Of a stretch of DNA of 64,000 nucleotides, positions 1 to 64,000 are shown in pieces; positions within the stretch are counted from its first letter, which is position 1; each line of letters begins with the position of its first letter. A program made the translations under genes and the position numbers. Below the pieces are notes generated by a model, which was not told the DNA's origin, did no database searches, and saw nothing but the letters and a program-made list of their open reading frames with translations. Origin of the DNA: Halobacteroides halobius DSM 5150 (lineage in GTDB: Bacteria > Bacillota > Halanaerobiia > Halobacteroidales > Halobacteroidaceae); assembly GCF_000328625.1 (NCBI RefSeq), contig NC_019978.1:186001-250000 (forward strand). Reading direction: 5' to 3'.

Positions 1-285
1 GATGTGAGTGCTGCTCCAGTTGCTGCTGCCCCTGCTGCTGGTGCTGCTGCTGGTGGTGCTGGTGCTGAAGAGCAAACTGAATTTGATGTTGTTTTAACTG
101 GTACTGGTGGAAGTAAGATTAAGGTAATCAAAGCTGTAAGAGAAGTTACTGACTTAGGACTTAAGGATGCTAAGGCATTAGTAGATGACGCTCCAAATCC
201 TGTAAAAGAAGGTTTAGAAAAAGAAGAAGCAGAAGAAATTAAAGAACAATTAGAAGAAGCTGGAGCAGAAATTGAACTTAAGTAA
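1..285 (+). CDS. rplL: 50S ribosomal protein L7/L12, 3' part (5' end outside window)
   Basis: Stalk protein of the large subunit that recruits translational GTPases. The frame is open from base 1, so the N-terminal dimerisation domain lies upstream and the GTG at base 4 is an internal valine codon. What is visible is an Ala/Gly/Pro-rich hinge (about residues 2-22 of the fragment) followed by the complete C-terminal domain, with the family motifs [10 protein letters not shown] and [10 protein letters not shown]. It ends in a lysine and stop, and a strong terminator follows 33 bp later. It would be the last gene of the rplKAJL cluster. Family identity is certain from the C-terminal domain. Confidence 0.96.
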
Positions 286-317
286 TTCATACTGTTAATA
301 GAATAACAATTAGGAAT

Positions 318-352
318 AAAAGCACTCTGTTTGCATAACAGGGTGCTTTTTT
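318..352 (+). terminator. Rho-independent terminator after rplL
   Basis: A 14-bp stem (318-331 pairs with 337-350, one T-G pair) with a 5-nt loop leads straight into six T's. It separates rplL from rpoB, which has its own promoters just downstream. Confidence 0.9.
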
Positions 353-373
353 ACCTTATTTATTTCAGCTTTC

Positions 374-402
374 TTGACAATAAATTCATAGTATGTTACT
401 AT
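374..402 (+). promoter_or_regulatory. Promoter P1 of rpoBC
   Basis: TTGACA (374-379), 17-bp spacer, TACTAT (397-402). It sits just after the rplL terminator and about 150 bp before the rpoB start codon, so rpoBC can be transcribed independently of rplJL. Confidence 0.75.
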
Positions 403-441
403 TAATCATTGTTATAGTGATTTCTAAAAATAATTTAATAG

Positions 442-470
442 TTTACATTTAGATACATATTTTGTATAAA
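442..470 (+). promoter_or_regulatory. Possible second promoter P2 of rpoBC
   Basis: TTTACA (442-447), 17-bp spacer, TATAAA (465-470), 87 bp before the rpoB start. It is weaker than P1 at the -35 box but spacing is ideal. Confidence 0.5.
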
Positions 471-557
471 ATGAGTAAATATAAATGGTAGTCAAGGTAT
501 GGGTCAGATTTTTTATTTCTTTTAATGTTTGATAAAATCTGCGGGGGTGACAATTTT

Positions 558-3500
558 ATGGCCAAGCCAGCAAACTCGTTAAAGAGGGAAAGGCGTACTT
601 TTGCTAAAGTAGAAAGTGAAATGGAAATGCCTTATTTAGTAAAGACACAAACAGAGTCTTATCAATGGATTTTTGATCAAGGACTTATGGAGTTATTTGA
701 TGAACTTTCTCCAATTCAAGATTTCTCAGATAATTTAGTGTTAGAGTTTATTGATTATTCCATGGATGATCCTAAGTATGATGAAGTTGAAAGTAAGAAT
801 CGTGATGTCACATATGATGCACCTTTAAATGCTAGGGTAAGATTAATTAATAAAGATACTGGTGAAATTAAAGAACAAGATGTATTTATGGCTAATTTTC
901 CATTAATGACAGATAGAGGGACTTTTATTATTAATGGAGCTGAAAGAGTAATCGTCAACCAGTTAATTCGTTCTTCTGGGGTTTACTATGATAAGGAAGT
1001 AACTAAAGATGGAAGAATATTATACAATGGAAGTATAATTCCTAATCGTGGTGCTTGGATTGAATTTGAATATGATAAAAAACGAATTATTTCTGTTAGA
1101 GTAGATCGAAATAGAAAAATGCCAAGTACTGTTTTATTTAGAGCATTAGGTTTTGGAACAGATGCTGAATTGATTGACTTGTTAGGAGATCATGAAGTAA
1201 TTCATAAAACAATTGAGAAGGATAATACTGAAACTCAAGAAGAAGCACTGATTGAACTATATAAAAATCAACGTCCTGGGGAACCACCAACTGTTGAGAG
1301 TGCTCAAAATTTAATTGAATCATTATTCTTTGATCCAAAAAGATATGATCTAGCTAAGGTTGGACGGTATAAAATCAATCAAAAGTTAGGAACGGATTAT
1401 GATTTAAATGAAAGAACTTTAAAAGAAGAAGATATTATAAAAACCGTAAAATATATGGTTGGATTAGTTAACGAAGATGATGATGTAAAGATAGATGATA
1501 TTGATCATTTAGGTAATAGACGGTTAAAGACAATAGGGGAGCTATTGCAGAATCAGTTTAGAATTGGTTTATCAAGGATGGAGCGGGTAGTAAGAGAAAG
1601 AATGACTATTCAAGATCTTGATGTAATCACTCCTCAAAACTTAATTAATACTAGACCGATAGCAGCAGCTATTAAAGAGTTTTTTGGTAGTGGACAATTA
1701 TCGCAGTTTATGGATCAGACTAATCCATTATCTGAATTAACACATAAACGAAGAATGAGTGCCTTAGGACCAGGTGGTTTAAGTCGAGAAAGAGCTGGAT
1801 TTGACGTACGTGATGTGCACCATACTCACTATGGTCGAATCTGTCCAATTGAAACACCTGAGGGGCCAAATATCGGTTTGATTGGTTCATTGTGTATTTA
1901 TGGTCAAACAAATGAGTTTGGTTTTATTGAAACACCATATAGAAAAGTAGTCGATGAAGTTGTAACAGATGAGATTGTTTATCTGAATGCTAATGAAGAA
2001 GATAATCATATAATTACTCAAGCTACTGAAGAAACGGATGAAAATGGGAAGTTGATTGGAGAGCAAGTGTTTGCTCGTCATAATGGAGAAGATATTCAAA
2101 TTGATCCTGCTAAAGTAGATTATATGGATGTGTCTCCTAAACAAATTATTGGTATTTCTGCAGCTTTAATTCCATTTATTGAAAATGATGACGCAAACCG
2201 TGCTTTAATGGGAGCTAACATGCAGCGACAAGCTGTACCTTTATTAAAGCCAGATGCACCTTTAGTTGGTACAGGAATTGAATATGAAGTAGCTAAAGAT
2301 TCTGGTGCAACTATAGTTGCTAAAAATGATGGAGAAGTTGTAAAAGTAACAGGAGATAAAATTCTTGTTAGAACTGCTGAAGATACAATAGATAAGTATA
2401 AATTAACTAAATTTTCTCGTTCTAACCAAGGTAGTTGTATGAATCAAAGGCCAATTGTTAGAGAAGGAGATGAAGTAGAAAAAGGAATGATTATTGCTGA
2501 TGGTCCTTCTACTGATAAAGGAGAATTATCTTTAGGTCGTAATTGTGTAGTAGCCTTTATGCCTTGGGAAGGTTATAATTATGAGGATGCAATTTTAATT
2601 AATGAAAACTTGGTTAAAGAAGATGCTTTAACTTCTGTTCATATAGAAGAGTATGAAGCAGAGGCTAGAGATACTAAACTAGGCCCTGAAGAGATAACTC
2701 GTGAAATTCCAAATGCAAGTAAAGAGTCTCTAAAGAATTTAGACGAACGAGGAATTATCAGAGTTGGAGCTGAGGTTGAAGCTGGAGATATCCTAGTAGG
2801 TAAGGTGACTCCTAAAGGTGAAAAAGAGTTATCTGCTGAAGAGAGATTATTAAGAGCTATATTTGGAGAGAAAGCACGTGAAGTAAGAGATACATCACTT
2901 AAAGTTCCACATGGAGAAGAAGGAATCGTAACTGATGTTAAGGTCTTTGACCGTGAAGATGGTGATGATTTACAAACAGGAGTTAATAAGTTAGTTAGAG
3001 TATATGTAGCTAAAAAGCTAAAGATTACTGTTGGAGATAAATTAGCTGGACGTCATGGAAATAAAGGGGTTATATCTAGAATACTGCCTGAAGAAGATAT
3101 GCCTTATTTACCTAATGGTGAACCAGTAGAAATTGTATTAAATCCATTAGGGGTACCATCACGAATGAATATTGGGCAGGTGTTAGAGACCCATTTAGGT
3201 ATGGCAGCTAAAGCTTTAGGAATTCATACTTCCACTCCTGTATTTAATGGAGCAACTGAACAAGATGTAGAAGATACTCTAGAAGAAGCTGGTTTACCGC
3301 GTGATGGAAAGACTGTTCTTTATGATGGTAGGACAGGAGAGCGTGTGGAAGAACGAGTAACAGTAGGAGTAATGTATATGCTTAAGTTACACCACTTAGC
3401 CCATGACAAAATGCATGGTCGATCTACAGGTCCTTATTCTTTAGTTACCCAACAACCACTAGGTGGAAAAGCACAATTTGGTGGTCAAAGATTTGGTGAG

Positions 3501-3800
3501 ATGGAGGTCTGGGCCTTAGAAGCTTATGGTGCAGCACATACTCTACAAGAAATGTTAACTCTTAAGTCAGATGATGTAGTAGGTCGTGTTCAAGCTTACG
3601 AATCCATTGTTAAAGGAGAAAATGTTCCTGAGCCAGGTATTCCAGAATCCTTTAAGGTATTAATTAAAGAAATGCAGAGTATTGGACTTGATGCTAATAT
3701 CTATTCCGAAGATGAAAACAAATTATCACTAGATGAAAAAGAGGTTAATAAGACTTCTAAAAAGCTAGGGATTGGCGATCTAGATAATGAAGATGAATAA
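558..3800 (+). CDS. rpoB: DNA-directed RNA polymerase subunit beta
   Basis: Catalytic beta subunit of RNA polymerase, 1080 residues from the chosen ATG. That start is preceded by GGGGGTGA (543-550) at 7 nt and gives [13 protein letters not shown]; an upstream in-frame ATG at 525 has no ribosome site and is rejected. The rifampicin-pocket segment (about residues 374-410: [20 protein letters not shown]) has the wild-type residues. Also seen are the [20 protein letters not shown] block, the [20 protein letters not shown] block and the C-terminal [18 protein letters not shown]. rpoC follows after 85 bp. The protein is somewhat shorter than the Bacillus homologue, mostly at the C-terminus. Confidence 0.98.
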
Positions 3801-3885
3801 TTCTATGAATTTAGTAGCAAAGTTGGTATAAAATGTATAACAGGGGATTCTTAAGTTAAGACTACAGTAAGGGAGGAGTTCGGCC

Positions 3886-6800
3886 TTGTTTAATCCAAAT
3901 AATTTTGATTTTATGGAGATTGGTTTAGCTTCACCACAAAAGATTCGTTCTTGGTCTAGTGGTGAAGTAAAGAAGCCAGAAACAATTAATTATCGGACAT
4001 TGAAGCCAGAAAAAGAAGGTCTATTTTGTGAAAAAATATTTGGGCCAACTAAGGATTGGGAATGCCATTGTGGAAAATATAAACGAGTAAGATATAAAGG
4101 TGTTGTTTGTGATCGTTGTGGTGTAGAAGTTACTAAGTCTAAAGTAAGAAGAGAAAGAATGGGGCATATTGAATTAGCAGCTCCAGTCTCCCATATTTGG
4201 TTTTTTAAAGGGATACCAAGCAGATTAGGTGTAGTTATGGATATGTCTCCTCGCTCTTTAGAAAAGGCCCTATACTTTGTATCTTATATTGTAATTGATC
4301 CAGGCGATACTTCATTAAGTGAAAGACAATTATTAAGTGAAAGTGAATATCGCGAAGCTAGAAGTAAGTATGGAGACAGATTTAAAGCAGGTATGGGTGC
4401 AGAAGCTGTCAAAGAAATTTTAGCTAATATGGATTTAGATAAAGAAATTGAAGAGTTAGAAGAAGAAGTCAAGAGTATTTCTGGACAGAGGCGTAAACGG
4501 GTTGTTAGACGATTAAAGGTACTAGAAGGTTTAAAGAGTTCAGATAATAAGCCTCAATGGATGGTATTAGATGCCTTGCCTGTTATTCCACCTGAATTAA
4601 GACCAATGGTTCAATTAGATGGAGGAAGATTTGCAACTTCTGATTTGAATGATTTATACCGCAGAGTAATTAATCGTAATAATCGTTTGAAGAGACTATT
4701 AGAGTTAGGTGCTCCTGAAATCATTATTAGAAATGAGAAAAGAATGCTTCAGGAGTCTGTAGATGCTTTAATTGATAATGGTCGTCGTGGGCGACCTGTT
4801 ACTGGATCTGGTAATAGACCACTTAAATCATTAAGTGATATGTTAAAAGGAAAGCAGGGGCGTTTTCGACAGAACTTATTAGGAAAACGTGTTGATTATT
4901 CAGGGCGTTCTGTTATCGTTGTTGGTCCGGATTTAAGATTGGATCAGTGTGGTTTACCTAGAAAGATGGCTTTAGAATTATTTAAACCATTTGTAATGAA
5001 GAGATTGGTTGATCAAGACTTAGCACATAACATTAAAAGTGCTAAACGAATGGTAGAAAATGAAGCTGAAGAAGTGTGGGATGTTTTAGAAGAAGCAATT
5101 AAAGAACATCCAGTTTTATTAAATCGTGCTCCAACATTACACAGATTAGGTATTCAAGCTTTTGAACCGATCTTAGTGGAAGGTAAAGCAATTAGAGTTC
5201 ATCCATTAGTTTGTCCTGCTTATAATGCTGACTTTGATGGTGACCAGATGGCAGTACACGTTCCGCTATCTACAGCTGCTCAAGCTGAATGTAGATTATT
5301 AATGTCATCAACGTATAATTTATTAGGGCCGTCTAATGGAGATGCAATAGCTGTTCCAACCCAGGATATGATTTTAGGGATTTATTATTTAACTATCCAA
5401 AAAGATGGTGCTAAAGGTGAAGGTAAATTCTTTGGGTCAGCATCTAATGTAATTAAAGCTTATGAGAATGATTCAGTTACATTACAAACTAAGATAAAGT
5501 ATAGATCTAAGCAAGAGGGATGGATAGAGACTAGTGTAGGTAGAGTTATTCTTAATGATGCTTTACCAAATGATCTGCCATTTTATAATAAAGTGTTTGA
5601 TAAAAAGGAAACTGGAGCATTAGTTAGTGAGTGCCACGAAGAACTTGGCCCGAATAGAACTGCTGATGTATTAGATAGAATTAAAAATCTAACATTCCAT
5701 TATGCTACTAAATCTGGAATTACAATTGGGGTTACTGATGTTGATATTCCAGAAGCTAAGCGAGATATTTTATTAGAGTCTGAAGAACAAGTTGATAAGG
5801 TTGAAGCTCAATACCGACGTGGTTTAATTACTGAAAATGAAAGATATCAGCGAGTAGTTGACATTTGGGGCCAAGCTAAAGATTATGTTACAGAAGCTTT
5901 AATTGATAACCTAGGTAAATTTAATCCTATAAATATGATGGCTACATCGGGAGCTCGAGGTAACAAATCGCAAATTTCTCAGTTAGGTGGTATGCGTGGT
6001 TTAATGGCTGATCCATCTGGTCGAATTATTGATATGCCGATTAAATCATGTTTTAGAGAAGGATTATCAGTATTAGAGTACTTTATTTCTACGCACGGTG
6101 CTCGTAAAGGGTTAGCTGATACAGCTCTAAGAACAGCCGATTCAGGTTATTTAACTCGCCGATTGGTCGATGTATCTCAAGATGTTGCAATTACTGAAGT
6201 AGATTGTGATACTGATGAAGGAGTTAAAATTGATCCGATTGCTGAAGATGGAGAGATTATTGAACCATTATATCAACGAATCGCTGGACGTTTAGCGTTT
6301 AAAGATATAGTTCATCCTGAAACAGAAGAAATAATAGTTGCTAAAGATGAAATGATCACCGAAGCTCAAGCAAAAGAGATTGAAAAACTAAATATTGAAG
6401 ATATTGAGATTAGATCAGTCTTAACTTGTCATTCTGAGGATGGGATTTGTCAGAAATGCTATGGTAAAAACCTTGCTGATGGTAAAATGGTAAAACCAGG
6501 TGAAGCAGTTGGAATTATGGGAGCTCAATCTATTGGTGAACCAGGAACCCAGTTAACAATGAGGACTTTCCATACTGGTGGTGTTGCTGGAGATGATATT
6601 ACACAAGGTCTACCAAGAATTGAAGAGCTATTTGAAGCTCGAACTCCTAAAGGTCAAGCTATTGTAACTGAGTTAGAGGGTAAAGTTAATATAGTAGAAA
6701 ATAATCAGTCACATAAGGCGGTTATTAAAACTGAAGATGGTAGACAGAAAACTTATAAGTTACCTTATGGTTCTGAGCTAAAAGTATCAGATGGAGATCA

Positions 6801-7320
6801 TGTAAAACCAGGTGATAGATTAACTAAAGGGCCGTTAGATCCTGAGGATGTACTAAATATTGATGGGGTCCAGACTGCTCAACAATATATATTAGAAGAA
6901 GTACAAAAAGTATATAAGTCTCAAGGTGTAGATATTAATGATAAACACGTTGAGGTCATTATTAGACAGATGACTAATAAAGTTAAAATTAAAGAATCTG
7001 GAGCTACTGATTTATTACCCGGAGAATTAATAGATGTGTTTAAATTTGAAAAGCAGAATCAAGAAGCAGTTGCTGAAGGTAAAGAACCAGCTATTGCTGA
7101 GCCTATGTTATTAGGTATTACTAAAGCTTCATTAAATACAGAGAGTTTCTTATCTGCTGCTTCATTCCAAGAAACAACTAGAGTCTTAACTGAGTCTTCT
7201 TTAGAAGGTAAGCGAGATGACCTAGAAGGGTTAAAAGAAAATGTAATTGTTGGACAGTTAATCCCAGCTGGTACAGGTTTAAAAAAGTATAAAGATATTG
7301 AAGCAGAAATTATAGAATAA
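3886..7320 (+). CDS. rpoC: DNA-directed RNA polymerase subunit beta'
   Basis: Active-site subunit of RNA polymerase, 1144 residues. Translation starts at TTG 3886, placed by GGGAGGAG (3871-3878) 7 nt upstream, giving [17 protein letters not shown]. The N-terminal zinc ribbon has C60, C62, C75 and C78. The Mg-binding motif NADFDGD lies at residues 447-453. The trigger-loop/bridge region shows [20 protein letters not shown], and the second zinc site has Cys in [15 protein letters not shown]. No large insertions are seen. It is probably co-transcribed with rpoB; a fresh promoter follows for the str operon. Confidence 0.98.
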
Positions 7321-7333
7321 AAGCAAAAAAGGG

Positions 7334-7362
7334 TTGACAGATAAAAAGTAAAATGTTAGAAT
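7334..7362 (+). promoter_or_regulatory. Promoter of the str operon (rpsL-rpsG-fusA-tuf)
   Basis: TTGACA (7334-7339), 17-bp spacer, TAGAAT (7357-7362), starting 14 bp after the rpoC stop. Transcription would begin near 7369, upstream of the palindromic hairpin at 7412-7448. Confidence 0.8.
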
Positions 7363-7411
7363 ACGTAAGTGTGTTATGAACAATTATGTAATTTAATTTT
7401 TTCTAATAAAT

Positions 7412-7448
7412 AAAATCTAGATAGAGGAATTCCTCTATCTAGATTTTT
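7412..7448 (+). terminator. Palindromic hairpin with T-run in the rpsL leader (terminator or attenuator)
   Basis: A perfect inverted repeat, 18 bases per arm with its centre between 7429 and 7430, runs into TTTTT. It would end rpoBC transcripts, but it also lies downstream of the str promoter, so transcripts from that promoter must read through it to reach rpsL. Confidence 0.75.
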
Positions 7449-7485
7449 ATAGATCATTGATAAATAATTGAGGGGAGGTGTAGAG

Positions 7486-7860
7486 ATGCCAACAATAAAT
7501 CAATTAGTTCGAAATGGGAGAGAGAAGGTTAAGAAGAAAAAGGGAGCTAGAGCTTTAGAAGGAGCACCTCAAAAAAGAGGGGTTTGTACTAGGGTTTATA
7601 CTGCTACTCCTAAAAAGCCTAACTCTGCATTAAGAAAAGTTGCTCGTGTTCGTTTAACCAATGGAAAGGAAATCACAGCATATATTCCTGGTATTGGACA
7701 TAATTTACAAGAACACTCTGTTGTATTAGTCAGAGGTGGTCGTGTTAAGGACTTGCCTGGTGTTAGATATACAATAGTGCGTGGAGCTTTAGATTGTGCA
7801 GGGGTTGAAGACAGAAAGCAAGGACGGTCCAAGTATGGTGTTAAGAAGCCTACAGAATAA
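7486..7860 (+). CDS. rpsL: 30S ribosomal protein S12
   Basis: Decoding-centre protein of the small subunit, 124 residues, the usual length. The ATG at 7486 is preceded by GGGGAGGTG (7472-7480); six upstream in-frame codons from 7468 overlap this site and are excluded. The segments [15 protein letters not shown] and [14 protein letters not shown] carry the lysines where streptomycin resistance mutations usually fall, in wild-type form. It is the first gene of the str operon, with rpsG 29 bp on. No L7Ae-like gene (rplGB), often found between rpoC and rpsL in Bacilli, is present here. Confidence 0.98.
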
Positions 7861-7889
7861 ATTAAGGTTAAATGAAAGGAGGGAAATAA

Positions 7890-8360
7890 GTGTCTCGTAA
7901 AAATAAAGCACAAAGAAGAGAAATTAATGCGGATCCAATTTATAGAAGTAAGCTAGCTAGTCGTTTTATTAATAAAATTATGCAAGATGGTAAAAAAAGT
8001 CTAGCAGAGAATATTTTTTATGATGCTATGGATTTAGTAGCAGAAAAAACTGAAGAAAATTCAATGGAAGTATTAAAAGCTGCTTTAAATAATGTAATGC
8101 CAGTATTAGAGATCAAAACTAGACGAGTAGGAGGAGCTAACTATCAAGTTCCTGTTGAAGCTGATAATCGTCGACGTTTAACTCTAGGACTGCGTTGGAT
8201 GATCCAAGCTGCTAGAGATCGTAGCGAAAGAAAAATGGTGGATAGAGTTGCTAATGAAATTATTGCTGCTTATAATGAAGAAGGTGGCGCTGTAAGAAAG
8301 AAAGAAGAAGTACATCGTATGGCTGAAGCAAATAAGGCATTTGCTCATTATCGTTGGTAA
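7890..8360 (+). CDS. rpsG: 30S ribosomal protein S7
   Basis: Primary binder of the 16S rRNA 3' domain, 156 residues, family length. The start is GTG at 7890, with AAAGGAGGG (7876-7883) 6 nt upstream, giving MSRKNKAQRREINADPIYRS. The conserved MPVLEIKTRRVGGANYQVPVE block and the C-terminal NKAFAHYRW are present. It lies between rpsL and fusA with spacers of about 30 bp, typical of the str operon. Confidence 0.98.
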   Translation: MSRKNKAQRREINADPIYRSKLASRFINKIMQDGKKSLAENIFYDAMDLVAEKTEENSMEVLKAALNNVMPVLEIKTRRVGGANYQVPVEADNRRRLTLGLRWMIQAARDRSERKMVDRVANEIIAAYNEEGGAVRKKEEVHRMAEANKAFAHYRW

Positions 8361-8387
8361 TATGAATTAATACAAGGGGGTGTTGTA

Positions 8388-10460
8388 ATGCCTAGAAAGT
8401 TTTCGTTAAAAAAGACAAGAAATATTGGACTTATGGCACATATTGATGCTGGTAAGACAACAACTACAGAGCGTATGTTGTTCTATACAGGTCGGGTACA
8501 CAAGATTGGTGAAACACATGATGGCGATTCTCAGATGGATTGGATGGATCAAGAAAAAGAAAGAGGAATTACAATTACTTCTGCTGCTACTACATGTCAA
8601 TGGGATGATCATAGGATTAATATTATAGATACGCCCGGGCACGTGGACTTTACAGTTGAAGTGGAAAGATCATTGAGGGTATTAGACGGAGCTATTGGTG
8701 TCTTTTGTTCTGTAGGTGGAGTTGAACCTCAATCTGAAACAGTATGGCGCCAAGCTGATAAGTATAATGTACCAAAGATAGCTTTTGTTAATAAAATGGA
8801 TAGAACGGGTGCTAATTTTTATAATGTAGTAGATATGATGGATGAAAGAATCGATGCTAACCCAGTTGTTATTCAGATTCCGATTGGTAAAGAAGAGAAC
8901 TATAAAGGTTCAATTGATTTAGTTAATATGGAAGCTATCGTATTTGATGATGACTTAGGTATTGATTATACTATTGAAGAGATTCCTGAAGATCTAAAAG
9001 ATAAAGCTCAAGAATATAGAGAGTTATTGATTGAAACAATTGCAGATGTAGATGAAGAAATTATGATGAAGTACTTAGAGGATGAGGAAATTACAGTTGA
9101 AGAAATCAAAGCTGCTATAAGAAAAGGTACAATTAACAATGAATTCACTCCAGTTTTATGCGGAACTGCTTTAAAGAATAAGGGAGTTCAACCTTTATTA
9201 GATGCTGTTATTGATTATTTACCAGCTCCAGTTGATATTCCTCCAGTACAAGGAATTGATCCTAAGACTGAGGAAGAGCTTACTCGAGAAGCTGATGATG
9301 AAGCACCATTCTCAGCTTTAGCATTTAAGATTATGACTGACCCTTATGTTGGTAAATTAGCATTCTTTAGAGTATACTCAGGAGTATTAGAATCTGGTTC
9401 TTATGTTTATAACTCAACTCAAGATCAAAAAGAAAGAGTTGGGCGTATTTTACAGATGCACGCTAATAAGCGGGAAGAGCGTGATGAAGTATATGCTGGG
9501 GATTTAGCTGCTGCTGTTGGACTTAAAAACACTGGTACTGGAGATACACTATGTGATGGAGATAATCCAGTTGTTTTAGAGTCTATGGAGTTCCCAGAAA
9601 CAGTAATTGATGTAGCCATTGAGCCTAAAACACAAAAAGATAGTGATAAATTAGGTGAGGCTTTACAGAAATTAGCTGAAGAAGACCCAACATTTAATGT
9701 TAGAACTGATGAAGAAACGGGCCAAACAATCATCTCTGGTATGGGAGAGTTGCACTTAGAGGTAATTGTTGATCGTTTAACAAGAGAGTTTGGAGTAGAA
9801 GCTAATATAGGTGAACCTAGAGTTGCTTATCGTGAAACAATCACTCGAAAAGCTGAGATTGAAGGTAAGTTTATTCGCCAGTCTGGTGGTCGTGGACAGT
9901 ATGGTCATGTAGTTATGGAAGTTGAACCATTAGAACCAGGTGAAGGTTTTGAATTTGAAGATAATATTGTTGGTGGTGTTGTACCTAGAGATTATATAGG
10001 ATCCGTTGAAGAAGGAGTCGAAGAAGCTTTAGAAAATGGTGTTATAGCAGGTTACCCAATGATTGATGTTAAAGTTGCTTTAAATGATGGTTCTTACCAC
10101 GAAGTAGACTCTTCTGAGATGGCATTTAAAATTGCAGGTTCTATGGCAATTAGAGAACAAATAGGTAAAGCTAAACCAGTTCTTTTAGAACCAATTATGG
10201 AAGTAGAAGTTACTACTCCTGAGGAATATATGGGAGATGTAATTGGTGATATTAATAGTCGCCGTGGACAGGTAGAAGGAATGGAGCAAAGAGGTAATGC
10301 TCGTATAGTTAAAGGTTATGTTCCATTATCTGAAATGTTTGGTTATTCTACCGATTTACGATCTGCTACTCAAGGTCGAGCTCAGTATGTAATGCAGATG
10401 GATCATTATGAAGAAGTACCAAATAATATAGCTAAAGAAATTAAAGAAAAAGCTAAATAA
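8388..10460 (+). CDS. fusA: Elongation factor G
   Basis: GTPase that drives translocation of the ribosome, 690 residues. The G domain has AHIDAGKT (residues 17-24), the switch II motif DTPGHVDF and the NKMDRTGA specificity motif. Domain IV is recognisable from [18 protein letters not shown] and the end of domain V from [20 protein letters not shown]. The ATG at 8388 has AAGGGGGTG upstream. It is followed after 15 bp by tuf, the standard order. It is the canonical translocation EF-G and not a TetM-like or EF-G2 form, judged by length and motifs. Confidence 0.98.
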
Positions 10461-10475
10461 TAGGAGGGAATAAAG

Positions 10476-11660
10476 ATGGCAAAAGAAAAGTTTGAGAGAA
10501 GTAAACCCCATGTTAATATTGGTACAATTGGACACGTAGACCATGGTAAGACAACAACAACAGCTGCAATTACAAAAGTATTAGCAGCAGGAGAAGAAGG
10601 GTCAGTAGAATTTGGTGAGATTGATAATGCACCAGAGGAACAAGAAAGAGGAATTACAATTGCAACATCTCACGTAGAATATGAAACTGCTAACAGACAT
10701 TATGCTCACGTTGATTGCCCAGGTCACGCAGACTATGTAAAGAATATGATTACAGGTGCAGCTCAGATGGATGGAGCAATCTTAATTGTATCTGCAGCGG
10801 ACGGGCCAATGCCACAAACAAGAGAGCACTTATTATTAGCTCGTCAGGTAGGGGTACCAGAAATTGTAGTATTCTTAAATAAAGCAGACATGGTAGATGA
10901 CGAAGAGTTAGTAGAGTTAGTAGAAATGGAAGTAAGAGAATTACTTAACGAATATGACTTTAATGGAGACGAAGCAGAAATAGTTACAGGATCTGCTTTA
11001 AAGGCGTTAGAAGAGCCAACAGGAGAATGGGCAGATGCTATTAATGAATTAATGGATGCAGTAGATGAGCAGATTCCTACTCCAGAAAGAGATACAGATA
11101 AAGAATTCTTAATGCCAATTGAAGATATCTTTACAATCACAGGTCGTGGAACAGTAGCGACAGGACGTGTAGAGAGAGGAAGAGTAGAAGTAGGAGATGA
11201 AGCAGAGATAGTAGGAATTAAAGAGACAGAAGATACAGTAATCACAGGACTTGAGATGTTTAGAAAAGAAATGGAATTTTCTCAAGCAGGAGATAATGTT
11301 GGTGCTTTATTAAGAGGTATTGATAAAGAGGATGTAGAGCGTGGACAAGTATTAGCCGAGCCAGGTTCTATTACACCACATACTAAATTCAAAGCAGAGG
11401 TTTATGTACTAAGTAAAGATGAAGGTGGACGACATACTCCATTCTTTGATGGATATAAGCCACAATTTTATTTTAGAACAACAGATGTGACAGGGACAAT
11501 TAACTTACCAGAAGGCGTAGATATGGTAATGCCTGGAGATAATATTGAGATGGATGCAGAGTTAATTTCTCCGATAGCAATGGAAGAAGGATTAAGATTT
11601 GCGATTCGTGAAGGTGGAAAGACAGTAGGAGCCGGTGTTGTTACTGAAATCATTGAATAG
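10476..11660 (+). CDS. tuf: Elongation factor Tu
   Basis: GTPase that delivers aminoacyl-tRNA to the ribosome, 394 residues. P-loop GHVDHGKT is at residues 19-26, followed by DCPGHADY and NKADM; domains II and III are complete and the C-terminus reads [10 protein letters not shown]. The ribosome site TAGGAGGG precedes ATG 10476. Codon choice differs from its neighbours: Ala, Val, Thr and Pro are mostly GCA, GTA, ACA and CCA in the first 750 bp, whereas flanking genes use more T-ending codons. A terminator follows 9 bp after the stop, closing the str operon. Confidence 0.98.
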
Positions 11661-11669
11661 TGACAGGGC

Positions 11670-11711
11670 GAAAAAAGGAATGAGGAGCTTATCTTCTCCT
11701 CATCTTTTTTC
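11670..11711 (+). terminator. Rho-independent terminator after tuf
   Basis: GAAAAAAG (11670-11677) pairs with CTTTTTTC (11704-11711) and ATGAGGAG (11680-11687) with CTCCTCAT (11696-11703), with a 2-nt bulge; outer GACAG/CTGTC can extend the stem. The only T-run is inside the stem. Confidence 0.8.
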
Positions 11712-11744
11712 TGTCTAATTAATGTTAATCGGGGGTGAAGATAA

Positions 11745-12062
11745 ATGGCGGAACAAGGTAGAGATAAAATCAGAATCAAATTAAAAGGTTATGAACATCA
11801 ATTATTGGATAATTCTGCAGAGAAGATTGTAAAGACAGCTAATAAAACTGGAGCTGGAGTTTCAGGTCCTGTTCCATTACCAACTAAAAAGGAAGTATTT
11901 ACTATTTTACGTTCTCCACATGTTAATAGTAAGTCGAGAGAACAATTTGAGATCAGAACTCATAAACGATTAATTGATATTAAAGAACCGACACCTAAGA
12001 CTATTGATTCATTGATGAGGTTAGATTTACCTGCAGGTGTCGACATTGAAATTAAATTATAA
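11745..12062 (+). CDS. rpsJ: 30S ribosomal protein S10
   Basis: Head protein of the small subunit (also NusE in antitermination complexes), 105 residues. Conserved blocks include [30 protein letters not shown] and [23 protein letters not shown] lies 6 nt before ATG 11745. It opens the S10 cluster. Only 84 bp separate it from tuf and the tuf terminator occupies half of that. No convincing promoter is visible in the remainder, so expression may depend on read-through or on a promoter I cannot recognise. Confidence 0.97.
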
Positions 12063-12092
12063 TATGGTTTTAGTTTGAGGAGGTGTAGTTAA

Positions 12093-12716
12093 ATGAAAGG
12101 CATTTTAGGAAAAAAAATTGGTATGACACAGGTCTTCAATGATGACGGAGAAGTTATACCGGTAACAGTTGTTAAAGCAGGGCCTTGTCCTGTGATTCAG
12201 AAAAAAACTGAAGAGGTTGATGGATATAGTGCTGTTCAATTAGGATTTGAGGATGCTAAAGCTTTTAGGGTGAATAAACCAGTAACAGGTCACTTTGAGA
12301 AATATGGAATTGAGCCTAAAAAGTATATTAAAGAGTTTAGACTTGATGGTGTAGAAGAATTAGAGACAGGTGATGAGGTTAAAGTTGATACTTTTAGTGC
12401 TGGTGATAAGATTGATGTAACTGGTACTTCTAAAGGTAAAGGATTTGCTGGTACAGTAAAGAGATGGAATTTTTCTACTGGGCCAAAAACTCACGGTTCT
12501 AGAAATTACAGATTACCTGGTTCTATAGGACAGAGTGCTGATCCGGCAAGAGTGTTCAAAGGTAAAAAAATGGCCGGTCATATGGGACGAGAAAAAGTGA
12601 CAGTTCAAAATTTAGAAGTTGTTAAAGTCGATCTTGAAAAGGATGTATTATTAGTTAAAGGTTCTGTTCCAGGACCTAAAAAAGGATTATTAACTATCGA
12701 AAAGGCAGTAAAGTAG
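12093..12716 (+). CDS. rplC: 50S ribosomal protein L3
   Basis: Early assembly protein near the peptidyl-transferase centre, 207 residues. It starts [20 protein letters not shown], the family signature start, after GAGGAGGTG. The central extension reaching the catalytic centre shows [17 protein letters not shown] and the glutamine methylated in some species falls in [20 protein letters not shown]. It lies 30 bp after rpsJ and 18 bp before rplD in the normal S10 order. Confidence 0.97.
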
Positions 12717-12734
12717 TTTTAGGAAGGAGGAAAA

Positions 12735-13367
12735 ATGATGCCAGAATTACCTTTATATGATACTGAGGGTCAAACAGTAGGTAATGTTGACCTAAATGAT
12801 GAAATCTTTGATGTAGAAATAAATGAAAATGTTGTTCATGAAGCAGTTACGGCTCAATTAGCAGCTAAAAGAGCAGGTACTGCTAAAACTAAGACACGTG
12901 GGCAAGTAAGAGGAGGTGGCCGTAAGCCTTGGAGACAAAAGGGTACCGGTCGAGCTCGTCACGGAAGTATTCGTTCACCTATTTGGGTTGGCGGAGGAAC
13001 TACTTTTGGCCCACAACCACGTAGTTATGAGAAGAATGTTCCTAAAAAAGTAAAGAAGTTAGCAGTTAAATCTGCATTAAGTGCTAAGGTTGCAGAAAAC
13101 AGTTTATCTGTCGTAGATGAATTTGATTTTGAGCAACCAAAAACTAAGCAAATGGTGTCAGTGTTAGATAATTTTAAAGCAGCTGACAAGAAAGTATTAA
13201 TTGTGCTTAATGTTAGGGATAATAATATCTATAAATCAGCTAGTAATATCCCAGGAGTTAAAGTAGTTACTTCTAACCAAGTGAATGTTTATGATGTATT
13301 AAATAGTGATAAAGTATTGATTACTAAAGGCGCTATTAATCAAGTTGAGGAGGTGCTGGCAGTATAA
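12735..13367 (+). CDS. rplD: 50S ribosomal protein L4
   Basis: Exit-tunnel protein of the large subunit, 210 residues. Two ATG codons in tandem (12735 and 12738) follow AGGAAGGAGG (12721-12730); either could serve, the second having the better spacing. The tunnel loop is clear in RGQVRGGGRKPWRQKGTGRA with RHGSIRSPIWVGGG. Its stop overlaps the start of rplW by one base (TAATG), which suggests translational coupling. In some bacteria L4 represses its own operon; no such site was identified here. Confidence 0.97.
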   Translation: MMPELPLYDTEGQTVGNVDLNDEIFDVEINENVVHEAVTAQLAAKRAGTAKTKTRGQVRGGGRKPWRQKGTGRARHGSIRSPIWVGGGTTFGPQPRSYEKNVPKKVKKLAVKSALSAKVAENSLSVVDEFDFEQPKTKQMVSVLDNFKAADKKVLIVLNVRDNNIYKSASNIPGVKVVTSNQVNVYDVLNSDKVLITKGAINQVEEVLAV

Positions 13368-13657
13368 TGAAAGATTTAAGAGATGTTATTATTGCACCTC
13401 ATATTTCTGAAAAGAGTATGGAGGATATGGAAGAACAAAACTGGTATACTTTTAAGGTAGCTATAAAAGCCAATAAGTCTGAGATTAAGCAGGCTGTACA
13501 ACAAGCATTTGATGTTAAAGTTAAAAAGGTGACTACCTGTAGAATGCCTGGTAAAAAGAGACGAAGAGGTTATCATGAAGGAAGAACTTCTGAGTGGAAG
13601 AAAGCTAGAGTTAAGTTATCTGAAGATGATAGAATAGATATTTTTGAAGGTGTATAA
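13367..13657 (+). CDS. rplW: 50S ribosomal protein L23
   Basis: Exit-tunnel rim protein that docks trigger factor and SRP, 96 residues. The N-terminal block is DLRDVIIAPHISEKS and the C-terminal part carries KVTTCRMPGKKRRRG followed by WKKARVKL. The ATG shares a base with the rplD stop, and GAGGAGGTG inside rplD supplies the ribosome site. Length and motifs are typical of the bacterial family. Confidence 0.97.
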   Translation: MKDLRDVIIAPHISEKSMEDMEEQNWYTFKVAIKANKSEIKQAVQQAFDVKVKKVTTCRMPGKKRRRGYHEGRTSEWKKARVKLSEDDRIDIFEGV

Positions 13658-13682
13658 TTTTTAGAAAAAGGAGGGAATAAGA

Positions 13683-14522
13683 ATGGCAATTAAGAAGTTT
13701 AAGCCGACTACTCCATCAAGAAGGTATATGACTGTTAGTACTTTTGAAGAGATTACAACTGATAAGCCAGAAAAATCTCTATTAGAGCCGTTGAAAAAGA
13801 CTGGTGGACGTAATAATAATGGTAGAATTACTACTCGCCACCGTGGAGGCGGTCATAAAAGAAAGTATAGAGTTATTGATTTCAAACGAGATAAAGTTGG
13901 AGTTCCGGCAAAAGTAGCAACAATTGAATATGATCCAAATCGTTCTGCTCGAATTGCTTTATTAAATTATGCTGATGGTGAAAAGAGATATATCCTTGCT
14001 CCTAGAGGATTGAAAGTAGGAGATAATGTTGTGTCAAATTCTGAGGCCGATATTAAACCAGGGAATGCATTACCGTTAAAGAATATTCCGGTAGGTACTG
14101 TTGTACACAATATTGAGCTTAAGCCTGGAAAAGGTGGTCAGTTAGTGCGCGCTGCTGGAGCTCAAGCCCAGGTAATGGCTAAAGAAGGTGACTTTGCTCA
14201 TGTTGAATTACCTTCTGGAGAAGGTAGATTAATTAATATTAATTGTAAAGCTACTGTAGGTCAAATTGGAAATGTGGACCATGAGAATATTACTATTGGT
14301 AAAGCAGGTAAGAGTCGTTGGTTGGGTCGAAGACCTAGTGTTCGCGGTGTCTCTATGAACCCACATGACCATCCACATGGTGGTGGAGAAGGAAGAAAGC
14401 CTGCTGGTAGACACCCAGTAACTCCTTGGGGTGAACCTACTATTGGTAAGAAGACACGGAAGAAGAAGAAATCAGATAGATTAATTGTTAAGAGTCGACA
14501 TCAGAAAAAATCCCGTAAATAA
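13683..14522 (+). CDS. rplB: 50S ribosomal protein L2
   Basis: Protein essential for subunit association and peptidyl transfer, 279 residues. Starts [17 protein letters not shown] after AAGGAGGG. The RNA-binding domains show [20 protein letters not shown], and the C-terminal block has [20 protein letters not shown] with the conserved histidine of the DHPHGGGEG motif. A strongly basic tail ([11 protein letters not shown]) follows. It sits between rplW and rpsS. Confidence 0.98.
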
Positions 14523-14559
14523 GACTAATTAAAATAAAGAAATGAAGGGAGGCTAACTA

Positions 14560-14835
14560 GTGGCGCGTAAAAGACCTTTTATAAAAAAGAAATTATTGAA
14601 GAAAATTAAAGAGATGAATGAGAAAGGCGAAAAGGAAGTTATTAAAACATGGTCTAGAAGTTCTACTATTTATCCACAAATGGTAGGTCACACTATTGCT
14701 GTGCATGATGGACGCAAACATGTTCCAATTTTCATTACTGAAGAAATGGTTGGACATAAGTTAGGTGAGTTTGCACCAACTAGAATCTTTAGAGGGCACG
14801 GGGAACATACTGAAAGATCTACAACATTAAAGTAG
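14560..14835 (+). CDS. rpsS: 30S ribosomal protein S19
   Basis: Head protein that touches the A-site tRNA and forms bridges with the large subunit, 91 residues. Start is GTG 14560, giving [16 protein letters not shown], with AAGGGAGG upstream. Signature residues are [20 protein letters not shown] and [15 protein letters not shown]. The order rplB-rpsS-rplV is standard. Confidence 0.97.
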
Positions 14836-14868
14836 AAACTAGATTTAATAGTAAAGGGGGGTTAAGTT

Positions 14869-15207
14869 GTGGAAGCTAAAGCTATTGCAAAAGAAGTACG
14901 GATTTCCCCACGTAAAGCAAGATTAGTGATTGATTTAGTGCGGGATAAAGAGATTGGTGAAGCTATTGGAATTCTAAAGAATACGCCTAAAAAAGCAGCA
15001 GGAATAATAGAAAAAGTTCTTAATTCTGCTGTTGCAAATGCTGAGCATAATCATGGGATGATTGCTGATGAGCTTCGTGTTTCTGAGGCTTATGTAGATG
15101 AAGGGCCAACAATGAAGCGGTATAAGCCAAGAGCTATGGGACAGGCAAGTCCTATTAATAAAAGAACAAGTCATATTACTATTAAAGTAGTAGAAAAGGA
15201 GGGATAA
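14869..15207 (+). CDS. rplV: 50S ribosomal protein L22
   Basis: Spans the large subunit from surface to exit tunnel, 112 residues. GTG start at 14869 after AAAGGGGGG. It contains [17 protein letters not shown], the [11 protein letters not shown]-type segment (here [13 protein letters not shown]) and the tunnel hairpin in [20 protein letters not shown]. The macrolide-relevant hairpin looks wild type. rpsC starts 4 bp after the stop. Confidence 0.97.
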
Positions 15208-15211
15208 TGAG

Positions 15212-15865
15212 ATGGGACAAAAAATTAATCCACATGGACTAAGAGTTGGAGTTATAAAAGATTGGGATGCTAAATGGTACGCTGAAAAGGATGAGTATGC
15301 TGATTTATTACATGAAGATTTAGAAGTTAGAGAGCATATTAAAGAAAAAATGTATGAAGCAGGAATTTCTCGAATTGTAATTGAAAGAGCAGCAGATAGA
15401 ATTAAAATTGATGTTCATGCTGCTAGACCAGGAATGGTAATTGGTAAGGGTGGATCTGAAGTAACAACTTTAAGAAGTGAGTTAGAAGCTATTACGGATA
15501 AAAAAGTTCAAGTAAATGTAGTAGAAGTTAAGCGTCCAGATCAAGATGCTCAATTAGTAGCAGAAAATATTGCTCGTCAATTAGTAAACAGAGTATCTTT
15601 CAGACGAGCTATGAAGCAAGCACTTAATCGGGCAATGCGCCAAAGAGATGTAGAAGGATTTAAGATAGAGTGTGCTGGACGTTTAGGTGGTGCTGATATG
15701 GCACGAACTGAAGGATATAGTGAAGGTAGCGTACCATTACACACTTTACGTGCTGATATTGATTATGGATTTACAGAAGCATATACAACTTATGGTAAAA
15801 TCGGAGTTAAGGTTTGGATTAATAAAGGTGAAATACTACCTGATGTTAATAATGATGAAGATTAA
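15212..15865 (+). CDS. rpsC: 30S ribosomal protein S3
   Basis: mRNA-entry protein with helicase role, 217 residues. ATG 15212 is 4 bp after rplV and uses AAGGAGGG from within the rplV end. The KH domain is visible as [13 protein letters not shown] and the C-terminal domain as [33 protein letters not shown] and [13 protein letters not shown]. Ends with an acidic tail. Confidence 0.97.
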
Positions 15866-15887
15866 TTAGAAGGGAGGCACTAAGGTA

Positions 15888-16322
15888 ATGTTAATACCAA
15901 AGCGTATCAAGCATAGAAAACAACATCGTGGACGAATGAAAGGTAAAGCAACTCGTGGGACTAAAGTTAACTTTGGTGATTATGGATTACAAGCTTTAGA
16001 GCCAGCTTGGATTACAAATCGTCAAATTGAAGCTGCCAGGATAGCCATTACGCGTCACGTTAAGCGTGATGGTAAGATCTGGGTTAACATCTTCCCTGAT
16101 AAGCCAGTTACTGCTAAACCTGCTGAAACTCGAATGGGTAGTGGTAAGGGAGCTACAGAAGAATGGGTTGCTGTTGTAAAGCCAGGTCGTGTAATGTTTG
16201 AAATTGGTGGTGTGAAAGAGGAATTTGCACGTGAGGCTATGCGATTAGCAGCACATAAGTTGCCTATTAAGACTAAATTTGTAAAACGGGAAGAAATGGA
16301 CGGTGAGCAAGATGAAAGCTAA
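15888..16322 (+). CDS. rplP: 50S ribosomal protein L16
   Basis: Organises the A site and elongation-factor binding region of the large subunit, 144 residues. Starts [19 protein letters not shown] after GGGAGGC. Conserved features include [20 protein letters not shown] and [20 protein letters not shown]. The last 11 bases overlap rpmC, whose ribosome site lies inside this gene. Confidence 0.97.
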
Positions 16323-16515
16323 AGAATTACGCAATTTAACTGATGCTGAATTAGACCAGAAGCTAGATGAACTAAAAGAAGAATTATTTAATTTGCGTTT
16401 TCAAAATGCTACAATGCAATTAGATAATCCAAGTCGAATTAAGGATGTTAAGAAGACAATTGCTCGAGTTAAGACAATTATGAATGAACGTCAATTAGGC
16501 ATTAACCAAGGTTAA
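16312..16515 (+). CDS. rpmC: 50S ribosomal protein L29
   Basis: Small protein near the tunnel exit, 67 residues. I place the start at ATG 16312 because it gives [18 protein letters not shown], which matches the family start, and GGTGA (16302-16306) lies 5 nt upstream; a GTG at 16303 would add three residues and lies within that site. The core motif [20 protein letters not shown] is typical. It overlaps rplP by 11 bp, implying translational coupling. Confidence 0.95.
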
Positions 16516-16533
16516 TTATAAGGGGGGTGCAGC

Positions 16534-16788
16534 ATGGCTGAAAAGCAAAAGAAAGAAGAAATTGGAATGGTAGTTAGTGATAAAATGGATAAAACAGTTG
16601 TAGTAGCTGTTGAGAGAAAGAAGCAACATCCATTATATAAACGTGTGATAAAGAGAACTTCTAAGTTTAAAGCACATGATGAAAACAATGAGTGTAACGA
16701 AGGGGATAAGGTAAGAATTACAGAGACTCGTCCAATTAGTAAGAATAAAAATTGGAAGGTAGCTGAAATAATTCGAAAAGCTAAATAA
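16534..16788 (+). CDS. rpsQ: 30S ribosomal protein S17
   Basis: 16S rRNA-binding OB-fold protein, 84 residues. The family blocks are [20 protein letters not shown] and [19 protein letters not shown], then [22 protein letters not shown] 16534 follows AAGGGGGGTG. It lies between rpmC and rplN, as in nearly all Firmicutes. Confidence 0.97.
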
Positions 16789-16822
16789 TTTAAATTGTTT
16801 GATTGGAAGGAGGGATTCTACA

Positions 16823-17191
16823 ATGATCCAAACGGAATCTAAATTAAAAGTAGCAGATAACTCAGGTGCTAGAGAGTTATTATGTGTTAAAGTGCTAGGT
16901 GGTTCTGGAAAGCGTTATGCTTCGCTAGGAGATGTGATTATTGCTACAGTAAAGGAAGCAATTCCTGATGGTATGGTTAGCAAAGGTGAAGTTGTAAAAG
17001 CTGTAATTGTAAGGACTAAACGTAAAGTAAAGAGAGATGATGGTTCTTATATTAGTTTTGATGAAAATGCTGCTGTGTTAGTTGATAATAATGATGCACC
17101 AGTTGGGACTCGTGTTTTTGGGCCAATTGCTCGTGAATTACGAGATAAGAGATATGGTCGGATCATTTCTTTAGCTCCTGAAGTTTTATAA
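16823..17191 (+). CDS. rplN: 50S ribosomal protein L14
   Basis: Interface protein of the large subunit, 122 residues, exactly the usual length when started at ATG 16823 ([19 protein letters not shown]). AAGGAGGG lies 8 nt upstream; in-frame codons from 16799 run through this site and are not used. Later motifs are [18 protein letters not shown] and [15 protein letters not shown]. Confidence 0.97.
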
Positions 17192-17222
17192 TTAAAGCTG
17201 TTTTAAGGAAGGAGGTTACAGT

Positions 17223-17549
17223 ATGTCTAAGCCTAAGTTACATGTAAAGAAAGGTGATGAAGTAAGAGTTATTGCTGGGAAAGATAAGGGACGGCAAGGA
17301 GAAATCCTAAAGGTTATTCCTACAGAGAGTCGGGTAGTTGTTGAAGGAGTTAATATTATTAAAAAACATGCTCAGCCGACACAAGATAATCCACAAGGTG
17401 GGATTATAGAACGAGAAGCACCAATCCATAGTTCTAATGTAATGTTAGTCTGTCAAGACTGTAATGAAGCTACAAGAACTGGAAAGAAAGTTTTAGATAG
17501 TGGAGAAAAGGTGCGTTATTGTAAAAATTGCGATGAAATCGTAGATTAA
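17223..17549 (+). CDS. rplX: 50S ribosomal protein L24
   Basis: Assembly initiator that binds the 5' domain of 23S rRNA, 108 residues with a KOW motif ([20 protein letters not shown]). It also has [19 protein letters not shown] and four cysteines in the C-terminal half (CQDC and CKNC), a putative zinc pair seen in some L24 proteins. ATG 17223 follows AAGGAGG. Confidence 0.96.
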
Positions 17550-17571
17550 TTGTCGGAAAGGAGGTATTAAT

Positions 17572-18111
17572 ATGTCAGTACTAGAAGAAAGATATAATGA
17601 AGAGATAGTATCCTCATTGATGGAGAAGTTTGACTATGATAATGTGATGGAAGTTCCTAAATTGAAAAAGGTTGTTGTAAATATGGGACTTGGTGATGTA
17701 TCTGAAAATGCTAACTTATTAGATGAAGCTGTTGAAAGTTTAGAGTCAGTTACTGGTCAAGAACCAGTAGTTACCAGAGCTCAAAAGTCTATAGCTAACT
17801 TTAAAATCAGAAAGGGAATGCCAGTAGGATGTAAAGTTACATTAAGAGGTAATAAAATGTATGAGTTCTTATACAAATTAGTTAATGTTGCCCTACCACG
17901 TGTACGTGATTTTAGAGGTATTTCTGCTAATTCCTTTGATGGGCGAGGTAATTATTCTTTAGGTTTAAATGATTACACTGTCTTTCCAGAACTAAAAGTT
18001 GATGAAGTAAGTACTATTTTAGGGATGGATATTGTTCTTGTAACTAGTGCAGAGAGTGATGAAGAAGCAAAAGAAATGTTAGCGTTAATGGGTATGCCTT
18101 TTAAAAAATAA
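17572..18111 (+). CDS. rplE: 50S ribosomal protein L5
   Basis: 5S rRNA-binding protein of the central protuberance, 179 residues. Family motifs: NVMEVPKLKKVVVNMGLGD, GQEPVVTRAQKSIANFKIRK, GMPVGCKVTLRG and ALPRVRDFRGIS, ending GMPFKK. ATG 17572 lies 6 nt after AAAGGAGG. It opens the spc half of the cluster together with rplN and rplX. Confidence 0.97.
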   Translation: MSVLEERYNEEIVSSLMEKFDYDNVMEVPKLKKVVVNMGLGDVSENANLLDEAVESLESVTGQEPVVTRAQKSIANFKIRKGMPVGCKVTLRGNKMYEFLYKLVNVALPRVRDFRGISANSFDGRGNYSLGLNDYTVFPELKVDEVSTILGMDIVLVTSAESDEEAKEMLALMGMPFKK

Positions 18112-18127
18112 GTAAGGAGGTAAAATA

Positions 18128-18313
18128 GTGGCTAAAAAGTCTAAGGTTGAAAAGGCCAAAAAGAAGTCTAAATATGAGACTCGTGAAGAAAGAAGATGCC
18201 GACGATGTGGACGCCCGCGTGGAGTAATTAGAAGATTTGAATTATGTAGAATTTGTTTTAGAGAGTTAGCTCATGAAGGTAAGTTACCAGGAGTTAAAAA
18301 ATCTAGTTGGTAA
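18128..18313 (+). CDS. rpsN: 30S ribosomal protein S14, zinc-binding type
   Basis: Small-subunit head protein, 61 residues, the short zinc form (also called RpsZ). The ribbon is CRRC and CRIC spaced CX2C-X12-CX2C, and the protein ends in [10 protein letters not shown]. Start is GTG 18128, after AAGGAGG. The presence of the zinc form here means it is the housekeeping copy; a Cys-less paralogue might exist elsewhere but cannot be seen. Confidence 0.97.
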
Positions 18314-18351
18314 AATAAATGTTTGATATTTGAAAGGGGGTAAGTATTTAA

Positions 18352-18753
18352 ATGTCTGTAGTAAATGATCCTATTGCTGATATGTTAACAAGAATTAGAA
18401 ATGCTAATCAAAACCATAGTAAGCAGGTCAGTATTCCAGCTTCTAATGTAAAAGAAGAGATTGCTCAGGTATTAACTGAGGAAGGTTTTACAGTAGATTA
18501 TAAAAGAAAGAATGATACTGCTCAAGGGACTATAGATCTTAAATTAAAGTATGGTCCTAATGGTGAAAAAGTAATCACTGGTTTAAAAAGAATTAGTAAA
18601 CCAGGATTAAGAGTCTATGCTGATAAAGAGGAGTTACCTAAAGTATTAGGTGGATTAGGTATTGCAATTATTTCTACTTCTCAAGGTGTAATGACTGATA
18701 AACAAGCACGAAAAAATGGAATCGGTGGAGAAGTGCTTTGTTATATTTGGTAA
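18352..18753 (+). CDS. rpsH: 30S ribosomal protein S8
   Basis: Central-domain 16S rRNA binder, 133 residues. Starts [20 protein letters not shown], a near-invariant opening, and ends with [20 protein letters not shown] plus VLCYIW. ATG 18352 follows AAAGGGGG. In enterobacteria S8 is the spc-operon repressor; I found no obvious target site here. Confidence 0.97.
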
Positions 18754-18787
18754 TTAATAAACTCTAAAAACTAAGGAGGTGTCGTAT

Positions 18788-19315
18788 ATGTCTCGGGTTG
18801 GACATTTACCTGTTGAAATCCCAGAAAAAGTAGAAGTATCTTTGGATGGTAGTATTATTACTGTAAAAGGACCTAAGGGTGAACTAACAGAAGAATTTAG
18901 TCCTAGATTAAATATTGAAATTGATGATGAATTAGTTATTTCTAGGATTAGTGACTCTAACCAAGATAAAGCTTTACATGGTCTAACACGTAGTTCCATT
19001 ATTAATATGATTGAAGGTGTAACTGAAGGTTATCAAAAGAAGTTAGAGCTTAATGGTGTAGGTTATAGAGCGCTAAAAAAAGGTAGTAAGTTAGAATTGC
19101 AAGTTGGTTACTCGCATCCTGTAGTTATCGAACCTGAAGAGGGGATTAGTTTTGAAGTGGATGGAAGTGAGATTACTGTAAAGGGTATTGACAAACAATT
19201 AGTAGGACAGGTAGCTGCTAATATTCGTGCCGTTAGAAAGCCAGAACCTTATAACGGTAAAGGTATTAAATATGCTGATGAAAGAATTAGACGAAAAGAA
19301 GGTAAGACTGCTTAA
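18788..19315 (+). CDS. rplF: 50S ribosomal protein L6
   Basis: Large-subunit protein near the factor-binding site, 175 residues from ATG 18788 ([19 protein letters not shown]). The in-frame GTG at 18779 lies inside the AAGGAGGTG ribosome site and is rejected. The C-terminal signature [21 protein letters not shown] is present in shortened view as [10 protein letters not shown]. Next gene rplR is 39 bp on. Confidence 0.97.
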
Positions 19316-19354
19316 TAAATAATTGTTTATTATGTTGGAAAAGGAGGGATAGTT

Positions 19355-19720
19355 ATGAGTAAGTTAAGTAAAGAGGAAGCTAGGAAGAGAAGACATAAAA
19401 GAGTTCGTAAGACTGTGAAAGGAACTCCAACGCAACCTCGAATAAGTGTACACAAGAGTTTAAACCATATATATGCACAAGTGATCGATGACTTTAGAGA
19501 GAAAACATTAGTATCAGCTTCTACAGTCGATACCGAGATTAGAGAGAAGATTGAAAATGGAGGAAATGTTGAAGCTGCTAAAGTTGTAGGGGAAAACCTT
19601 GCTAAACGTGCTCTAGATGCAGGAATCAAAAAGGTTGTTTTTGATCGTAGTGGTTATAAGTATCATGGACGAATTAAAGCATTAGCAGATGCAGCTCGTG
19701 AAGGTGGACTAGAATTTTAG
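19355..19720 (+). CDS. rplR: 50S ribosomal protein L18
   Basis: 5S rRNA-binding partner of L5, 121 residues. Basic N-terminus with [20 protein letters not shown], then [15 protein letters not shown] and the C-terminal [23 protein letters not shown] 19355 follows AAGGAGGG. Order rplF-rplR-rpsE is canonical. Confidence 0.97.
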
Positions 19721-19738
19721 AGAGAAGGAGGGATGAAG

Positions 19739-20251
19739 ATGAACAAGAAAGCAAATATGATTGATCCAAGTAATTTAGACTTAGATGAACGTGTTGTAGA
19801 CATTAGTCGTGTATCTAAAGTAGTTAAAGGTGGTCGTCGCTTTAGTTTTAGTGCTTTAGTAGTTGTAGGAGACGGTAATGGTCATGTTGGTGCTGCAATT
19901 GGAAAAGCTAATGAAGTACCAGCTGCTATTAGAAAAGGTATTGAAGCAGCTAAGGATGAATTAATTGAAGTGCCTCTAAAAGAGACAACTATTCCACATG
20001 AAATTACTGGTGTTTTTGGTGCAGGACGTGTTCTTTTAAAGCCTGCTGCTGAAGGTACTGGAGTAATTGCTGGAGGTCCTGTTCGTGCTGTTATTGAGTT
20101 AGCAGGGATTAAGGATATCTTAACAAAGTCTTTAGGTACTGATAATCCAATTAATATGATTCGAGCTGCAATTCAAGGTTTAGATGAATTAAAAGATATT
20201 AAAGAAGTTGCTAAATTAAGAGGTAAATCAGTAGAAGAATTATTAGGTTAG
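19739..20251 (+). CDS. rpsE: 30S ribosomal protein S5
   Basis: Fidelity and mRNA-helicase protein of the small subunit, 170 residues. I use ATG 19739 because AAGGAGG (19725-19731) is 7 nt upstream; the ATG two codons earlier (19733) is too close. The double-stranded RNA-binding domain has [20 protein letters not shown] and [18 protein letters not shown]; the C-terminal part has [19 protein letters not shown]. The next gene is rplO with only 32 bp between, so rpmD (L30), which normally sits here, is absent. Confidence 0.97.
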
Positions 20252-20283
20252 TAGCTTACTAATTTCTCAAGGAGGTGACAAAA

Positions 20284-20733
20284 ATGGGATTAGACTTACA
20301 TGATTTACAACCAGCTGAAGGTTCTAAAAAGAAAAAGAAGCGTGTAGGAAGAGGAACTGGTTCTGGAAAAGGTAAGACTAGTGGTCGAGGTCACAACGGA
20401 CAGAACTCTCGTTCTGGAGGAGGAGTAAGAGTTACTTTTGAAGGTGGACAGACTCCTTATTTTAAACGTTTTCCTAAGCGTGGTTTCTCTAATGATAGAT
20501 TTAAGAAAGAACACGCTGTAGTTAATGTTGAGGATTTGAATCGTTTTGAAGAAGACTCTAATGTTACTGTAGAGGATTTAAAAGATACTGGATTAATTAG
20601 TAAAGAAAAAGATGGTGTTAAGATCTTAGGTGATGGAGAGTTAGAGAAGTCTTTAACTGTAAAAGCTCATAAATACAGTAAATCTGCAGTTAAGAAAATT
20701 GAAGCTGCTGGGGGAAAGGCTGAGGTGATCTAA
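20284..20733 (+). CDS. rplO: 50S ribosomal protein L15
   Basis: Late assembly protein of the large subunit, 149 residues from ATG 20284 ([20 protein letters not shown]). AAGGAGGTGA (20269-20278) is 5 nt upstream, so the upstream in-frame codons from 20275 are not used. Gly-rich [18 protein letters not shown] and [17 protein letters not shown] are typical. secY begins 4 bp after the stop. Confidence 0.97.
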
Positions 20734-20737
20734 TAAA

Positions 20738-21997
20738 ATGTTATCAGCGTTGGGGAATGCTTTAAAAATTGAAGAATTGCGAAATAAACTATTCTTTGTT
20801 CTAGCTATGATAGTGGTTTATAGGATTGGAGCTCATATTCCAGTACCTGGAATAGATGCAGAAGTTTTAGGTAAACTTTTTGAAGGTTCAGGTGTTCTAG
20901 GATTTTTAAATATGTTTGCTGGTGGAGCACTAAAAAGATTTACTATTTTTGCAATGAGTATCAGTCCTTATATTACATCTTCAATCATATTACAATTATT
21001 AACAATTGTAATTCCTAAATTAGAAGAACTCTCTAAACAGGGACAAGAAGGTAAAAAGATAATTAATCGTTATACACGGTATGCTACAGTTGTTTTAGGA
21101 TTAATCCAGGGAACTGGTATTACAATAATGATTAAGAATTATGGTGCAATAGCCAATCCTTCATTCTTTAATTTAGCCACTATTGTTATTACTTTGACAG
21201 CTGGAACAATCTTTTTGATGTGGTTAGGTGAACAAATTACAGATAAAGGTATTGGAAATGGAATTTCAATAATTATTTTCGCATCAATTATTTCCCGATT
21301 TCCAACAGCAGTTATTACAACTATTAAAGGATTACAAGCAGGAACCATTAGCATCTTTAATGTGTTAATCTTCCTAGCAATTGCCGTCTTAGTAATCGCA
21401 GCAGTAATTTATATTCAGGAAGGGCAAAGAAAGATACCGGTTCGGTATTCTAAGCGAGTAGTAGGAAACAAAGTTTATGGAGGTCAATCTACCCATATAC
21501 CTATGAAAGTAAATCAGGCTGGAGTAATTCCAGTAATTTTTGCCTCATCTGTGTTATTATTCCCAGCTACTATTGCAAGATTTATTCAACAAGATTGGGC
21601 TCAAGCTATAGCTCAGGCTTTAAGTCCAGGTTCTGCATTATATATAATCTTATATGCGGTCTTAATTATGTTCTTTACTTATTTTTATACGGCTATCCAA
21701 TTTAATCCAATTGAAATTGCGGATAATATGAAGCAAAGAGGTGGTTTTATCCCTGGTCGTCGTCCTGGAAGACCTACTGCTGAATATTTAGATAAAGTTT
21801 TAACTAGAATTACATTGGCTGGAGCTATCTTTTTAGCTATAGTTGCTGTATTACCAAACTTTATTATGGGATTAACAGGTATTCAAGCACGATTTGGAGG
21901 AACTGCCTTATTAATTGTGATCGGTGTTGCTTTAAGAACCATGAAACAGATCGAGACTTACTTATTATCTCGACATTATGAAAGCTTCATGGAGTAA
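20738..21997 (+). CDS. secY: Preprotein translocase subunit SecY
   Basis: Channel subunit of the Sec translocon, inner membrane, 419 residues with ten predicted membrane segments. Signature 1 (about residues 72-90: FAMSISPYITSSIILQLLT) and the second signature region (WLGEQITDKGIGNGISIII) are intact, as is the plug-side GALKRFTIF. It is 4 bp from rplO and coupled to it by GAGGTGAT within rplO. adk and map follow, the usual spc-cluster end. Confidence 0.98.
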   Translation: MLSALGNALKIEELRNKLFFVLAMIVVYRIGAHIPVPGIDAEVLGKLFEGSGVLGFLNMFAGGALKRFTIFAMSISPYITSSIILQLLTIVIPKLEELSKQGQEGKKIINRYTRYATVVLGLIQGTGITIMIKNYGAIANPSFFNLATIVITLTAGTIFLMWLGEQITDKGIGNGISIIIFASIISRFPTAVITTIKGLQAGTISIFNVLIFLAIAVLVIAAVIYIQEGQRKIPVRYSKRVVGNKVYGGQSTHIPMKVNQAGVIPVIFASSVLLFPATIARFIQQDWAQAIAQALSPGSALYIILYAVLIMFFTYFYTAIQFNPIEIADNMKQRGGFIPGRRPGRPTAEYLDKVLTRITLAGAIFLAIVAVLPNFIMGLTGIQARFGGTALLIVIGVALRTMKQIETYLLSRHYESFME

Positions 21998-22016
21998 TTT
22001 ATAAGGAGTGATAGCA

Positions 22017-22655
22017 ATGCGTTTAGTATTACTTGGTCCTCCAGGGGCAGGGAAAGGAACTCAAGCTGCTCGTATAGAAGCAGCTTATAACCTTCCTCAT
22101 ATTGCTACAGGCGATATATTTCGTCGAGCAATCAATAATAAGACTGCTTTAGGAGTAAAAGCTAAAGAATATATTGACCAGGGTAAATTAGTACCTGATG
22201 AAATTGTAGTCGGAATTGTAGAAGAAAGATTGAATAATGGTGATTGTCAGGATGGATTTATCTTGGACGGTTTTCCTAGAACAATAGAGCAAGCAGAAGC
22301 TTTATCTGCTTTAGATTTTGATTTAGATGTAGTCTTAAATATTCAAGTTAGTGAAGAGGAAGTCATTAATCGTCTGTCTGGACGAAGAGTTTGCCAAGAG
22401 TGTGGAGCAACTTTTCATCTAGAATACAATCCACCTTCTGAAGCAAGGATTTGTGATGAATGTGGTGGTGATTTGTATCAGCGAGATGATGATACTCCAG
22501 CAACTATCAAAGAAAGGCTTGATGTTTATAATAATCAGACTGCTCCTTTAATTAAGTATTATCAAGAACGAGATTTGTTGACTTCTATTAATGGAGAACA
22601 GTCACTTGATAATGTTTTTGCTGATATTTCTGAAGTTTTAGAGGAGTTAAGTTAA
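22017..22655 (+). CDS. adk: Adenylate kinase, zinc-containing LID
   Basis: Converts ATP and AMP to two ADP, 212 residues from ATG 22017. P-loop GPPGAGKGT is at residues 7-15. The LID domain carries C126, C129, C146 and C149 (CX2C-X16-CX2C), so it is the long, zinc-stabilised form of Gram-positive bacteria. DGFPRTIEQAEAL is the AMP-binding segment. An in-frame GTG at 22008 is part of the AAGGAGTG ribosome site. map starts on the base after the stop. Confidence 0.97.
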   Translation: MRLVLLGPPGAGKGTQAARIEAAYNLPHIATGDIFRRAINNKTALGVKAKEYIDQGKLVPDEIVVGIVEERLNNGDCQDGFILDGFPRTIEQAEALSALDFDLDVVLNIQVSEEEVINRLSGRRVCQECGATFHLEYNPPSEARICDECGGDLYQRDDDTPATIKERLDVYNNQTAPLIKYYQERDLLTSINGEQSLDNVFADISEVLEELS

Positions 22656-23402
22656 ATGATTATTAGAAAATCAAAGCGAGAACTTGAAATTATGCAAAGA
22701 GCTGGTCAATTGGTAGCTAAAACTCATAATATGCTAGCTGAAAAAATTAAACCTGGAATTACAACGCAGGAGATTGATCAGTTAGCTGAAGAGTTTATTT
22801 TGGATCACGGAGCTAAACCTGCTTTTAAAGGATATAGGGGATTTCCTGGCACTGTTTGTGTAGCAATTAATGAACAAGTTGTGCATGGCATTCCTAATTC
22901 ACGCACTTTAGAGTCAGGAGATATTATTGGATTAGATATAGGAACTATTGTTGATGGTTATTATGGGGATGCTGCTAGAACATTGCCCGTTGGTGATATA
23001 TCTACTACTGCTCAAAATTTATTAGAAGTTACCGAAAAATCATTATTTAAAGGAATTGAGCAGGTTAAGGTAGGAAATAGAATTTCAGATATCTCACATG
23101 CTGTTCAGCAATGTGTAGAGCAAAATGGTTATTCGGTAGTGCGAAGGTTTGTAGGGCATGGTGTAGGTAGGAAAATGCATGAAGACCCACAGATACCTAA
23201 TTTTGGTTCTCCAGGTAGAGGGCCAAGGTTAAAAGAAGGCATGGTTTTAGCCATTGAACCTATGGTAAATGTTGGTACCCACAAGGTTAAAACTTTAGAT
23301 GATGATTGGACTGTGGTAACTAGAGATAGTAAGCTATCAGCTCATTTTGAGCATACTGTTGCTGTTACAGAGTCAGGTCCTCAAATTTTAACTCAAATTT
23401 AA
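22656..23402 (+). CDS. map: Methionine aminopeptidase, type I
   Basis: Removes the initiator methionine from nascent proteins, 248 residues. All five metal ligands of the pita-bread fold are visible: two Asp in [18 protein letters not shown], His in [15 protein letters not shown], Glu in AIEPMVNVG and Glu in HFEHTVAV. The ATG directly follows the adk stop, with GAGGAGTTAAG at the end of adk as ribosome site. It has no N-terminal SH3 or SecA-tail extension. It ends the spc transcription unit; a promoter follows. Confidence 0.97.
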
Positions 23403-23427
23403 TTTTACATTGCATAATTAGTTAAAA

Positions 23428-23457
23428 TTGCATAAAATGTTTGTTGTGTGATATAAT
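23428..23457 (+). promoter_or_regulatory. Promoter of the infA-rpmJ-rpsM-rpsK-rpsD-rpoA-rplQ unit
   Basis: TTGCAT (23428-23433), 18-bp spacer, TATAAT (23452-23457) with an extended -10 TGA immediately before it (23449-23451). It lies in the 124-bp gap after map. Confidence 0.75.
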
Positions 23458-23526
23458 TTTATATTGAGGTAGTATAAATTATGATAAAATTAATTCAAGC
23501 TTCATAGAGGAGGTTTAAAAGAGTTA

Positions 23527-23754
23527 ATGTCTAAAAAAGAGGAGCCTATTGAGGTTGAAGGAACTGTAACTGAAACTTTACCTAATGCTAAGTTTAAAGT
23601 GGAATTAGATAAAAATGGGCATGAAGTATTAGCTCATGTTTCAGGTAAAATGAGAATGAACTTTATTAAGATTTTGCCTGGTGATAAAGTGACTGTTGAA
23701 TTATCTCCTTATGATTTAGAACGTGGTCGAATCACTTATCGTCATGAGTCCTAA
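23527..23754 (+). CDS. infA: Translation initiation factor IF-1
   Basis: OB-fold factor that occupies the ribosomal A site during initiation, 75 residues. Sequence blocks [35 protein letters not shown] and [16 protein letters not shown] are typical. The only candidate start is ATG 23527; the ribosome site AGAGGAGG (23506-23513) is 13 nt away, unusually far. It heads the alpha-operon genes. Confidence 0.96.
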
Positions 23755-23778
23755 AATTTTTAAAGGGGGAGGGGTAGT

Positions 23779-23892
23779 ATGAAAGTTCGCCCATCAGTAA
23801 AACCTATTTGTGATAAGTGTAAAGTAGTTAGACGAAAAGGAAGAGTTTATGTAATTTGTGAGAATCCTAAGCATAAGCAACGACAAGGTTAG
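23779..23892 (+). CDS. rpmJ: 50S ribosomal protein L36, zinc type
   Basis: Smallest ribosomal protein, 37 residues, too short for standard length cut-offs. Reading from ATG 23779 gives [20 protein letters not shown] and a tail NPKHKQRQG. The zinc ligands C11, C14, C27 and H32 are all present. GGGGGAGGGG precedes it. Its place between infA and rpsM is canonical. Confidence 0.97.
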
Positions 23893-23948
23893 AGATGAAT
23901 TAACAATTAAATGTTTTAATTATAAATTATTATAGGAGGTGTAAAGAT

Positions 23949-24305
23949 ATGGCACGGATTGAAGGTGTAGATTTACCAAAAGATAAGCAAATAAAAATTG
24001 GATTGACTTATATTTATGGAATTGGACGTTCTTCTGCTCAGGATATTTTAGAGCAGACAAAAATTGATCCAAATACTAGAGTGCATGAGTTAACTGAGGA
24101 TCAAGTTGCTAAATTACGTAATGTAATTGACGAAGAATATGTAGTCGAAGGTGAGTTGCGTCGTCAAAAGAGAAGTGATATTAAGCGACTAAAAGATATT
24201 GGTTCTTACCGAGGGGTTAGACATAGAAAAGGGTTACCAGTTCGTGGACAAAGAACTCGAACTAATGCTCGAACTAGAAAAGGCCCTAAAAAGAGTGTTC
24301 AATAA
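23949..24305 (+). CDS. rpsM: 30S ribosomal protein S13
   Basis: Head protein bridging to the large subunit, 118 residues. [19 protein letters not shown] opens the protein, followed by [15 protein letters not shown] and, near the C-terminus, [19 protein letters not shown] with [14 protein letters not shown] 23949 is 8 nt after AGGAGGTG. Length and motifs are standard. Confidence 0.97.
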
Positions 24306-24330
24306 ATAAACTAGCAAAGGAGGGATACTA

Positions 24331-24702
24331 ATGGCTCGGAAAAAGAGAAAAAAGCGAGTAGAAAAAGGTCAAGCACATATTCGGTCTACTTTTAATAATA
24401 CAATTGTTACTTTAACTGATAAAAATGGAAATACAATTGCTTGGTCAAGTGCAGGTAATCTAGGTTTTGAAGGATCTAGAAAAGGAACTCCTTATGCTGC
24501 ACAGCAAGCAGCTGATGAGGCAGCTAAAGATGCATCAGAATATGGTCTAAAAGAAGTAGAAGTATTTGTTAAAGGGCCTGGTTCTGGTAGAGAATCTGCT
24601 ATTAGAGCTTTACAAGCTGCAGGAATTGAAGTTACTGCTATTCAAGACGTAACTCCTATTCCACATAATGGTTGTCGGCCACCAAAACGTCGAAGAGTAT
24701 AA
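24331..24702 (+). CDS. rpsK: 30S ribosomal protein S11
   Basis: Platform protein contacting mRNA at the E site, 123 residues. Shows [37 protein letters not shown] and the terminal [21 protein letters not shown] 24331 follows AAGGAGGG. Between rpsM and rpsD as usual. Confidence 0.97.
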
Positions 24703-24741
24703 TAATCTAAAGAGATATTACATTTTGGAGGTGTAAGAAAT

Positions 24742-25371
24742 ATGGCAAGATATACAGGACCGGTTTGTAAACTTTGTCGACGTGAAGGCGAGAAATTATT
24801 CTTAAAAGGTGAGAGATGTCATTCTGATAAGTGTGCTATTGAACGTCGACCTTACGCACCGGGTGAACATGGTCAGGGACGTAGAGGAAAATTATCTGAG
24901 TATGGTGTACAGTTAAGAGAGAAACAAAAGGTTAGAAGAGCATATGGGGTATTAGAAAATCAATTCAGACGTTATTTTGAAGAGGCGGAACATGAGCCAG
25001 GAATTACTGGTGAGAATTTCTTACAATTGTTAGAAAGAAGATTAGATAATGTTGTTTATAGATTAGGGTTTGCTACATCTAGAAATGAAGCTCGACAATT
25101 TGTAAGACATGGCCATATCTTAGTAAATGGTAGCAGATTAGATATTCCATCTTATCGAGTTAAGACAGATGATAAGATTGAGGTTGCAGAAGATAGTAAA
25201 AGTATGAAGCGGATGAAAGAAATTGCAGAGTATAACGAAGAGAAAGAGTTACCTTCATGGTTACAGGTTGATTTTAATAAGTTAGAAGGAACAGTGTTAA
25301 CTGAGCCTGTAAGAGATGAAATTGATTTACCAATTCAAGAACAGTTAATTGTAGAGTTTTACTCTAGATAA
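24742..25371 (+). CDS. rpsD: 30S ribosomal protein S4, zinc-binding type
   Basis: Primary 16S rRNA binder, 209 residues. The N-terminus has Cys at 9, 12, 26 and 31, the zinc-binding set known from thermophile S4, which many Bacillus-type S4 proteins lack. The S4 domain is seen in [20 protein letters not shown] and [23 protein letters not shown] 24742 follows GGAGGTG. It is inside the alpha cluster, unlike B. subtilis, where rpsD is elsewhere. Confidence 0.97.
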
Positions 25372-25446
25372 AATTAATTATTGGTTTGGTAAGACTATCT
25401 TATTACCCTCAGCAGTCTGATTAATAGAAAAGGGGGAGAAATGTTA

Positions 25447-26388
25447 ATGATTGAGATTGAGAAGCCAAATATAGAACGTGTTGAAGCAGATGAGACTTAT
25501 GGAAAATTTGTTATTACTCCCTTAGAGAGAGGTTATGGAGTCACTCTTGGTAATTCATTACGTAGAATTATGTTATCTTCTATTCCTGGTGCAGCTATAA
25601 CTTCAATTAAGATTGATGGTGTACATCATGAGTTTTCTACTGTACCTGGAGTAGTAGAAGATGTAGCTGATATTATTTTGAACTTAAAAGAATTGGTTAT
25701 TAAAATGGATGATGAGGAACCTCAAACAATTCGAGTTACAAAAGATAAAGCAGGAAAAGTTACCGGGGGCGACTTTCAAGTTAGTGGTAATGTTGAGATT
25801 CTTAATCCAGAGTTAGAGATTGCTACATTATCTGATGAAGCTGAGTTTAATTTAGAAGCAACAGTTGAACAAGTTCGAGGTTATGTTGTAGCTGAAGAAA
25901 ACAAGTCAGAAGAAAATGTAATAGGAGAAATTGCTGTTGATTCTTCTTTTTCTCCAATTAATAGAGTTAATTTTGATGTAAGTGATACACGGGTAGGAGA
26001 TAGAAGTAATTTAGATGAACTAACTTTGGAGTTATATACTGATGGTAGTATTAATCCAGAAGACGCTATTAGTCTAGCAGCTAAAGTATTGGATGAACAC
26101 TTAGACCTATTAATTAATCTTAATGAAGAGATTAATGAAGTTGATATTATGGTCGAAAAAGAAGAAGAAGAAAAGAATGAAATTTTAGAAACTACTATTG
26201 AAGAGTTAGATTTATCTGTTAGATCTTCTAATTGCTTGAAGCGAGCTGGAGTAGATACTGTTGAGGAATTAACAACTACTACTGAAAATGAATTAATGCA
26301 GATTAGAAATTTAGGTAAGAAATCATTACAGGAAATTAAAGCTAAATTAGCTGAACTTGATTTAACTTTAAAGCAACCTGAACTATAA
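25447..26388 (+). CDS. rpoA: DNA-directed RNA polymerase subunit alpha
   Basis: Assembly and regulator-contact subunit of RNA polymerase, 313 residues. Start ATG 25447 gives MIEIEKPNIERVE; AGGGGGAG (25431-25438) is 8 nt upstream, while the ATG at 25441 would be only 2 nt away. The N-terminal domain has ERGYGVTLGNSLRRIMLSS and the C-terminal domain TIEELDLSVRSSNCLKRAG with IRNLGKKSLQEIKAKL, the DNA- and sigma-contacting HhH region. rplQ follows after 32 bp. Confidence 0.98.
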   Translation: MIEIEKPNIERVEADETYGKFVITPLERGYGVTLGNSLRRIMLSSIPGAAITSIKIDGVHHEFSTVPGVVEDVADIILNLKELVIKMDDEEPQTIRVTKDKAGKVTGGDFQVSGNVEILNPELEIATLSDEAEFNLEATVEQVRGYVVAEENKSEENVIGEIAVDSSFSPINRVNFDVSDTRVGDRSNLDELTLELYTDGSINPEDAISLAAKVLDEHLDLLINLNEEINEVDIMVEKEEEEKNEILETTIEELDLSVRSSNCLKRAGVDTVEELTTTTENELMQIRNLGKKSLQEIKAKLAELDLTLKQPEL

Positions 26389-26420
26389 TAGAATATTGTA
26401 GGATATAGGAGGTGGGATAT

Positions 26421-26762
26421 ATGGCACAACGTAAGCTAGGACGTGAGGGTGCGACACGAAAAGCACTATTTGTAAACTTAGCTAATTCTTTATTTAAGAA
26501 TGGGCGTGTTGAAACAACTGAGCCTAAAGCTAAGGAAGTAGCTAGAATTGCTGAAAAGTTAATCACTAAAGCAAAAAAGGGTACTCAACATGCTAGAAGG
26601 CAAGTTATGAGTAAGTTGCAAGATCAAGAAAGTGTAGAAATTTTATTTGATGATCTTGCTTCCCAATTTGATACTAGAACTGGTGGATATACACGAGTTA
26701 TTAAGTTAGGGCCAAGGAGAGGAGACGGATCTCCAATGGCTATTTTAGAATTAGTAGAGTAA
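26421..26762 (+). CDS. rplQ: 50S ribosomal protein L17
   Basis: Large-subunit protein near the tunnel exit, 113 residues from ATG 26421 (MAQRKLGREGATRKALFVNL). The in-frame GTG at 26412 is part of the AGGAGGTGG ribosome site. VEILFDDLASQFDTRTGGYT and RVIKLGPRRGDGSPMAILEL close the protein. Last gene of the alpha cluster; a structured terminator follows. Confidence 0.97.
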   Translation: MAQRKLGREGATRKALFVNLANSLFKNGRVETTEPKAKEVARIAEKLITKAKKGTQHARRQVMSKLQDQESVEILFDDLASQFDTRTGGYTRVIKLGPRRGDGSPMAILELVE

Positions 26763-26809
26763 GACTAGGTTAATCTTTATCTTGTAAAATATAGAACTTA
26801 ATAATTTCT

Positions 26810-26874
26810 AAACAGCCATGACCAGTTATTTGGTACTGGACAATAATTAGTCCGGTATAAATGGCTGTTTTTTT
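26810..26874 (+). terminator. Structured terminator between rplQ and ecfA1
   Basis: AAACAGCCAT (26810-26819) pairs with ATGGCTGTTT (26861-26870), followed by four more T's. The 41-nt interior can form either CCAGT/ACTGG (26822-26826 with 26835-26839) or TACTGGAC/GTCCGGTA (26834-26841 with 26850-26857, one G-T pair); the two are mutually exclusive. It ends 16 bp before ecfA1. Confidence 0.75.
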
Positions 26875-26890
26875 ATATCAGGATGGTGAG

Positions 26891-27721
26891 ATGATGCCAT
26901 TAATTGAAGTTGATGATTTGTATTATAAATATGGACAAGAAGATGATTGGGTTTTAGCAGGAGTTGATTTAGAGGTCGAAACGGGTGAATTTGTAGCTAT
27001 TGTTGGACATAATGGGTCAGGAAAATCAACTTTTGCAAAGATGTTAAATGGGTTATTAGTTCCTAAACAAGGAGTAGTAAAAGTAGCTGGTCTGGAAACT
27101 AAAGATAAAGAAGAAATCTGGGGTATTAGACAACGGGTAGGGATGGTATTTCAAAATCCTGATAATCAATTAGTTGCTAATATTGTAGAAGAAGATGTAG
27201 CATTTGGACCTGAGAATTTAGGTTTAGAGTCTCAGGTAATTAAGACAAGGGTTAAAGAAGCCTTAACAGCAGTAGGAATGGAAGAGTTTAGACGTCATGC
27301 TCCTCATAATTTATCAGGGGGTCAAAAACAAAGAGTAGCTATTGCTGGCATTTTAGCAATGCAACCTCAGTGCTTAGTATTAGATGAGCCTACAGCAATG
27401 TTAGATCCAGTTGGGCGCAAGAATGTAATGTCTACTTTACATGATTTAAACCAGAATTTAGATATGACATTGATTCATATTACTCATTTTATGAGTGAGG
27501 CAATTCAAGCAGATCGGATTATTGTAATGGATCAGGGGAAAGTAGCTTTACAAGGAAGGCCTGCTGAAATTTTTGGTCAATTAGATAAAATTAAAGAGTA
27601 TAATTTAGATCTGCCCCAAGTAACAGAATTAGCTGTAAGGTTAAAACAAGCTGGGGTAGATATTTCATCTGATATTTATGAGGTTGATAGGTTGGTGAAT
27701 GAATTATGTTTATTGAAGTAG
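26891..27721 (+). CDS. ecfA1: ECF transporter ATPase A1
   Basis: ATP-binding subunit of the energy-coupling-factor module that drives uptake of vitamins and metals, 276 residues from ATG 26891 (a second ATG follows directly). Walker A is GHNGSGKST (residues 39-47), the ABC signature [13 protein letters not shown] and Walker [12 protein letters not shown]. Upstream in-frame codons from 26861 lie inside the terminator and are excluded. It overlaps ecfA2 by 16 bp. ecfA1-ecfA2-ecfT after rplQ is the group II ECF arrangement shared by several S components; the BioY gene at 53875-54417 is a likely client. Confidence 0.93.
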
Positions 27722-28554
27722 ATGATTTAAGTCATAATTATAATCCAGATTCTAAGCCTAAAGAATATACTTTAAAGGATATAAATTTTACTGTAGCTAA
27801 AGGAGAATTTGTTGGTTTAGTGGGACATACTGGGTCTGGCAAGTCAACTTTAGTACAGACTTTAAATGGTTTAGTAGAACCTACCGAGGGCCAAATTATA
27901 ATTGATGGTCAAGATATAGTTGCTAGTGATGACTTAAATGAAGTTAGAAGAAAGGTTGGGTTAGTATTTCAATATCCTGAACATCAGTTATTTGAGGAAA
28001 CAGTTTTTTCTGATATAGCATTTGGCCCTAAAAACTTAGGAATAGAAGAAGAGGAAATAAAAAAGAGAGTTAAGAAAGCTTTAGAGTTAGTTAGTTTAGA
28101 TTATGAGTCCTTTAAGGATAAATCTCCTTTTAGACTCTCAGGTGGACAACAAAGAAGAGTAGCTATTGCTGGTGTTTTAGCAATGGAGCCTGAGGTGTTA
28201 ATTTTAGATGAGCCAACTGCTGGCTTAGACCCTAAAGCTAGAAGGGATTTATTAAAGGAGATTATGAAGTTACAACAAGAATTTTCTTTAACTATTATTT
28301 TGATTTCTCATCGAATGGAAGAGATAGCCCAGTTAGCAGATAAAGTTTTAGTTTTAAAAGATGGAGAGCTTGTGTTACAAGGAAAACCTGAGTATGTTTT
28401 TGAACAGGATCAATTTTTAAAGGATAGCAACTTAGGTGTTCCGCAAGTAACAGCTATTTTACAGCAACTTAAAGCTAAAGGGTTTACTATAAAGTCTGAT
28501 ATATTTACTGTTGAAGAGGCTAAGAGAGAAATATTAAAGGCATTGCGAGGGTAA
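27706..28554 (+). CDS. ecfA2: ECF transporter ATPase A2
   Basis: Second, non-identical ATPase of the ECF module, 282 residues. Walker [10 protein letters not shown], signature [14 protein letters not shown] and Walker [13 protein letters not shown] are intact, with Q-loop [13 protein letters not shown]. Starts inside the end of ecfA1 with GGTGA as ribosome site, indicating coupled translation. ecfT begins 3 bp after its stop. The two ATPases form the heterodimer gripped by EcfT. Confidence 0.93.
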
Positions 28555-28557
28555 ACT

Positions 28558-29352
28558 ATGCTAGATGATATTATGATTGGTCAGTATATAGAGAAAGACT
28601 CAATGGTTCACAGACTTGACCCCAGGACTAAGATATTAGTAATTCTTTTCTTTGTTATATCTATCTTTTTTTTGGATACCTTTAAAGGGTATTTAGTATT
28701 GTCAATTTTTGTATTAGTAACAATACTTCTATCTAAATTACAAATTAAATATCTATTAAGAAGTATAAGGCCTTTATTATTTATTATTTTATTTACTTTT
28801 GGGATTCATTTATTTATGACTAGAGGGGGCCAAGTGTTATGGCAATGGAGGTTTTTACGAATTGAAGAACATGGATTACGTTTAGGTTCTTTTATGGCTT
28901 TAAGATTAGTTTTTTTAGTGTTATATACTTCATTGTTAACTTTAACTACTTCTCCTTTAGAATTAACTGATGGATTAGAGGAATTATTAAATCCTTTTAA
29001 AAGGTTTGGATTACCTGCTCATGAATTAGCGATGATGATGACAATTGCTTTAAGATTTATTCCTACTTTATTAGAAGAAGCTAAAAAGATTATGAAAGCT
29101 CAAAAAGCTAGAGGAGCAGACTTTGAAGGAGGTAACTTAATTCAAAGGGCTAAAAATTTAATTCCTTTGTTAGTACCTTTATTTGTAAGTGCATTTCGGA
29201 GAGCTGATGATTTAGCGTTAGCTATGGAGGCTAGATGTTATCGAGGTGGAGAAAATCGCAGTCGGATGAAGATTTTACAGTTAGAAATAAAAGATTATTT
29301 GACTTTAGGGGTTGGTTTTATTTATCTAACTGCAGTGGGGGTCTTTCTATAA
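28558..29352 (+). CDS. ecfT: ECF transporter transmembrane subunit T
   Basis: Membrane scaffold linking the two ATPases to the substrate-binding S component, 264 residues. Several hydrophobic segments (about residues 25-60, 70-85, 105-130 and the C-terminal end) surround the coupling helices, which carry the two Ala-Arg-Gly type motifs, here KAQKARGADFEGGN and AMEARCYRGGENRS. Compact spacing with ecfA2 and truA suggests one transcription unit. Confidence 0.92.
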   Translation: MLDDIMIGQYIEKDSMVHRLDPRTKILVILFFVISIFFLDTFKGYLVLSIFVLVTILLSKLQIKYLLRSIRPLLFIILFTFGIHLFMTRGGQVLWQWRFLRIEEHGLRLGSFMALRLVFLVLYTSLLTLTTSPLELTDGLEELLNPFKRFGLPAHELAMMMTIALRFIPTLLEEAKKIMKAQKARGADFEGGNLIQRAKNLIPLLVPLFVSAFRRADDLALAMEARCYRGGENRSRMKILQLEIKDYLTLGVGFIYLTAVGVFL

Positions 29353-29373
29353 CCATTTAATGGAGTGGATTAA

Positions 29374-30117
29374 ATGAGAAATTTAAAATGTGTTATAGCA
29401 TATGATGGAACTAATTATCATGGTTTTCAAAGACAACCTCATCAAACTCATGTAGCTACTGTACAAGGAAGATTAGAAAGTACTATAAAGCAAGTAATTA
29501 AACAAGAAGTAGATATTATAGGTGCTAGTAGAACTGATGCTGATGTTCATGCAGAAGGTCAGGTCTTTAATTGCTATTTAGATTGTTCTATTCCTACTGG
29601 AAAATTTTCTTTAGCATTAAATACTAGATTGCCCAATGATATTGTAATTTTAGATACGACTGAAGTTGATGCTAAATTTCATGCACGATATCATTCTCAG
29701 GGTAAGAAGTATTATTATCAAGTTTATTATGACCAATTTCCATCTCCTTTTTTGCGCAATTATGCTTATCATGTTTATCATCACCTTGATTTAGATGCTA
29801 TTAAAGATGCTTTACCATACCTAGAAGGTAAACATGATTTTAGTTCTTTTAGAGCAGCTGGTTGTAATGCTAGTAGTCCTATTCGAACTATTCACAATTT
29901 AAGTATGGAACAAAAGGATAACTTAATTACATTTAGCATTTATGGGGATGGCTTTTTATATAAGATGGTAAGAACTATTGTAGGAACTTTAATTTATGTG
30001 GGGTATGGTAAGTTGGCCCCTGCTCAATTGAAGGAGATTTTAGCTGCTAAAGATAGAAAAGCCGCTGGACCAACTGCTCCTGGATATGGATTATTTTTAG
30101 AAGAAATATACTATTAA
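29374..30117 (+). CDS. truA: tRNA pseudouridine(38-40) synthase
   Basis: Isomerises uridines 38-40 in the anticodon arm of tRNAs, 247 residues. The catalytic aspartate lies in GASRTDADVHAEGQV; IAYDGTNYHGFQRQP and the C-terminal DGFLYKMVRTIVGTLIYVG are family signatures. It follows ecfT after 21 bp, and the position ecfT-truA-rplM is conserved in Firmicutes. A new promoter before rplM ends this unit. Confidence 0.96.
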   Translation: MRNLKCVIAYDGTNYHGFQRQPHQTHVATVQGRLESTIKQVIKQEVDIIGASRTDADVHAEGQVFNCYLDCSIPTGKFSLALNTRLPNDIVILDTTEVDAKFHARYHSQGKKYYYQVYYDQFPSPFLRNYAYHVYHHLDLDAIKDALPYLEGKHDFSSFRAAGCNASSPIRTIHNLSMEQKDNLITFSIYGDGFLYKMVRTIVGTLIYVGYGKLAPAQLKEILAAKDRKAAGPTAPGYGLFLEEIYY

Positions 30118-30141
30118 GATAAAACTTATTTTGAATATGAC

Positions 30142-30170
30142 TTGACAGTAACCGTTTAGTATCATAAAAT
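30142..30170 (+). promoter_or_regulatory. Promoter of rplM-rpsI
   Basis: TTGACA (30142-30147), 17-bp spacer, TAAAAT (30165-30170). Transcription would start near 30177 and run through a structured leader of about 110 nt. Confidence 0.8.
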
Positions 30171-30176
30171 TAGTTT

Positions 30177-30270
30177 GTGAGTCTGTCAGCCACACCAGAG
30201 GATTTGTTGAATCTAGAATTTTCTGGTTTTAATTTAGCCCCGGATTATAGATTTAAAAATAGTTAAATAA
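30177..30270 (+). promoter_or_regulatory. Probable L13 autoregulatory leader
   Basis: Between the rplM promoter and start codon, ACCAGA (30194-30199) pairs with TCTGGT (30222-30227), and GATT (30201-30204) with AATC (30210-30213) inside it. A structured leader in front of rplM-rpsI is known in Firmicutes (the L13 leader family). Assignment rests on position and these helices only. Confidence 0.5.
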
Positions 30271-30290
30271 ATACTTAGGAGGGAAGAATG

Positions 30291-30719
30291 ATGAGTACTT
30301 ATATGCCTAGTCCTGAAGATATTGATAGGAAATGGTATGTAGTTGATCTTGCTGGTAAAACGTTAGGACGTGTTTCTACTGAGATTGCTACAATTTTAAG
30401 AGGAAAGCATAAGCCTATTTATACGCCTAATATGGATACTGGTGATTTTGTAGTAGTAATTAATGCTGATAAGGTACATTTGACTGGAAACAAATTGGAG
30501 CAGAAATTATACCGTAAGCACTCTGGTTACCCTGGTGGATTAAAGGAAACTGCTTATGATGAGTTATTAAATGATAAGCCAGAGGAAGCTATTAGAAAAG
30601 CTGTAAAAGGAATGTTACCTAGCAATAAGTTAGGACGTAAAATGCTTAAGAAATTAAAAGTTTATGCTGGAACTGAGCATCCACATCAAGCTCAACAACC
30701 TAAAGAACTAGAATTATAA
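30291..30719 (+). CDS. rplM: 50S ribosomal protein L13
   Basis: Early assembly protein of the large subunit, 142 residues. Tandem ATG codons (30288, 30291) follow AGGAGGG (30277-30283); 30291 has the better 7-nt spacing. Motifs: [40 protein letters not shown] and [19 protein letters not shown], ending in [14 protein letters not shown]. Paired with rpsI as in most bacteria. Confidence 0.96.
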
Positions 30720-30739
30720 TCGAGAGGAGGAAATTATAA

Positions 30740-31135
30740 ATGGCAGCTGAGGTTGAATATTTAGGAACTGGAAGTAGAAAGACATCAACTGCACGAGTTA
30801 GATTACTTCCTGGTGATGGTAAAATTACTGTAAACGGTAAGTCTTTAGACCAGTATTTTGGTAGAGATAGTTTAGAGCAAATTGTAAAACAACCACTAGA
30901 GATTACAAACACAATAGGTACTTTTGATGTTAAAATTAATGTTGATGGTGGGGGAGTTTCTGGACAAGCTGGAGCTATTAGACATGGTGTTTCTCGTGCA
31001 CTATTAAAGGTAGATAAAGGACATAGAGATGTTCTTAAAAAAGCTGGCTTCTTAACTCGAGATCCAAGAATGAAAGAGCGTAAGAAGTATGGTCGTAAAA
31101 AAGCTCGTAAGTCTCCACAATTCTCTAAAAGATAA
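30740..31135 (+). CDS. rpsI: 30S ribosomal protein S9
   Basis: Small-subunit protein whose C-terminal tail contacts P-site tRNA, 131 residues. [20 protein letters not shown] begins the conserved core, [20 protein letters not shown] lies in the middle, and the tail ends [20 protein letters not shown] precedes ATG 30740. A terminator follows 24 bp after the stop. Confidence 0.97.
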
Positions 31136-31158
31136 TCAAATTATTTATTATTTATCTC

Positions 31159-31187
31159 AAGGAAGAGTATATGCTCTTCCTTTTTTT
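31159..31187 (+). terminator. Rho-independent terminator after rpsI
   Basis: AAGGAAGAG (31159-31167) pairs with CTCTTCCTT (31174-31182) around a 6-nt loop, followed by T's to 31187. It closes the ribosomal cluster. Confidence 0.9.
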
Positions 31188-31247
31188 AGTTTATTATACT
31201 ACTAATTTGGGAAGGCTATAATATGATTCTTTGTAGGGGGAGATCTT

Positions 31248-32309
31248 ATGGGGGCAGAAATAGAAATAAATTTAACTTTGTTACAAGAAAACACAGCACA
31301 AATAATTGATTTAGCAAGTAAAGATAAGATTGATATTTGGGGGGTTACTAAAGGAGTTTGTGGTGATTTAAAAGTTGCCGAAGCAATGATAGATGGTGGA
31401 GTCTCTGGTTTAGCTGATTCTAGGTTATCTAATCTAGCGCAGTTAAATTATTTAGATATACCTTTATTATTACTTAGAATTCCTATGCTTAGTGAGGTAG
31501 ATAAAGTAGTTAAGTACGCTGACATTAGCCTTAATTCTGAGTTAGAGGTAGTTCAAGCTTTAAATAAAGCAGCTCAAGAGTCTAATAGCATACATCAGGT
31601 AATCTTATTGGTTGATCTAGGAGATAGAAGAGAGGGCATGCTACCTTCTGATTTAATGGAAACAATACATAAAGTAAAACAATTAGGCAACATTAAATTA
31701 ATAGGTTTAGGCACTAATCTGGCTTGTTTTAGAGGAGTTTTACCGACGCAAGAAAAGATGGCCGAACTAAATAAATTGGTACAAGAGGCTAGAGAAAGAT
31801 TTGATTTAAAATTACCAATTGTGTCAGGGGGAAATAGTAGTTCTTTGCCATTGTTACTAAAGGATAATTATTCTCCAGTAAGTAATCAATTTAGAATCGG
31901 GGAGACTATTTTATTGGGTAGGGAAGTGCCAAGTGGTGAATCTTTTGCTAACATTAGTTTAGATGCTTTTAAATTAACAGCAGAAGTTATTGAGTTAAAA
32001 GAAAAGTCAACTGCTATTGAAGATGAAGTAACTGAGAATGCTTTTGACCAGATTAAAGAAGTAGTCGATAAAGGAATTAGAAAGAGGGCTATTTTAGCAG
32101 TTGGCAGGCAGGATATTTATCCTCAAGGATTAACTTCTTTAACTAAGGGAATAACTATAGAAGGAGCAAGTAGTGACCATTTAATTATAGATGTGATAAA
32201 TAATTCAGATATTAAGTTAGGTTCTAAAATAGAATTTAGATTAAATTATGCTGCTTTATTACAAGCAATGACTTCTCCATATGTTAAAAAAGTTTATCGG
32301 GAGGATTAA
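31248..32309 (+). CDS. orr: Alanine-racemase-family PLP enzyme, probable ornithine racemase
   Basis: Fold-type III PLP enzyme, 353 residues. The PLP lysine is K35 in WGVTKGVCGD, close to the start as in alanine racemase. The protein resembles the ornithine racemase group known from amino-acid-fermenting clostridia in length and in blocks such as LVDLGDRREGMLP, VSGGNSSSLPLLL and RIGETILLGREVP; it differs from the alanine racemases with a conserved C-terminal catalytic Tyr. GGGGGAG precedes ATG 31248, and TATAAT at 31217-31222 may be its -10 box. The arginase gene starts 2 bp after its stop, so the pair could take arginine to D-ornithine. Substrate assignment is inference; a serine or other racemase is possible. 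Confidence 0.75.
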   Translation: MGAEIEINLTLLQENTAQIIDLASKDKIDIWGVTKGVCGDLKVAEAMIDGGVSGLADSRLSNLAQLNYLDIPLLLLRIPMLSEVDKVVKYADISLNSELEVVQALNKAAQESNSIHQVILLVDLGDRREGMLPSDLMETIHKVKQLGNIKLIGLGTNLACFRGVLPTQEKMAELNKLVQEARERFDLKLPIVSGGNSSSLPLLLKDNYSPVSNQFRIGETILLGREVPSGESFANISLDAFKLTAEVIELKEKSTAIEDEVTENAFDQIKEVVDKGIRKRAILAVGRQDIYPQGLTSLTKGITIEGASSDHLIIDVINNSDIKLGSKIEFRLNYAALLQAMTSPYVKKVYRED

Positions 32310-32311
32310 AA

Positions 32312-33199
32312 GTGGAGGTTAAAGTATTAGGAGTACCAACAGATTTTGGAGCAAATCGTAGAGGGGTTGATATGGGTCCTAGTGCAATCAGATATGCTAA
32401 TTTAGTTAGTAGTTTAGAAGATATGGATTTAGTGGTTGATGATTTAGGTGATATTAGGGTTCCTGTTATTAATAATGAAGCTAATAAGGAAGAAGCTAAG
32501 TTTTTATCTCAGGTAATTGATGTTTGTCAAGAATTGGCCCTAATAGTTAGTAAAATTGCTAAACAAGATAAACTACCTGTTATTTTAGGTGGGGATCATA
32601 GCATTACTATAGGTAGTGTAGCTGGAATGGCCCAAGTTAAAGAAATGGGATTAATTTGGTTTGATGCTCATGGTGATTTTAATACCCTAAAGACTAGTGA
32701 AAGTGGTAATATCCATGGTATGCCTTTAGCAACAATCGTAGGTAGAGGAGTTAAAGAATTAGTAGAATGCGGTGGGATTACCCCTAAAGTTAAAGAGAAA
32801 AATACAGTAATAGTAGGAGTTAGAGATTTAGATAAAGAAGAACGACAATTATTAAAGGAGTCAGAGGTAACTGTATTTACCATGGATGATATAGATAGGC
32901 TAGGTATTTATAAAGTGATGAGCCAAGCGATTAGGATTATTGGCTCTCAGACTGCTGGAGTACATATTAGTTTTGATCTTGATGTATTAGATCCATTAGA
33001 GGCTCCTGGAGTAGGAACCCCAGTTAAAGGAGGACTTACCTATCGTGAAGCACATTTGGCTTTAGAGATGATAGCAGAAGCTAATATAGTCGCTTCTTTG
33101 GATTTAGTAGAGGTAAATCCTATTTTAGATCAAGGTAATCAAACAGCAGAGTTAGCAGTAGAATTAATTGCTTCTGCTTTAGGCAAGAGAATTTTATAA
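32312..33199 (+). CDS. rocF: Arginase
   Basis: Mn-dependent ureohydrolase, arginine to ornithine and urea, 295 residues (Bacillus RocF is of the same length). Metal ligands: H96 in GGDHSITIG, D118/H120/D122 in FDAHGDFNT, D222/D224 in SFDLDVLDP. The N-terminus GVPTDFGANRRGVDMGPSAI is the arginase pattern rather than agmatinase. GTG start 32312 after GGGAGGA. Coupled to the racemase gene upstream and followed 18 bp later by the AMMECR1 fusion gene. Confidence 0.88.
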   Translation: MEVKVLGVPTDFGANRRGVDMGPSAIRYANLVSSLEDMDLVVDDLGDIRVPVINNEANKEEAKFLSQVIDVCQELALIVSKIAKQDKLPVILGGDHSITIGSVAGMAQVKEMGLIWFDAHGDFNTLKTSESGNIHGMPLATIVGRGVKELVECGGITPKVKEKNTVIVGVRDLDKEERQLLKESEVTVFTMDDIDRLGIYKVMSQAIRIIGSQTAGVHISFDLDVLDPLEAPGVGTPVKGGLTYREAHLALEMIAEANIVASLDLVEVNPILDQGNQTAELAVELIASALGKRIL

Positions 33200-33217
33200 T
33201 AATAAAGGAGTGATAAA

Positions 33218-34624
33218 ATGTCGGGAATTATATTTGCTGGTTTAGCACCTCATCCTCCAATAGCAGTACCTGAAGTTGGTGGTAATGATTTAGAAAAAAT
33301 TGAAGATACGGTAACTAGTATGAAGCAGTTGGCTGTAGATGTAAAAGAAGCTGATCCTGATTTGATAGTTACTATTAGCCCGCACGGCCCAGTCTTTTCA
33401 GATGCTATTAGTATTTTAAATCAAGATCCAATTGAAGGAGATTTGAGTGATTTTGATACTAGTGAAGTAAAATTAAGTTATAAATTAGGAGAGGAATTTA
33501 TAGAAGAAATTGCTCGGGCTTGTTATAATCAGGATATTCAGTTGGCCCGGATTGATAGTAGAGCAGCTAAAAAGTTCGATATTGATTTAAAGTTAGATCA
33601 TGGGGTAATGGTTCCTTTATACTATCTTAATCAAGCAGGAATCGATTGCCCTTTAGTACCAATTAATATGGGAATGCTATCTGATGATGATTTATATAAG
33701 TTTGGTAAGACTATTCAATTATTAGCTCAACAATCTGATTATAAGGTAGCTGTAATTGCTAGTGGTGATTTATCTCATCGATTAATTCCTAATGCCCCAG
33801 CAGGTTATAATCCGCGCGGACAAGAGTTTGATGAATCTATAGTCCAGTATCTAGATGATTTAGCTGTAGAACAGATTATGAATTTAGATGAATCTTTAAT
33901 TGAGAAAGCTGGAGAGTGTGGTTTACGACCAATTACCATTATGTTAGGAGTATTAGATGCTTTAGAGTTATCTGGTGGTGTTTTATCTTATGAGGGGCCC
34001 TTTGGAGTTGGTTATGCAGTAGCTAGTTATCGAGTTGAAGGCAAGAGTAATCAACCAGGATTTTTAGAAAAGCTAGAAGCAAGAAAGAAAAATAAATTAG
34101 AGCAGATTAGAGAAAATGAAAGTAAACTAGTCAAATTAGCCCGGCAAGCAGTAGAGGAATATGCTTATAAACAAGAGGCTATAGAACCTCCATCTGAGCT
34201 AGACCCTAAGTTAGCAGATCGGGCTGGGGTTTTTGTATCGATTAAAAAGGATCAGAACTTAAGAGGATGTATTGGAACTACTAGACCAGCCGAAGCAAAT
34301 TTAGCTAAAGAAATTATTAGAAATGCTATTAGTGCTGGATTTAAAGACCCTAGATTTGATGCTATTGATCCTAAAGAACTAAAGCAATTAACTTATACAG
34401 TAGATGTATTAGAAGAACCAGAAGTAGTAGATAATATTAAAGAACTCGACCCAGATCAATATGGAGTTATTGTAAAGAAGGGTAATGCTACAGGATTGCT
34501 ATTACCTAATTTAGATGGAATTGATACTGCCCAAAAGCAGGTAGAGGTTGCTAAAAGAAAGGCTGGAATACAGACTACTGATGATGTAGAGTTAATGAGG
34601 TTTGAGGTGACAAGGTATAAATAA
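33218..34624 (+). CDS. LigB-like dioxygenase-fold / AMMECR1 fusion protein (AmmeMemoRadiSam system)
   Basis: A 468-residue two-domain protein. Residues about 1-270 are a class III extradiol-dioxygenase (LigB/MEMO) fold with putative metal histidines in GLAPHPPIAVPEV, TISPHGPVFSD, KLDHGVMVPLYYL and SGDLSHRLIP. Residues about 295-468 are an AMMECR1 domain with the diagnostic NLRGCIGTTRP and SAGFKDPRFDAI. The biochemical role of this fusion is not established; in many genomes it stands next to a dedicated radical SAM gene, which is not adjacent here. It follows the arginase gene with an 18-bp gap and is probably in the same operon. RBS AAAGGAGTGA. Confidence 0.88.
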   Translation: MSGIIFAGLAPHPPIAVPEVGGNDLEKIEDTVTSMKQLAVDVKEADPDLIVTISPHGPVFSDAISILNQDPIEGDLSDFDTSEVKLSYKLGEEFIEEIARACYNQDIQLARIDSRAAKKFDIDLKLDHGVMVPLYYLNQAGIDCPLVPINMGMLSDDDLYKFGKTIQLLAQQSDYKVAVIASGDLSHRLIPNAPAGYNPRGQEFDESIVQYLDDLAVEQIMNLDESLIEKAGECGLRPITIMLGVLDALELSGGVLSYEGPFGVGYAVASYRVEGKSNQPGFLEKLEARKKNKLEQIRENESKLVKLARQAVEEYAYKQEAIEPPSELDPKLADRAGVFVSIKKDQNLRGCIGTTRPAEANLAKEIIRNAISAGFKDPRFDAIDPKELKQLTYTVDVLEEPEVVDNIKELDPDQYGVIVKKGNATGLLLPNLDGIDTAQKQVEVAKRKAGIQTTDDVELMRFEVTRYK

Positions 34625-34660
34625 GGCTGAGTCTATCAATATTTCTTAATCTTTTCATCT

Positions 34661-34684
34661 AGATAGTCAAATGCTATCTCTTTA
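34661..34684 (+). terminator. Weak terminator-like hairpin between convergent genes
   Basis: AGATAG (34661-34666) pairs with CTATCT (34674-34679) and CTTT follows. It lies between the AMMECR1 fusion gene and the convergent membrane protein gene. Short stem, so uncertain. Confidence 0.4.
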
Positions 34685-34705
34685 ATTTGGTGTGAGTATT
34701 AATAG

Positions 34706-35416
34706 TTAAAAGGGCCAATTAGAGAATGAAAAAAGATAAACAATTAAACTGGCTTGATAAATAGTTTGAAAGATTGTAGAAGCAATTAATGACTCTGTTT
34801 TATAATAGAGATAAGTAGTGATAATACCTACCAATAAATGAATAATGATACTACCTGGTCGTAAATCTAAATAACTAACTACATAATATAGGTTACTTAC
34901 TATAAATCCGAGCTTGGCCCCTAGCTTATCCTTAAAATAATAAAAAAGCAAGCCACGATAAAGTAATTCTTTACTAAAGGCAGGAATTAAATAGCTAATT
35001 ACTACTATTCCAAAGTAAAATAAACTTAAGGTCAATTCTGTTAGGTTTGATATTTTAACTAAAGGATGAATAATCTTTTCAGATATAGAGAGGTTGATAA
35101 TTATTATTCCTAGCAATAAAAAGAGACTAAACTCTAGTCCAATTTCAAAATCCTCTAAAAAATTTTTAAACTTAATCCCCAATTCCTCAAATGATAAGTT
35201 ATATATAGTAGTCCAGTAGAGTAAAAAAGAGATAAAGAAGCTACGTCCGATGACTTTAAATATAATCTGATATAGGTCATTAAAATAAGGAAGTTCAAAT
35301 TGAATATAATTTTGGCAGAATATAATTAAGAAATTAGTTAAATACCAGATTAACTGTAGCTTGATTAGATCAATTATAGTCATTTTCTCTTTTGAATTTG
35401 TTTTTTCTTCTGTCAT
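34706..35416 (-). CDS. CPBP-like membrane protein lacking the catalytic motifs
   Basis: A 236-residue membrane protein with about six to seven hydrophobic segments. The general layout fits the CPBP (Abi/Rce1-type) intramembrane protease family: SKELLYRGLLFYYF occupies the place of the EExxxR motif, and two later segments occupy the places of the His motifs. However the first Glu of the pair is Lys, and neither later segment has a histidine (LYYVVSYLDLRP, SLIASTIFQTIYQ). It is therefore probably inactive as a protease, or not a CPBP at all. Start ATG 35416 (minus) follows GGAGGC. It stands alone, convergent with the AMMECR1 gene, and is divergent from ilvD with its own promoter. Confidence 0.65.
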   Translation of the reverse strand: MTEEKTNSKEKMTIIDLIKLQLIWYLTNFLIIFCQNYIQFELPYFNDLYQIIFKVIGRSFFISFLLYWTTIYNLSFEELGIKFKNFLEDFEIGLEFSLFLLLGIIIINLSISEKIIHPLVKISNLTELTLSLFYFGIVVISYLIPAFSKELLYRGLLFYYFKDKLGAKLGFIVSNLYYVVSYLDLRPGSIIIHLLVGIITTYLYYKTESLIASTIFQTIYQASLIVYLFSFSNWPF

Positions 35417-35451
35417 TTTAATGCCTCCAAATAAGTTTCTTATATAATTTA

Positions 35452-35480
35452 ATTCTACTAATGTAATTTTTTTCCTGCAA
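35452..35480 (-). promoter_or_regulatory. Promoter of the CPBP-like gene
   Basis: On the minus strand TTGCAG (35480-35475), 17-bp spacer, TAGAAT (35457-35452), about 36 bp upstream of the start codon. Confidence 0.55.
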
Positions 35481-35506
35481 AGAAATGTTAATTTATAAAA
35501 TGTAAA

Positions 35507-35535
35507 TTGCTTGTTGATTGATTTTCTGTTACAAT
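35507..35535 (+). promoter_or_regulatory. Promoter of ilvD
   Basis: TTGCTT (35507-35512), 17-bp spacer, TACAAT (35530-35535) with an extended -10 TGT before it. The leader is short (about 27 nt), with no room for a T-box, so ilvD is not under the leader control seen for ilvB. Confidence 0.6.
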
Positions 35536-35568
35536 ATTTTTAAGTATTAAAAATAAGGAGGAGAGAAG

Positions 35569-37227
35569 ATGAGAAGTGATCAGGTAACAACCAAAGTTAA
35601 TAATGCTCCACAACGTTCTTTATTTAAAGCACTAGGTATGACTGATGAAGAGTTAGATAAGCCATTGATTGGTGTTTGTAATTCAGTTAATGAATTGATT
35701 CCAGGACATGTTGATTTAGATAAAGTAGCTCAATCTGTTAAAGATGGCATTAGAATGGCGGGTGGAACTCCAGTAGAATTTGGTTCGATTGGTGTCTGTG
35801 ATGGGATTGCTATGGGCCATCAAGGAATGCACTATTCATTAGCTAGTAGGGAGTTAATTGCTGATTCAGTAGAGACAGTAGCTCGTGCTCATGCTTTGGA
35901 TGGATTAGTTTTAATTCCTAATTGTGATAAGATTGTTCCCGGGATGTTAATGGCAGCTGCTAGATTAAATATACCAACTGTAGTAGTCAGTGGTGGGCCA
36001 ATGTTAGCAGGACGCCATAAAGGTGAAAATATTGACTTGAAAACAGTATTTGAAGGTGTAGCTGCTCAAAAAACAGATCAAATGTCTCAAGAAGAATTAT
36101 TGGAAATAGAAAATAGTGCTTGCCCAAGTTGTGGTTCTTGTGCTGGGATGTTTACAGCAAATTCTATGAACTGTCTAACAGAAGTTTTAGGTTTAGGATT
36201 ACCAGGGAATGGGACAATTCCTGCTGTTTATGCTGATAGATTAAGGTTGGCTAAAAGAGCCGGATCTCAAGTGCTAGAAATGTTAGATAAGGATATTAAA
36301 CCGTTAGATATTCTAACAGAAGAGAATTTTAGTAATGCACTTAAGGTAGATATGGCCTTAGGATGCTCTACTAATACAGCACTTCATTTACCTGCTATTG
36401 CTCACGAGGCAGGAATCAAACTTGATTTAGAATTAATTAATGAGGTTAAAGAAGAGGTTCCTCATCTATGTAGTTTAAGTCCAGCTGGTAAATATCATAT
36501 TCAGGACTTACATGAGGCAGGAGGAGTTCCAGCAGTAATGAAAGTTTTAAGTGATGAAGGAGTTTTAAAAGAAGATTTAATTACTGTAACAGGAAAGACA
36601 CTTCAAGAGAATCTAGCAGGAGTTGAAGTATTAGATACAGAGGTAATTCGTGATTTTGAGACTGCTTATCATAAGACTGGTGGTTTATCATTCTTACAGG
36701 GGAATATTGCTCCTGATGGTGCAGTAGTTAAACAAGCAGCAGTAGCTGATGAGATGTTAGTTCACGAAGGGCCAGCCAGAATATTTAATTCTGAAGAAGA
36801 AACAGTAGAGGCTATTCATAATGGAGATATTAAGTCTGGAGATGTAGTAGTTATTAAGTATGAAGGGCCCAAAGGAGGTCCAGGCATGAGAGAGATGTTA
36901 ACGCCTACGTCTGCTGTAGCAGGAGCGGGATTAGATAAAGAAGTAGCCCTTATTACTGATGGACGTTTCTCTGGAGCTACTCGTGGAGCTTCTATTGGTC
37001 ATATCTCTCCTGAAGCTATGGAAGGTGGGCCAATTGCTATTGTAGAAGAAGGAGATATAATTGAAATAGATATTCCTAATGGAAAATTAAATGTTAAATT
37101 AAGTGAAGAAGAGATTACAGAAAGATTAGAAAATTGGGAACAGCCTGAACCTAAGATTAAGACAGGATATCTATCAAGATATGCTAAATTAGTTAGTTCA
37201 GCTAGTACAGGAGCAGTTTTTGAATGA
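35569..37227 (+). CDS. ilvD: Dihydroxy-acid dehydratase
   Basis: Fe-S enzyme converting dihydroxyisovalerate and dihydroxymethylvalerate to the 2-keto acids of valine/leucine and isoleucine, 552 residues. Cluster cysteines are visible in [13 protein letters not shown] (C37), [11 protein letters not shown] and [37 protein letters not shown] and [17 protein letters not shown] are further signatures. RBS AGGAGGAGAG before ATG 35569. It is separated by 19 kb from the other ilv genes and has its own promoter and terminator. Confidence 0.97.
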
Positions 37228-37232
37228 CTCTT

Positions 37233-37269
37233 AACCCGAGGCTAAATACCTCGGGTTTTAAAGTTTTTT
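37233..37269 (+). terminator. Rho-independent terminator after ilvD
   Basis: AACCCGAGG (37233-37241) pairs with CCTCGGGTT (37249-37257) around a 7-nt loop, followed by a T-rich tract to 37269. Confidence 0.92.
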
Positions 37270-37280
37270 TGGTTATTCAC

Positions 37281-37309
37281 TTGACAAAAGATATAATATC
37301 ATTTACAAT
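37281..37309 (+). promoter_or_regulatory. Promoter of the lacI-sugar operon
   Basis: TTGACA (37281-37286), 17-bp spacer, TACAAT (37304-37309). The predicted start near 37316 lies 10 bp before the first operator palindrome. Confidence 0.8.
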
Positions 37310-37325
37310 ATGAATAACAAACAGG

Positions 37326-37337
37326 TGAAACGTTTCA
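37326..37337 (+). promoter_or_regulatory. LacI-family operator O1
   Basis: Perfect 12-bp palindrome TGAAACGTTTCA just downstream of the predicted transcription start. The same 12 bases recur at 37483-37494. Position suggests repression by blocking RNA polymerase; the adjacent LacI-type gene is the natural binder. Confidence 0.75.
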
Positions 37338-37407
37338 AAACAATAAAAATACAATCTCCATAATAAATATAATTTAAATATTACAAGTGGTATAAGTATA
37401 TAATTTT

Positions 37408-37470
37408 AATAAGCCCCATGTTATTTAGGCAGACTTTATGTCTCCTTAAAATAGTATGGGGCTTATTTTT
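37408..37470 (+). terminator. Terminator-like hairpin inside the lacI leader
   Basis: AATAAGCCCCAT (37408-37419) pairs perfectly with ATGGGGCTTATT (37456-37467), then TTT. It lies between the promoter and the lacI start codon, so the transcript from 37316 would meet it after about 150 nt. The loop is 36 nt. Confidence 0.7.
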
Positions 37471-37482
37471 TATAATTTTTAT

Positions 37483-37494
37483 TGAAACGTTTCA
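37483..37494 (+). promoter_or_regulatory. LacI-family operator O2
   Basis: Second copy of TGAAACGTTTCA, 157 bp from O1 centre to centre and 29 bp before the lacI start codon, directly behind the leader hairpin. A pair of identical sites at this distance would allow DNA looping. Confidence 0.7.
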
Positions 37495-37522
37495 AAAAGA
37501 TTATAAGTGGAAGGTGAGAATG

Positions 37523-38518
37523 ATGACTACAATTAAGGATATAGCCCAAAAAGCAGATTTGGCTGTTTCTACTGTATCGTATGCTTTAAATGATAGTTCT
37601 AAAATAAGTGACAAAACTAAAAAAAAGGTTATAGAACTTGCTAAAGAGTTAAACTATCAACCTAATGGGACAGCACGGAATCTTAAAAAGCAGAAGACAG
37701 AAACAATAGGATTGTTTTTAAATGATCTAGGAGGACCGTATTACAGTGAGTTGATTAAGGGAGTACAAGAAGTTACTTCTTCTAATGAATATGATTTAGT
37801 TGCTTGTGATGCTGCTGGTGGGGTAGATAGTACAGCTTATACTTTTTTAAAGGAAAAGAGGGTGGATGGAGCAATAATCTTGGCCCCAAGTATTTCAGAT
37901 GAATTAATAATTCAAGTAGCTAAAAATCAATTACCAACGGTAGTATTAGATAGGGAATTAGAATCAGAGCACATATGTAATGTCTTGATTGATAATATTA
38001 AAGGTGCTTATAAAGCAGTTTCTCACTTGACTAAATTAGGGATAGAAAAGATTGCTTATTTAAGTGGAGCAACTGATTCTTATGATAACAAGAATCGATT
38101 TAAAGGTTACAAAAAAGCTTTATTAGATAAGGGTATTTCTTATCAACCAGATTGGTTTATTGAAGGATGTTTTACAGAAGAAAGTGGTTACAAAGCAATA
38201 AAAGAGCTATTAGTTAATAAAAAATCAGCAAATTTACCAGAAGCTATTTTTGCTGCTAATGATGAGATGGCAATTGGTGCTATTCAAGCTTTACAAGAAG
38301 GGAATATTAAAGTACCAGATGATATAGCAGTGGTAGGATTTGATGATATTAACTTAGCTTCATATATTAGACCTTCACTAACTACTATAAGTCATCCTAA
38401 ATATCAATTAGGAAAATTAGCAACTCAAATGGTATTTGAAGGATTAGAAGAAAACTTTGCTGGGAAGTCAATAACTATCTCAACTGATTTAGTAGTTAGA
38501 GAATCATGTGGGGGTTAA
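37523..38518 (+). CDS. LacI-family transcriptional regulator
   Basis: Sugar-responsive repressor, 331 residues from ATG 37523, which is 6 nt after AAGGTG and gives MTTIKDIAQKADLAVSTVSY. The long in-frame extension up to 37418 runs through the leader hairpin and operator O2 and is rejected. The helix-turn-helix with its VSTVSYALN recognition helix lies at the N-terminus, followed by the hinge helix (GTARNLKKQKTETIG) and a periplasmic-binding-protein-like sensor with AVVGFDDINLASYIRPSLTT. It precedes the transporter and glycosidase genes on the same strand and probably represses them and itself. The sugar effector is unknown. Confidence 0.92.
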   Translation: MTTIKDIAQKADLAVSTVSYALNDSSKISDKTKKKVIELAKELNYQPNGTARNLKKQKTETIGLFLNDLGGPYYSELIKGVQEVTSSNEYDLVACDAAGGVDSTAYTFLKEKRVDGAIILAPSISDELIIQVAKNQLPTVVLDRELESEHICNVLIDNIKGAYKAVSHLTKLGIEKIAYLSGATDSYDNKNRFKGYKKALLDKGISYQPDWFIEGCFTEESGYKAIKELLVNKKSANLPEAIFAANDEMAIGAIQALQEGNIKVPDDIAVVGFDDINLASYIRPSLTTISHPKYQLGKLATQMVFEGLEENFAGKSITISTDLVVRESCGG

Positions 38519-38618
38519 TTAATTTTGAATATATATAATGTATTTAAGGAGGTGACTAATAAAGAAGTTAAAGGGGAGTGAAATAAAAAAGCTTCACTAC
38601 TTATAAAGGAGGAATATT

Positions 38619-39968
38619 ATGTTAAATAAAAAAGTTATTTCAATTTCTTTAGTATTATTTTTATTGGTTGGGTCTATGATGATTATTAATAATAATGCTA
38701 AGGCATGGTGGATCTTTAGTGATGATGAAGGTAATCAGGAAGAAACTACTCAACAACAGACTAAAAATCCAGAAGATTTTAGTGGTAAACTTGAGTTAAT
38801 GGTCCCAGCTGGAGATTATATGTCATTCATGAAGAAGAATGTTATTCCAAAATTTGAAAAGAAATATCCAAATGTTGAGCTAACAGTCAGTAATGATAAA
38901 AATTTAAAGACTAGAATTTCTGCTGGGGATGAACCCGATGTTTATACAGGAACCTTTGGATATCAACCAGCTATGTATGCTAAATCGGGTAAGATTGTTA
39001 ATTTAGAAAAGTTTAAAGATTCTGAAAAAGTGTTTGATCGCATTTCTGATCGATACATTACAAGAAATTATAATGGCTTGTATTATGTTCCATGGAATGT
39101 AACCACTCAACTTATGATTTATAATAAGGAGTTATTTAGAGAAGCAGGTCTAGACCCTGAAGACCCACCAGAGACTTTTGCTGAATTTTTAAAAGCAGCT
39201 AAGAAGATAAATAATTTACCTAATCGTAAAGATGGTTCTGAAATATATGGAACAGTTTTTTGGAATGAAGCTTTATCTTGGGGTGGTTGGTATTGGACTA
39301 TGTTAACTCAGATTTATTACAATATGAATGATGGTCAATATCAATTATTTAATAATTATGGAACAGATATTGTATTTGATAAAGAAGAAGCAAATATGGA
39401 TAAGTTCTATGAATTTGCTAGAGAAGCTCAACAGTATGCTCCTCCTACTATGAAGACGAACTTCTTCTCTCGGAATATAGGTATGTGGTTACAATTTGGT
39501 TATGGTTGGATGGCTAATTTAGATGAAGCTAAAGGAGAGCCAATGAAGATCGGTGAAGATGTAGGTGTTGCTCCTATCCCAGTATTGGAAAAAGGTGATA
39601 CTCATTGGTCTACACTTGATGGCCGATCTATTATGATCTTTAGAAGTAACCCAGAAAAAGAACGTCTAGCCTGGGAATTAGTCAAGTTTCTTATGAAAAA
39701 AGATATAAACTTAAAAGCCTGTAAAGCCCTTGGTCAGTTACCTACACTTAAGTCTTTACAAGATGTACCTTACTTTAATCAACCTGAAACTAAACCTTTT
39801 GTAGAACAGTTAAAGCATACTTTAACTAACGAGCCAGTAGCTGAATTAGGTGATGTAGCAAATATTCTTCAACAGATGTATATTAAAACAGTTATTAAAG
39901 AAAAGATTTCACCAGAAAAGGCTGTAGAAAAAGCAGCTAAAAAAGCAAGAGAGCTACTTAAAAAATAA
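38619..39968 (+). CDS. ABC sugar transporter, extracellular substrate-binding protein
   Basis: Family 1-type solute-binding protein, 449 residues. The N-terminus is a classical signal peptide: positive MLNKK, a hydrophobic stretch to about residue 24, then NNNAKA with likely cleavage before WW. No lipobox cysteine is present, so the mature protein would be soluble, which fits a periplasm rather than a monoderm surface. Domain blocks include KYPNVELTVSN, WNVTTQLMIYNKELFREAGL and GVAPIPVLEKGD. RBS AAAGGAGG. First transporter gene after lacI, with two permease genes next. The operon carries no ATPase gene, so a shared ATPase elsewhere (MsmK/UgpC type) is likely. Confidence 0.92.
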   Translation: MLNKKVISISLVLFLLVGSMMIINNNAKAWWIFSDDEGNQEETTQQQTKNPEDFSGKLELMVPAGDYMSFMKKNVIPKFEKKYPNVELTVSNDKNLKTRISAGDEPDVYTGTFGYQPAMYAKSGKIVNLEKFKDSEKVFDRISDRYITRNYNGLYYVPWNVTTQLMIYNKELFREAGLDPEDPPETFAEFLKAAKKINNLPNRKDGSEIYGTVFWNEALSWGGWYWTMLTQIYYNMNDGQYQLFNNYGTDIVFDKEEANMDKFYEFAREAQQYAPPTMKTNFFSRNIGMWLQFGYGWMANLDEAKGEPMKIGEDVGVAPIPVLEKGDTHWSTLDGRSIMIFRSNPEKERLAWELVKFLMKKDINLKACKALGQLPTLKSLQDVPYFNQPETKPFVEQLKHTLTNEPVAELGDVANILQQMYIKTVIKEKISPEKAVEKAAKKARELLKK

Positions 39969-39981
39969 TTAAAGTTAAAAA

Positions 39982-40017
39982 TTATCTGCCTTCTTTTTTG
40001 AAAAAGGGGGCAGGTAA
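39982..40017 (+). other. Intergenic stem-loop between binding-protein and permease genes
   Basis: TTATCTGCC (39982-39990) pairs with GGCAGGTAA (40009-40017, one T-G), and the stem continues inward through TTCTTTT / AAAAGGG with two T-G pairs. No T-run follows. Such hairpins often raise binding-protein mRNA over permease mRNA by blocking 3' decay. Confidence 0.6.
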
Positions 40018-40061
40018 AATAACTCAAGTAGTTTTAATATTTGAAAGGGATGAATAAAGTT

Positions 40062-40964
40062 ATGAAATTTAAAAATTTATCCAAAAAGCAGATATGGGGT
40101 TGTTTTTTTGTTTTACCATGGATCATATATTTTACACTATTTTTAGCTTATCCTATGTTTCTTGCTTTTAGAAATAGTTTTCTCAATTTAAATCTACTAA
40201 CTCCAGCCAAGGCTTCTTTTGTAGGATTTGGTAATTGGATAGAAGCAGCTAGCGATCCATTATTTTGGCAAGCTATGTTTAATATAGTTTATAATCAAAC
40301 AATATTTATTATATTATCTTTAGTATTGGGGTTATCATTTGCAGTATTTTTAAAGCGAATAACTACTGGAGCTGCAATTTTTAGAACAGTGTACTTTTTA
40401 CCGGTAATTACCTCTATAACAGTAGCAATGATTGTTTTTAAATTTATATCTGGGCCTGAAGGGCCAATTCAAGCTTTTCTGCTAAAGTGGGATATAATTA
40501 AAGAGCCAGTATTCTGGAAATTTAGCAAATGGCTTCCTATGCCTGTTTTAGCTTTGTTTAATAGTTGGAAATGGTTTGGAGTCCAAATGGTTATCTTCTT
40601 AGGGGGATTGTCTTCTATTGACCAACAATTGTATGAAGCAGCTGAAATTGATGGTGCTAGTTGGTTTAAACAATTTGTTTCTATTACTTTGCCATTATTA
40701 AAGCCACAAATTGTTTTTGTTTTGACTATGAATATTATCAATGGTTTACAGATGTTCACAGAAGTATTTATGAATTTTGATCTAAACGGTGGCCCTTATC
40801 ATGCAGCTTTAACACCTGTCCTGTATTTATATAGTAAAGCATTTGATGATATGCAAATGGGTGATGCATCAGCAATTGGAATTTTATTAGCTGCAATAAT
40901 TTATGCACTAACAATGTTAGAAATGCGAGTAACTCAAGGTAATGATGAAAAGGAGGTAATCTAA
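40062..40964 (+). CDS. ABC sugar transporter permease (MalF/UgpA type)
   Basis: Inner-membrane permease, about 300 residues with six hydrophobic segments. The EAA coupling loop reads YEAAEIDGASWFKQFVSITL PLLKP in continuous form (first part YEAAEIDGASWFK). Start is uncertain: TTG 40041 and ATG 40050 sit in or against the AAAGGGATGA ribosome site, so ATG 40062 (MKFKNLSKKQIWG) is preferred. It pairs with the following permease, whose ATG is directly after this stop. Confidence 0.9.
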   Translation: MKFKNLSKKQIWGCFFVLPWIIYFTLFLAYPMFLAFRNSFLNLNLLTPAKASFVGFGNWIEAASDPLFWQAMFNIVYNQTIFIILSLVLGLSFAVFLKRITTGAAIFRTVYFLPVITSITVAMIVFKFISGPEGPIQAFLLKWDIIKEPVFWKFSKWLPMPVLALFNSWKWFGVQMVIFLGGLSSIDQQLYEAAEIDGASWFKQFVSITLPLLKPQIVFVLTMNIINGLQMFTEVFMNFDLNGGPYHAALTPVLYLYSKAFDDMQMGDASAIGILLAAIIYALTMLEMRVTQGNDEKEVI

Positions 40965-41831
40965 ATGAGGATTGAGTCTAAATTAGAAAATAAATTAAAC
41001 TTGACCCCTAAACAAAAGAAAATAGGAAAAAAGACCGGTCTGTATCTAGTATTAATTTTAGGTTCTTTTGTAGTTATGTATCCTTTTTTCTTTATGATAA
41101 TGAATTCTTTTAAAGAAGGAACAAGAATCTTACATGCTCCTAATGCACTGCCTAAACAGTTATCTTTACAAGGCTATATTGGGGTCTTTAAATCTTTGAA
41201 TATACCAAGGTTATTTTTTAATTCAACATTTATTGCTTGTAGTGTTACTTTTTTAAATGTTCTTTGTTCTGCTATGGTAGCTTATGGAATTATAAAGACA
41301 GATGTTCCAGGGAAAAAGATTTTATTTCGATCTGCATTAGGTTCAATGATGTTACCTCCCGTCTTATTATTAGTTCCTAAATATATGATGATGTATAATT
41401 GGGGTTGGATTAATACTTATCGGGTAATGATTTTTCCTGTTATGCTTAGTGGCTATAATATATTCTTAGTAATGCAATTTATGAGGCAGCTTGATGATGC
41501 TTATTTAGAAGCAGCTAGAATTGATGGAGCTAATGAATGGCAGGTGTTTTGGAAAGTAGCTTTGCCAATGGTTAAGCCTGGATTAGCTACTGTTACAATC
41601 TTAACTTTTATGGGAAGTTGGAATGATTTCATACGACCACTTTTATATATACGTAACGAATCATTAATGACACTGCAGTTGGCATTATATAGATTTCAGA
41701 CTTCAATTCCCGGTAAGAATATTGAACAATTATGGGCAGCTACTACTTTAATTTCCATTCCAGTAGTTATTGTCTTTTTCTTCTTACAGAAAAACTTTGT
41801 TAAAGCATTTACTGGAGTTGGTTTGAAATAA
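40965..41831 (+). CDS. ABC sugar transporter permease (MalG/UgpE type)
   Basis: Second permease, 288 residues, six hydrophobic segments. EAA loop begins YLEAARIDGANEWQVFWKVA. Start ATG 40965 follows the previous stop without a gap; AAGGAGG lies within the end of the upstream gene. Together with the upstream genes it forms a CUT1-type oligosaccharide importer without its ATPase. The next gene, a small membrane protein, begins 16 bp on. Confidence 0.92.
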   Translation: MRIESKLENKLNLTPKQKKIGKKTGLYLVLILGSFVVMYPFFFMIMNSFKEGTRILHAPNALPKQLSLQGYIGVFKSLNIPRLFFNSTFIACSVTFLNVLCSAMVAYGIIKTDVPGKKILFRSALGSMMLPPVLLLVPKYMMMYNWGWINTYRVMIFPVMLSGYNIFLVMQFMRQLDDAYLEAARIDGANEWQVFWKVALPMVKPGLATVTILTFMGSWNDFIRPLLYIRNESLMTLQLALYRFQTSIPGKNIEQLWAATTLISIPVVIVFFFLQKNFVKAFTGVGLK

Positions 41832-41847
41832 TAGGAGGTAGTAAGAA

Positions 41848-42375
41848 ATGTTAAAAAAATATAATAAATTTATCATATTGCTACTTATTATAGCTGTATC
41901 CTACAGCTGGGTCTGGGTTGAGACTTATAATAGAACACAAAGATTTTATGATCAAGCTATGGCTAATTTTGAGCAAGGGGATTATATTAAGGCTTTAAAA
42001 GGAGAGCGGGTATTAAATAAAGATAACTCAGGTTATATCTTTAAAGGAGGATTCCAACAAATAATAAAATCTTGGAAAAGCTCATCTGCTTTCCCTAAAC
42101 CTAGTTTATATATTACAGCTAAAAAGAAGGTTAGTAGAATAATAAATCAAAAGATGAATATAGCAATGGGCCAAAGAGCTTTTAAAACTTATTTTAGGAT
42201 GAATAATAAATATTTACCACAAATTTTAATGCGTGTTGGAGATTTATATGCTCAAAAAGGCCAAATTGAAAAAGCTAAAGAGTCCTATCAAATGGTAACA
42301 GATATTTTTACTCTTCAACAAAAAATAGTTAATAAAGCAGAGGAGAAATTACAACAACTAAAAGAAAATAAATAA
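41848..42375 (+). CDS. Membrane-anchored TPR-like protein of unknown function
   Basis: A 175-residue protein I do not recognise by name. Residues about 8-26 are a single hydrophobic segment (FIILLLIIAVSYSWVWV) after a basic MLKKYNK, so it is either an anchored protein or has an uncleaved signal. Two helix-pair stretches look like TPR units: one near 33-55 (YDQAMANFEQGDYIKALKG) and a clearer one near 131-155 (GDLYAQKGQIEKAKESYQMV). The end is a Lys/Gln-rich helix. RBS AGGAGG. It lies between the second permease and the GH35-like gene with tight spacing, so it is surely part of the sugar operon. A scaffold or transporter-linked role is only a guess. Confidence 0.8.
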   Translation: MLKKYNKFIILLLIIAVSYSWVWVETYNRTQRFYDQAMANFEQGDYIKALKGERVLNKDNSGYIFKGGFQQIIKSWKSSSAFPKPSLYITAKKKVSRIINQKMNIAMGQRAFKTYFRMNNKYLPQILMRVGDLYAQKGQIEKAKESYQMVTDIFTLQQKIVNKAEEKLQQLKENK

Positions 42376-42390
42376 GGTAGGGGATTAAAT

Positions 42391-44769
42391 ATGGGAGTAG
42401 AAATAAAAGATCAATCTTTTATTATAAATGGCAAAAAAGAATATATTTATGGTGGCGAATTCCATTATTTTCGCTGCCCTAAAGCAGAGTGGGCAGATAG
42501 AGTTGATAAGATAAAAGAAGCAGGATGTAATTTAGTTAGTACGTATGTACCGTGGTATTGGCATGAAATGGAAGAAGGAAGGGTTGATCTAACAGGAAAA
42601 ACAAGGCCTGAAAGAGATTTAGAGTCTTTTCTACAACTTCTAAAGGAAAAAGATGTTTATTGTATTGTTCGTCCAGGACCTTATGTAATGTCAGAGATTA
42701 AAAATGAGGGGATTCCTGATTGGTTAATTCAGAATTATCCTGAGGTTATAGCTAAAACAGAAGATGGAAGTAAGCACCCGACTAATGTAGTCTCTTATTT
42801 GCATCCGGTTTATTTAGAGAAGGCTAAAAGGTGGTATCAAGAAGTCTGTCAGATTATTGCTCCTTATCAGATAACAGAAGAAGGAACAGTTTATATGTTC
42901 CAGTTGGATAATGAGACTGGAATGCTACAGTGGGTAAGTAATAGTTCAGATTATAATGAGGTTACATTAGATTATTTTGTAGAGTACCTAAAAGAGAATT
43001 ATAAAGATGTAGATACTTTAAGTAAGACTTATGATATCAATATTTCAAATTTTAAAGAGTTTACTGTAGAAGAAATGCCTAATTTATCTGATGATAAGAA
43101 AAAGTATCTACATTGGGACTGGGGCCAATTTATGCGAGAGTATATTGGTCAATATATTAATACCTTAAAGGAGTATAGTCAAAACTATGGCATTAATATT
43201 CCTTATATAGTTAATATTCATGGCTTTAAGGATATTTCTACTTGTAGTAGAGGGTTTGATTATCAAATAGGGCTATCTCAATTATATGAGACAATAGACG
43301 ATGATATAGTCTTTGCTGGTGATTTCTATATTGGAAATATCAATTATAATAACTTTCATGATCTGATTTTAGCTGGAGAGTTTACAAAGGCGATTCAGCC
43401 TAATGACCAGCCATATTTCTCAGCTGAGTTTCAAAGTGGAAGATTATCAGATCGTCCTAAATTACAACCAACTGATATTGATTTAAGTGCTAGAACCTGT
43501 ATAGCCCATGGAATGAATGCAATTAATTATTATATGTTTGTTTCTGGAGAAAACTATGAAGAAATTGGACTCTTTGGAAGAAGACATGACTGGCAAGCAC
43601 CTATTGATTTAGAAGGAGAGTTTAGACCCCAGTATTATAAGGTTCAGCATTTAGGTAATATGATGCAGACCTTTGGAGAGAACTTATTAGATACTCGAAA
43701 AGAAGTAAGTACTTATCTTGGTTTTTATCCAGATTATTATATGACTGAGTTTTCTAATCAGTCTACTCAAGAGATGATTGATAAATTAACTAATCAACGT
43801 GATCACTTTCAATTTGATGGTATAGCAAGATTATTGACTGCTGCTAATATACCTTTTTCTGCTTATGATCTGTTACAGGAAGATGAGATTGATGTAGAAG
43901 AAGTCCCAAGTCTATGGATGTTCTCTACAAAATGGATGGCAGCAGGAATTCAACATAAGTTATTGGATTATGTAGAGAATGGAGGAAAATTAGTACTTTA
44001 TCCTACAGTTCCAATTTATAATTTACAAGGAGAAGATTGTAGAATACTTGCCGATGCTTTAGAGATAACTGATTGGGATGTAGCTGAAGGTTTTGAACGA
44101 GTAAATGTATTAGATATGGATTCTATATTTGTAAATTATAGAATGATCCTAGAAGAGTGTCCTGGTGACCCTATTGCTTGGGCTGGAGATAAAACTGAAG
44201 AAGAGTATGCTGGATTTTTAAAGGATTATGGTGCTGGTAAAGTTTTAATGTTAGGTTTAGGAATGGAACATGATTATGATTATAAGCTAGATTTGATATC
44301 TTCTTTAGCTGAAAGATTGGGAATTGCCCCAATCATCTCTTCTAGTGATGATAGTTTGGCAATTAGTATCCGTAAAGATGAGCAAAATAAATTTATCTTT
44401 ATTAATAATTATGATGAGATAGACAAAGAGACAGTTATAGACTATCAAGGAGATAAATTATTTGCAGGTCAAGAAATAACTGTTCTAGCTAGGACAGGAT
44501 TAATGTTACCAGTAGATTATAAGCTAGCAGAAGATATAGAATTAAAATATAGTACCATAGAGATTGACAGTCTAACTAAAGAAGATAAGTATGTAATTTT
44601 ATCTGTTGTGTTATCAGCTGATGAAGGTGAGCTAGTCATAGAGACTGATAATTGGGAGCCAGTAGAAACTATTAATAATCAGGTGGTAGAATTAGAAGCT
44701 GGCTATCAAATAAAGGTTGTAGGTAGAACTGGTGAGAGAGTAGAAATAAGGTTTAGAAATAATAAATAG
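42391..44769 (+). CDS. GH35-like glycoside hydrolase (beta-galactosidase family)
   Basis: Cytoplasmic (no signal peptide) retaining glycosidase, 792 residues. The N-terminal TIM barrel opens with GGEFHYFRCPKAEWADRV and STYVPWYWHEMEEG, typical of GH35. The likely acid/base is E175 in FQLDNETG and the nucleophile E346 in YFSAEFQSG. Residues about 500-650 resemble the trimerisation/glutamine-amidotransferase-like domain of GH42/GH35 enzymes (LLDYVENGGKLVLYPTVP), and a beta domain ends the protein. It is next to GH2 and GH94 genes, which suggests action on the same imported beta-linked oligosaccharide. Linkage and sugar cannot be fixed; galactose, glucose or glucosamine are possible. Confidence 0.8.
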   Translation: MGVEIKDQSFIINGKKEYIYGGEFHYFRCPKAEWADRVDKIKEAGCNLVSTYVPWYWHEMEEGRVDLTGKTRPERDLESFLQLLKEKDVYCIVRPGPYVMSEIKNEGIPDWLIQNYPEVIAKTEDGSKHPTNVVSYLHPVYLEKAKRWYQEVCQIIAPYQITEEGTVYMFQLDNETGMLQWVSNSSDYNEVTLDYFVEYLKENYKDVDTLSKTYDINISNFKEFTVEEMPNLSDDKKKYLHWDWGQFMREYIGQYINTLKEYSQNYGINIPYIVNIHGFKDISTCSRGFDYQIGLSQLYETIDDDIVFAGDFYIGNINYNNFHDLILAGEFTKAIQPNDQPYFSAEFQSGRLSDRPKLQPTDIDLSARTCIAHGMNAINYYMFVSGENYEEIGLFGRRHDWQAPIDLEGEFRPQYYKVQHLGNMMQTFGENLLDTRKEVSTYLGFYPDYYMTEFSNQSTQEMIDKLTNQRDHFQFDGIARLLTAANIPFSAYDLLQEDEIDVEEVPSLWMFSTKWMAAGIQHKLLDYVENGGKLVLYPTVPIYNLQGEDCRILADALEITDWDVAEGFERVNVLDMDSIFVNYRMILEECPGDPIAWAGDKTEEEYAGFLKDYGAGKVLMLGLGMEHDYDYKLDLISSLAERLGIAPIISSSDDSLAISIRKDEQNKFIFINNYDEIDKETVIDYQGDKLFAGQEITVLARTGLMLPVDYKLAEDIELKYSTIEIDSLTKEDKYVILSVVLSADEGELVIETDNWEPVETINNQVVELEAGYQIKVVGRTGERVEIRFRNNK

Positions 44770-44788
44770 TCTTAGTGAGGTGAATAAA

Positions 44789-46909
44789 GTGATAATAGAC
44801 TTAACAGGAGTTTGGGATTATCAGCCCTTGGCCCATACTTGTATTTATGAAGAGGGGTCAATTAAAGAAGAAACAGATGATTTGCCAGTTAGTGGAACTA
44901 TGGAGCTTCCAACTAATTGGGAGTTAGCAGATGTTAGTAACTTTGCAGGTAAAATAGAATTCAAGCGTGTTTTTGAAGTTGATTTAGAAGAGGTAGAAGA
45001 AAAATTAGCTTTTTTAAGATTTGAAGGAGTAGATTATTTTGCCCAGGTATTCTTAAATGGAGAGTGTATTGGAGATCATGAAGGTTATTTTCAACCTTTT
45101 GAATTTGATGTAACAGAAAGATTAAAAGATGGTAAGAATACTTTAAAAGTAGTTGTTAATTCTCCAAAAGAGGATACTGAAGAAGTATGGCCTAATAAAA
45201 AGAAATTAATTAAAGGAGTCCTTAATCATCATGATGCCCGTCCAGGTGGATGGGACCCTAATTATGGTCAAGATAAGAATACAGGTGGTATCTGGAATGA
45301 TGTATATATAGATATTCGACCAACTAATTTCATTCAAGATGTAAAATGGAATCCAACTGTACTACCTGATAATCGGGCCAAGGTAAATATTGCTTCTACT
45401 ATCTATTCTTCTGAACCAGGAGACTATACTTTAGTAATTAAGGTAGATGGAGAAAGATATGAACAAGATATTAGCCTTGCTCAAGGTAGAGAAGAAAAGA
45501 ATGCTATTATTTCTTTTGCAGAGCCAAAGTTATGGTGGACTTGGGACCAAGGTGAACCTTATTTATATACTTGTGAAGTAGAGTTAGTAAAAAAAGAAGA
45601 GATAATTCATAAAGAAGAATTTAAGGCTGGAATCAGAGAAGTAGATTATAATCCTGATAATGGAGAATGGACTCTAAATAATCGTCGTATTTTTTTGAGA
45701 GGAAGTAATATTATTCCTACTCAGTGGTTGAGTGAATATACTCAAGAGAAGATCACAGAAGATATTGATTTAATGAAGGGGGCTAACCTTAACTCAATTC
45801 GGGTTCATGCCCATGTGACACGAGATGAATTTTATACAGCCTGTGATGAAGCTGGAATATTAGTTTGGCAGGATTTCCCTCTGCAATGGAGTTATGATTC
45901 TGGAGATGGATTTGCAACAGAAGCAGTTAGCCAGATTAAGGATATGATAAATGAATTTTATAACCATCCTTCTATCGGTATCTGGTGCTGCCATAATGAG
46001 CCTAGTGTCAATACAGAAGAGTTAGATCCATTATTATATAATACAGTTTCTAGTCTAGAGTCGGCGAGATATGTACATCCAAGTTCTGATTTTAGAGAAC
46101 ATCCTTATCCAGGTTGGTATATAACTAAGAAGGAAGAATTCATGACTACTCCTTGTAAGCCTTTAGTTACAGAATTTGGTGCTCAAGCAATGCCTAATTT
46201 ACCAATTGCTCAAGAAATATGTGGTGCTGAATGGCCTCCTGACTGGGAGAATATGATGTATCATGATTTTCAGTATGATGAAACCTTTAATATTGCTCAG
46301 ATTGAGCTAGGAGATAGTCTAGAAGAATTTATAGATAATTCCCAGAATTATCAAGCTGAATTGCTTAAGTATGCGATTGAGAATTATAGATTAGAGAAGT
46401 ACAATAATCTAGGTAGTATATACCACTTTATGCTTGTTGAATGTTGGCCCTCTATCACTTGGGCAGTAGTAGATTATAATCGAGAACCTAAAGCAGGCTA
46501 TTATACTTTACAGACTGTTTTTCAGCCTGTATTGGTTGCTGCTAAGTTAGAACGAGAAAGATGGATTGGTGGCAAAGAGATAGAGTTAGGATTATATGCT
46601 ATTAATGATTATCACAAAGAATTTAATGAATGTAATTATAAAGTTAGTTTGGAGAAGAATGATAGTGATGAGGTAATTTCTATCAAAGAGGGGCAAGTGG
46701 ATATAGCTTCTGATACTGTTATTAATTTTGAAACGTTTCGATATGAAGTGCCAGATGATATAGAAGCTGGAGATTATAAGGTCAAGTTAAAGTTATTTGA
46801 TCAAGAAGGTAGTTGTATTTCAAAAAATGATTATCAGATAGAGATGGCACCTCAACCTCCATATAAGGAAGCTGGAGGGCTTGTTTTTGATGATAATAAA
46901 TCAATGTAA
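44789..46909 (+). CDS. Glycoside hydrolase family 2 beta-glycosidase
   Basis: Cytoplasmic GH2 enzyme, 706 residues. Start GTG 44789 is 5 nt after GAGGTGA; a GTG at 44780 lies inside that site. Order: jelly-roll sugar-binding domain (FLRFEGVDYFAQVFLNGE at about 85-105), immunoglobulin-like domain, then the TIM barrel with WTLNNRRIFLRGSNIIP. Acid/base is E404 in CCHNEPS and the nucleophile E462 in LVTEFGAQAMP. The barrel motifs recall beta-mannosidase and exo-beta-glucosaminidase subgroups more than LacZ. An operator-like palindrome lies near the 3' end of the gene (46729-46740). Confidence 0.85.
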   Translation: MIIDLTGVWDYQPLAHTCIYEEGSIKEETDDLPVSGTMELPTNWELADVSNFAGKIEFKRVFEVDLEEVEEKLAFLRFEGVDYFAQVFLNGECIGDHEGYFQPFEFDVTERLKDGKNTLKVVVNSPKEDTEEVWPNKKKLIKGVLNHHDARPGGWDPNYGQDKNTGGIWNDVYIDIRPTNFIQDVKWNPTVLPDNRAKVNIASTIYSSEPGDYTLVIKVDGERYEQDISLAQGREEKNAIISFAEPKLWWTWDQGEPYLYTCEVELVKKEEIIHKEEFKAGIREVDYNPDNGEWTLNNRRIFLRGSNIIPTQWLSEYTQEKITEDIDLMKGANLNSIRVHAHVTRDEFYTACDEAGILVWQDFPLQWSYDSGDGFATEAVSQIKDMINEFYNHPSIGIWCCHNEPSVNTEELDPLLYNTVSSLESARYVHPSSDFREHPYPGWYITKKEEFMTTPCKPLVTEFGAQAMPNLPIAQEICGAEWPPDWENMMYHDFQYDETFNIAQIELGDSLEEFIDNSQNYQAELLKYAIENYRLEKYNNLGSIYHFMLVECWPSITWAVVDYNREPKAGYYTLQTVFQPVLVAAKLERERWIGGKEIELGLYAINDYHKEFNECNYKVSLEKNDSDEVISIKEGQVDIASDTVINFETFRYEVPDDIEAGDYKVKLKLFDQEGSCISKNDYQIEMAPQPPYKEAGGLVFDDNKSM
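46729..46740 (+). promoter_or_regulatory. Operator-like palindrome inside the GH2 gene
   Basis: TGAAACGTTTCG matches 11 of 12 bases of O1 and O2. It lies in coding sequence about 9.4 kb from them. Binding by the LacI-type regulator is possible but unproven. Confidence 0.4.
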
Positions 46910-46940
46910 TAATATATCAAGAAAATAAGGAGTGATATTC

Positions 46941-49358
46941 ATGGTAGAAGAGAAGAAGTTTGAAAATAAGTATGGATATTTTACAGAAGATGGTCGTGAA
47001 TATGTAATTACAGACCCTAAAACACCAAGACCATGGGCCAACATTATCAGTAATGGTGATTATTCATTTATGGTCTCTCAGACTGGTGGAGGTTGCTCAT
47101 GGAGAGGAAATGCAGGGCAGAATCGTTTAACTCGTTTATACCAGGATACTATTAAGGATAACTGGGGTAAGTATATGTACATTAGAGATGTAGAGAGTGA
47201 AGAATACTGGTCAGCTGCTTGGAATCCAGTACAAACTGATTATGATGAGTATGAAGTACGCCATGGCATTGGTTACTCAGTCTTTAATCAGAAAGTTAAT
47301 GGGATTAAAAGTAGTATGAAAGTATTTGTTACTCCTAATGATCCAGTAGAAATACTTGAAGTGACAGTTACAAATGAATCAGATAGGGTAAGAAAATTAG
47401 ATTTAACCTCTTATTTTGAATGGGAAGCTGGCAAACATCCAGATGAACATCGTGAATTCCATAAAATCTTTATGGATACTGAGTATGATCAAGATATGAA
47501 GGCTGTTAAATTAGAAAAATATTTATGGGGCTTTCCAGATAAAAAAGGATTAGCTAATAATGTAGACTGGGATTATGTAGGATTTCATGCAGTCAGTCAA
47601 GATGTAAAATCTTTTGACTGTGATAAAGAAACATTTGTAGGAATGTATTCTGATGAGGCTACTCCAGAGGGATTAGAAGCAGATAAATTAGCAGAGAATC
47701 AAGGAAGATTTGGAGATGCAGCAGCAGCATTACAAGTTGATGTAACATTAGAGCCAGGAGAAGAAAAGACTGTTGTTTATACAATTGGTTCTGCAGCAAA
47801 AGGTAAGGATGAGATAGAAGGAGTAAATAATGAACCAGAAGATGCAGATAAGCTTATTCAGGAATACACTTCCGTAGAAGGTGCTAAAGAAGCCTTTAAA
47901 GAAGTACAAGAGTTCTGGTCAGAATTAATTGATGCTGAAAAAGTAGATACTCCTGATGATGCACTGAACTTTATGACCAACTACTGGTTAAAATATCAGG
48001 CTATTTCATGTAGATTATGGGCCAAATCAGCTTATTACCAGACAAGTGCTGGCTATGGATATCGTGATCAACTACAGGATTCACAAATATTCTTAACTAG
48101 TAAACCAGAACTAGCTAGAAAGCAGATTATTGCCCATGCTGAACAACAGTTCCAAGAAGGGGATGTCTATCACTGGTGGTTTACAATTGGTGGTGGAGGC
48201 CCACGAACAAAATGTTCTGATGATTTATTATGGTTACCATTTATCTTAGATGCTTACTTAAAAGAAACAAATGACTACACTGTTTTAGATGAAGTAGTAG
48301 AATTTCTTGATGGTGGCGAAGCAGATGTTTATGAGCACTGTAAACGGGCTATTGAAATGTCCTTTAGTAGATTCTCACCTCGTGGAGTACCGTTAATGGG
48401 GCACCATGACTGGAATGATGGATTAAGTGCTATTGGACCTGATATGAAAGGAGAAAGTTTTTGGGTGGGAGAGTTCTTATATATGATTCTAGAATCATTT
48501 ATCCCACTGGCTGAGGCAAGAGATGATAACAAGTTTGCTGACAAGATGAAGACAGTAAAAGAGAATATGAAGGAGGCTGTCAATGAGTATGGATGGGATG
48601 GAGAATGGTATCTGCAAGCAACAACAGATGCAGGATTAAAAGTAGGTTCTAAGGAAAATGAAGAAGGTAAGATCTTCTTAATGCCTAATATCTGGGCTAT
48701 TATGAGTGGTATTGCTGATGAAGAGAGAACTGAAACAGTTATTGATTCAATCAATGAGTATCTATTAGAAGATTATGGAACATTATTGAATTATCCGGCC
48801 TTTACAGAGCCGCGTACAGATATTGGTTATGTTACAAGGTATGCACCAGGACTACGTGAAAATGGAGGAGTCTATACTCATGCTGCAACTTGGTCTGTCT
48901 GGGCTTATGCTGCAGCGGGGGAAGGTGAATTGGCTTATGAAGCTTATCGACGTATCTGTCCTCCTAACCGTTTTGATAATCCAGATGAATATATGGCTGA
49001 ACCATATGTAACACCAGGTAACTCTGATGGGCCATTATCACCGATGTTTGGTCGAGGAGGATGGACTTGGTATACAGGTTCTTCTCAATGGCTACAACGA
49101 GTTGCTACTAACTGGATTTTAGGTGTTAGAGCAGACTATGATGGATTAATTGTAGATCCATGCATTCCTGCTGAATGGGATGGATACACAATGAAACGTA
49201 AGTTTAGAAATACAACTTATCAGATTACTGTTGATAATAGTGTTCATGTAAATCAAGGTGTTAAAGAGATTAAGCTTGATGGTGAAGCAATTGAAGGTAA
49301 TAAGTTACCTGATTTAGATGATGGAGAAGAGCATCAGGTAGAGGTTACACTAGGTTAG
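46941..49358 (+). CDS. GH94 glycoside phosphorylase (cellobiose-phosphorylase-like)
   Basis: Inverting phosphorylase that would release sugar 1-phosphate from a beta-linked disaccharide, 805 residues, no signal peptide. Start ATG 46941 after AAGGAGTGA. The general acid lies in HHDWNDGLSAIG (Asp 490 or 493); GYRDQLQDSQ, RGGWTWYTGSSQWL and the C-terminal IVDPCIPAEWDGY are shared with cellobiose phosphorylase. It departs from that enzyme in several loops (GGGCSWRGNAGQNRLTRLYQ near the N-terminus, WWFTIGGGGPRTK), and SOGP- or NdvB-type extensions are absent. Cellobiose, laminaribiose or chitobiose-like substrates all remain possible. Last gene of the sugar operon. Confidence 0.85.
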   Translation: MVEEKKFENKYGYFTEDGREYVITDPKTPRPWANIISNGDYSFMVSQTGGGCSWRGNAGQNRLTRLYQDTIKDNWGKYMYIRDVESEEYWSAAWNPVQTDYDEYEVRHGIGYSVFNQKVNGIKSSMKVFVTPNDPVEILEVTVTNESDRVRKLDLTSYFEWEAGKHPDEHREFHKIFMDTEYDQDMKAVKLEKYLWGFPDKKGLANNVDWDYVGFHAVSQDVKSFDCDKETFVGMYSDEATPEGLEADKLAENQGRFGDAAAALQVDVTLEPGEEKTVVYTIGSAAKGKDEIEGVNNEPEDADKLIQEYTSVEGAKEAFKEVQEFWSELIDAEKVDTPDDALNFMTNYWLKYQAISCRLWAKSAYYQTSAGYGYRDQLQDSQIFLTSKPELARKQIIAHAEQQFQEGDVYHWWFTIGGGGPRTKCSDDLLWLPFILDAYLKETNDYTVLDEVVEFLDGGEADVYEHCKRAIEMSFSRFSPRGVPLMGHHDWNDGLSAIGPDMKGESFWVGEFLYMILESFIPLAEARDDNKFADKMKTVKENMKEAVNEYGWDGEWYLQATTDAGLKVGSKENEEGKIFLMPNIWAIMSGIADEERTETVIDSINEYLLEDYGTLLNYPAFTEPRTDIGYVTRYAPGLRENGGVYTHAATWSVWAYAAAGEGELAYEAYRRICPPNRFDNPDEYMAEPYVTPGNSDGPLSPMFGRGGWTWYTGSSQWLQRVATNWILGVRADYDGLIVDPCIPAEWDGYTMKRKFRNTTYQITVDNSVHVNQGVKEIKLDGEAIEGNKLPDLDDGEEHQVEVTLG

Positions 49359-49390
49359 CACTATTTAGATAATATTAAAATAGACCTAGA

Positions 49391-49422
49391 AAATGGTACT
49401 GATATTAATATCAGTACCATTT
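49391..49422 (+). terminator. Palindromic terminator after the sugar operon
   Basis: Perfect inverted repeat with 16 bases per arm (49391-49406 with 49407-49422). The T-run is short (TTTCT), so it may act mainly as a 3'-end stabiliser. The following 148 bp to 49570 show no other recognisable signal. Confidence 0.65.
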
Positions 49423-49570
49423 CTAATTGTAGGTTATCTAAAAAAGTTTCTATTTTTATTCAAGGAATTATTGGTGATATAAAAGAATTAGCAATATAGG
49501 CCGATAATATTTTTAGAATCAGATAATCATACTTATTAGTTAAAGTAGATTTTATAGGGAGGAATAGAAA

Positions 49571-50143
49571 GTGCAACAAGATTTTAAGCAAGGAGTAGAT
49601 TTTTCCCATCAGTTATTGAGTGAACAGATAGCTAAAGGGGCCAAGCTAATTGATGCTACAGTAGGCAATGGTTATGATACTAAATTTATGGCTGAATTAG
49701 TTGGCAGGTCAGGAACTATCTGGGGCTTTGATGTACAAGAGGAAGCAATTAAAAGAGCTAAGGAGAGATTAGAAAAAGCTAGTCTTAAAGAGCAAGTAAA
49801 ATTGATTAATGATGGACATCAGAATATGTCAAATTACATAAACCAGTCTGTAGATGGTATTTTATTTAATTTAGGGTATCTGCCAGGCGGAAATAAAAAA
49901 GTTATAACCCAAGCAGAGACTACCTTACAAGCGGTAAAAGAAGGGTTAGATTTACTAAAAGCAGGGGGAGTATTAGTACTTGTTATCTATCTAGGTCATG
50001 AAGGTGGTAGAGAAGAACGACAGGTACTATTTGATTATGCTATAGAGCTTGATGAAAAGGCTTATAATGTATTGCATTATAAATTTATCAATCAGAAGAA
50101 AGAACCTCCTCAGGTGTTAGCAATTAAGAAACGAACTAATTAA
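49571..50143 (+). CDS. mnmM: tRNA wobble-uridine methyltransferase MnmM (YtqB family)
   Basis: SAM-dependent methyltransferase, 190 residues. SAM motif I reads LIDATVGNGYDTKFMAEL (about 26-44), motif II has WGFDVQEEAI, and the family block is VDGILFNLGYLPGGNKKVIT with TLQAVKEGLDLLKAGGVLVL. This is the YtqB family, shown in B. subtilis to methylate nm5s2U to mnm5s2U at tRNA position 34. Start GTG 49571 after GGGAGG. The radical SAM partner gene is 86 bp downstream, as in many Firmicutes. Confidence 0.88.
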   Translation: MQQDFKQGVDFSHQLLSEQIAKGAKLIDATVGNGYDTKFMAELVGRSGTIWGFDVQEEAIKRAKERLEKASLKEQVKLINDGHQNMSNYINQSVDGILFNLGYLPGGNKKVITQAETTLQAVKEGLDLLKAGGVLVLVIYLGHEGGREERQVLFDYAIELDEKAYNVLHYKFINQKKEPPQVLAIKKRTN

Positions 50144-50229
50144 AATTCAAAAGCTAAGAACTTTTTATATATTAGGTTTTATTTAGGTTGTGTTTTTAAC
50201 TGTCTATTATTAATTCAGGGAGAGATATT

Positions 50230-51183
50230 ATGACTAAATACTATAAGTATTCTAATTATTTAAAGGATAAGTATGGAGCTAAAACTTATAAATTACCTGT
50301 TAATCTACCGTTGACCTGTCCTAATCGAGATGGATTTTTAGGTGCAGGAGGATGTAGCTATTGTGGTGAGGAAGGGGCCAGTTTTGAAGAAGCTAGCCCA
50401 ACTCCAGTTAAAGAACAGCTGCTAGAGATCAAGGAGCCAATCGCTAAAAAGTATAATGCCCAACAGTTTATTGCTTATTTTCAGAATTTCACTAATACCT
50501 ACTTACCTTTAAATGAATTACTAGATAATATAGCTCAAGCCTTAGAGGTAGAAGATATAGTAGAGATTGCTCTTGCCACCCGGCCTGATTGTATCAATCA
50601 AGAGTATATAGAGGGTATTGTAGATTTAATTGAAAATAATGCTCCGGAAGTTAAATTGAATCTTGAGTTAGGACTACAAAGCGTAAATTACCATACTTTA
50701 AAAGAGATAAATCGAGGCCATAGTTTAGCAGAATTTATTGCTGCTGTCAATTTAGCTAAGAAGTATGAGGTAGATACTGGAGTCCATCTAATCTTAAATC
50801 TGCCAGGTGATAATAAATTAGATACAATTGAAAGTGCAAAGGTAGTTTCAGCTTTAGAAGTTGATAATGTTAAACTCCATGCTTTATACTTAAGAGAAGA
50901 TACTGAGTTAGGGGCAGAATATCAAAAAGGAGAGTTGGAGATGATTTCGTTAGAAGAGTATCTTGATCGTGTCATAACTTTTTTAGAATATCTTGACCCT
51001 AAGATAGGAGTTCAACGATTATTAGGTAAGGCCCCTCAAGAAGGGACTTTATTTGTTAATTGGGGTTATAATTATTCAGAAGTTAATAACTTTATTTTAG
51101 AAGAGATGGAAGAGCGAGATACATATCAAGGTAGAAAGTTTGCTTATTTAGAAGGTAAGGCTCTAAGGCAATTTTCTAAATAA
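50230..51183 (+). CDS. mnmL: Radical SAM protein MnmL (YtqA family)
   Basis: Radical SAM enzyme, 317 residues, of the YtqA/TIGR01212 group, assigned to the step from cmnm5s2U toward nm5s2U in tRNA. Cluster cysteines are C30, C42 and C45 (CPNRDGFLGAGGCSYC), the widened CX11CX2C spacing of this group. NLELGLQSVNYHTLKEINRG and HLILNLPGD are further family marks. RBS AGGGAGAG. Its last 21 bp overlap the end of the convergent acyl-CoA ligase gene. With mnmM it forms the two-enzyme route used where MnmC is absent. Confidence 0.87.
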   Translation: MTKYYKYSNYLKDKYGAKTYKLPVNLPLTCPNRDGFLGAGGCSYCGEEGASFEEASPTPVKEQLLEIKEPIAKKYNAQQFIAYFQNFTNTYLPLNELLDNIAQALEVEDIVEIALATRPDCINQEYIEGIVDLIENNAPEVKLNLELGLQSVNYHTLKEINRGHSLAEFIAAVNLAKKYEVDTGVHLILNLPGDNKLDTIESAKVVSALEVDNVKLHALYLREDTELGAEYQKGELEMISLEEYLDRVITFLEYLDPKIGVQRLLGKAPQEGTLFVNWGYNYSEVNNFILEEMEERDTYQGRKFAYLEGKALRQFSK

Positions 51184-52494
51184 TTTACTTAATTTATTGC
51201 GATCAATTTTGCCAACTTTAGTTCTTGGCATTTTTTCTAGAAACAAAATTTTCTGTGGCTGTTTATCCTTAGCTAGATTAGTCTGGCAGAAGTCTCTAAC
51301 TTCTTGTTTAGTTAAGGTGGTATCATCTGTAACTATTGCTACTGCTACTTCTTTGCCCTTTAGTTGATTATCAAGGCTGATAACGGCAGCTTGATCTATT
51401 TTAGAATAGTTAGTAAGTGTTTCTTTAATCTGATTAAGGTTTATTTTAACACCACCTTGGTTAATGATATCATCTGCTCGGCCAAAAAGGTATAGATAGT
51501 TATCTTCATTAATCTTCCCTAAATCATTAGCTGTGGCTTGAGGTTGATAATCAGTTGCTAGATAAGGACTTTTAACCCAGACTAAATTATCTTCAGTCCA
51601 AGCTGTAACTTCAGGAAAGATGCGCCCTACAGTGTCTGGTTTTTCAATCATATCTTTTGCTAGAGCATAACTGACATGCCCTAATTCACTAGCTCCATAA
51701 TACTGGCAGATTTGGGCTTTAGGGAAGTAATTTTGGAGTTTTTTAACTGTAGCAGTATCTAATTTGGCTCCTGTACCCACTAGAGATTTTATCCGTTGGA
51801 GTGGTTCTTTAAGGCGCTTAATTAGAATTCTATAGTGGGCTGGAACCATAAAGAGAGCACTGATATTATATTCAACTATATCTTTTAGCCAGCTATTGGG
51901 AAAATTAGATTCTGCAAAGACTATAGTTCCACCTTCATAGATTAAATGAATAGCACTATTTAAATTACCGGTATAGACTAGAGGGCCAACTAACAGTAAT
52001 CTAGCACTACTATCTAGATTAAAGAGTCGACTCTGGTGAGCAAAAGCACTGACCCAGCTTCTATGATTACGCCAGATAATCTTAGGTTGTCCTGTACTTC
52101 CTGAGCTTAGAGCACCTAGAAAGAGGTGTTTATCTTCAACAGTTGGTAACTTATTAGACATTTGTTGTGGCAAGGTGAAGTCTTGGTTGATAATCAATTT
52201 AGGATTAATACGCTGAATAATATTTTGATAATTTTTCTCTGGTAGGTCAGTAGCAACTAGTACTGAAGCCAGTCCAGCTTTAGATGCCCCTAAGAAATAG
52301 ACAAGTTCTTCGATTGGATTAGCTAGCTTAATGATTATTTTATCCTGTAAATTTGTTAAAGTGGCTAATTTAGAGGCAATAGTAGTTATTTGCTGATTTA
52401 ATTCTTGATAAGAAATTTTTTCTTCTCCATTAATCAAAACAGTTTTAGTTGGATCTTGCTGGGCTTGTTGTTTAATGGTCTCGTGGATTAACAT
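51163..52494 (-). CDS. Acyl-CoA ligase (ANL superfamily, YhfT-like)
   Basis: AMP-forming CoA ligase, 443 residues, shorter than typical long-chain ligases (over 500) and similar in size to MenE. ATP-binding P-loop is SSGSTGQPKI (about 130-140); YYGASELGHVSYA, the hinge region GRADDIINQGGVKIN and the catalytic lysine in RTKVGKIDRNKL follow. Context decides the role: it is the last gene after hotdog protein, bioY and thiolase, an order resembling B. subtilis yhfU-yhfS-yhfT. A dicarboxylate such as pimelate or glutarate is a plausible substrate but unproven. RBS AAGGAG before ATG 52494. It overlaps mnmL tail to tail by 21 bp. Confidence 0.82.
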   Translation of the reverse strand: MLIHETIKQQAQQDPTKTVLINGEEKISYQELNQQITTIASKLATLTNLQDKIIIKLANPIEELVYFLGASKAGLASVLVATDLPEKNYQNIIQRINPKLIINQDFTLPQQMSNKLPTVEDKHLFLGALSSGSTGQPKIIWRNHRSWVSAFAHQSRLFNLDSSARLLLVGPLVYTGNLNSAIHLIYEGGTIVFAESNFPNSWLKDIVEYNISALFMVPAHYRILIKRLKEPLQRIKSLVGTGAKLDTATVKKLQNYFPKAQICQYYGASELGHVSYALAKDMIEKPDTVGRIFPEVTAWTEDNLVWVKSPYLATDYQPQATANDLGKINEDNYLYLFGRADDIINQGGVKINLNQIKETLTNYSKIDQAAVISLDNQLKGKEVAVAIVTDDTTLTKQEVRDFCQTNLAKDKQPQKILFLEKMPRTKVGKIDRNKLSKLFRKLP

Positions 52495-52530
52495 GTTAAG
52501 CTCCTTTCTTTCTTTTATTAATAGTCATGA

Positions 52531-52650
52531 GCTATGAGCTGTGAGTCGTGAGCCAATTCAAAGTCAAAATCATAAATATAATCTAAACCTTTGTAATGTT
52601 TTTTATAAGGGTTAGGTTTTGACTGTAAAGATTTTGAATTAGCTCATAGC
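52531..52650. repeat. Intergenic inverted-repeat element
   Basis: GCTATGAGCT (52531-52540) is inverted at 52641-52650, and nested inside it AATTCAAA (52555-52562) is inverted at 52633-52640. The left end also holds a short tandem of TGAGC-type units (52528-52553). It fills the gap between ligase and thiolase genes. The same GCTATGAG / CTCATAGC words occur in the hairpin at 59412-59446. Confidence 0.65.
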
Positions 52651-52720
52651 ACAAAGTAGATAACTGATAGCAGTGGCACTTTATATCAATTAGGTTTCAC
52701 TGAAGTAAGATAATATATAT

Positions 52721-53875
52721 TTAAGTGGCTCTCCTAATCAATGTAGCTATTCCTTGGCCACCTGCAACACCGAGAGAAGTGATTCCTAACTCCCCTTGAA
52801 CTTCCTTTAGTGCTTGTAGTAAATGCAGAAGTATAATAGCTCCTGAAGCACCATAAGGATGACCATAAGCTAAGGCTCCTCCTAAAATATTAACCTTATT
52901 TTTTGTTATGTTAAGCTCTTGTAAACAAGCTAGGATTTTGACAGCAAAGGCTTCGTTGATTTCTAAAGCATCAATCTTAGTGATAGAAATATTTTTTTCT
53001 TGAAGTAGTTTCTTAATAGCTGGAATTGGCCCTAAAGGAGACAAGTTAGGGTTAACTCCTACTGTAGCTCCTTGAATAAATTTAGCTTCTGGAGTTAGAT
53101 TATATTCTTTAACTGCTTCTTTAGAGGCTAGAATGATTACTGCTGCTCCATCATGGGTCAGACAGGCATTACCAGCGGTTACTCTCCCTTCTGTTACAAA
53201 GGCTGGTGGCATTCTTTCTAGTAGTTTAAGTGATATATTAGGGCGAATAGATTCGTCACTGTCTATCTTTTGGTTATCTTTTTTGATAGGTGCTATGATT
53301 TCATCTAGTAGTCCTTTTTGTTTAGTCTTAGTTGCTTTCTGGTGGCTTCTTAGTGCCCACTGATCCATAGCTTGTCGTGATATATCCTTTAGTTGGGCTA
53401 CTTTTTCGGCAGCTTGGCCCATATCTGGATCACCTAAAGAGGAAGAAGAGAAGATAGCTCTGTCGAGATAATTATCCTCTCTAGTAAACCGAGGGTCATT
53501 AGGATTCAATTGACGACGTGGTTCTAGACTTGTACTTTCTACTCCACCAGCTACAATAAGCTCGGCTTGTCCACTTCGGATTAAGTTGGCCCCTAGATTG
53601 ATAGCACTAAGACCTGAACCACACTGAAAATCAATAGTAGTACCAGGGATTCTAACGGGCCAACCTGCTTCTAATAAAGAAAGGCGGGCCAACCCGCCTA
53701 ATCCTACAGCATTACCTAATATGACTTCATCTATTTTATTTGCTGTTAAATTATATTTGTTTATAGTCTGGTTTAAGATATTAGCAGCTAGTTTTTCTGG
53801 CAAGAAATCTTTAAGTTGTCCATTAGTTTTACCAATAGGAGATCTTAGCCCTCCTATAATAAATACATCTTTCAT
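52721..53875 (-). CDS. Thiolase-family acyltransferase (YhfS-like) lacking the second active-site Cys
   Basis: A 384-residue member of the thiolase fold. The acyl-accepting cysteine is C85 in FQCGSGLSAIN; NEAFA and the histidine H339 in GHPYGASGA are conserved. In ordinary thiolases a second cysteine sits in the C-terminal L-C-x-G-G-G motif; here the motif reads SLGVAGGQGIA with glycine at 369. The enzyme may thus not perform normal thiolysis or Claisen condensation. Its ATG shares a base with the bioY stop, so the two are coupled. Position matches yhfS beside the biotin-transporter gene in B. subtilis. Confidence 0.85.
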   Translation of the reverse strand: MKDVFIIGGLRSPIGKTNGQLKDFLPEKLAANILNQTINKYNLTANKIDEVILGNAVGLGGLARLSLLEAGWPVRIPGTTIDFQCGSGLSAINLGANLIRSGQAELIVAGGVESTSLEPRRQLNPNDPRFTREDNYLDRAIFSSSSLGDPDMGQAAEKVAQLKDISRQAMDQWALRSHQKATKTKQKGLLDEIIAPIKKDNQKIDSDESIRPNISLKLLERMPPAFVTEGRVTAGNACLTHDGAAVIILASKEAVKEYNLTPEAKFIQGATVGVNPNLSPLGPIPAIKKLLQEKNISITKIDALEINEAFAVKILACLQELNITKNKVNILGGALAYGHPYGASGAIILLHLLQALKEVQGELGITSLGVAGGQGIATLIRRAT

Positions 53876-54417
53876 TAGAGACTTCCTTTAAGGCGCTTTA
53901 TAATAGGAACACTAATTATAGTAGCAAGTGTTGCTTTTAATAAATCACCAGGGATAAAAGGTAGACTACCTGCCATAAGTGATTTCTGTAGTCCCATATC
54001 AGTAATGATATTTAGCCAGATAATACCTAATAGATGAACAACAAGAATCCCCCCAATGATATTAGCTAGACCAATATGTAGATAGGATTTCTTATCTTGA
54101 ATAATCAGACTAATTACTATAGCACCAACTAGATATCCAATTAGATAACCTCCACTAGGCCCCATAAAGACTCCAATGCCACCTCTGCCTTGTGAGAAAA
54201 CAGGGATACCAATTGCTCCTAATAGTAAAAAGATCCCCATACTTAGACCCGCTTGTCTAGTTGTTAAAATAGCTCCTGCCAGCATAACAGCAAGTGATTG
54301 GCCTGTTACGGGAACTGGACTGAAGGGGATAGGGATTGAAATATAGGATAGTACACTAATTAAAGCTGCGAATATTGCAGCATAAACCATATCTTGAGTA
54401 GTTAATTTTTTAAACAT
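53875..54417 (-). CDS. bioY: Biotin ECF transporter S component BioY
   Basis: Membrane protein that binds biotin, 180 residues with about six hydrophobic segments. Family marks are ISIPIPFSPVPVTGQSLAVM near the N-terminus, GIGVFMGPSGGYLIGYLVG in the middle and SLPFIPGDLLKATLA near the end. No ATPase or T gene adjoins it, so it should use the shared EcfA1-EcfA2-EcfT module at 26.9-29.4 kb. ATG 54417 directly follows the upstream stop, with AAGGAGGAATTC as its ribosome site inside that gene. A BirA-like operator precedes the operon. Confidence 0.93.
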   Translation of the reverse strand: MFKKLTTQDMVYAAIFAALISVLSYISIPIPFSPVPVTGQSLAVMLAGAILTTRQAGLSMGIFLLLGAIGIPVFSQGRGGIGVFMGPSGGYLIGYLVGAIVISLIIQDKKSYLHIGLANIIGGILVVHLLGIIWLNIITDMGLQKSLMAGSLPFIPGDLLKATLATIISVPIIKRLKGSL

Positions 54418-55140
54418 TTAGAATTCCTCCTTGATAGTTAATTTGAAACAAATTTGATTATTTACAATACCTAATAATTCATTTTCCTTGGCCCATGATA
54501 AATTAATTTGGTTGTTACTTTTAATTGGTTTTGAATAAGTAATAGTTGCTTGTTTAAATAGTTTGTTATGACTTGCTAAATGATCTTCTAAAGTTAATAA
54601 CAGTAACATCCCCTGAATTACTGGATCTTGTGTTAAATGAATTTGATTAGGATCAGAACTATACTGACTAAATTTATAAATTTGAGTAGTATTAATCTTT
54701 CTCCAAGATTGGGATTTAGCGAAAAAAGGTTCTCCTTGTTGTGATTTTTTCTTTTTAGTTTTAATTAAGGTAGATGTTATATTGATTAATTCTTTATTCT
54801 TCCTGTTTACTTTTACTTGACATTTAACATAACTCATATTTGTCATAGCTTTAGCTTTCTTTAATCGGCTAGTTAGTATTAAGTTTTGATTTAATTGTGG
54901 AATTTCTGTAATATTAAATATTTGTTTGGCTAAATAATATCCAGTATCTATATCTTCTGATAAAGTTGATAAAGCTAAGGTAGAAGCAACCATTGGAGAT
55001 AATTTTTCTTTCCAGTTAAAATGCAGATCAAAACTTTCTTTCCATTTTTTTAATTCAGTAGAATTTAAATTAATAACTTGTTGTTTCCCACTTTTATCCC
55101 TCCTGCTTGATATTATAGAAAATAAATTTAATATTGTCAA
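54418..55140 (-). CDS. MaoC/FAS1-type hotdog-fold protein, start unresolved
   Basis: First gene of the biotin-linked operon. The C-terminal half resembles a MaoC-like hydratase: YKFSQYSSDPNQIHLTQDP recalls the catalytic (S/G)D-NPIH motif (here Asp, Asn and His are kept) and VIQGMLLLLTLEDHLA recalls the following (I/V)hGM segment. The N-terminal half resembles the partner hotdog of FAS1-type hydratases. The only in-frame early start is TTG 55140, but that triplet is the -35 TTGACA of a perfect promoter, so it cannot be in the mRNA. The well-spaced start after GGAGGG is GTG 55091, in another frame that stops after eight codons. A frameshift or an unusual start must be invoked; the first in-frame ATG is at 54996. 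Confidence 0.6.
   Translation of the reverse strand: MTILNLFSIISSRRDKSGKQQVINLNSTELKKWKESFDLHFNWKEKLSPMVASTLALSTLSEDIDTGYYLAKQIFNITEIPQLNQNLILTSRLKKAKAMTNMSYVKCQVKVNRKNKELINITSTLIKTKKKKSQQGEPFFAKSQSWRKINTTQIYKFSQYSSDPNQIHLTQDPVIQGMLLLLTLEDHLASHNKLFKQATITYSKPIKSNNQINLSWAKENELLGIVNNQICFKLTIKEEF
55112..55140 (-). promoter_or_regulatory. Consensus promoter of the biotin-linked operon
   Basis: On the minus strand TTGACA (55140-55135), 17-bp spacer, TATAAT (55117-55112): a full consensus match. Predicted transcription start near 55105, next to the GGAGGG ribosome site (55103-55098), so the leader is nearly absent. Confidence 0.88.
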
Positions 55141-55163
55141 CCATTAATATTTTAGGTTTACAA
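55134..55163 (-). promoter_or_regulatory. BirA-like biotin operator
   Basis: Read on the minus strand: TTGTAAACC, 12 bp, GGTTGACAA, an inverted repeat with one mismatch. The half-sites match the known BirA half-site TTGTAAACC; the E. coli operator has a longer spacer, which is the main reservation. The right half covers the -35 box, so binding would shut the promoter. Confidence 0.65.
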
Positions 55164-55193
55164 CAATAAGGTAGAAATTACTACTAAATTTTC

Positions 55194-55222
55194 TTGACAA
55201 TTAAGAAGAAGTTACATATACT
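55194..55222 (+). promoter_or_regulatory. Promoter P1 of the ilvB leader
   Basis: TTGACA (55194-55199), 17-bp spacer, TATACT (55217-55222). Transcripts from about 55229 contain both Stem I modules. Confidence 0.8.
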
Positions 55223-55236
55223 ATTTATCAAACGAT

Positions 55237-55336
55237 ATAACTTCAAAAGTTATGATAGGGACTGAAATAATGAATTAGATTACAGAGAATCGGGCTAGCT
55301 GAGAACCGAAGTCTAAATCAGTTATTTCTCTCACCC
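55237..55336 (+). promoter_or_regulatory. Upstream T-box Stem I module (no antiterminator of its own)
   Basis: After a small hairpin (ATAACTT 55237-55243 with AAGTTAT 55247-55253) comes a Stem I-like fold: GGG/CCC (55258-55260, 55334-55336), GAAATAA/TTATTTC (55264-55270, 55322-55328), TTAGA/TCTAA (55275-55279, 55312-55316), the CAGAGA word and a distal hairpin TCGG/CCGA (55290-55293, 55306-55309) with the GCTGAGAACC loop typical of T-boxes. The internal loop presents ATC (55317-55319) as candidate isoleucine specifier. Confidence 0.6.
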
Positions 55337-55377
55337 TTAAACTGTATAGTTAAAAGAAATTAACTTTTAGAAAAGTA

Positions 55378-55406
55378 TTGACAACGCAAGTAATATTATT
55401 TATACT
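55378..55406 (+). promoter_or_regulatory. Promoter P2 of the ilvB leader
   Basis: TTGACA (55378-55383), 17-bp spacer, TATACT (55401-55406), the same boxes and spacing as P1, 184 bp downstream. Transcripts from about 55413 would contain only the second, complete T-box. The -10 box lies in the left arm of an inverted repeat TTTATACTTA / TAAGTATAAA. Confidence 0.75.
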
Positions 55407-55447
55407 TAGTAGTAACAAATCAATTAAGTATAAATTTAAAAGCGTTG

Positions 55448-55816
55448 AAAGGGCAAAGTAAGTAGATGACTTTATTTACAGCGAACTGGATTAGGTGAGA
55501 GCCAGAATAAAAAACTCTGCTGAAAATCTCCTTGGAGTTGCAAGCTGAAAGTTAATTTTAAGTAAGCTATGCCGGCAACCTAGGCAAAGGCCTAGGAAGA
55601 ACAGCATCCGTTATCATATGCTGGAGTATGAAGCATGTTATGGCTTAATATACTGGGCCCGTACGGTCATAATGAAAGTGTCCGTACTTATAATATGTGA
55701 GTACTTATTGAGACTATTATCGTAAGATAGTAGTGAATTTGGGTGGTAACACGTGAGGAGACCTCTCGTCCCAGTTAACAGTATTCAACTGTTGATTGAG
55801 ATGAGAGGTTTTTTTA
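55448..55816 (+). promoter_or_regulatory. T-box riboswitch of the ilv-leu operon
   Basis: Stem I shows AGTA (55457-55460) and GAA (55522-55524) of the specifier-loop turn, TTTATT/AATAAA (55471-55476, 55506-55511) and the distal hairpin CTGG/CCAG (55486-55489, 55502-55505). Leu codons CTC (55515-55517) or CTG (55517-55519) are the candidate specifiers. The T-box GGGTGGTAACACG begins at 55741, with TGGT (55744-55747) to pair with tRNA NCCA. Antiterminator (TGGG/CCCA and ACG.GAGG with CCTC.CGT) and terminator (ACCTCTCGTC 55761-55770 with GATGAGAGGT 55800-55809, then seven T's) exclude each other. Confidence 0.92.
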
Positions 55817-55931
55817 TTAGAATAGATAATATAGTAGATAAGAATTGATTATTCAAAGAGTAGTAAGGAGTAGATTGGAATAGATTAATTACCTAGGGGA
55901 GAGTGTACCTAATTTCCTCTATCCGGTCTTG

Positions 55932-55960
55932 AGCTCTGAGTTGCTACTCAGGGCTTTTAT
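55932..55960 (+). terminator. Second terminator before ilvB
   Basis: AGCTCTGAGT (55932-55941) pairs with ACTCAGGGCT (55946-55955, one T-G) around a 4-nt loop, then TTTATTTTTATAT. It is 123 bp past the T-box terminator and 52 bp before the ilvB start. Upstream TAGGGGA / TCCTCTA can also pair (near 55895 and 55916). Confidence 0.7.
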
Positions 55961-56011
55961 TTTTATATAATACACTAAATGAGAAGTAGAGAAGTAAAAG
56001 GAGTGAAAAAA

Positions 56012-57745
56012 ATGGCAGAAATGACTGGTGCTAAAATGTTTGTTGAGTCTCTTTATCGTGAAAATGTAGAGACTATTTTTGGATATCCAGGAGGAGCGGT
56101 ATTGCCTATTTATGATCAGTTATATGATGCTGACTTTGAGCATATAATGCCTCATCATGAACAGGGTGGTGTCCATGCTGCTGATGGATATGCTCGCACA
56201 ACTGGTAAGGTTGGGGTTTGTATTGCCACCTCAGGGCCAGGAGGTACAAACTTAGTTACAGGTTTAGCTACAGCTTATATGGATTCTGTACCTATTGTAG
56301 CCTTTACTGGTCAGGTACCTAGTTCTATGATAGGAACAGATGCTTTTCAAGAAGCTGATATTACTGGAATTACAGTACCAATTACTAAGCATAATTATTT
56401 GGTGCAGGATGTAAAAGAGCTACCGAGAATAATTAAGGAAGCTTTTCATTTAGCCCAAACTGGTCGACCAGGACCAGTATTAATTGATATTCCTAAAGAT
56501 ATTTTAAATTCTAAAGCAGAATTTAATTATCCTACAGAAGTTAATCTACCTGGTTATAAACCTAATTATCAAGGGCATGAATTACAAGTTGAAGAAGCAG
56601 CTAAGGCTATTAATGAAGCTAAAAACCCAGTGATTTATGCTGGTGGAGGTGTGATTCTTTCAGAAGCTAGTGATAAACTAAGAGAATTATCTAAAAAGGC
56701 TTCGATTCCAGTAACTACTACTTTAAATGGTTTAGGAGCTGTTAATGAGCGAGATGATTTAAGTTTAGGTATGTTAGGAATGCATGGTACGACTGAAGCT
56801 AACCTAGCGGTTTCCAATACTGATTTATTAATTACAATTGGAGCTCGTTTTGATGATCGAGTAACAGGTAAGTTAGATACTTTTGCAGCTGAGGCTAAGA
56901 TTATTCATATTGATATTGATCCAGCTGAAGTAGGGAAGAGAGTAGAAATTGATATTCCAATTGTTGGAGATGCGAGAAGAGTACTAAAAGAATTAAATCC
57001 ACTAATAGAAGCAAGAGAGAATAAAGAGTGGGCCAAGCAAATTGCTGAGTGGAGAAAATTAGATGATAATAGAGTAGAGGAGAGTAATAAATTATTGCCC
57101 CATCAAATTATTGAAGAAATTGATAGTCTAACTAATGGAGAGGCCCTAATAACTACAGAAGTAGGGCAACATCAGATGTGGGCTGCTCAATTTTATCAAT
57201 TTAGTAAACCTCGTAGTTTTGCTTCATCTGGCGGCTTAGGAACAATGGGTTATGGTTTTCCTGCTGCTATAGGAGTGCAAGCTGGCAATAAGGATGATAT
57301 AGTTTTTGCTTTGGCAGGTGATGGAAGTTTTCAAATGAACCTGCAAGAATTAGCTACAGTTGCTAAGAATGAATTACCAGTTAATATTGTAGTCTTTAAT
57401 AATCAGTATTTAGGGATGGTTAGACAGTGGCAAGAAATGTTTTATGATAAAAGATACTCTGCTGTTTGTCTAAAGCAACAAGCTGATTGTCCACCGGGCT
57501 GTTCTTCTCCTAGCGAGGATTGTCCTGAGATGAAGCCCGACTTTGTTAAGTTAGCTGAAAGTTTTGGTATTAAGGCTAAGCGAGTTACTGAAGTTGATGA
57601 GATTAGACCAGCTCTAGAAGAAGCAATTAATACGTCTGAGCCTTATTTATTAGACTTTATTATTGAAGAAGAAGAGAATGTATTTCCTATGGTACCACCT
57701 GGTGGTAGCCTAGATAAGATGGTTTTAAAGGAGGATGTAGAATGA
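56012..57745 (+). CDS. ilvB: Acetolactate synthase, catalytic subunit
   Basis: TPP- and FAD-dependent first enzyme of branched-chain amino acid synthesis, 577 residues from ATG 56012, which follows AAGGAGTGA; eleven upstream in-frame codons from 55979 include that site and are excluded. Catalytic E50 is in PHHEQGGVHAADG; the TPP motif starts with GDGSFQMNLQELATV. Between ERYS-type FYDKRYSAVC and PDFVKLAESFGI there is an extra loop with C486, C493, C497 and C504 (CX6CX3CX6C) that the B. subtilis enzyme lacks. It overlaps ilvN by 4 bp. Confidence 0.97.
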   Translation: MAEMTGAKMFVESLYRENVETIFGYPGGAVLPIYDQLYDADFEHIMPHHEQGGVHAADGYARTTGKVGVCIATSGPGGTNLVTGLATAYMDSVPIVAFTGQVPSSMIGTDAFQEADITGITVPITKHNYLVQDVKELPRIIKEAFHLAQTGRPGPVLIDIPKDILNSKAEFNYPTEVNLPGYKPNYQGHELQVEEAAKAINEAKNPVIYAGGGVILSEASDKLRELSKKASIPVTTTLNGLGAVNERDDLSLGMLGMHGTTEANLAVSNTDLLITIGARFDDRVTGKLDTFAAEAKIIHIDIDPAEVGKRVEIDIPIVGDARRVLKELNPLIEARENKEWAKQIAEWRKLDDNRVEESNKLLPHQIIEEIDSLTNGEALITTEVGQHQMWAAQFYQFSKPRSFASSGGLGTMGYGFPAAIGVQAGNKDDIVFALAGDGSFQMNLQELATVAKNELPVNIVVFNNQYLGMVRQWQEMFYDKRYSAVCLKQQADCPPGCSSPSEDCPEMKPDFVKLAESFGIKAKRVTEVDEIRPALEEAINTSEPYLLDFIIEEEENVFPMVPPGGSLDKMVLKEDVE

Positions 57746-58221
57746 GGCATACTGTTTCAGTATTAGTAGCTAATGAGTCGGGAGTTTTGGCCCGGATTGC
57801 TGGTTTGTTTAGTAGACGTGGGTTTAATATTGATAGTTTATCTGTAAGTCGAACTGAAGATGATACTACTTCTCGGATTACATTAGTAGTTGCTGGTGAT
57901 AAGAGGGAATTAGAACAAGTAACTAAACAGCTTAATAAATTGGTGATAGTCTATAAAGTTAGCGATATAACTAATGATGAAACAGTAGACCGTGGCTTAG
58001 CTTTAATTAAAGTGCAGGCTGATTCTAATACCAGATCAGAGATTATACAGATTGTTGATAGTTTTAGAGGTAAAATAGTTGATGTAGCTACTAATTCAAT
58101 CATGATTGAAATTACTGGAGATGAAAGTAAGATTAATGCTATTGAGAAGTTATTAAATCCATTTGGAATTAAAGAATTAGTTAGAACTGGGAAGATAGCT
58201 ATGGGGCGAGGTAAGAAGTAA
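57742..58221 (+). CDS. ilvN: Acetolactate synthase, regulatory subunit
   Basis: Small subunit giving feedback inhibition by valine, 159 residues. N-terminal ACT domain: HTVSVLVANESGVLARIAGL and FSRRGFNIDSLSVSRTED; C-terminal ALS_ss domain: RGLALIKVQADSNTRSEIIQ and NPFGIKELVRTGKIAMGRG. ATG overlaps the ilvB stop (ATGA), with AAGGAGG just upstream. A 186-bp spacer with an inverted repeat separates it from ilvC. Also called ilvH. Confidence 0.96.
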   Translation: MRHTVSVLVANESGVLARIAGLFSRRGFNIDSLSVSRTEDDTTSRITLVVAGDKRELEQVTKQLNKLVIVYKVSDITNDETVDRGLALIKVQADSNTRSEIIQIVDSFRGKIVDVATNSIMIEITGDESKINAIEKLLNPFGIKELVRTGKIAMGRGKK

Positions 58222-58226
58222 TTAAT

Positions 58227-58361
58227 AGTTAACAGTATCTTGATTTAGACCTTAATCTTGAAGACTAATACTATTGGAATTATGGTATTAAATTGATAAT
58301 TTAAATTGTGAAACAGTTTGATGGTGTTCAGTTATTTAGAATTTGGTTTTAACTGTTAACT
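58227..58361. repeat. Inverted-repeat element in the ilvN-ilvC spacer
   Basis: AGTTAACAGT (58227-58236) is inverted exactly at 58352-58361. The ends bracket 115 bp of AT-rich sequence without an open frame, and a run of related words (CTGTTAACTGTCAGCTGTTCAC) follows the right end in pieces. Confidence 0.6.
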
Positions 58362-58407
58362 GTCAGCTGTTCACTGTACACTAAAACTAATAGAGGAGAT
58401 GAGTAGA

Positions 58408-59400
58408 ATGGTAAAAATGTATTATAATGAAGATGCAGATTTAAAGTATTTAGAAGGTAAAAAGGTAGCAGTCATTGGTTATGGTAGTCAAGGACACGCT
58501 CAAGCACAGAATATGAGAGAGGCTGGTCTAGATGTAATTGTTGGTCAGAGAAAAGGCGGAGCGAGTTATGAGCAAGCAGTTGCCGATGGTTTTAAACCAG
58601 TTTCAGCGGCAGAAGCTGCTAAACAAGCTGATGTAATTCAAGTCTTACTACCTGATGAGGTACAGAAAAAAGTTTATTATAATGATATTGAACCTAATTT
58701 AGAAGCAGGAAATGCTTTGGTTTTCTCTCATGGATTTAATATCCATTTTGAACAAATTCTTCCTCCAACAGATGTAGATGTTTATATGGTTGCTCCTAAA
58801 GGGCCAGGGCACTTAGTAAGAAGAGTTTATGAGGATGGCTCTGGTGTACCATGCTTAATTGCAATTTATCAAGATGCTACAGGAGATGCTAAAGAAAAGG
58901 CCTTAGCTCATGCTAAAGGTGTTGGTGGAACTCGAGCTGGTGTAATTGAAACTAGCTTTAAAGAAGAAACAGAGACTGATTTATTTGGTGAGCAGGCTGT
59001 ATTATGTGGAGGAGCTAGTGAGTTAGTTAGAGCTGGTTTTGAGACATTAGTAGATGCTGGTTACCAACCAGAAATTGCTTATTTTGAATGCTTACATGAA
59101 TTAAAGCTGATTGTAGATTTAATGTATGAAGGCGGTATTGCTACAATGAGAGATTCTATTTCTGATACTGCTGAGTATGGTGATTTAATTGCTGGTAAGC
59201 AAGTAATTAATGATAAATCTAGAGAAGCTATGCAGAAGTTACTAAAAGATATTCAAACAGGGGAATTTGCAAAACAGTGGTTACTTGAAAATCAAGTAGG
59301 ACGTCCAGCTTACTCTAAGCGCAAAGAAATTGATGCTAATCATCAGATTGAGCAAGTTGGAGAGAAGTTAAGAAGTAAGATGAACTGGATTGAAGAATAA
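58408..59400 (+). CDS. ilvC: Ketol-acid reductoisomerase
   Basis: NADPH-dependent isomeroreductase, 330 residues (short class I form). Start ATG 58408 is 9 nt after GAGGAG; the ATG at 58399 touches that site. Rossmann motif [27 protein letters not shown] and the metal ligands in [10 protein letters not shown] and [14 protein letters not shown] are present. The loop [12 protein letters not shown] suggests NADPH preference by the Arg-Lys after the second strand. The next gene is leuA, after a spacer with a hairpin repeat. Confidence 0.97.
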
Positions 59401-59411
59401 GTTAGTTTTAA

Positions 59412-59446
59412 GCTGTGGGTTGTGAGTTTTACTCATAGCTCATGGC
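59412..59446 (+). repeat. Hairpin repeat in the ilvC-leuA spacer
   Basis: Bases 59412-59427 pair with 59431-59446 over all 16 positions, five of them G-U, around a 3-nt loop. Because of the G-U pairs only the plus-strand RNA, the operon mRNA, folds fully. The words CTCATAGC and GCTATGAG link it to the element at 52531-52650. No T-run follows. Confidence 0.7.
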
Positions 59447-59481
59447 TGATAACTAATAGCCAAAAAGAAGGAGTGGAGCAG

Positions 59482-60984
59482 ATGCCAGTTAAAATCTTTG
59501 ATACGACCTTACGTGATGGAGAACAGTCTCCTGGGGTTAGTTTAAGTGTGAAAGAAAAGGTAGAGATTGCAAAGCAATTAGCTAAGTTGGAAGTAGATAT
59601 CATTGAAGCTGGTTTCCCTATTGCTTCTCCAGGTGATTTTAAAGCAGTGAAAGAAATAGCTCAAGAGGTCTCAGGTCCAGTTATTGCTGGGTTGGCTAGA
59701 GCTACTAAAGGAGATATTGACCGAGCTTGGGAAGCTTTACAAGAAGCAAAAAAACCAAGGATTCACACCTTTATTGCTACATCACCAGTGCATATGGAAT
59801 ATAAATTACAAAAGGATCCAAATGAAGTATTAGATGCTGCTGTTAAAGCAGTTAAATATGCTAAGTCTTATACTGCTGATGTTGAATTTTCTGCTGAAGA
59901 TGCTTTTCGTAGTGATAAGGATTTTTTATGTGATATTTTTGAAGCAGTAATTGAAGCTGGGGCAACAACTATTAATATACCTGATACTGTTGGTTATGCC
60001 ACCCCAGAAGAGTTTGGTGGATTAATTAGTTATATAAAAAATAATGTTTCTAATATAGATGATGCTATAATTAGTGTTCATTGTCATAATGACCTTGGAT
60101 TAGCAGTAGCCAATTCTTTAGCAGCTGTTGAAAATGGGGCACAGCAGGTAGAGTGTGCAGTTAATGGAGTAGGAGAGCGAGCCGGAAATACAGCTTTAGA
60201 AGAGATTGCTTTAACTTTAAATACCCGCCATGATTATTTTACTAATCAGACTACTCTTAAGCTTAAAGAGATTGCTCGTACCAGTAGATTAGTTAGTCAT
60301 TTAACTGGGATGCCTATTCAACCTAATAAAGCAATTGTAGGTAAGAATGCTTTTGCTCATGAATCTGGTATTCATCAAGATGGAGTAATTAAAGAGCGTA
60401 CAACTTATGAGATTATGGATGCTCAAACGATTGGTTTAAAGGAAAACAAGATTGTATTAGGTAAACATTCAGGTCGGCATGCTTTTAAAGATAAAATGGA
60501 AGAGTTAGGTTATAAATTAAAAGAAGAAGAGTTAAATTCTGCTTTTAAACGTTTTAAGGATCTAGCTGATAAGAAGAAGGAATTTACTAGTCTTGATTTA
60601 GAAGCAATTATGGAAGATGAGATCAGTCAAGTAACTGAAATTTACCAAGTTGATTTATTACAGGTAACAAGTAGTTCTGGATTAGCTACAGCTACTGTTC
60701 AGATAGAAAATGAAGGAGAAAAGATTAATGAATCAGCTTGCTCTGAAGGTGGGCCAATTGATGCTGTTTATGAAGCAATTAATCGGATTACAGGTTTAGA
60801 TTGTAAATTAGTTAATTATAAGATAGATTCTGTAACCAAGGGTAAAGATGCTTTAGGTGAAGTAATTGTTAAGTTAGAATATGAAAATAATTTATATATT
60901 GGTCGAGGAGTTAGTACTGATGTAATTGAGGCTAGTGCTAAGGCTTATAACAATGCCATTAATAAAGTTGCGGCGGACTTATAG
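59482..60984 (+). CDS. leuA: 2-isopropylmalate synthase
   Basis: Condenses acetyl-CoA with 2-ketoisovalerate, first step of leucine synthesis, 500 residues. Start ATG 59482 ([20 protein letters not shown]) is 8 nt after AAGGAG; a longer frame from 59422 would translate the repeat element and is rejected. [20 protein letters not shown] gives the metal histidines, [14 protein letters not shown] the second signature, and a complete C-terminal LeuA allosteric domain follows (about residues 365-500), so feedback by leucine is expected. Homocitrate or citramalate synthase is less likely given the operon. Confidence 0.94.
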
Positions 60985-61033
60985 AATTGATAATTATAAA
61001 TTATAAATAAATGAAGTCGAGGAGGAAGTAGCT

Positions 61034-62296
61034 ATGGGAATGACGATGGTAGAGAAAATATTAGCAGCCCATGCTGGTAAAGATAAAGTTAAGCCAGGTG
61101 AGTTGGTAAATGCTAAAGTTGATTTGGTATTAGGAAATGATGTAACTACACCAGTAGCAGTTAAAGAATTTAATAAAATCGGGGTAAATGAGGTATTTGA
61201 TAAGGATCGGGTGGCAATTGTTCCAGACCATTTTGCACCTAATAAAGATATTAATTCTGCAGAACAATGTAAGATGATTAGAAACTTTGCCCATAATAAA
61301 GAAATTACTAATTATTTTGAAATAGGTGAGATGGGAATTGAACATTGTCTATTACCAGAAAAAGGATTAGCTTTACCAGGGGATATTATTATTGGGGCTG
61401 ATTCTCATACTTGTACTTATGGTGCTTTAGGTGCTTTAGGTACTGGAGTAGGTAGTACTGATATGGCAGCAGGAATGGCTAGTGGAGAAGCTTGGTTTAA
61501 AGTGCCAGAAACAATTAAGTTTGTTTATAATGGAGACCTACAAGATTGGGTCAGTGGTAAAGATTTAATTTTATATACTATAGGTGATATTGGTGTTGAC
61601 GGTGCTCTCTATAAAGCTATGGAATTTAGTGGAGAAGTAATAGAAGACTTTTCAATGGCTAATCGAATGACAATGTCTAATATGGCTATTGAAGCTGGAG
61701 GTAAGTGTGGCTTAATTGAACCAGATAAAAAGACGTTAGAGTATGTTAAGGATAGAGCACAAAGAGATTATACAGTTTATAAAAGTGATGAAGATGCTAA
61801 TTATGATCAAGTAATTGAGTATGATGTAAGTGAAATTGAACCGCAAGTTGCTTTTCCTCACTTGCCTGAAAATACAAAAGGAATTAGTGAAGTAGAAGAT
61901 ATTGCAATAGATCAAGCTGTAATTGGTTCCTGTACTAACGGGCGATTGGAAGACTTAAGGGTTGCTGCTGAAATATTAGAAGGTAAAAAGAAAGCAGAAC
62001 ATTTAAGATTAATTATCTTCCCTGGAACACAAGAGATTTATCGTCAAGCAATGAAAGAAGGATTAATAGATATCTTCTTAGATGCTGGAGCAGCAGTTAG
62101 TACCCCAACGTGTGGGCCATGTTTAGGTGGTCATATGGGTATTTTAGCTAAAGGAGAAAGAGCAATTGCTACAACTAATCGTAATTTTGTTGGTCGAATG
62201 GGTCATCCAGAAAGTGAAGTGTATTTATCTAATCCAGCAGTAGCAGCGGCTTCAGCTATTAAAGGAAAAATTGTTAGTCCTAAGGAGGTTTTGTAA
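61034..62296 (+). CDS. leuC: 3-isopropylmalate dehydratase, large subunit
   Basis: Aconitase-family [4Fe-4S] enzyme, 420 residues, the short form also seen in archaea and clostridia, not the 460-470-residue enterobacterial type. Cluster cysteines are in [12 protein letters not shown] and [34 protein letters not shown] is the substrate-side signature. RBS GAGGAGG before ATG 61034. Pairs with leuD 92 bp downstream. The short type also includes homoaconitases, so the substrate rests on context. Confidence 0.93.
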
Positions 62297-62388
62297 AACT
62301 CCAAGGAGGACTTTATATTATATAAGTAAGAAGTAAGTATAAGAAAACAATTGCAAAAATATTGAAGTATTAAGGGAGGAAAAGAAAT

Positions 62389-62883
62389 ATGGATATCCAA
62401 GGAAAGGCCTGGAAGTATGGAGACGATATAGATACGGATGTTATTATTCCAGCTCGTTATTTAAATACGTCTCAGCCAGAAGAGTTGGCTAAACATTGTC
62501 TAGAAGACTTAGATGAAGATTTTGTTGATAAGATGGAGCAAGGAGATTTAATTGTAGCCCAAGATAACTTTGGTTGCGGCAGTTCTCGTGAACACGCTCC
62601 ACTAGCTATTAAAGCAGCAGGTGTCTCTTGTGTGATTGCTAATTCATTTGCTCGGATTTTTTATCGAAATTCTATTAATATAGGATTGCCAATTTTAGAA
62701 TGTCCTACAGCAGTAGAAGCAATTGCAGAGGGAGACCAGATAGAAGTAGATGTTGAATCAGGAACTATTAAGAATTTAACTAAGGCTGAAGAATATCAAG
62801 CGGAAGCTTTTCCTGAATTTATGCAAGAGATTATGGCTAAAGATGGACTTGTAAATTACGTTAAAGAGCGAATTAACAATTAA
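62389..62883 (+). CDS. leuD: 3-isopropylmalate dehydratase, small subunit
   Basis: Swivelling domain partner of LeuC, 164 residues, the short form matching the short Leu[21 protein letters not shown] near the N-terminus and [20 protein letters not shown] are diagnostic; [17 protein letters not shown] follows. The YLNTSQPEE loop is the substrate-recognition segment. RBS GGGAGGA. A 284-bp spacer with an inverted repeat separates it from leuB. Confidence 0.94.
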
Positions 62884-62906
62884 AAAGCAATTAACAATGG
62901 ACAATG

Positions 62907-63141
62907 TACAATTGATAATTGAAAAATCAAAGCCATAGTTAAACTTAATTAATTTTTTATATAAAGATTAAGTTTGAATCTGAGGTTGATTAAATTTTAA
63001 AACTATTAGATTTAAATAACATGAACCACTATGTGATAAAAGTTTTTCAGACCTGATAGTTATATTCTACATTGATATTATTTTATTTCAGAATTACTTG
63101 GGAATATTTTAATGATGTTTAATTGTCAATTCTAAATTGTA
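62907..63141. repeat. Inverted-repeat element in the leuD-leuB spacer
   Basis: Bases 62907-62921 and 63127-63141 form an inverted repeat matching at 12 of 15 positions (TACAATT...AATTG against CAATT...AATTGTA). The 205 bp between them are AT-rich with no open frame or promoter I can recognise. The flanks carry further AATTGTCAATT-like words. Otherwise the 284-bp spacer is empty. Confidence 0.55.
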
Positions 63142-63167
63142 AATTAAAAAAGGAGTAGTGAGTAGTG

Positions 63168-64000
63168 ATGACAAAAAGAATAGCAGTAATACCTGGTGAT
63201 GGAATTGGCCCAGAAGTTGTAAGTCAAGGGGTAAAGGTTTTAAAGAAGTTAGAAGAGATTAGCGATTTAGATTTTGAATTTAAGGAATTTCCTTTAGGAG
63301 CAGAACACTATTTAAAAACAGGCGAGTTAGTAACAGATGAGGTTAAAGAAGAACTAGCTAATTTTGATGCTATTTATTTAGGGGCAGTAGGAGATCCACG
63401 AGTTGAACCTGGTGTTCTAGAACATGGGATCTTACTTGACTTAAGATTTTCTTTTGATCAGTATATTAATTTACGTCCAATTAGATTATATGATTCTAGA
63501 TTTACTCCACTTAAAGATAAAAGTCCTGCAGATATTGATATGATGATTGTACGAGAGAATACAGAAGGTCTATACTCTGGAGTAGGAGGTTTTTTAAAGA
63601 AGGATACTGAAGATGAAGTAGCTACTCAAGAGATGGTTAATACTTATAAAGGAGTAGAAAGAGTAACTCGTTATGCTTATGAGTATGCTAAAAACCAAAG
63701 TCAAGAACAGAAGTTGACTTTATGTGATAAAAGTAATGTGTTAACTTATGCTCATGATTTATGGCAAAGAGTCTTTGTAGAGTTAGGAAAAGAATATAAA
63801 AGTGTTGACCAAGATCATATGTTAGTAGATGCTATGACAATGAAGCTGGTACGTAATCCAGAAGATTTTGATGTAGTAGTAACCTGTAATATGTTTGGTG
63901 ATATTATTACTGATTTAGGTGCTGAAATTCAAGGAGGCATGGGCTTAGCTGTATCAGGTAATATTAATCCAGAGGGAGTTTCTATGTTTGAACCAGTTCA
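63168..64000 (+). CDS. leuB: 3-isopropylmalate dehydrogenase-like protein, 5' part
   Basis: Beta-decarboxylating NAD-dependent dehydrogenase; the gene runs off the window after 277 codons. MTKRIAVIPGDGIGPEVVSQ is the family start, after AAGGAG. VRENTEGLYSGVGG and DQYINLRPIRLY place it nearer the tartrate/isocitrate/archaeal-LeuB branch than the classic LeuB, which reads REL-TGG-YFG there. Later blocks include LCDKSNVLTYAHDLW and TCNMFGDIITDLGAEIQGG with the metal aspartates. As the fourth leu gene of the operon it most likely acts on 3-isopropylmalate; homoisocitrate or tartrate activity cannot be excluded. Confidence 0.88.
   Translation, partial: MTKRIAVIPGDGIGPEVVSQGVKVLKKLEEISDLDFEFKEFPLGAEHYLKTGELVTDEVKEELANFDAIYLGAVGDPRVEPGVLEHGILLDLRFSFDQYINLRPIRLYDSRFTPLKDKSPADIDMMIVRENTEGLYSGVGGFLKKDTEDEVATQEMVNTYKGVERVTRYAYEYAKNQSQEQKLTLCDKSNVLTYAHDLWQRVFVELGKEYKSVDQDHMLVDAMTMKLVRNPEDFDVVVTCNMFGDIITDLGAEIQGGMGLAVSGNINPEGVSMFEPV

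Follow-up and report, generated by a model that had tools for sequence, protein, structure and literature searches.

How can two T-box Stem I modules be served by a single terminator, and which amino acids do they sense? The region upstream of ilvB in Halobacteroides halobius DSM 5150 raises this question. It lies in a window of 64,000 nucleotides, which is the whole stretch of DNA analyzed and to which all coordinates below refer. The source genome is a single contig of 2.65 Mb, and its close relatives are Natroniella, Halonatronum, Fuchsiella and Candidatus Frackibacter (Halobacteroidaceae, order Halanaerobiales). Downstream of the leader, an ilvB-ilvN-ilvC-leuA-leuC-leuD operon (55979–62883, plus strand) was identified from its ORFs and NCBIfam matches; its products serve the synthesis of isoleucine, valine and leucine. 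An earlier note, made from the sequence alone, had described a composite leader in which one terminator switch serves two Stem I modules, each with a promoter of its own. This description is supported by the present analysis, more strongly than it was first put.

For comparison, ilvB upstream regions were gathered as 32 loci. The composite arrangement was found in 10 of these leaders, from salt-loving bacteria of the Halobacteroidaceae and related families. Five belong to the same family (G000, G002, G003, G004 and G006) and five to a second family of the order (G008, G009, G010, G011 and G012; in G011 it precedes the second ilvB and is called G011b). The composite of G010 is a reduced form that lacks the second Stem I. 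The composite-bearing genomes are a small sample of ten and are mutually related, so the shuffle and permutation counts given below overstate independence; the shuffle counts are not probabilities.

The upstream Stem I and its candidate leucine specifier

The upstream Stem I (module 1; 55246–55348, plus strand) was delineated from RF00230, CM R1 and covariation. It comprises a K-turn base, a compact specifier loop without loop E, an AG-bulge and an apical loop for the tRNA elbow. A restricted scan with RF00230 matched 55243–55380 with a sub-threshold 27 bits (E 2.5e-4), and the orthologues in the leaders of five relatives scored 34–45 bits. Together with the complete RF00230 match downstream, these hits bear out the proposal of two Stem I modules. 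CM R1, a model that includes the module 1 sequence itself, gave 110.8 bits. In a structure-aware alignment of the ten copies, 97.8% of pair cells were standard, a percentage that leans towards the model because the counted sequences helped to build R1; the double changes were read straight from the sequences. The earlier note had named compensatory changes among relatives as a test of this module, and they were found: both sides had changed in 8 of 23 pairs across the ten modules, a count that none of 500 shuffles matched. Slid registers fared far worse than the true register, which was the best. The co-varying spots are the stem base, the K-turn flanks and the pair that closes the specifier loop.

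The specifier is predicted to be CUC (Leu) at 55330–55332 on the plus strand, invariant in 10/10 composites. A tRNA-Leu(GAG) ending in A-CCA is encoded in the genome. An ATC (Ile) codon had been read here previously, but it lies outside the loop, in a part of the upper stem that is not conserved, and was rejected. The lack of an AGUA/GAA loop E, already remarked upon, holds for module 1 in 10/10 composites. Loop E is likewise missing from single, otherwise complete Val/Leu T-boxes of the same subtype, in which the codon position mostly holds GUA and in two cases CUC. Its absence is therefore a trait of the subtype and normal for module 1; this explains the doubt about module 1 in the earlier note, which had taken it as a possible sign of decay. 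Module 1 has no antiterminator or terminator of its own and amounts to the sensing part of a T-box rather than to a whole one. Judged by comparison across these genomes, it is a real Stem I of predicted leucine specificity.

The loop-E-less subtype with GUA (Val) also occurs across the class as single complete T-boxes before ilvB (loci L050, L052, L056, L060, L061, L066, L067, L069 and L071–L074). Its GUA specifier deviates from the usual preference for a specifier with a 3' C.

A downstream T-box with a predicted isoleucine specifier

RF00230 detected a complete T-box at 55436–55776 with 99.8 bits, compared with a gathering threshold of 93 bits. Its Stem I (module 2; 55436–55539, plus strand) carries the loop E motif AGUA/GAA and was assigned to isoleucine from RF00230 and its likeness to ileS leaders. 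The predicted specifier, AUC (Ile; 55526–55528, plus strand), is invariant in 9/9 module 2 copies and is also the specifier of the ileS leader of the same genome. Module 2 and the ileS T-boxes of the same genomes have in common an apical signature and a specifier-loop signature, AGCGAACTRGG...GGTGNRAGCC and GAAnATC. Module 2 differs from the ileS T-box in sitting inside another T-box and in having a 7-nt Stem II 5' strand with a bulge. A tRNA-Ile(GAU) is encoded in the genome, with A73 and an A-CCA end. By sequence likeness, module 2 is thus an ileS-type Stem I that would sense isoleucine.

Leucine codons (CTC or CTG) had been suggested for this module. CTC was rejected, since the corresponding positions read ATCACCC in G003 and ATCCCCC in G008 while ATC is invariant. 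With CUC in module 1 and AUC in module 2, the earlier assignment of isoleucine and leucine to the two modules is reversed.

One Stem II 3' strand for two 5' strands

Two Stem II 5' strands and one 3' strand were located, all on the plus strand. Strand 5'a (GUAUAGUU; 55344–55351) belongs to module 1 and pairs 8/8 with 55565–55572, with covariation. Strand 5'b (GCAAGCU; 55540–55546) belongs to module 2 and forms 7 bp with a 1-nt bulge. The sole 3' strand (55561–55572), predicted to be common to both, consists of the S-turn AGUA and AGCUAUGC. In 10/10 composites 5'a adjoins module 1, and the one 3' strand available to it is found about 213 nt further downstream, past module 2. The site where a 3' strand of module 1 would be expected is occupied by the second promoter. 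The shared 3' strand, which the earlier note had missed, suggests that the two T-boxes are nested rather than only adjacent.

Strand 5'a pairs 8/8 with this 3' strand in G000, G003, G004, G006 and G012 and 7/8 in G002. In these six genomes 97.9% of positions are paired and 3 of 8 pairs have changed on both sides, which was reached in 1 of 500 shuffles. When strands were exchanged among genomes, the pairing of 5'a with the 3' strand was weaker than for cognate strands (mean −3.6 vs −5.3 kcal/mol, p=0.004), whereas 5'b showed no cognate preference (p=0.62). Strand 5'b is 7 nt long (8 nt in G012), and the fifth base of the 3' strand has no partner in it; it is this base that co-varies (A/U) with 5'a. 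In 23–24 of the 27 ordinary T-boxes listed for the class, Stem II is a helix of 8/8 pairs without gaps that runs up to the S-turn. The geometry of 5'a with the 3' strand is therefore the standard one, and that of 5'b is not. In the P1 RNA of the window genome, the S-turn helix of Stem II by Stem I is this long-range 8/8 helix, which adjoins AGUA. The S-turn G after 5'a is an A in this genome, so that the GAA partner reads AAA.

Unguided RNAalifold on the six leaders predicted the long-range pairing of 5'a (about 230 nt) along with both Stem I domains. RNAfold gave values of 0.94, 0.99, 0.77 and 0.91 for this pairing in G000, G004, G006 and G012 (0.94 for the window); shuffling of segments abolished it, and none of 40 shuffles reached the observed value. 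Single-sequence RNAfold did not favor it in G002, G003, G008, G009, G010 and G011b. In the last four, all from the second family, the pairing is degraded to 5–6/7, and the mechanism may therefore differ there. A low probability was assigned to the pairing of 5'b in the P2 RNA of several genomes, by a program that ignores S-turns, tRNA and co-transcriptional folding.

A single T-box expression platform

The 3' strand is followed by the Stem IIA/B region with its CCGUUA F-box and by Stem III (55573–55740), both placed by RF00230 alignment. The antiterminator at 55741–55776, from the same model, has its T-box bulge UGGU at 55744–55747, which fits the discriminator A73 of both tRNA-Leu(GAG) and tRNA-Ile(GAU). 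The sole T-box intrinsic terminator, CCTCTCGTCCC...GATGAGAGG-T7, was identified from the sequence at 55761–55816; all of these features are on the plus strand. In none of the ten composites did the stretch from module 1 to the Stem II 3' strand contain a terminator-like hairpin or a T-box motif. This agrees with the earlier claims that module 1 has no antiterminator of its own and that one T-box terminator switch serves two modules. The ilvB leader differs from a classic tandem T-box, in which both switches are complete and each ends in a terminator.

A second terminator-like hairpin is present at 55931–55956, upstream of ilvB. The leader may therefore have a second decision point, with another input.

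This hairpin belongs to a unit at 55894–55966, between the T-box terminator and ilvB, in which the conserved motif AGGGRWARGTATAYCTAATTT is followed by a hairpin and a T-run. Further sites of the unit are G000:C1:398503 (L181), L190, L187 and L180, and its terminator is also present in G001 and in the majority of the composite leaders. In addition, the motif stands ahead of trpE terminators in two genomes, with tandem copies in G000. It precedes the cobT terminator after a cobalamin riboswitch in G005 and lies within the loop of a terminator ahead of a glp-like gene in G009. Across 15 genomes the AGGGRWARGTATAYCTAATTT pattern had 14 matches, compared with 5 for a reversed control. A search of the motif against Rfam matched no family.

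Two conserved promoter sequences

Two promoters of the form TTGACA-N17-TATACT, each matching 11/12 positions, are predicted on the plus strand. P1 (55194–55222) would start RNA at about 55229, upstream of module 1, and P2 (55378–55406) at about 55413, within the loop of the long-range Stem II. Both sequences, at 55194 and 55378, have exactly the form given in the earlier note, and both are kept in relatives: P1 with 11–12/12 matches and 17-nt spacing in 9/10 composites (G012 is ambiguous), P2 with the same range and spacing in 10/10.

On the minus strand, a perfect TTGACA-N17-TATAAT promoter-like site (12/12) was found at 55112–55140, divergent from P1. This site lies at the start of a 240-aa minus-strand ORF (54418–55140).

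Nested T-boxes as a candidate OR gate

These features are probably best explained by nested leucine and isoleucine T-boxes with one decision point, which would turn the operon on if either amino acid is short. The two Stem I modules, their codons, the promoter sequences and the lack of an inner terminator have comparative support, as does, in six genomes, the shared Stem II 3' strand with its covariation. We infer that both promoters are transcribed and that each Stem I binds its tRNA. The P1 RNA would then be a leucine T-box in which a loop of about 213 nt separates the CUC Stem I and its Stem II 5' strand from the 3' strand, with Stem IIA/B, Stem III and the antiterminator/terminator coming after. 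P2, the AUC Stem I and the second copy of the 5' strand would lie within this Stem II loop. The P2 RNA would lack the leucine part and act as an isoleucine T-box whose Stem II is made with 5'b. Uncharged tRNA-Leu(GAG) on the P1 RNA is expected to stabilize the UGGU antiterminator, and uncharged tRNA-Ile(GAU) on the P2 RNA would stabilize the same one. tRNA-Ile(GAU) may also act on the P1 RNA, after strand exchange. Shortage of leucine or of isoleucine would thus lead to transcription of ilvBNC-leuACD. An OR output is the natural reading, since there is one UGGU bulge and one Stem II 3' strand. The fuller form of this proposal is a natural two-input RNA OR gate with T-boxes nested in Stem II, in which the two 5' strands compete for, and exclude each other from, one 3' strand, the P1 RNA switches between leucine and isoleucine modes, and the P2 RNA senses isoleucine only. 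To this form we give an even chance.

In G010 (Fuchsiella) the isoleucine Stem I has been lost, and module 1, P1 and the platform are retained. This natural deletion fits the view that the shared platform is driven by module 1. The composite probably arose when a promoter and an ileS-type Stem I entered a Val/Leu-type T-box at its Stem II loop, as suggested by the differing lengths of the two 5' strands (8 nt vs 7 nt) and by the occurrence of single Val-type T-boxes in related genomes.

In the G010 leader (L055, 850–1250; Fuchsiella alkaliacetigena), P2 persists, together with a portion of the second Stem II strand. With the isoleucine Stem I gone, the P2 RNA there would be a T-box without any Stem I.

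Competing explanations

The leader could also work without any strand exchange, with tRNA-Leu on the upstream Stem I tethered flexibly to the common antiterminator and Stem II always formed through 5'b. Four genomes do retain module 1 despite poor pairing of 5'a, and 5'b pairs with a conserved bulge, which would suit such a design. However, it is hard to reconcile with a 5'a that is retained beside Stem I in 10/10 composites and that, in six genomes, pairs 7–8/8 and co-varies with the 3' strand, or with the missing cognate preference of 5'b; we regard it as unlikely, although it is the strongest of the alternatives. Control could instead lie mainly in promoter choice, with P1 and P2 obeying different transcription factors and module 1 tuning the stability or folding of the P1 RNA. 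Both promoters are near-consensus and conserved, and in the adenine riboswitch/T-box(Tyr) case, with promoters before and between the elements, promoter choice was left open by the authors (PMC9481103). Such control does not account for three features of module 1, namely its conserved Leu codon, its elbow-binding loops and its Stem II 5' strand, and it is quite improbable.

When ON riboswitches stand in tandem and each has a separate terminator, the resulting logic is of the AND type. The earlier note had proposed an and/or gate for isoleucine and leucine, and its AND part would mean that readthrough of the P1 RNA needs both tRNAs uncharged. Both specifiers are indeed conserved within one RNA, but that RNA has a single UGGN bulge, a single Stem II 3' strand and a single T-box terminator; the P2 RNA bypasses module 1, and G010 is down to one Stem I. 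The AND part is accordingly very unlikely, and OR is the preferred reading. Least credible of all is that module 1 is a functionless, decaying duplicate, as the earlier note had considered, and that P2 and the isoleucine T-box alone matter. In favor of decay, module 1 has neither a Stem II 3' strand nor an antiterminator to itself, and its Rfam score is below threshold. Decay is contradicted by its covariation, its invariant CUC, the presence of P1 in 9/10 composites and its retention in ten genomes from two families, whereas it was the isoleucine Stem I that G010 lost.

Relation to known systems

The nested leucine and isoleucine T-boxes share with the transcriptional T-boxes of RF00230 a Stem I with specifier, K-turn and elbow-binding loops, a Stem II S-turn, Stem IIA/B, Stem III and a UGGN antiterminator/terminator. 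They differ in having two Stem I specificities, two Stem II 5' strands with one 3' strand and one terminator, and an internal promoter inside the Stem II loop. Tandem T-boxes of ilv, leu, trp and thrS leaders are complete switches in series, with their own platforms and the same kind of signal (PMC12452182). They resemble the present leader in placing two T-box elements ahead of one branched-chain operon, but the ilvB leader has one T-box terminator and two amino acids. In tandem glycine aptamers, two sensor domains likewise act on a single expression platform, with one ligand and one transcript (PMC9481103); the ilvB leader is nested instead of serial and has different tRNAs and a second promoter. 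The tandem of adenine riboswitch and T-box(Tyr) has an upstream and an internal promoter and two independent switches (PMC9481103). Here too, promoter choice sets the number of sensors in the RNA, but the ilvB leader has a common expression platform and one Stem II strand.

Repeated Stem I copies were also observed in metG leaders of Natroniella (L112, G006:C84:27200-28400; L113, G004:C31:99500-100900), with 2–3 Met-type copies and one antiterminator. The copies are split by an inserted repeat, AGATAAGTGCCCAAG...GATCACGAAGGGTTC..., and a similar repeat breaks up a Stem I copy in L116 (G003). In contrast to the ilvB composite, these leaders have the same Met specificity throughout, the inserted repeat and no retained Stem II 5' strand, and they look like a different event.

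A 2022 review counted OR among the logic types unseen in nature and stated that it would need interacting domains, for example two ON switches (PMC9481103). In the open-access literature, no description was found of a platform served by two Stem I domains; Vitreschak 2008 (RNA) and Gutierrez-Preciado 2009 (MMBR) lie outside that search, and an earlier description is possible. What is new relative to the known systems is the putative sharing of a Stem II strand, which would nest two T-boxes in one switch. The ilvB leader is thus a concrete and conserved candidate for a natural OR gate, with a plausible route of origin, and it suggests a way in which a single terminator could let an operon for leucine, isoleucine and valine respond to two different starvation signals.
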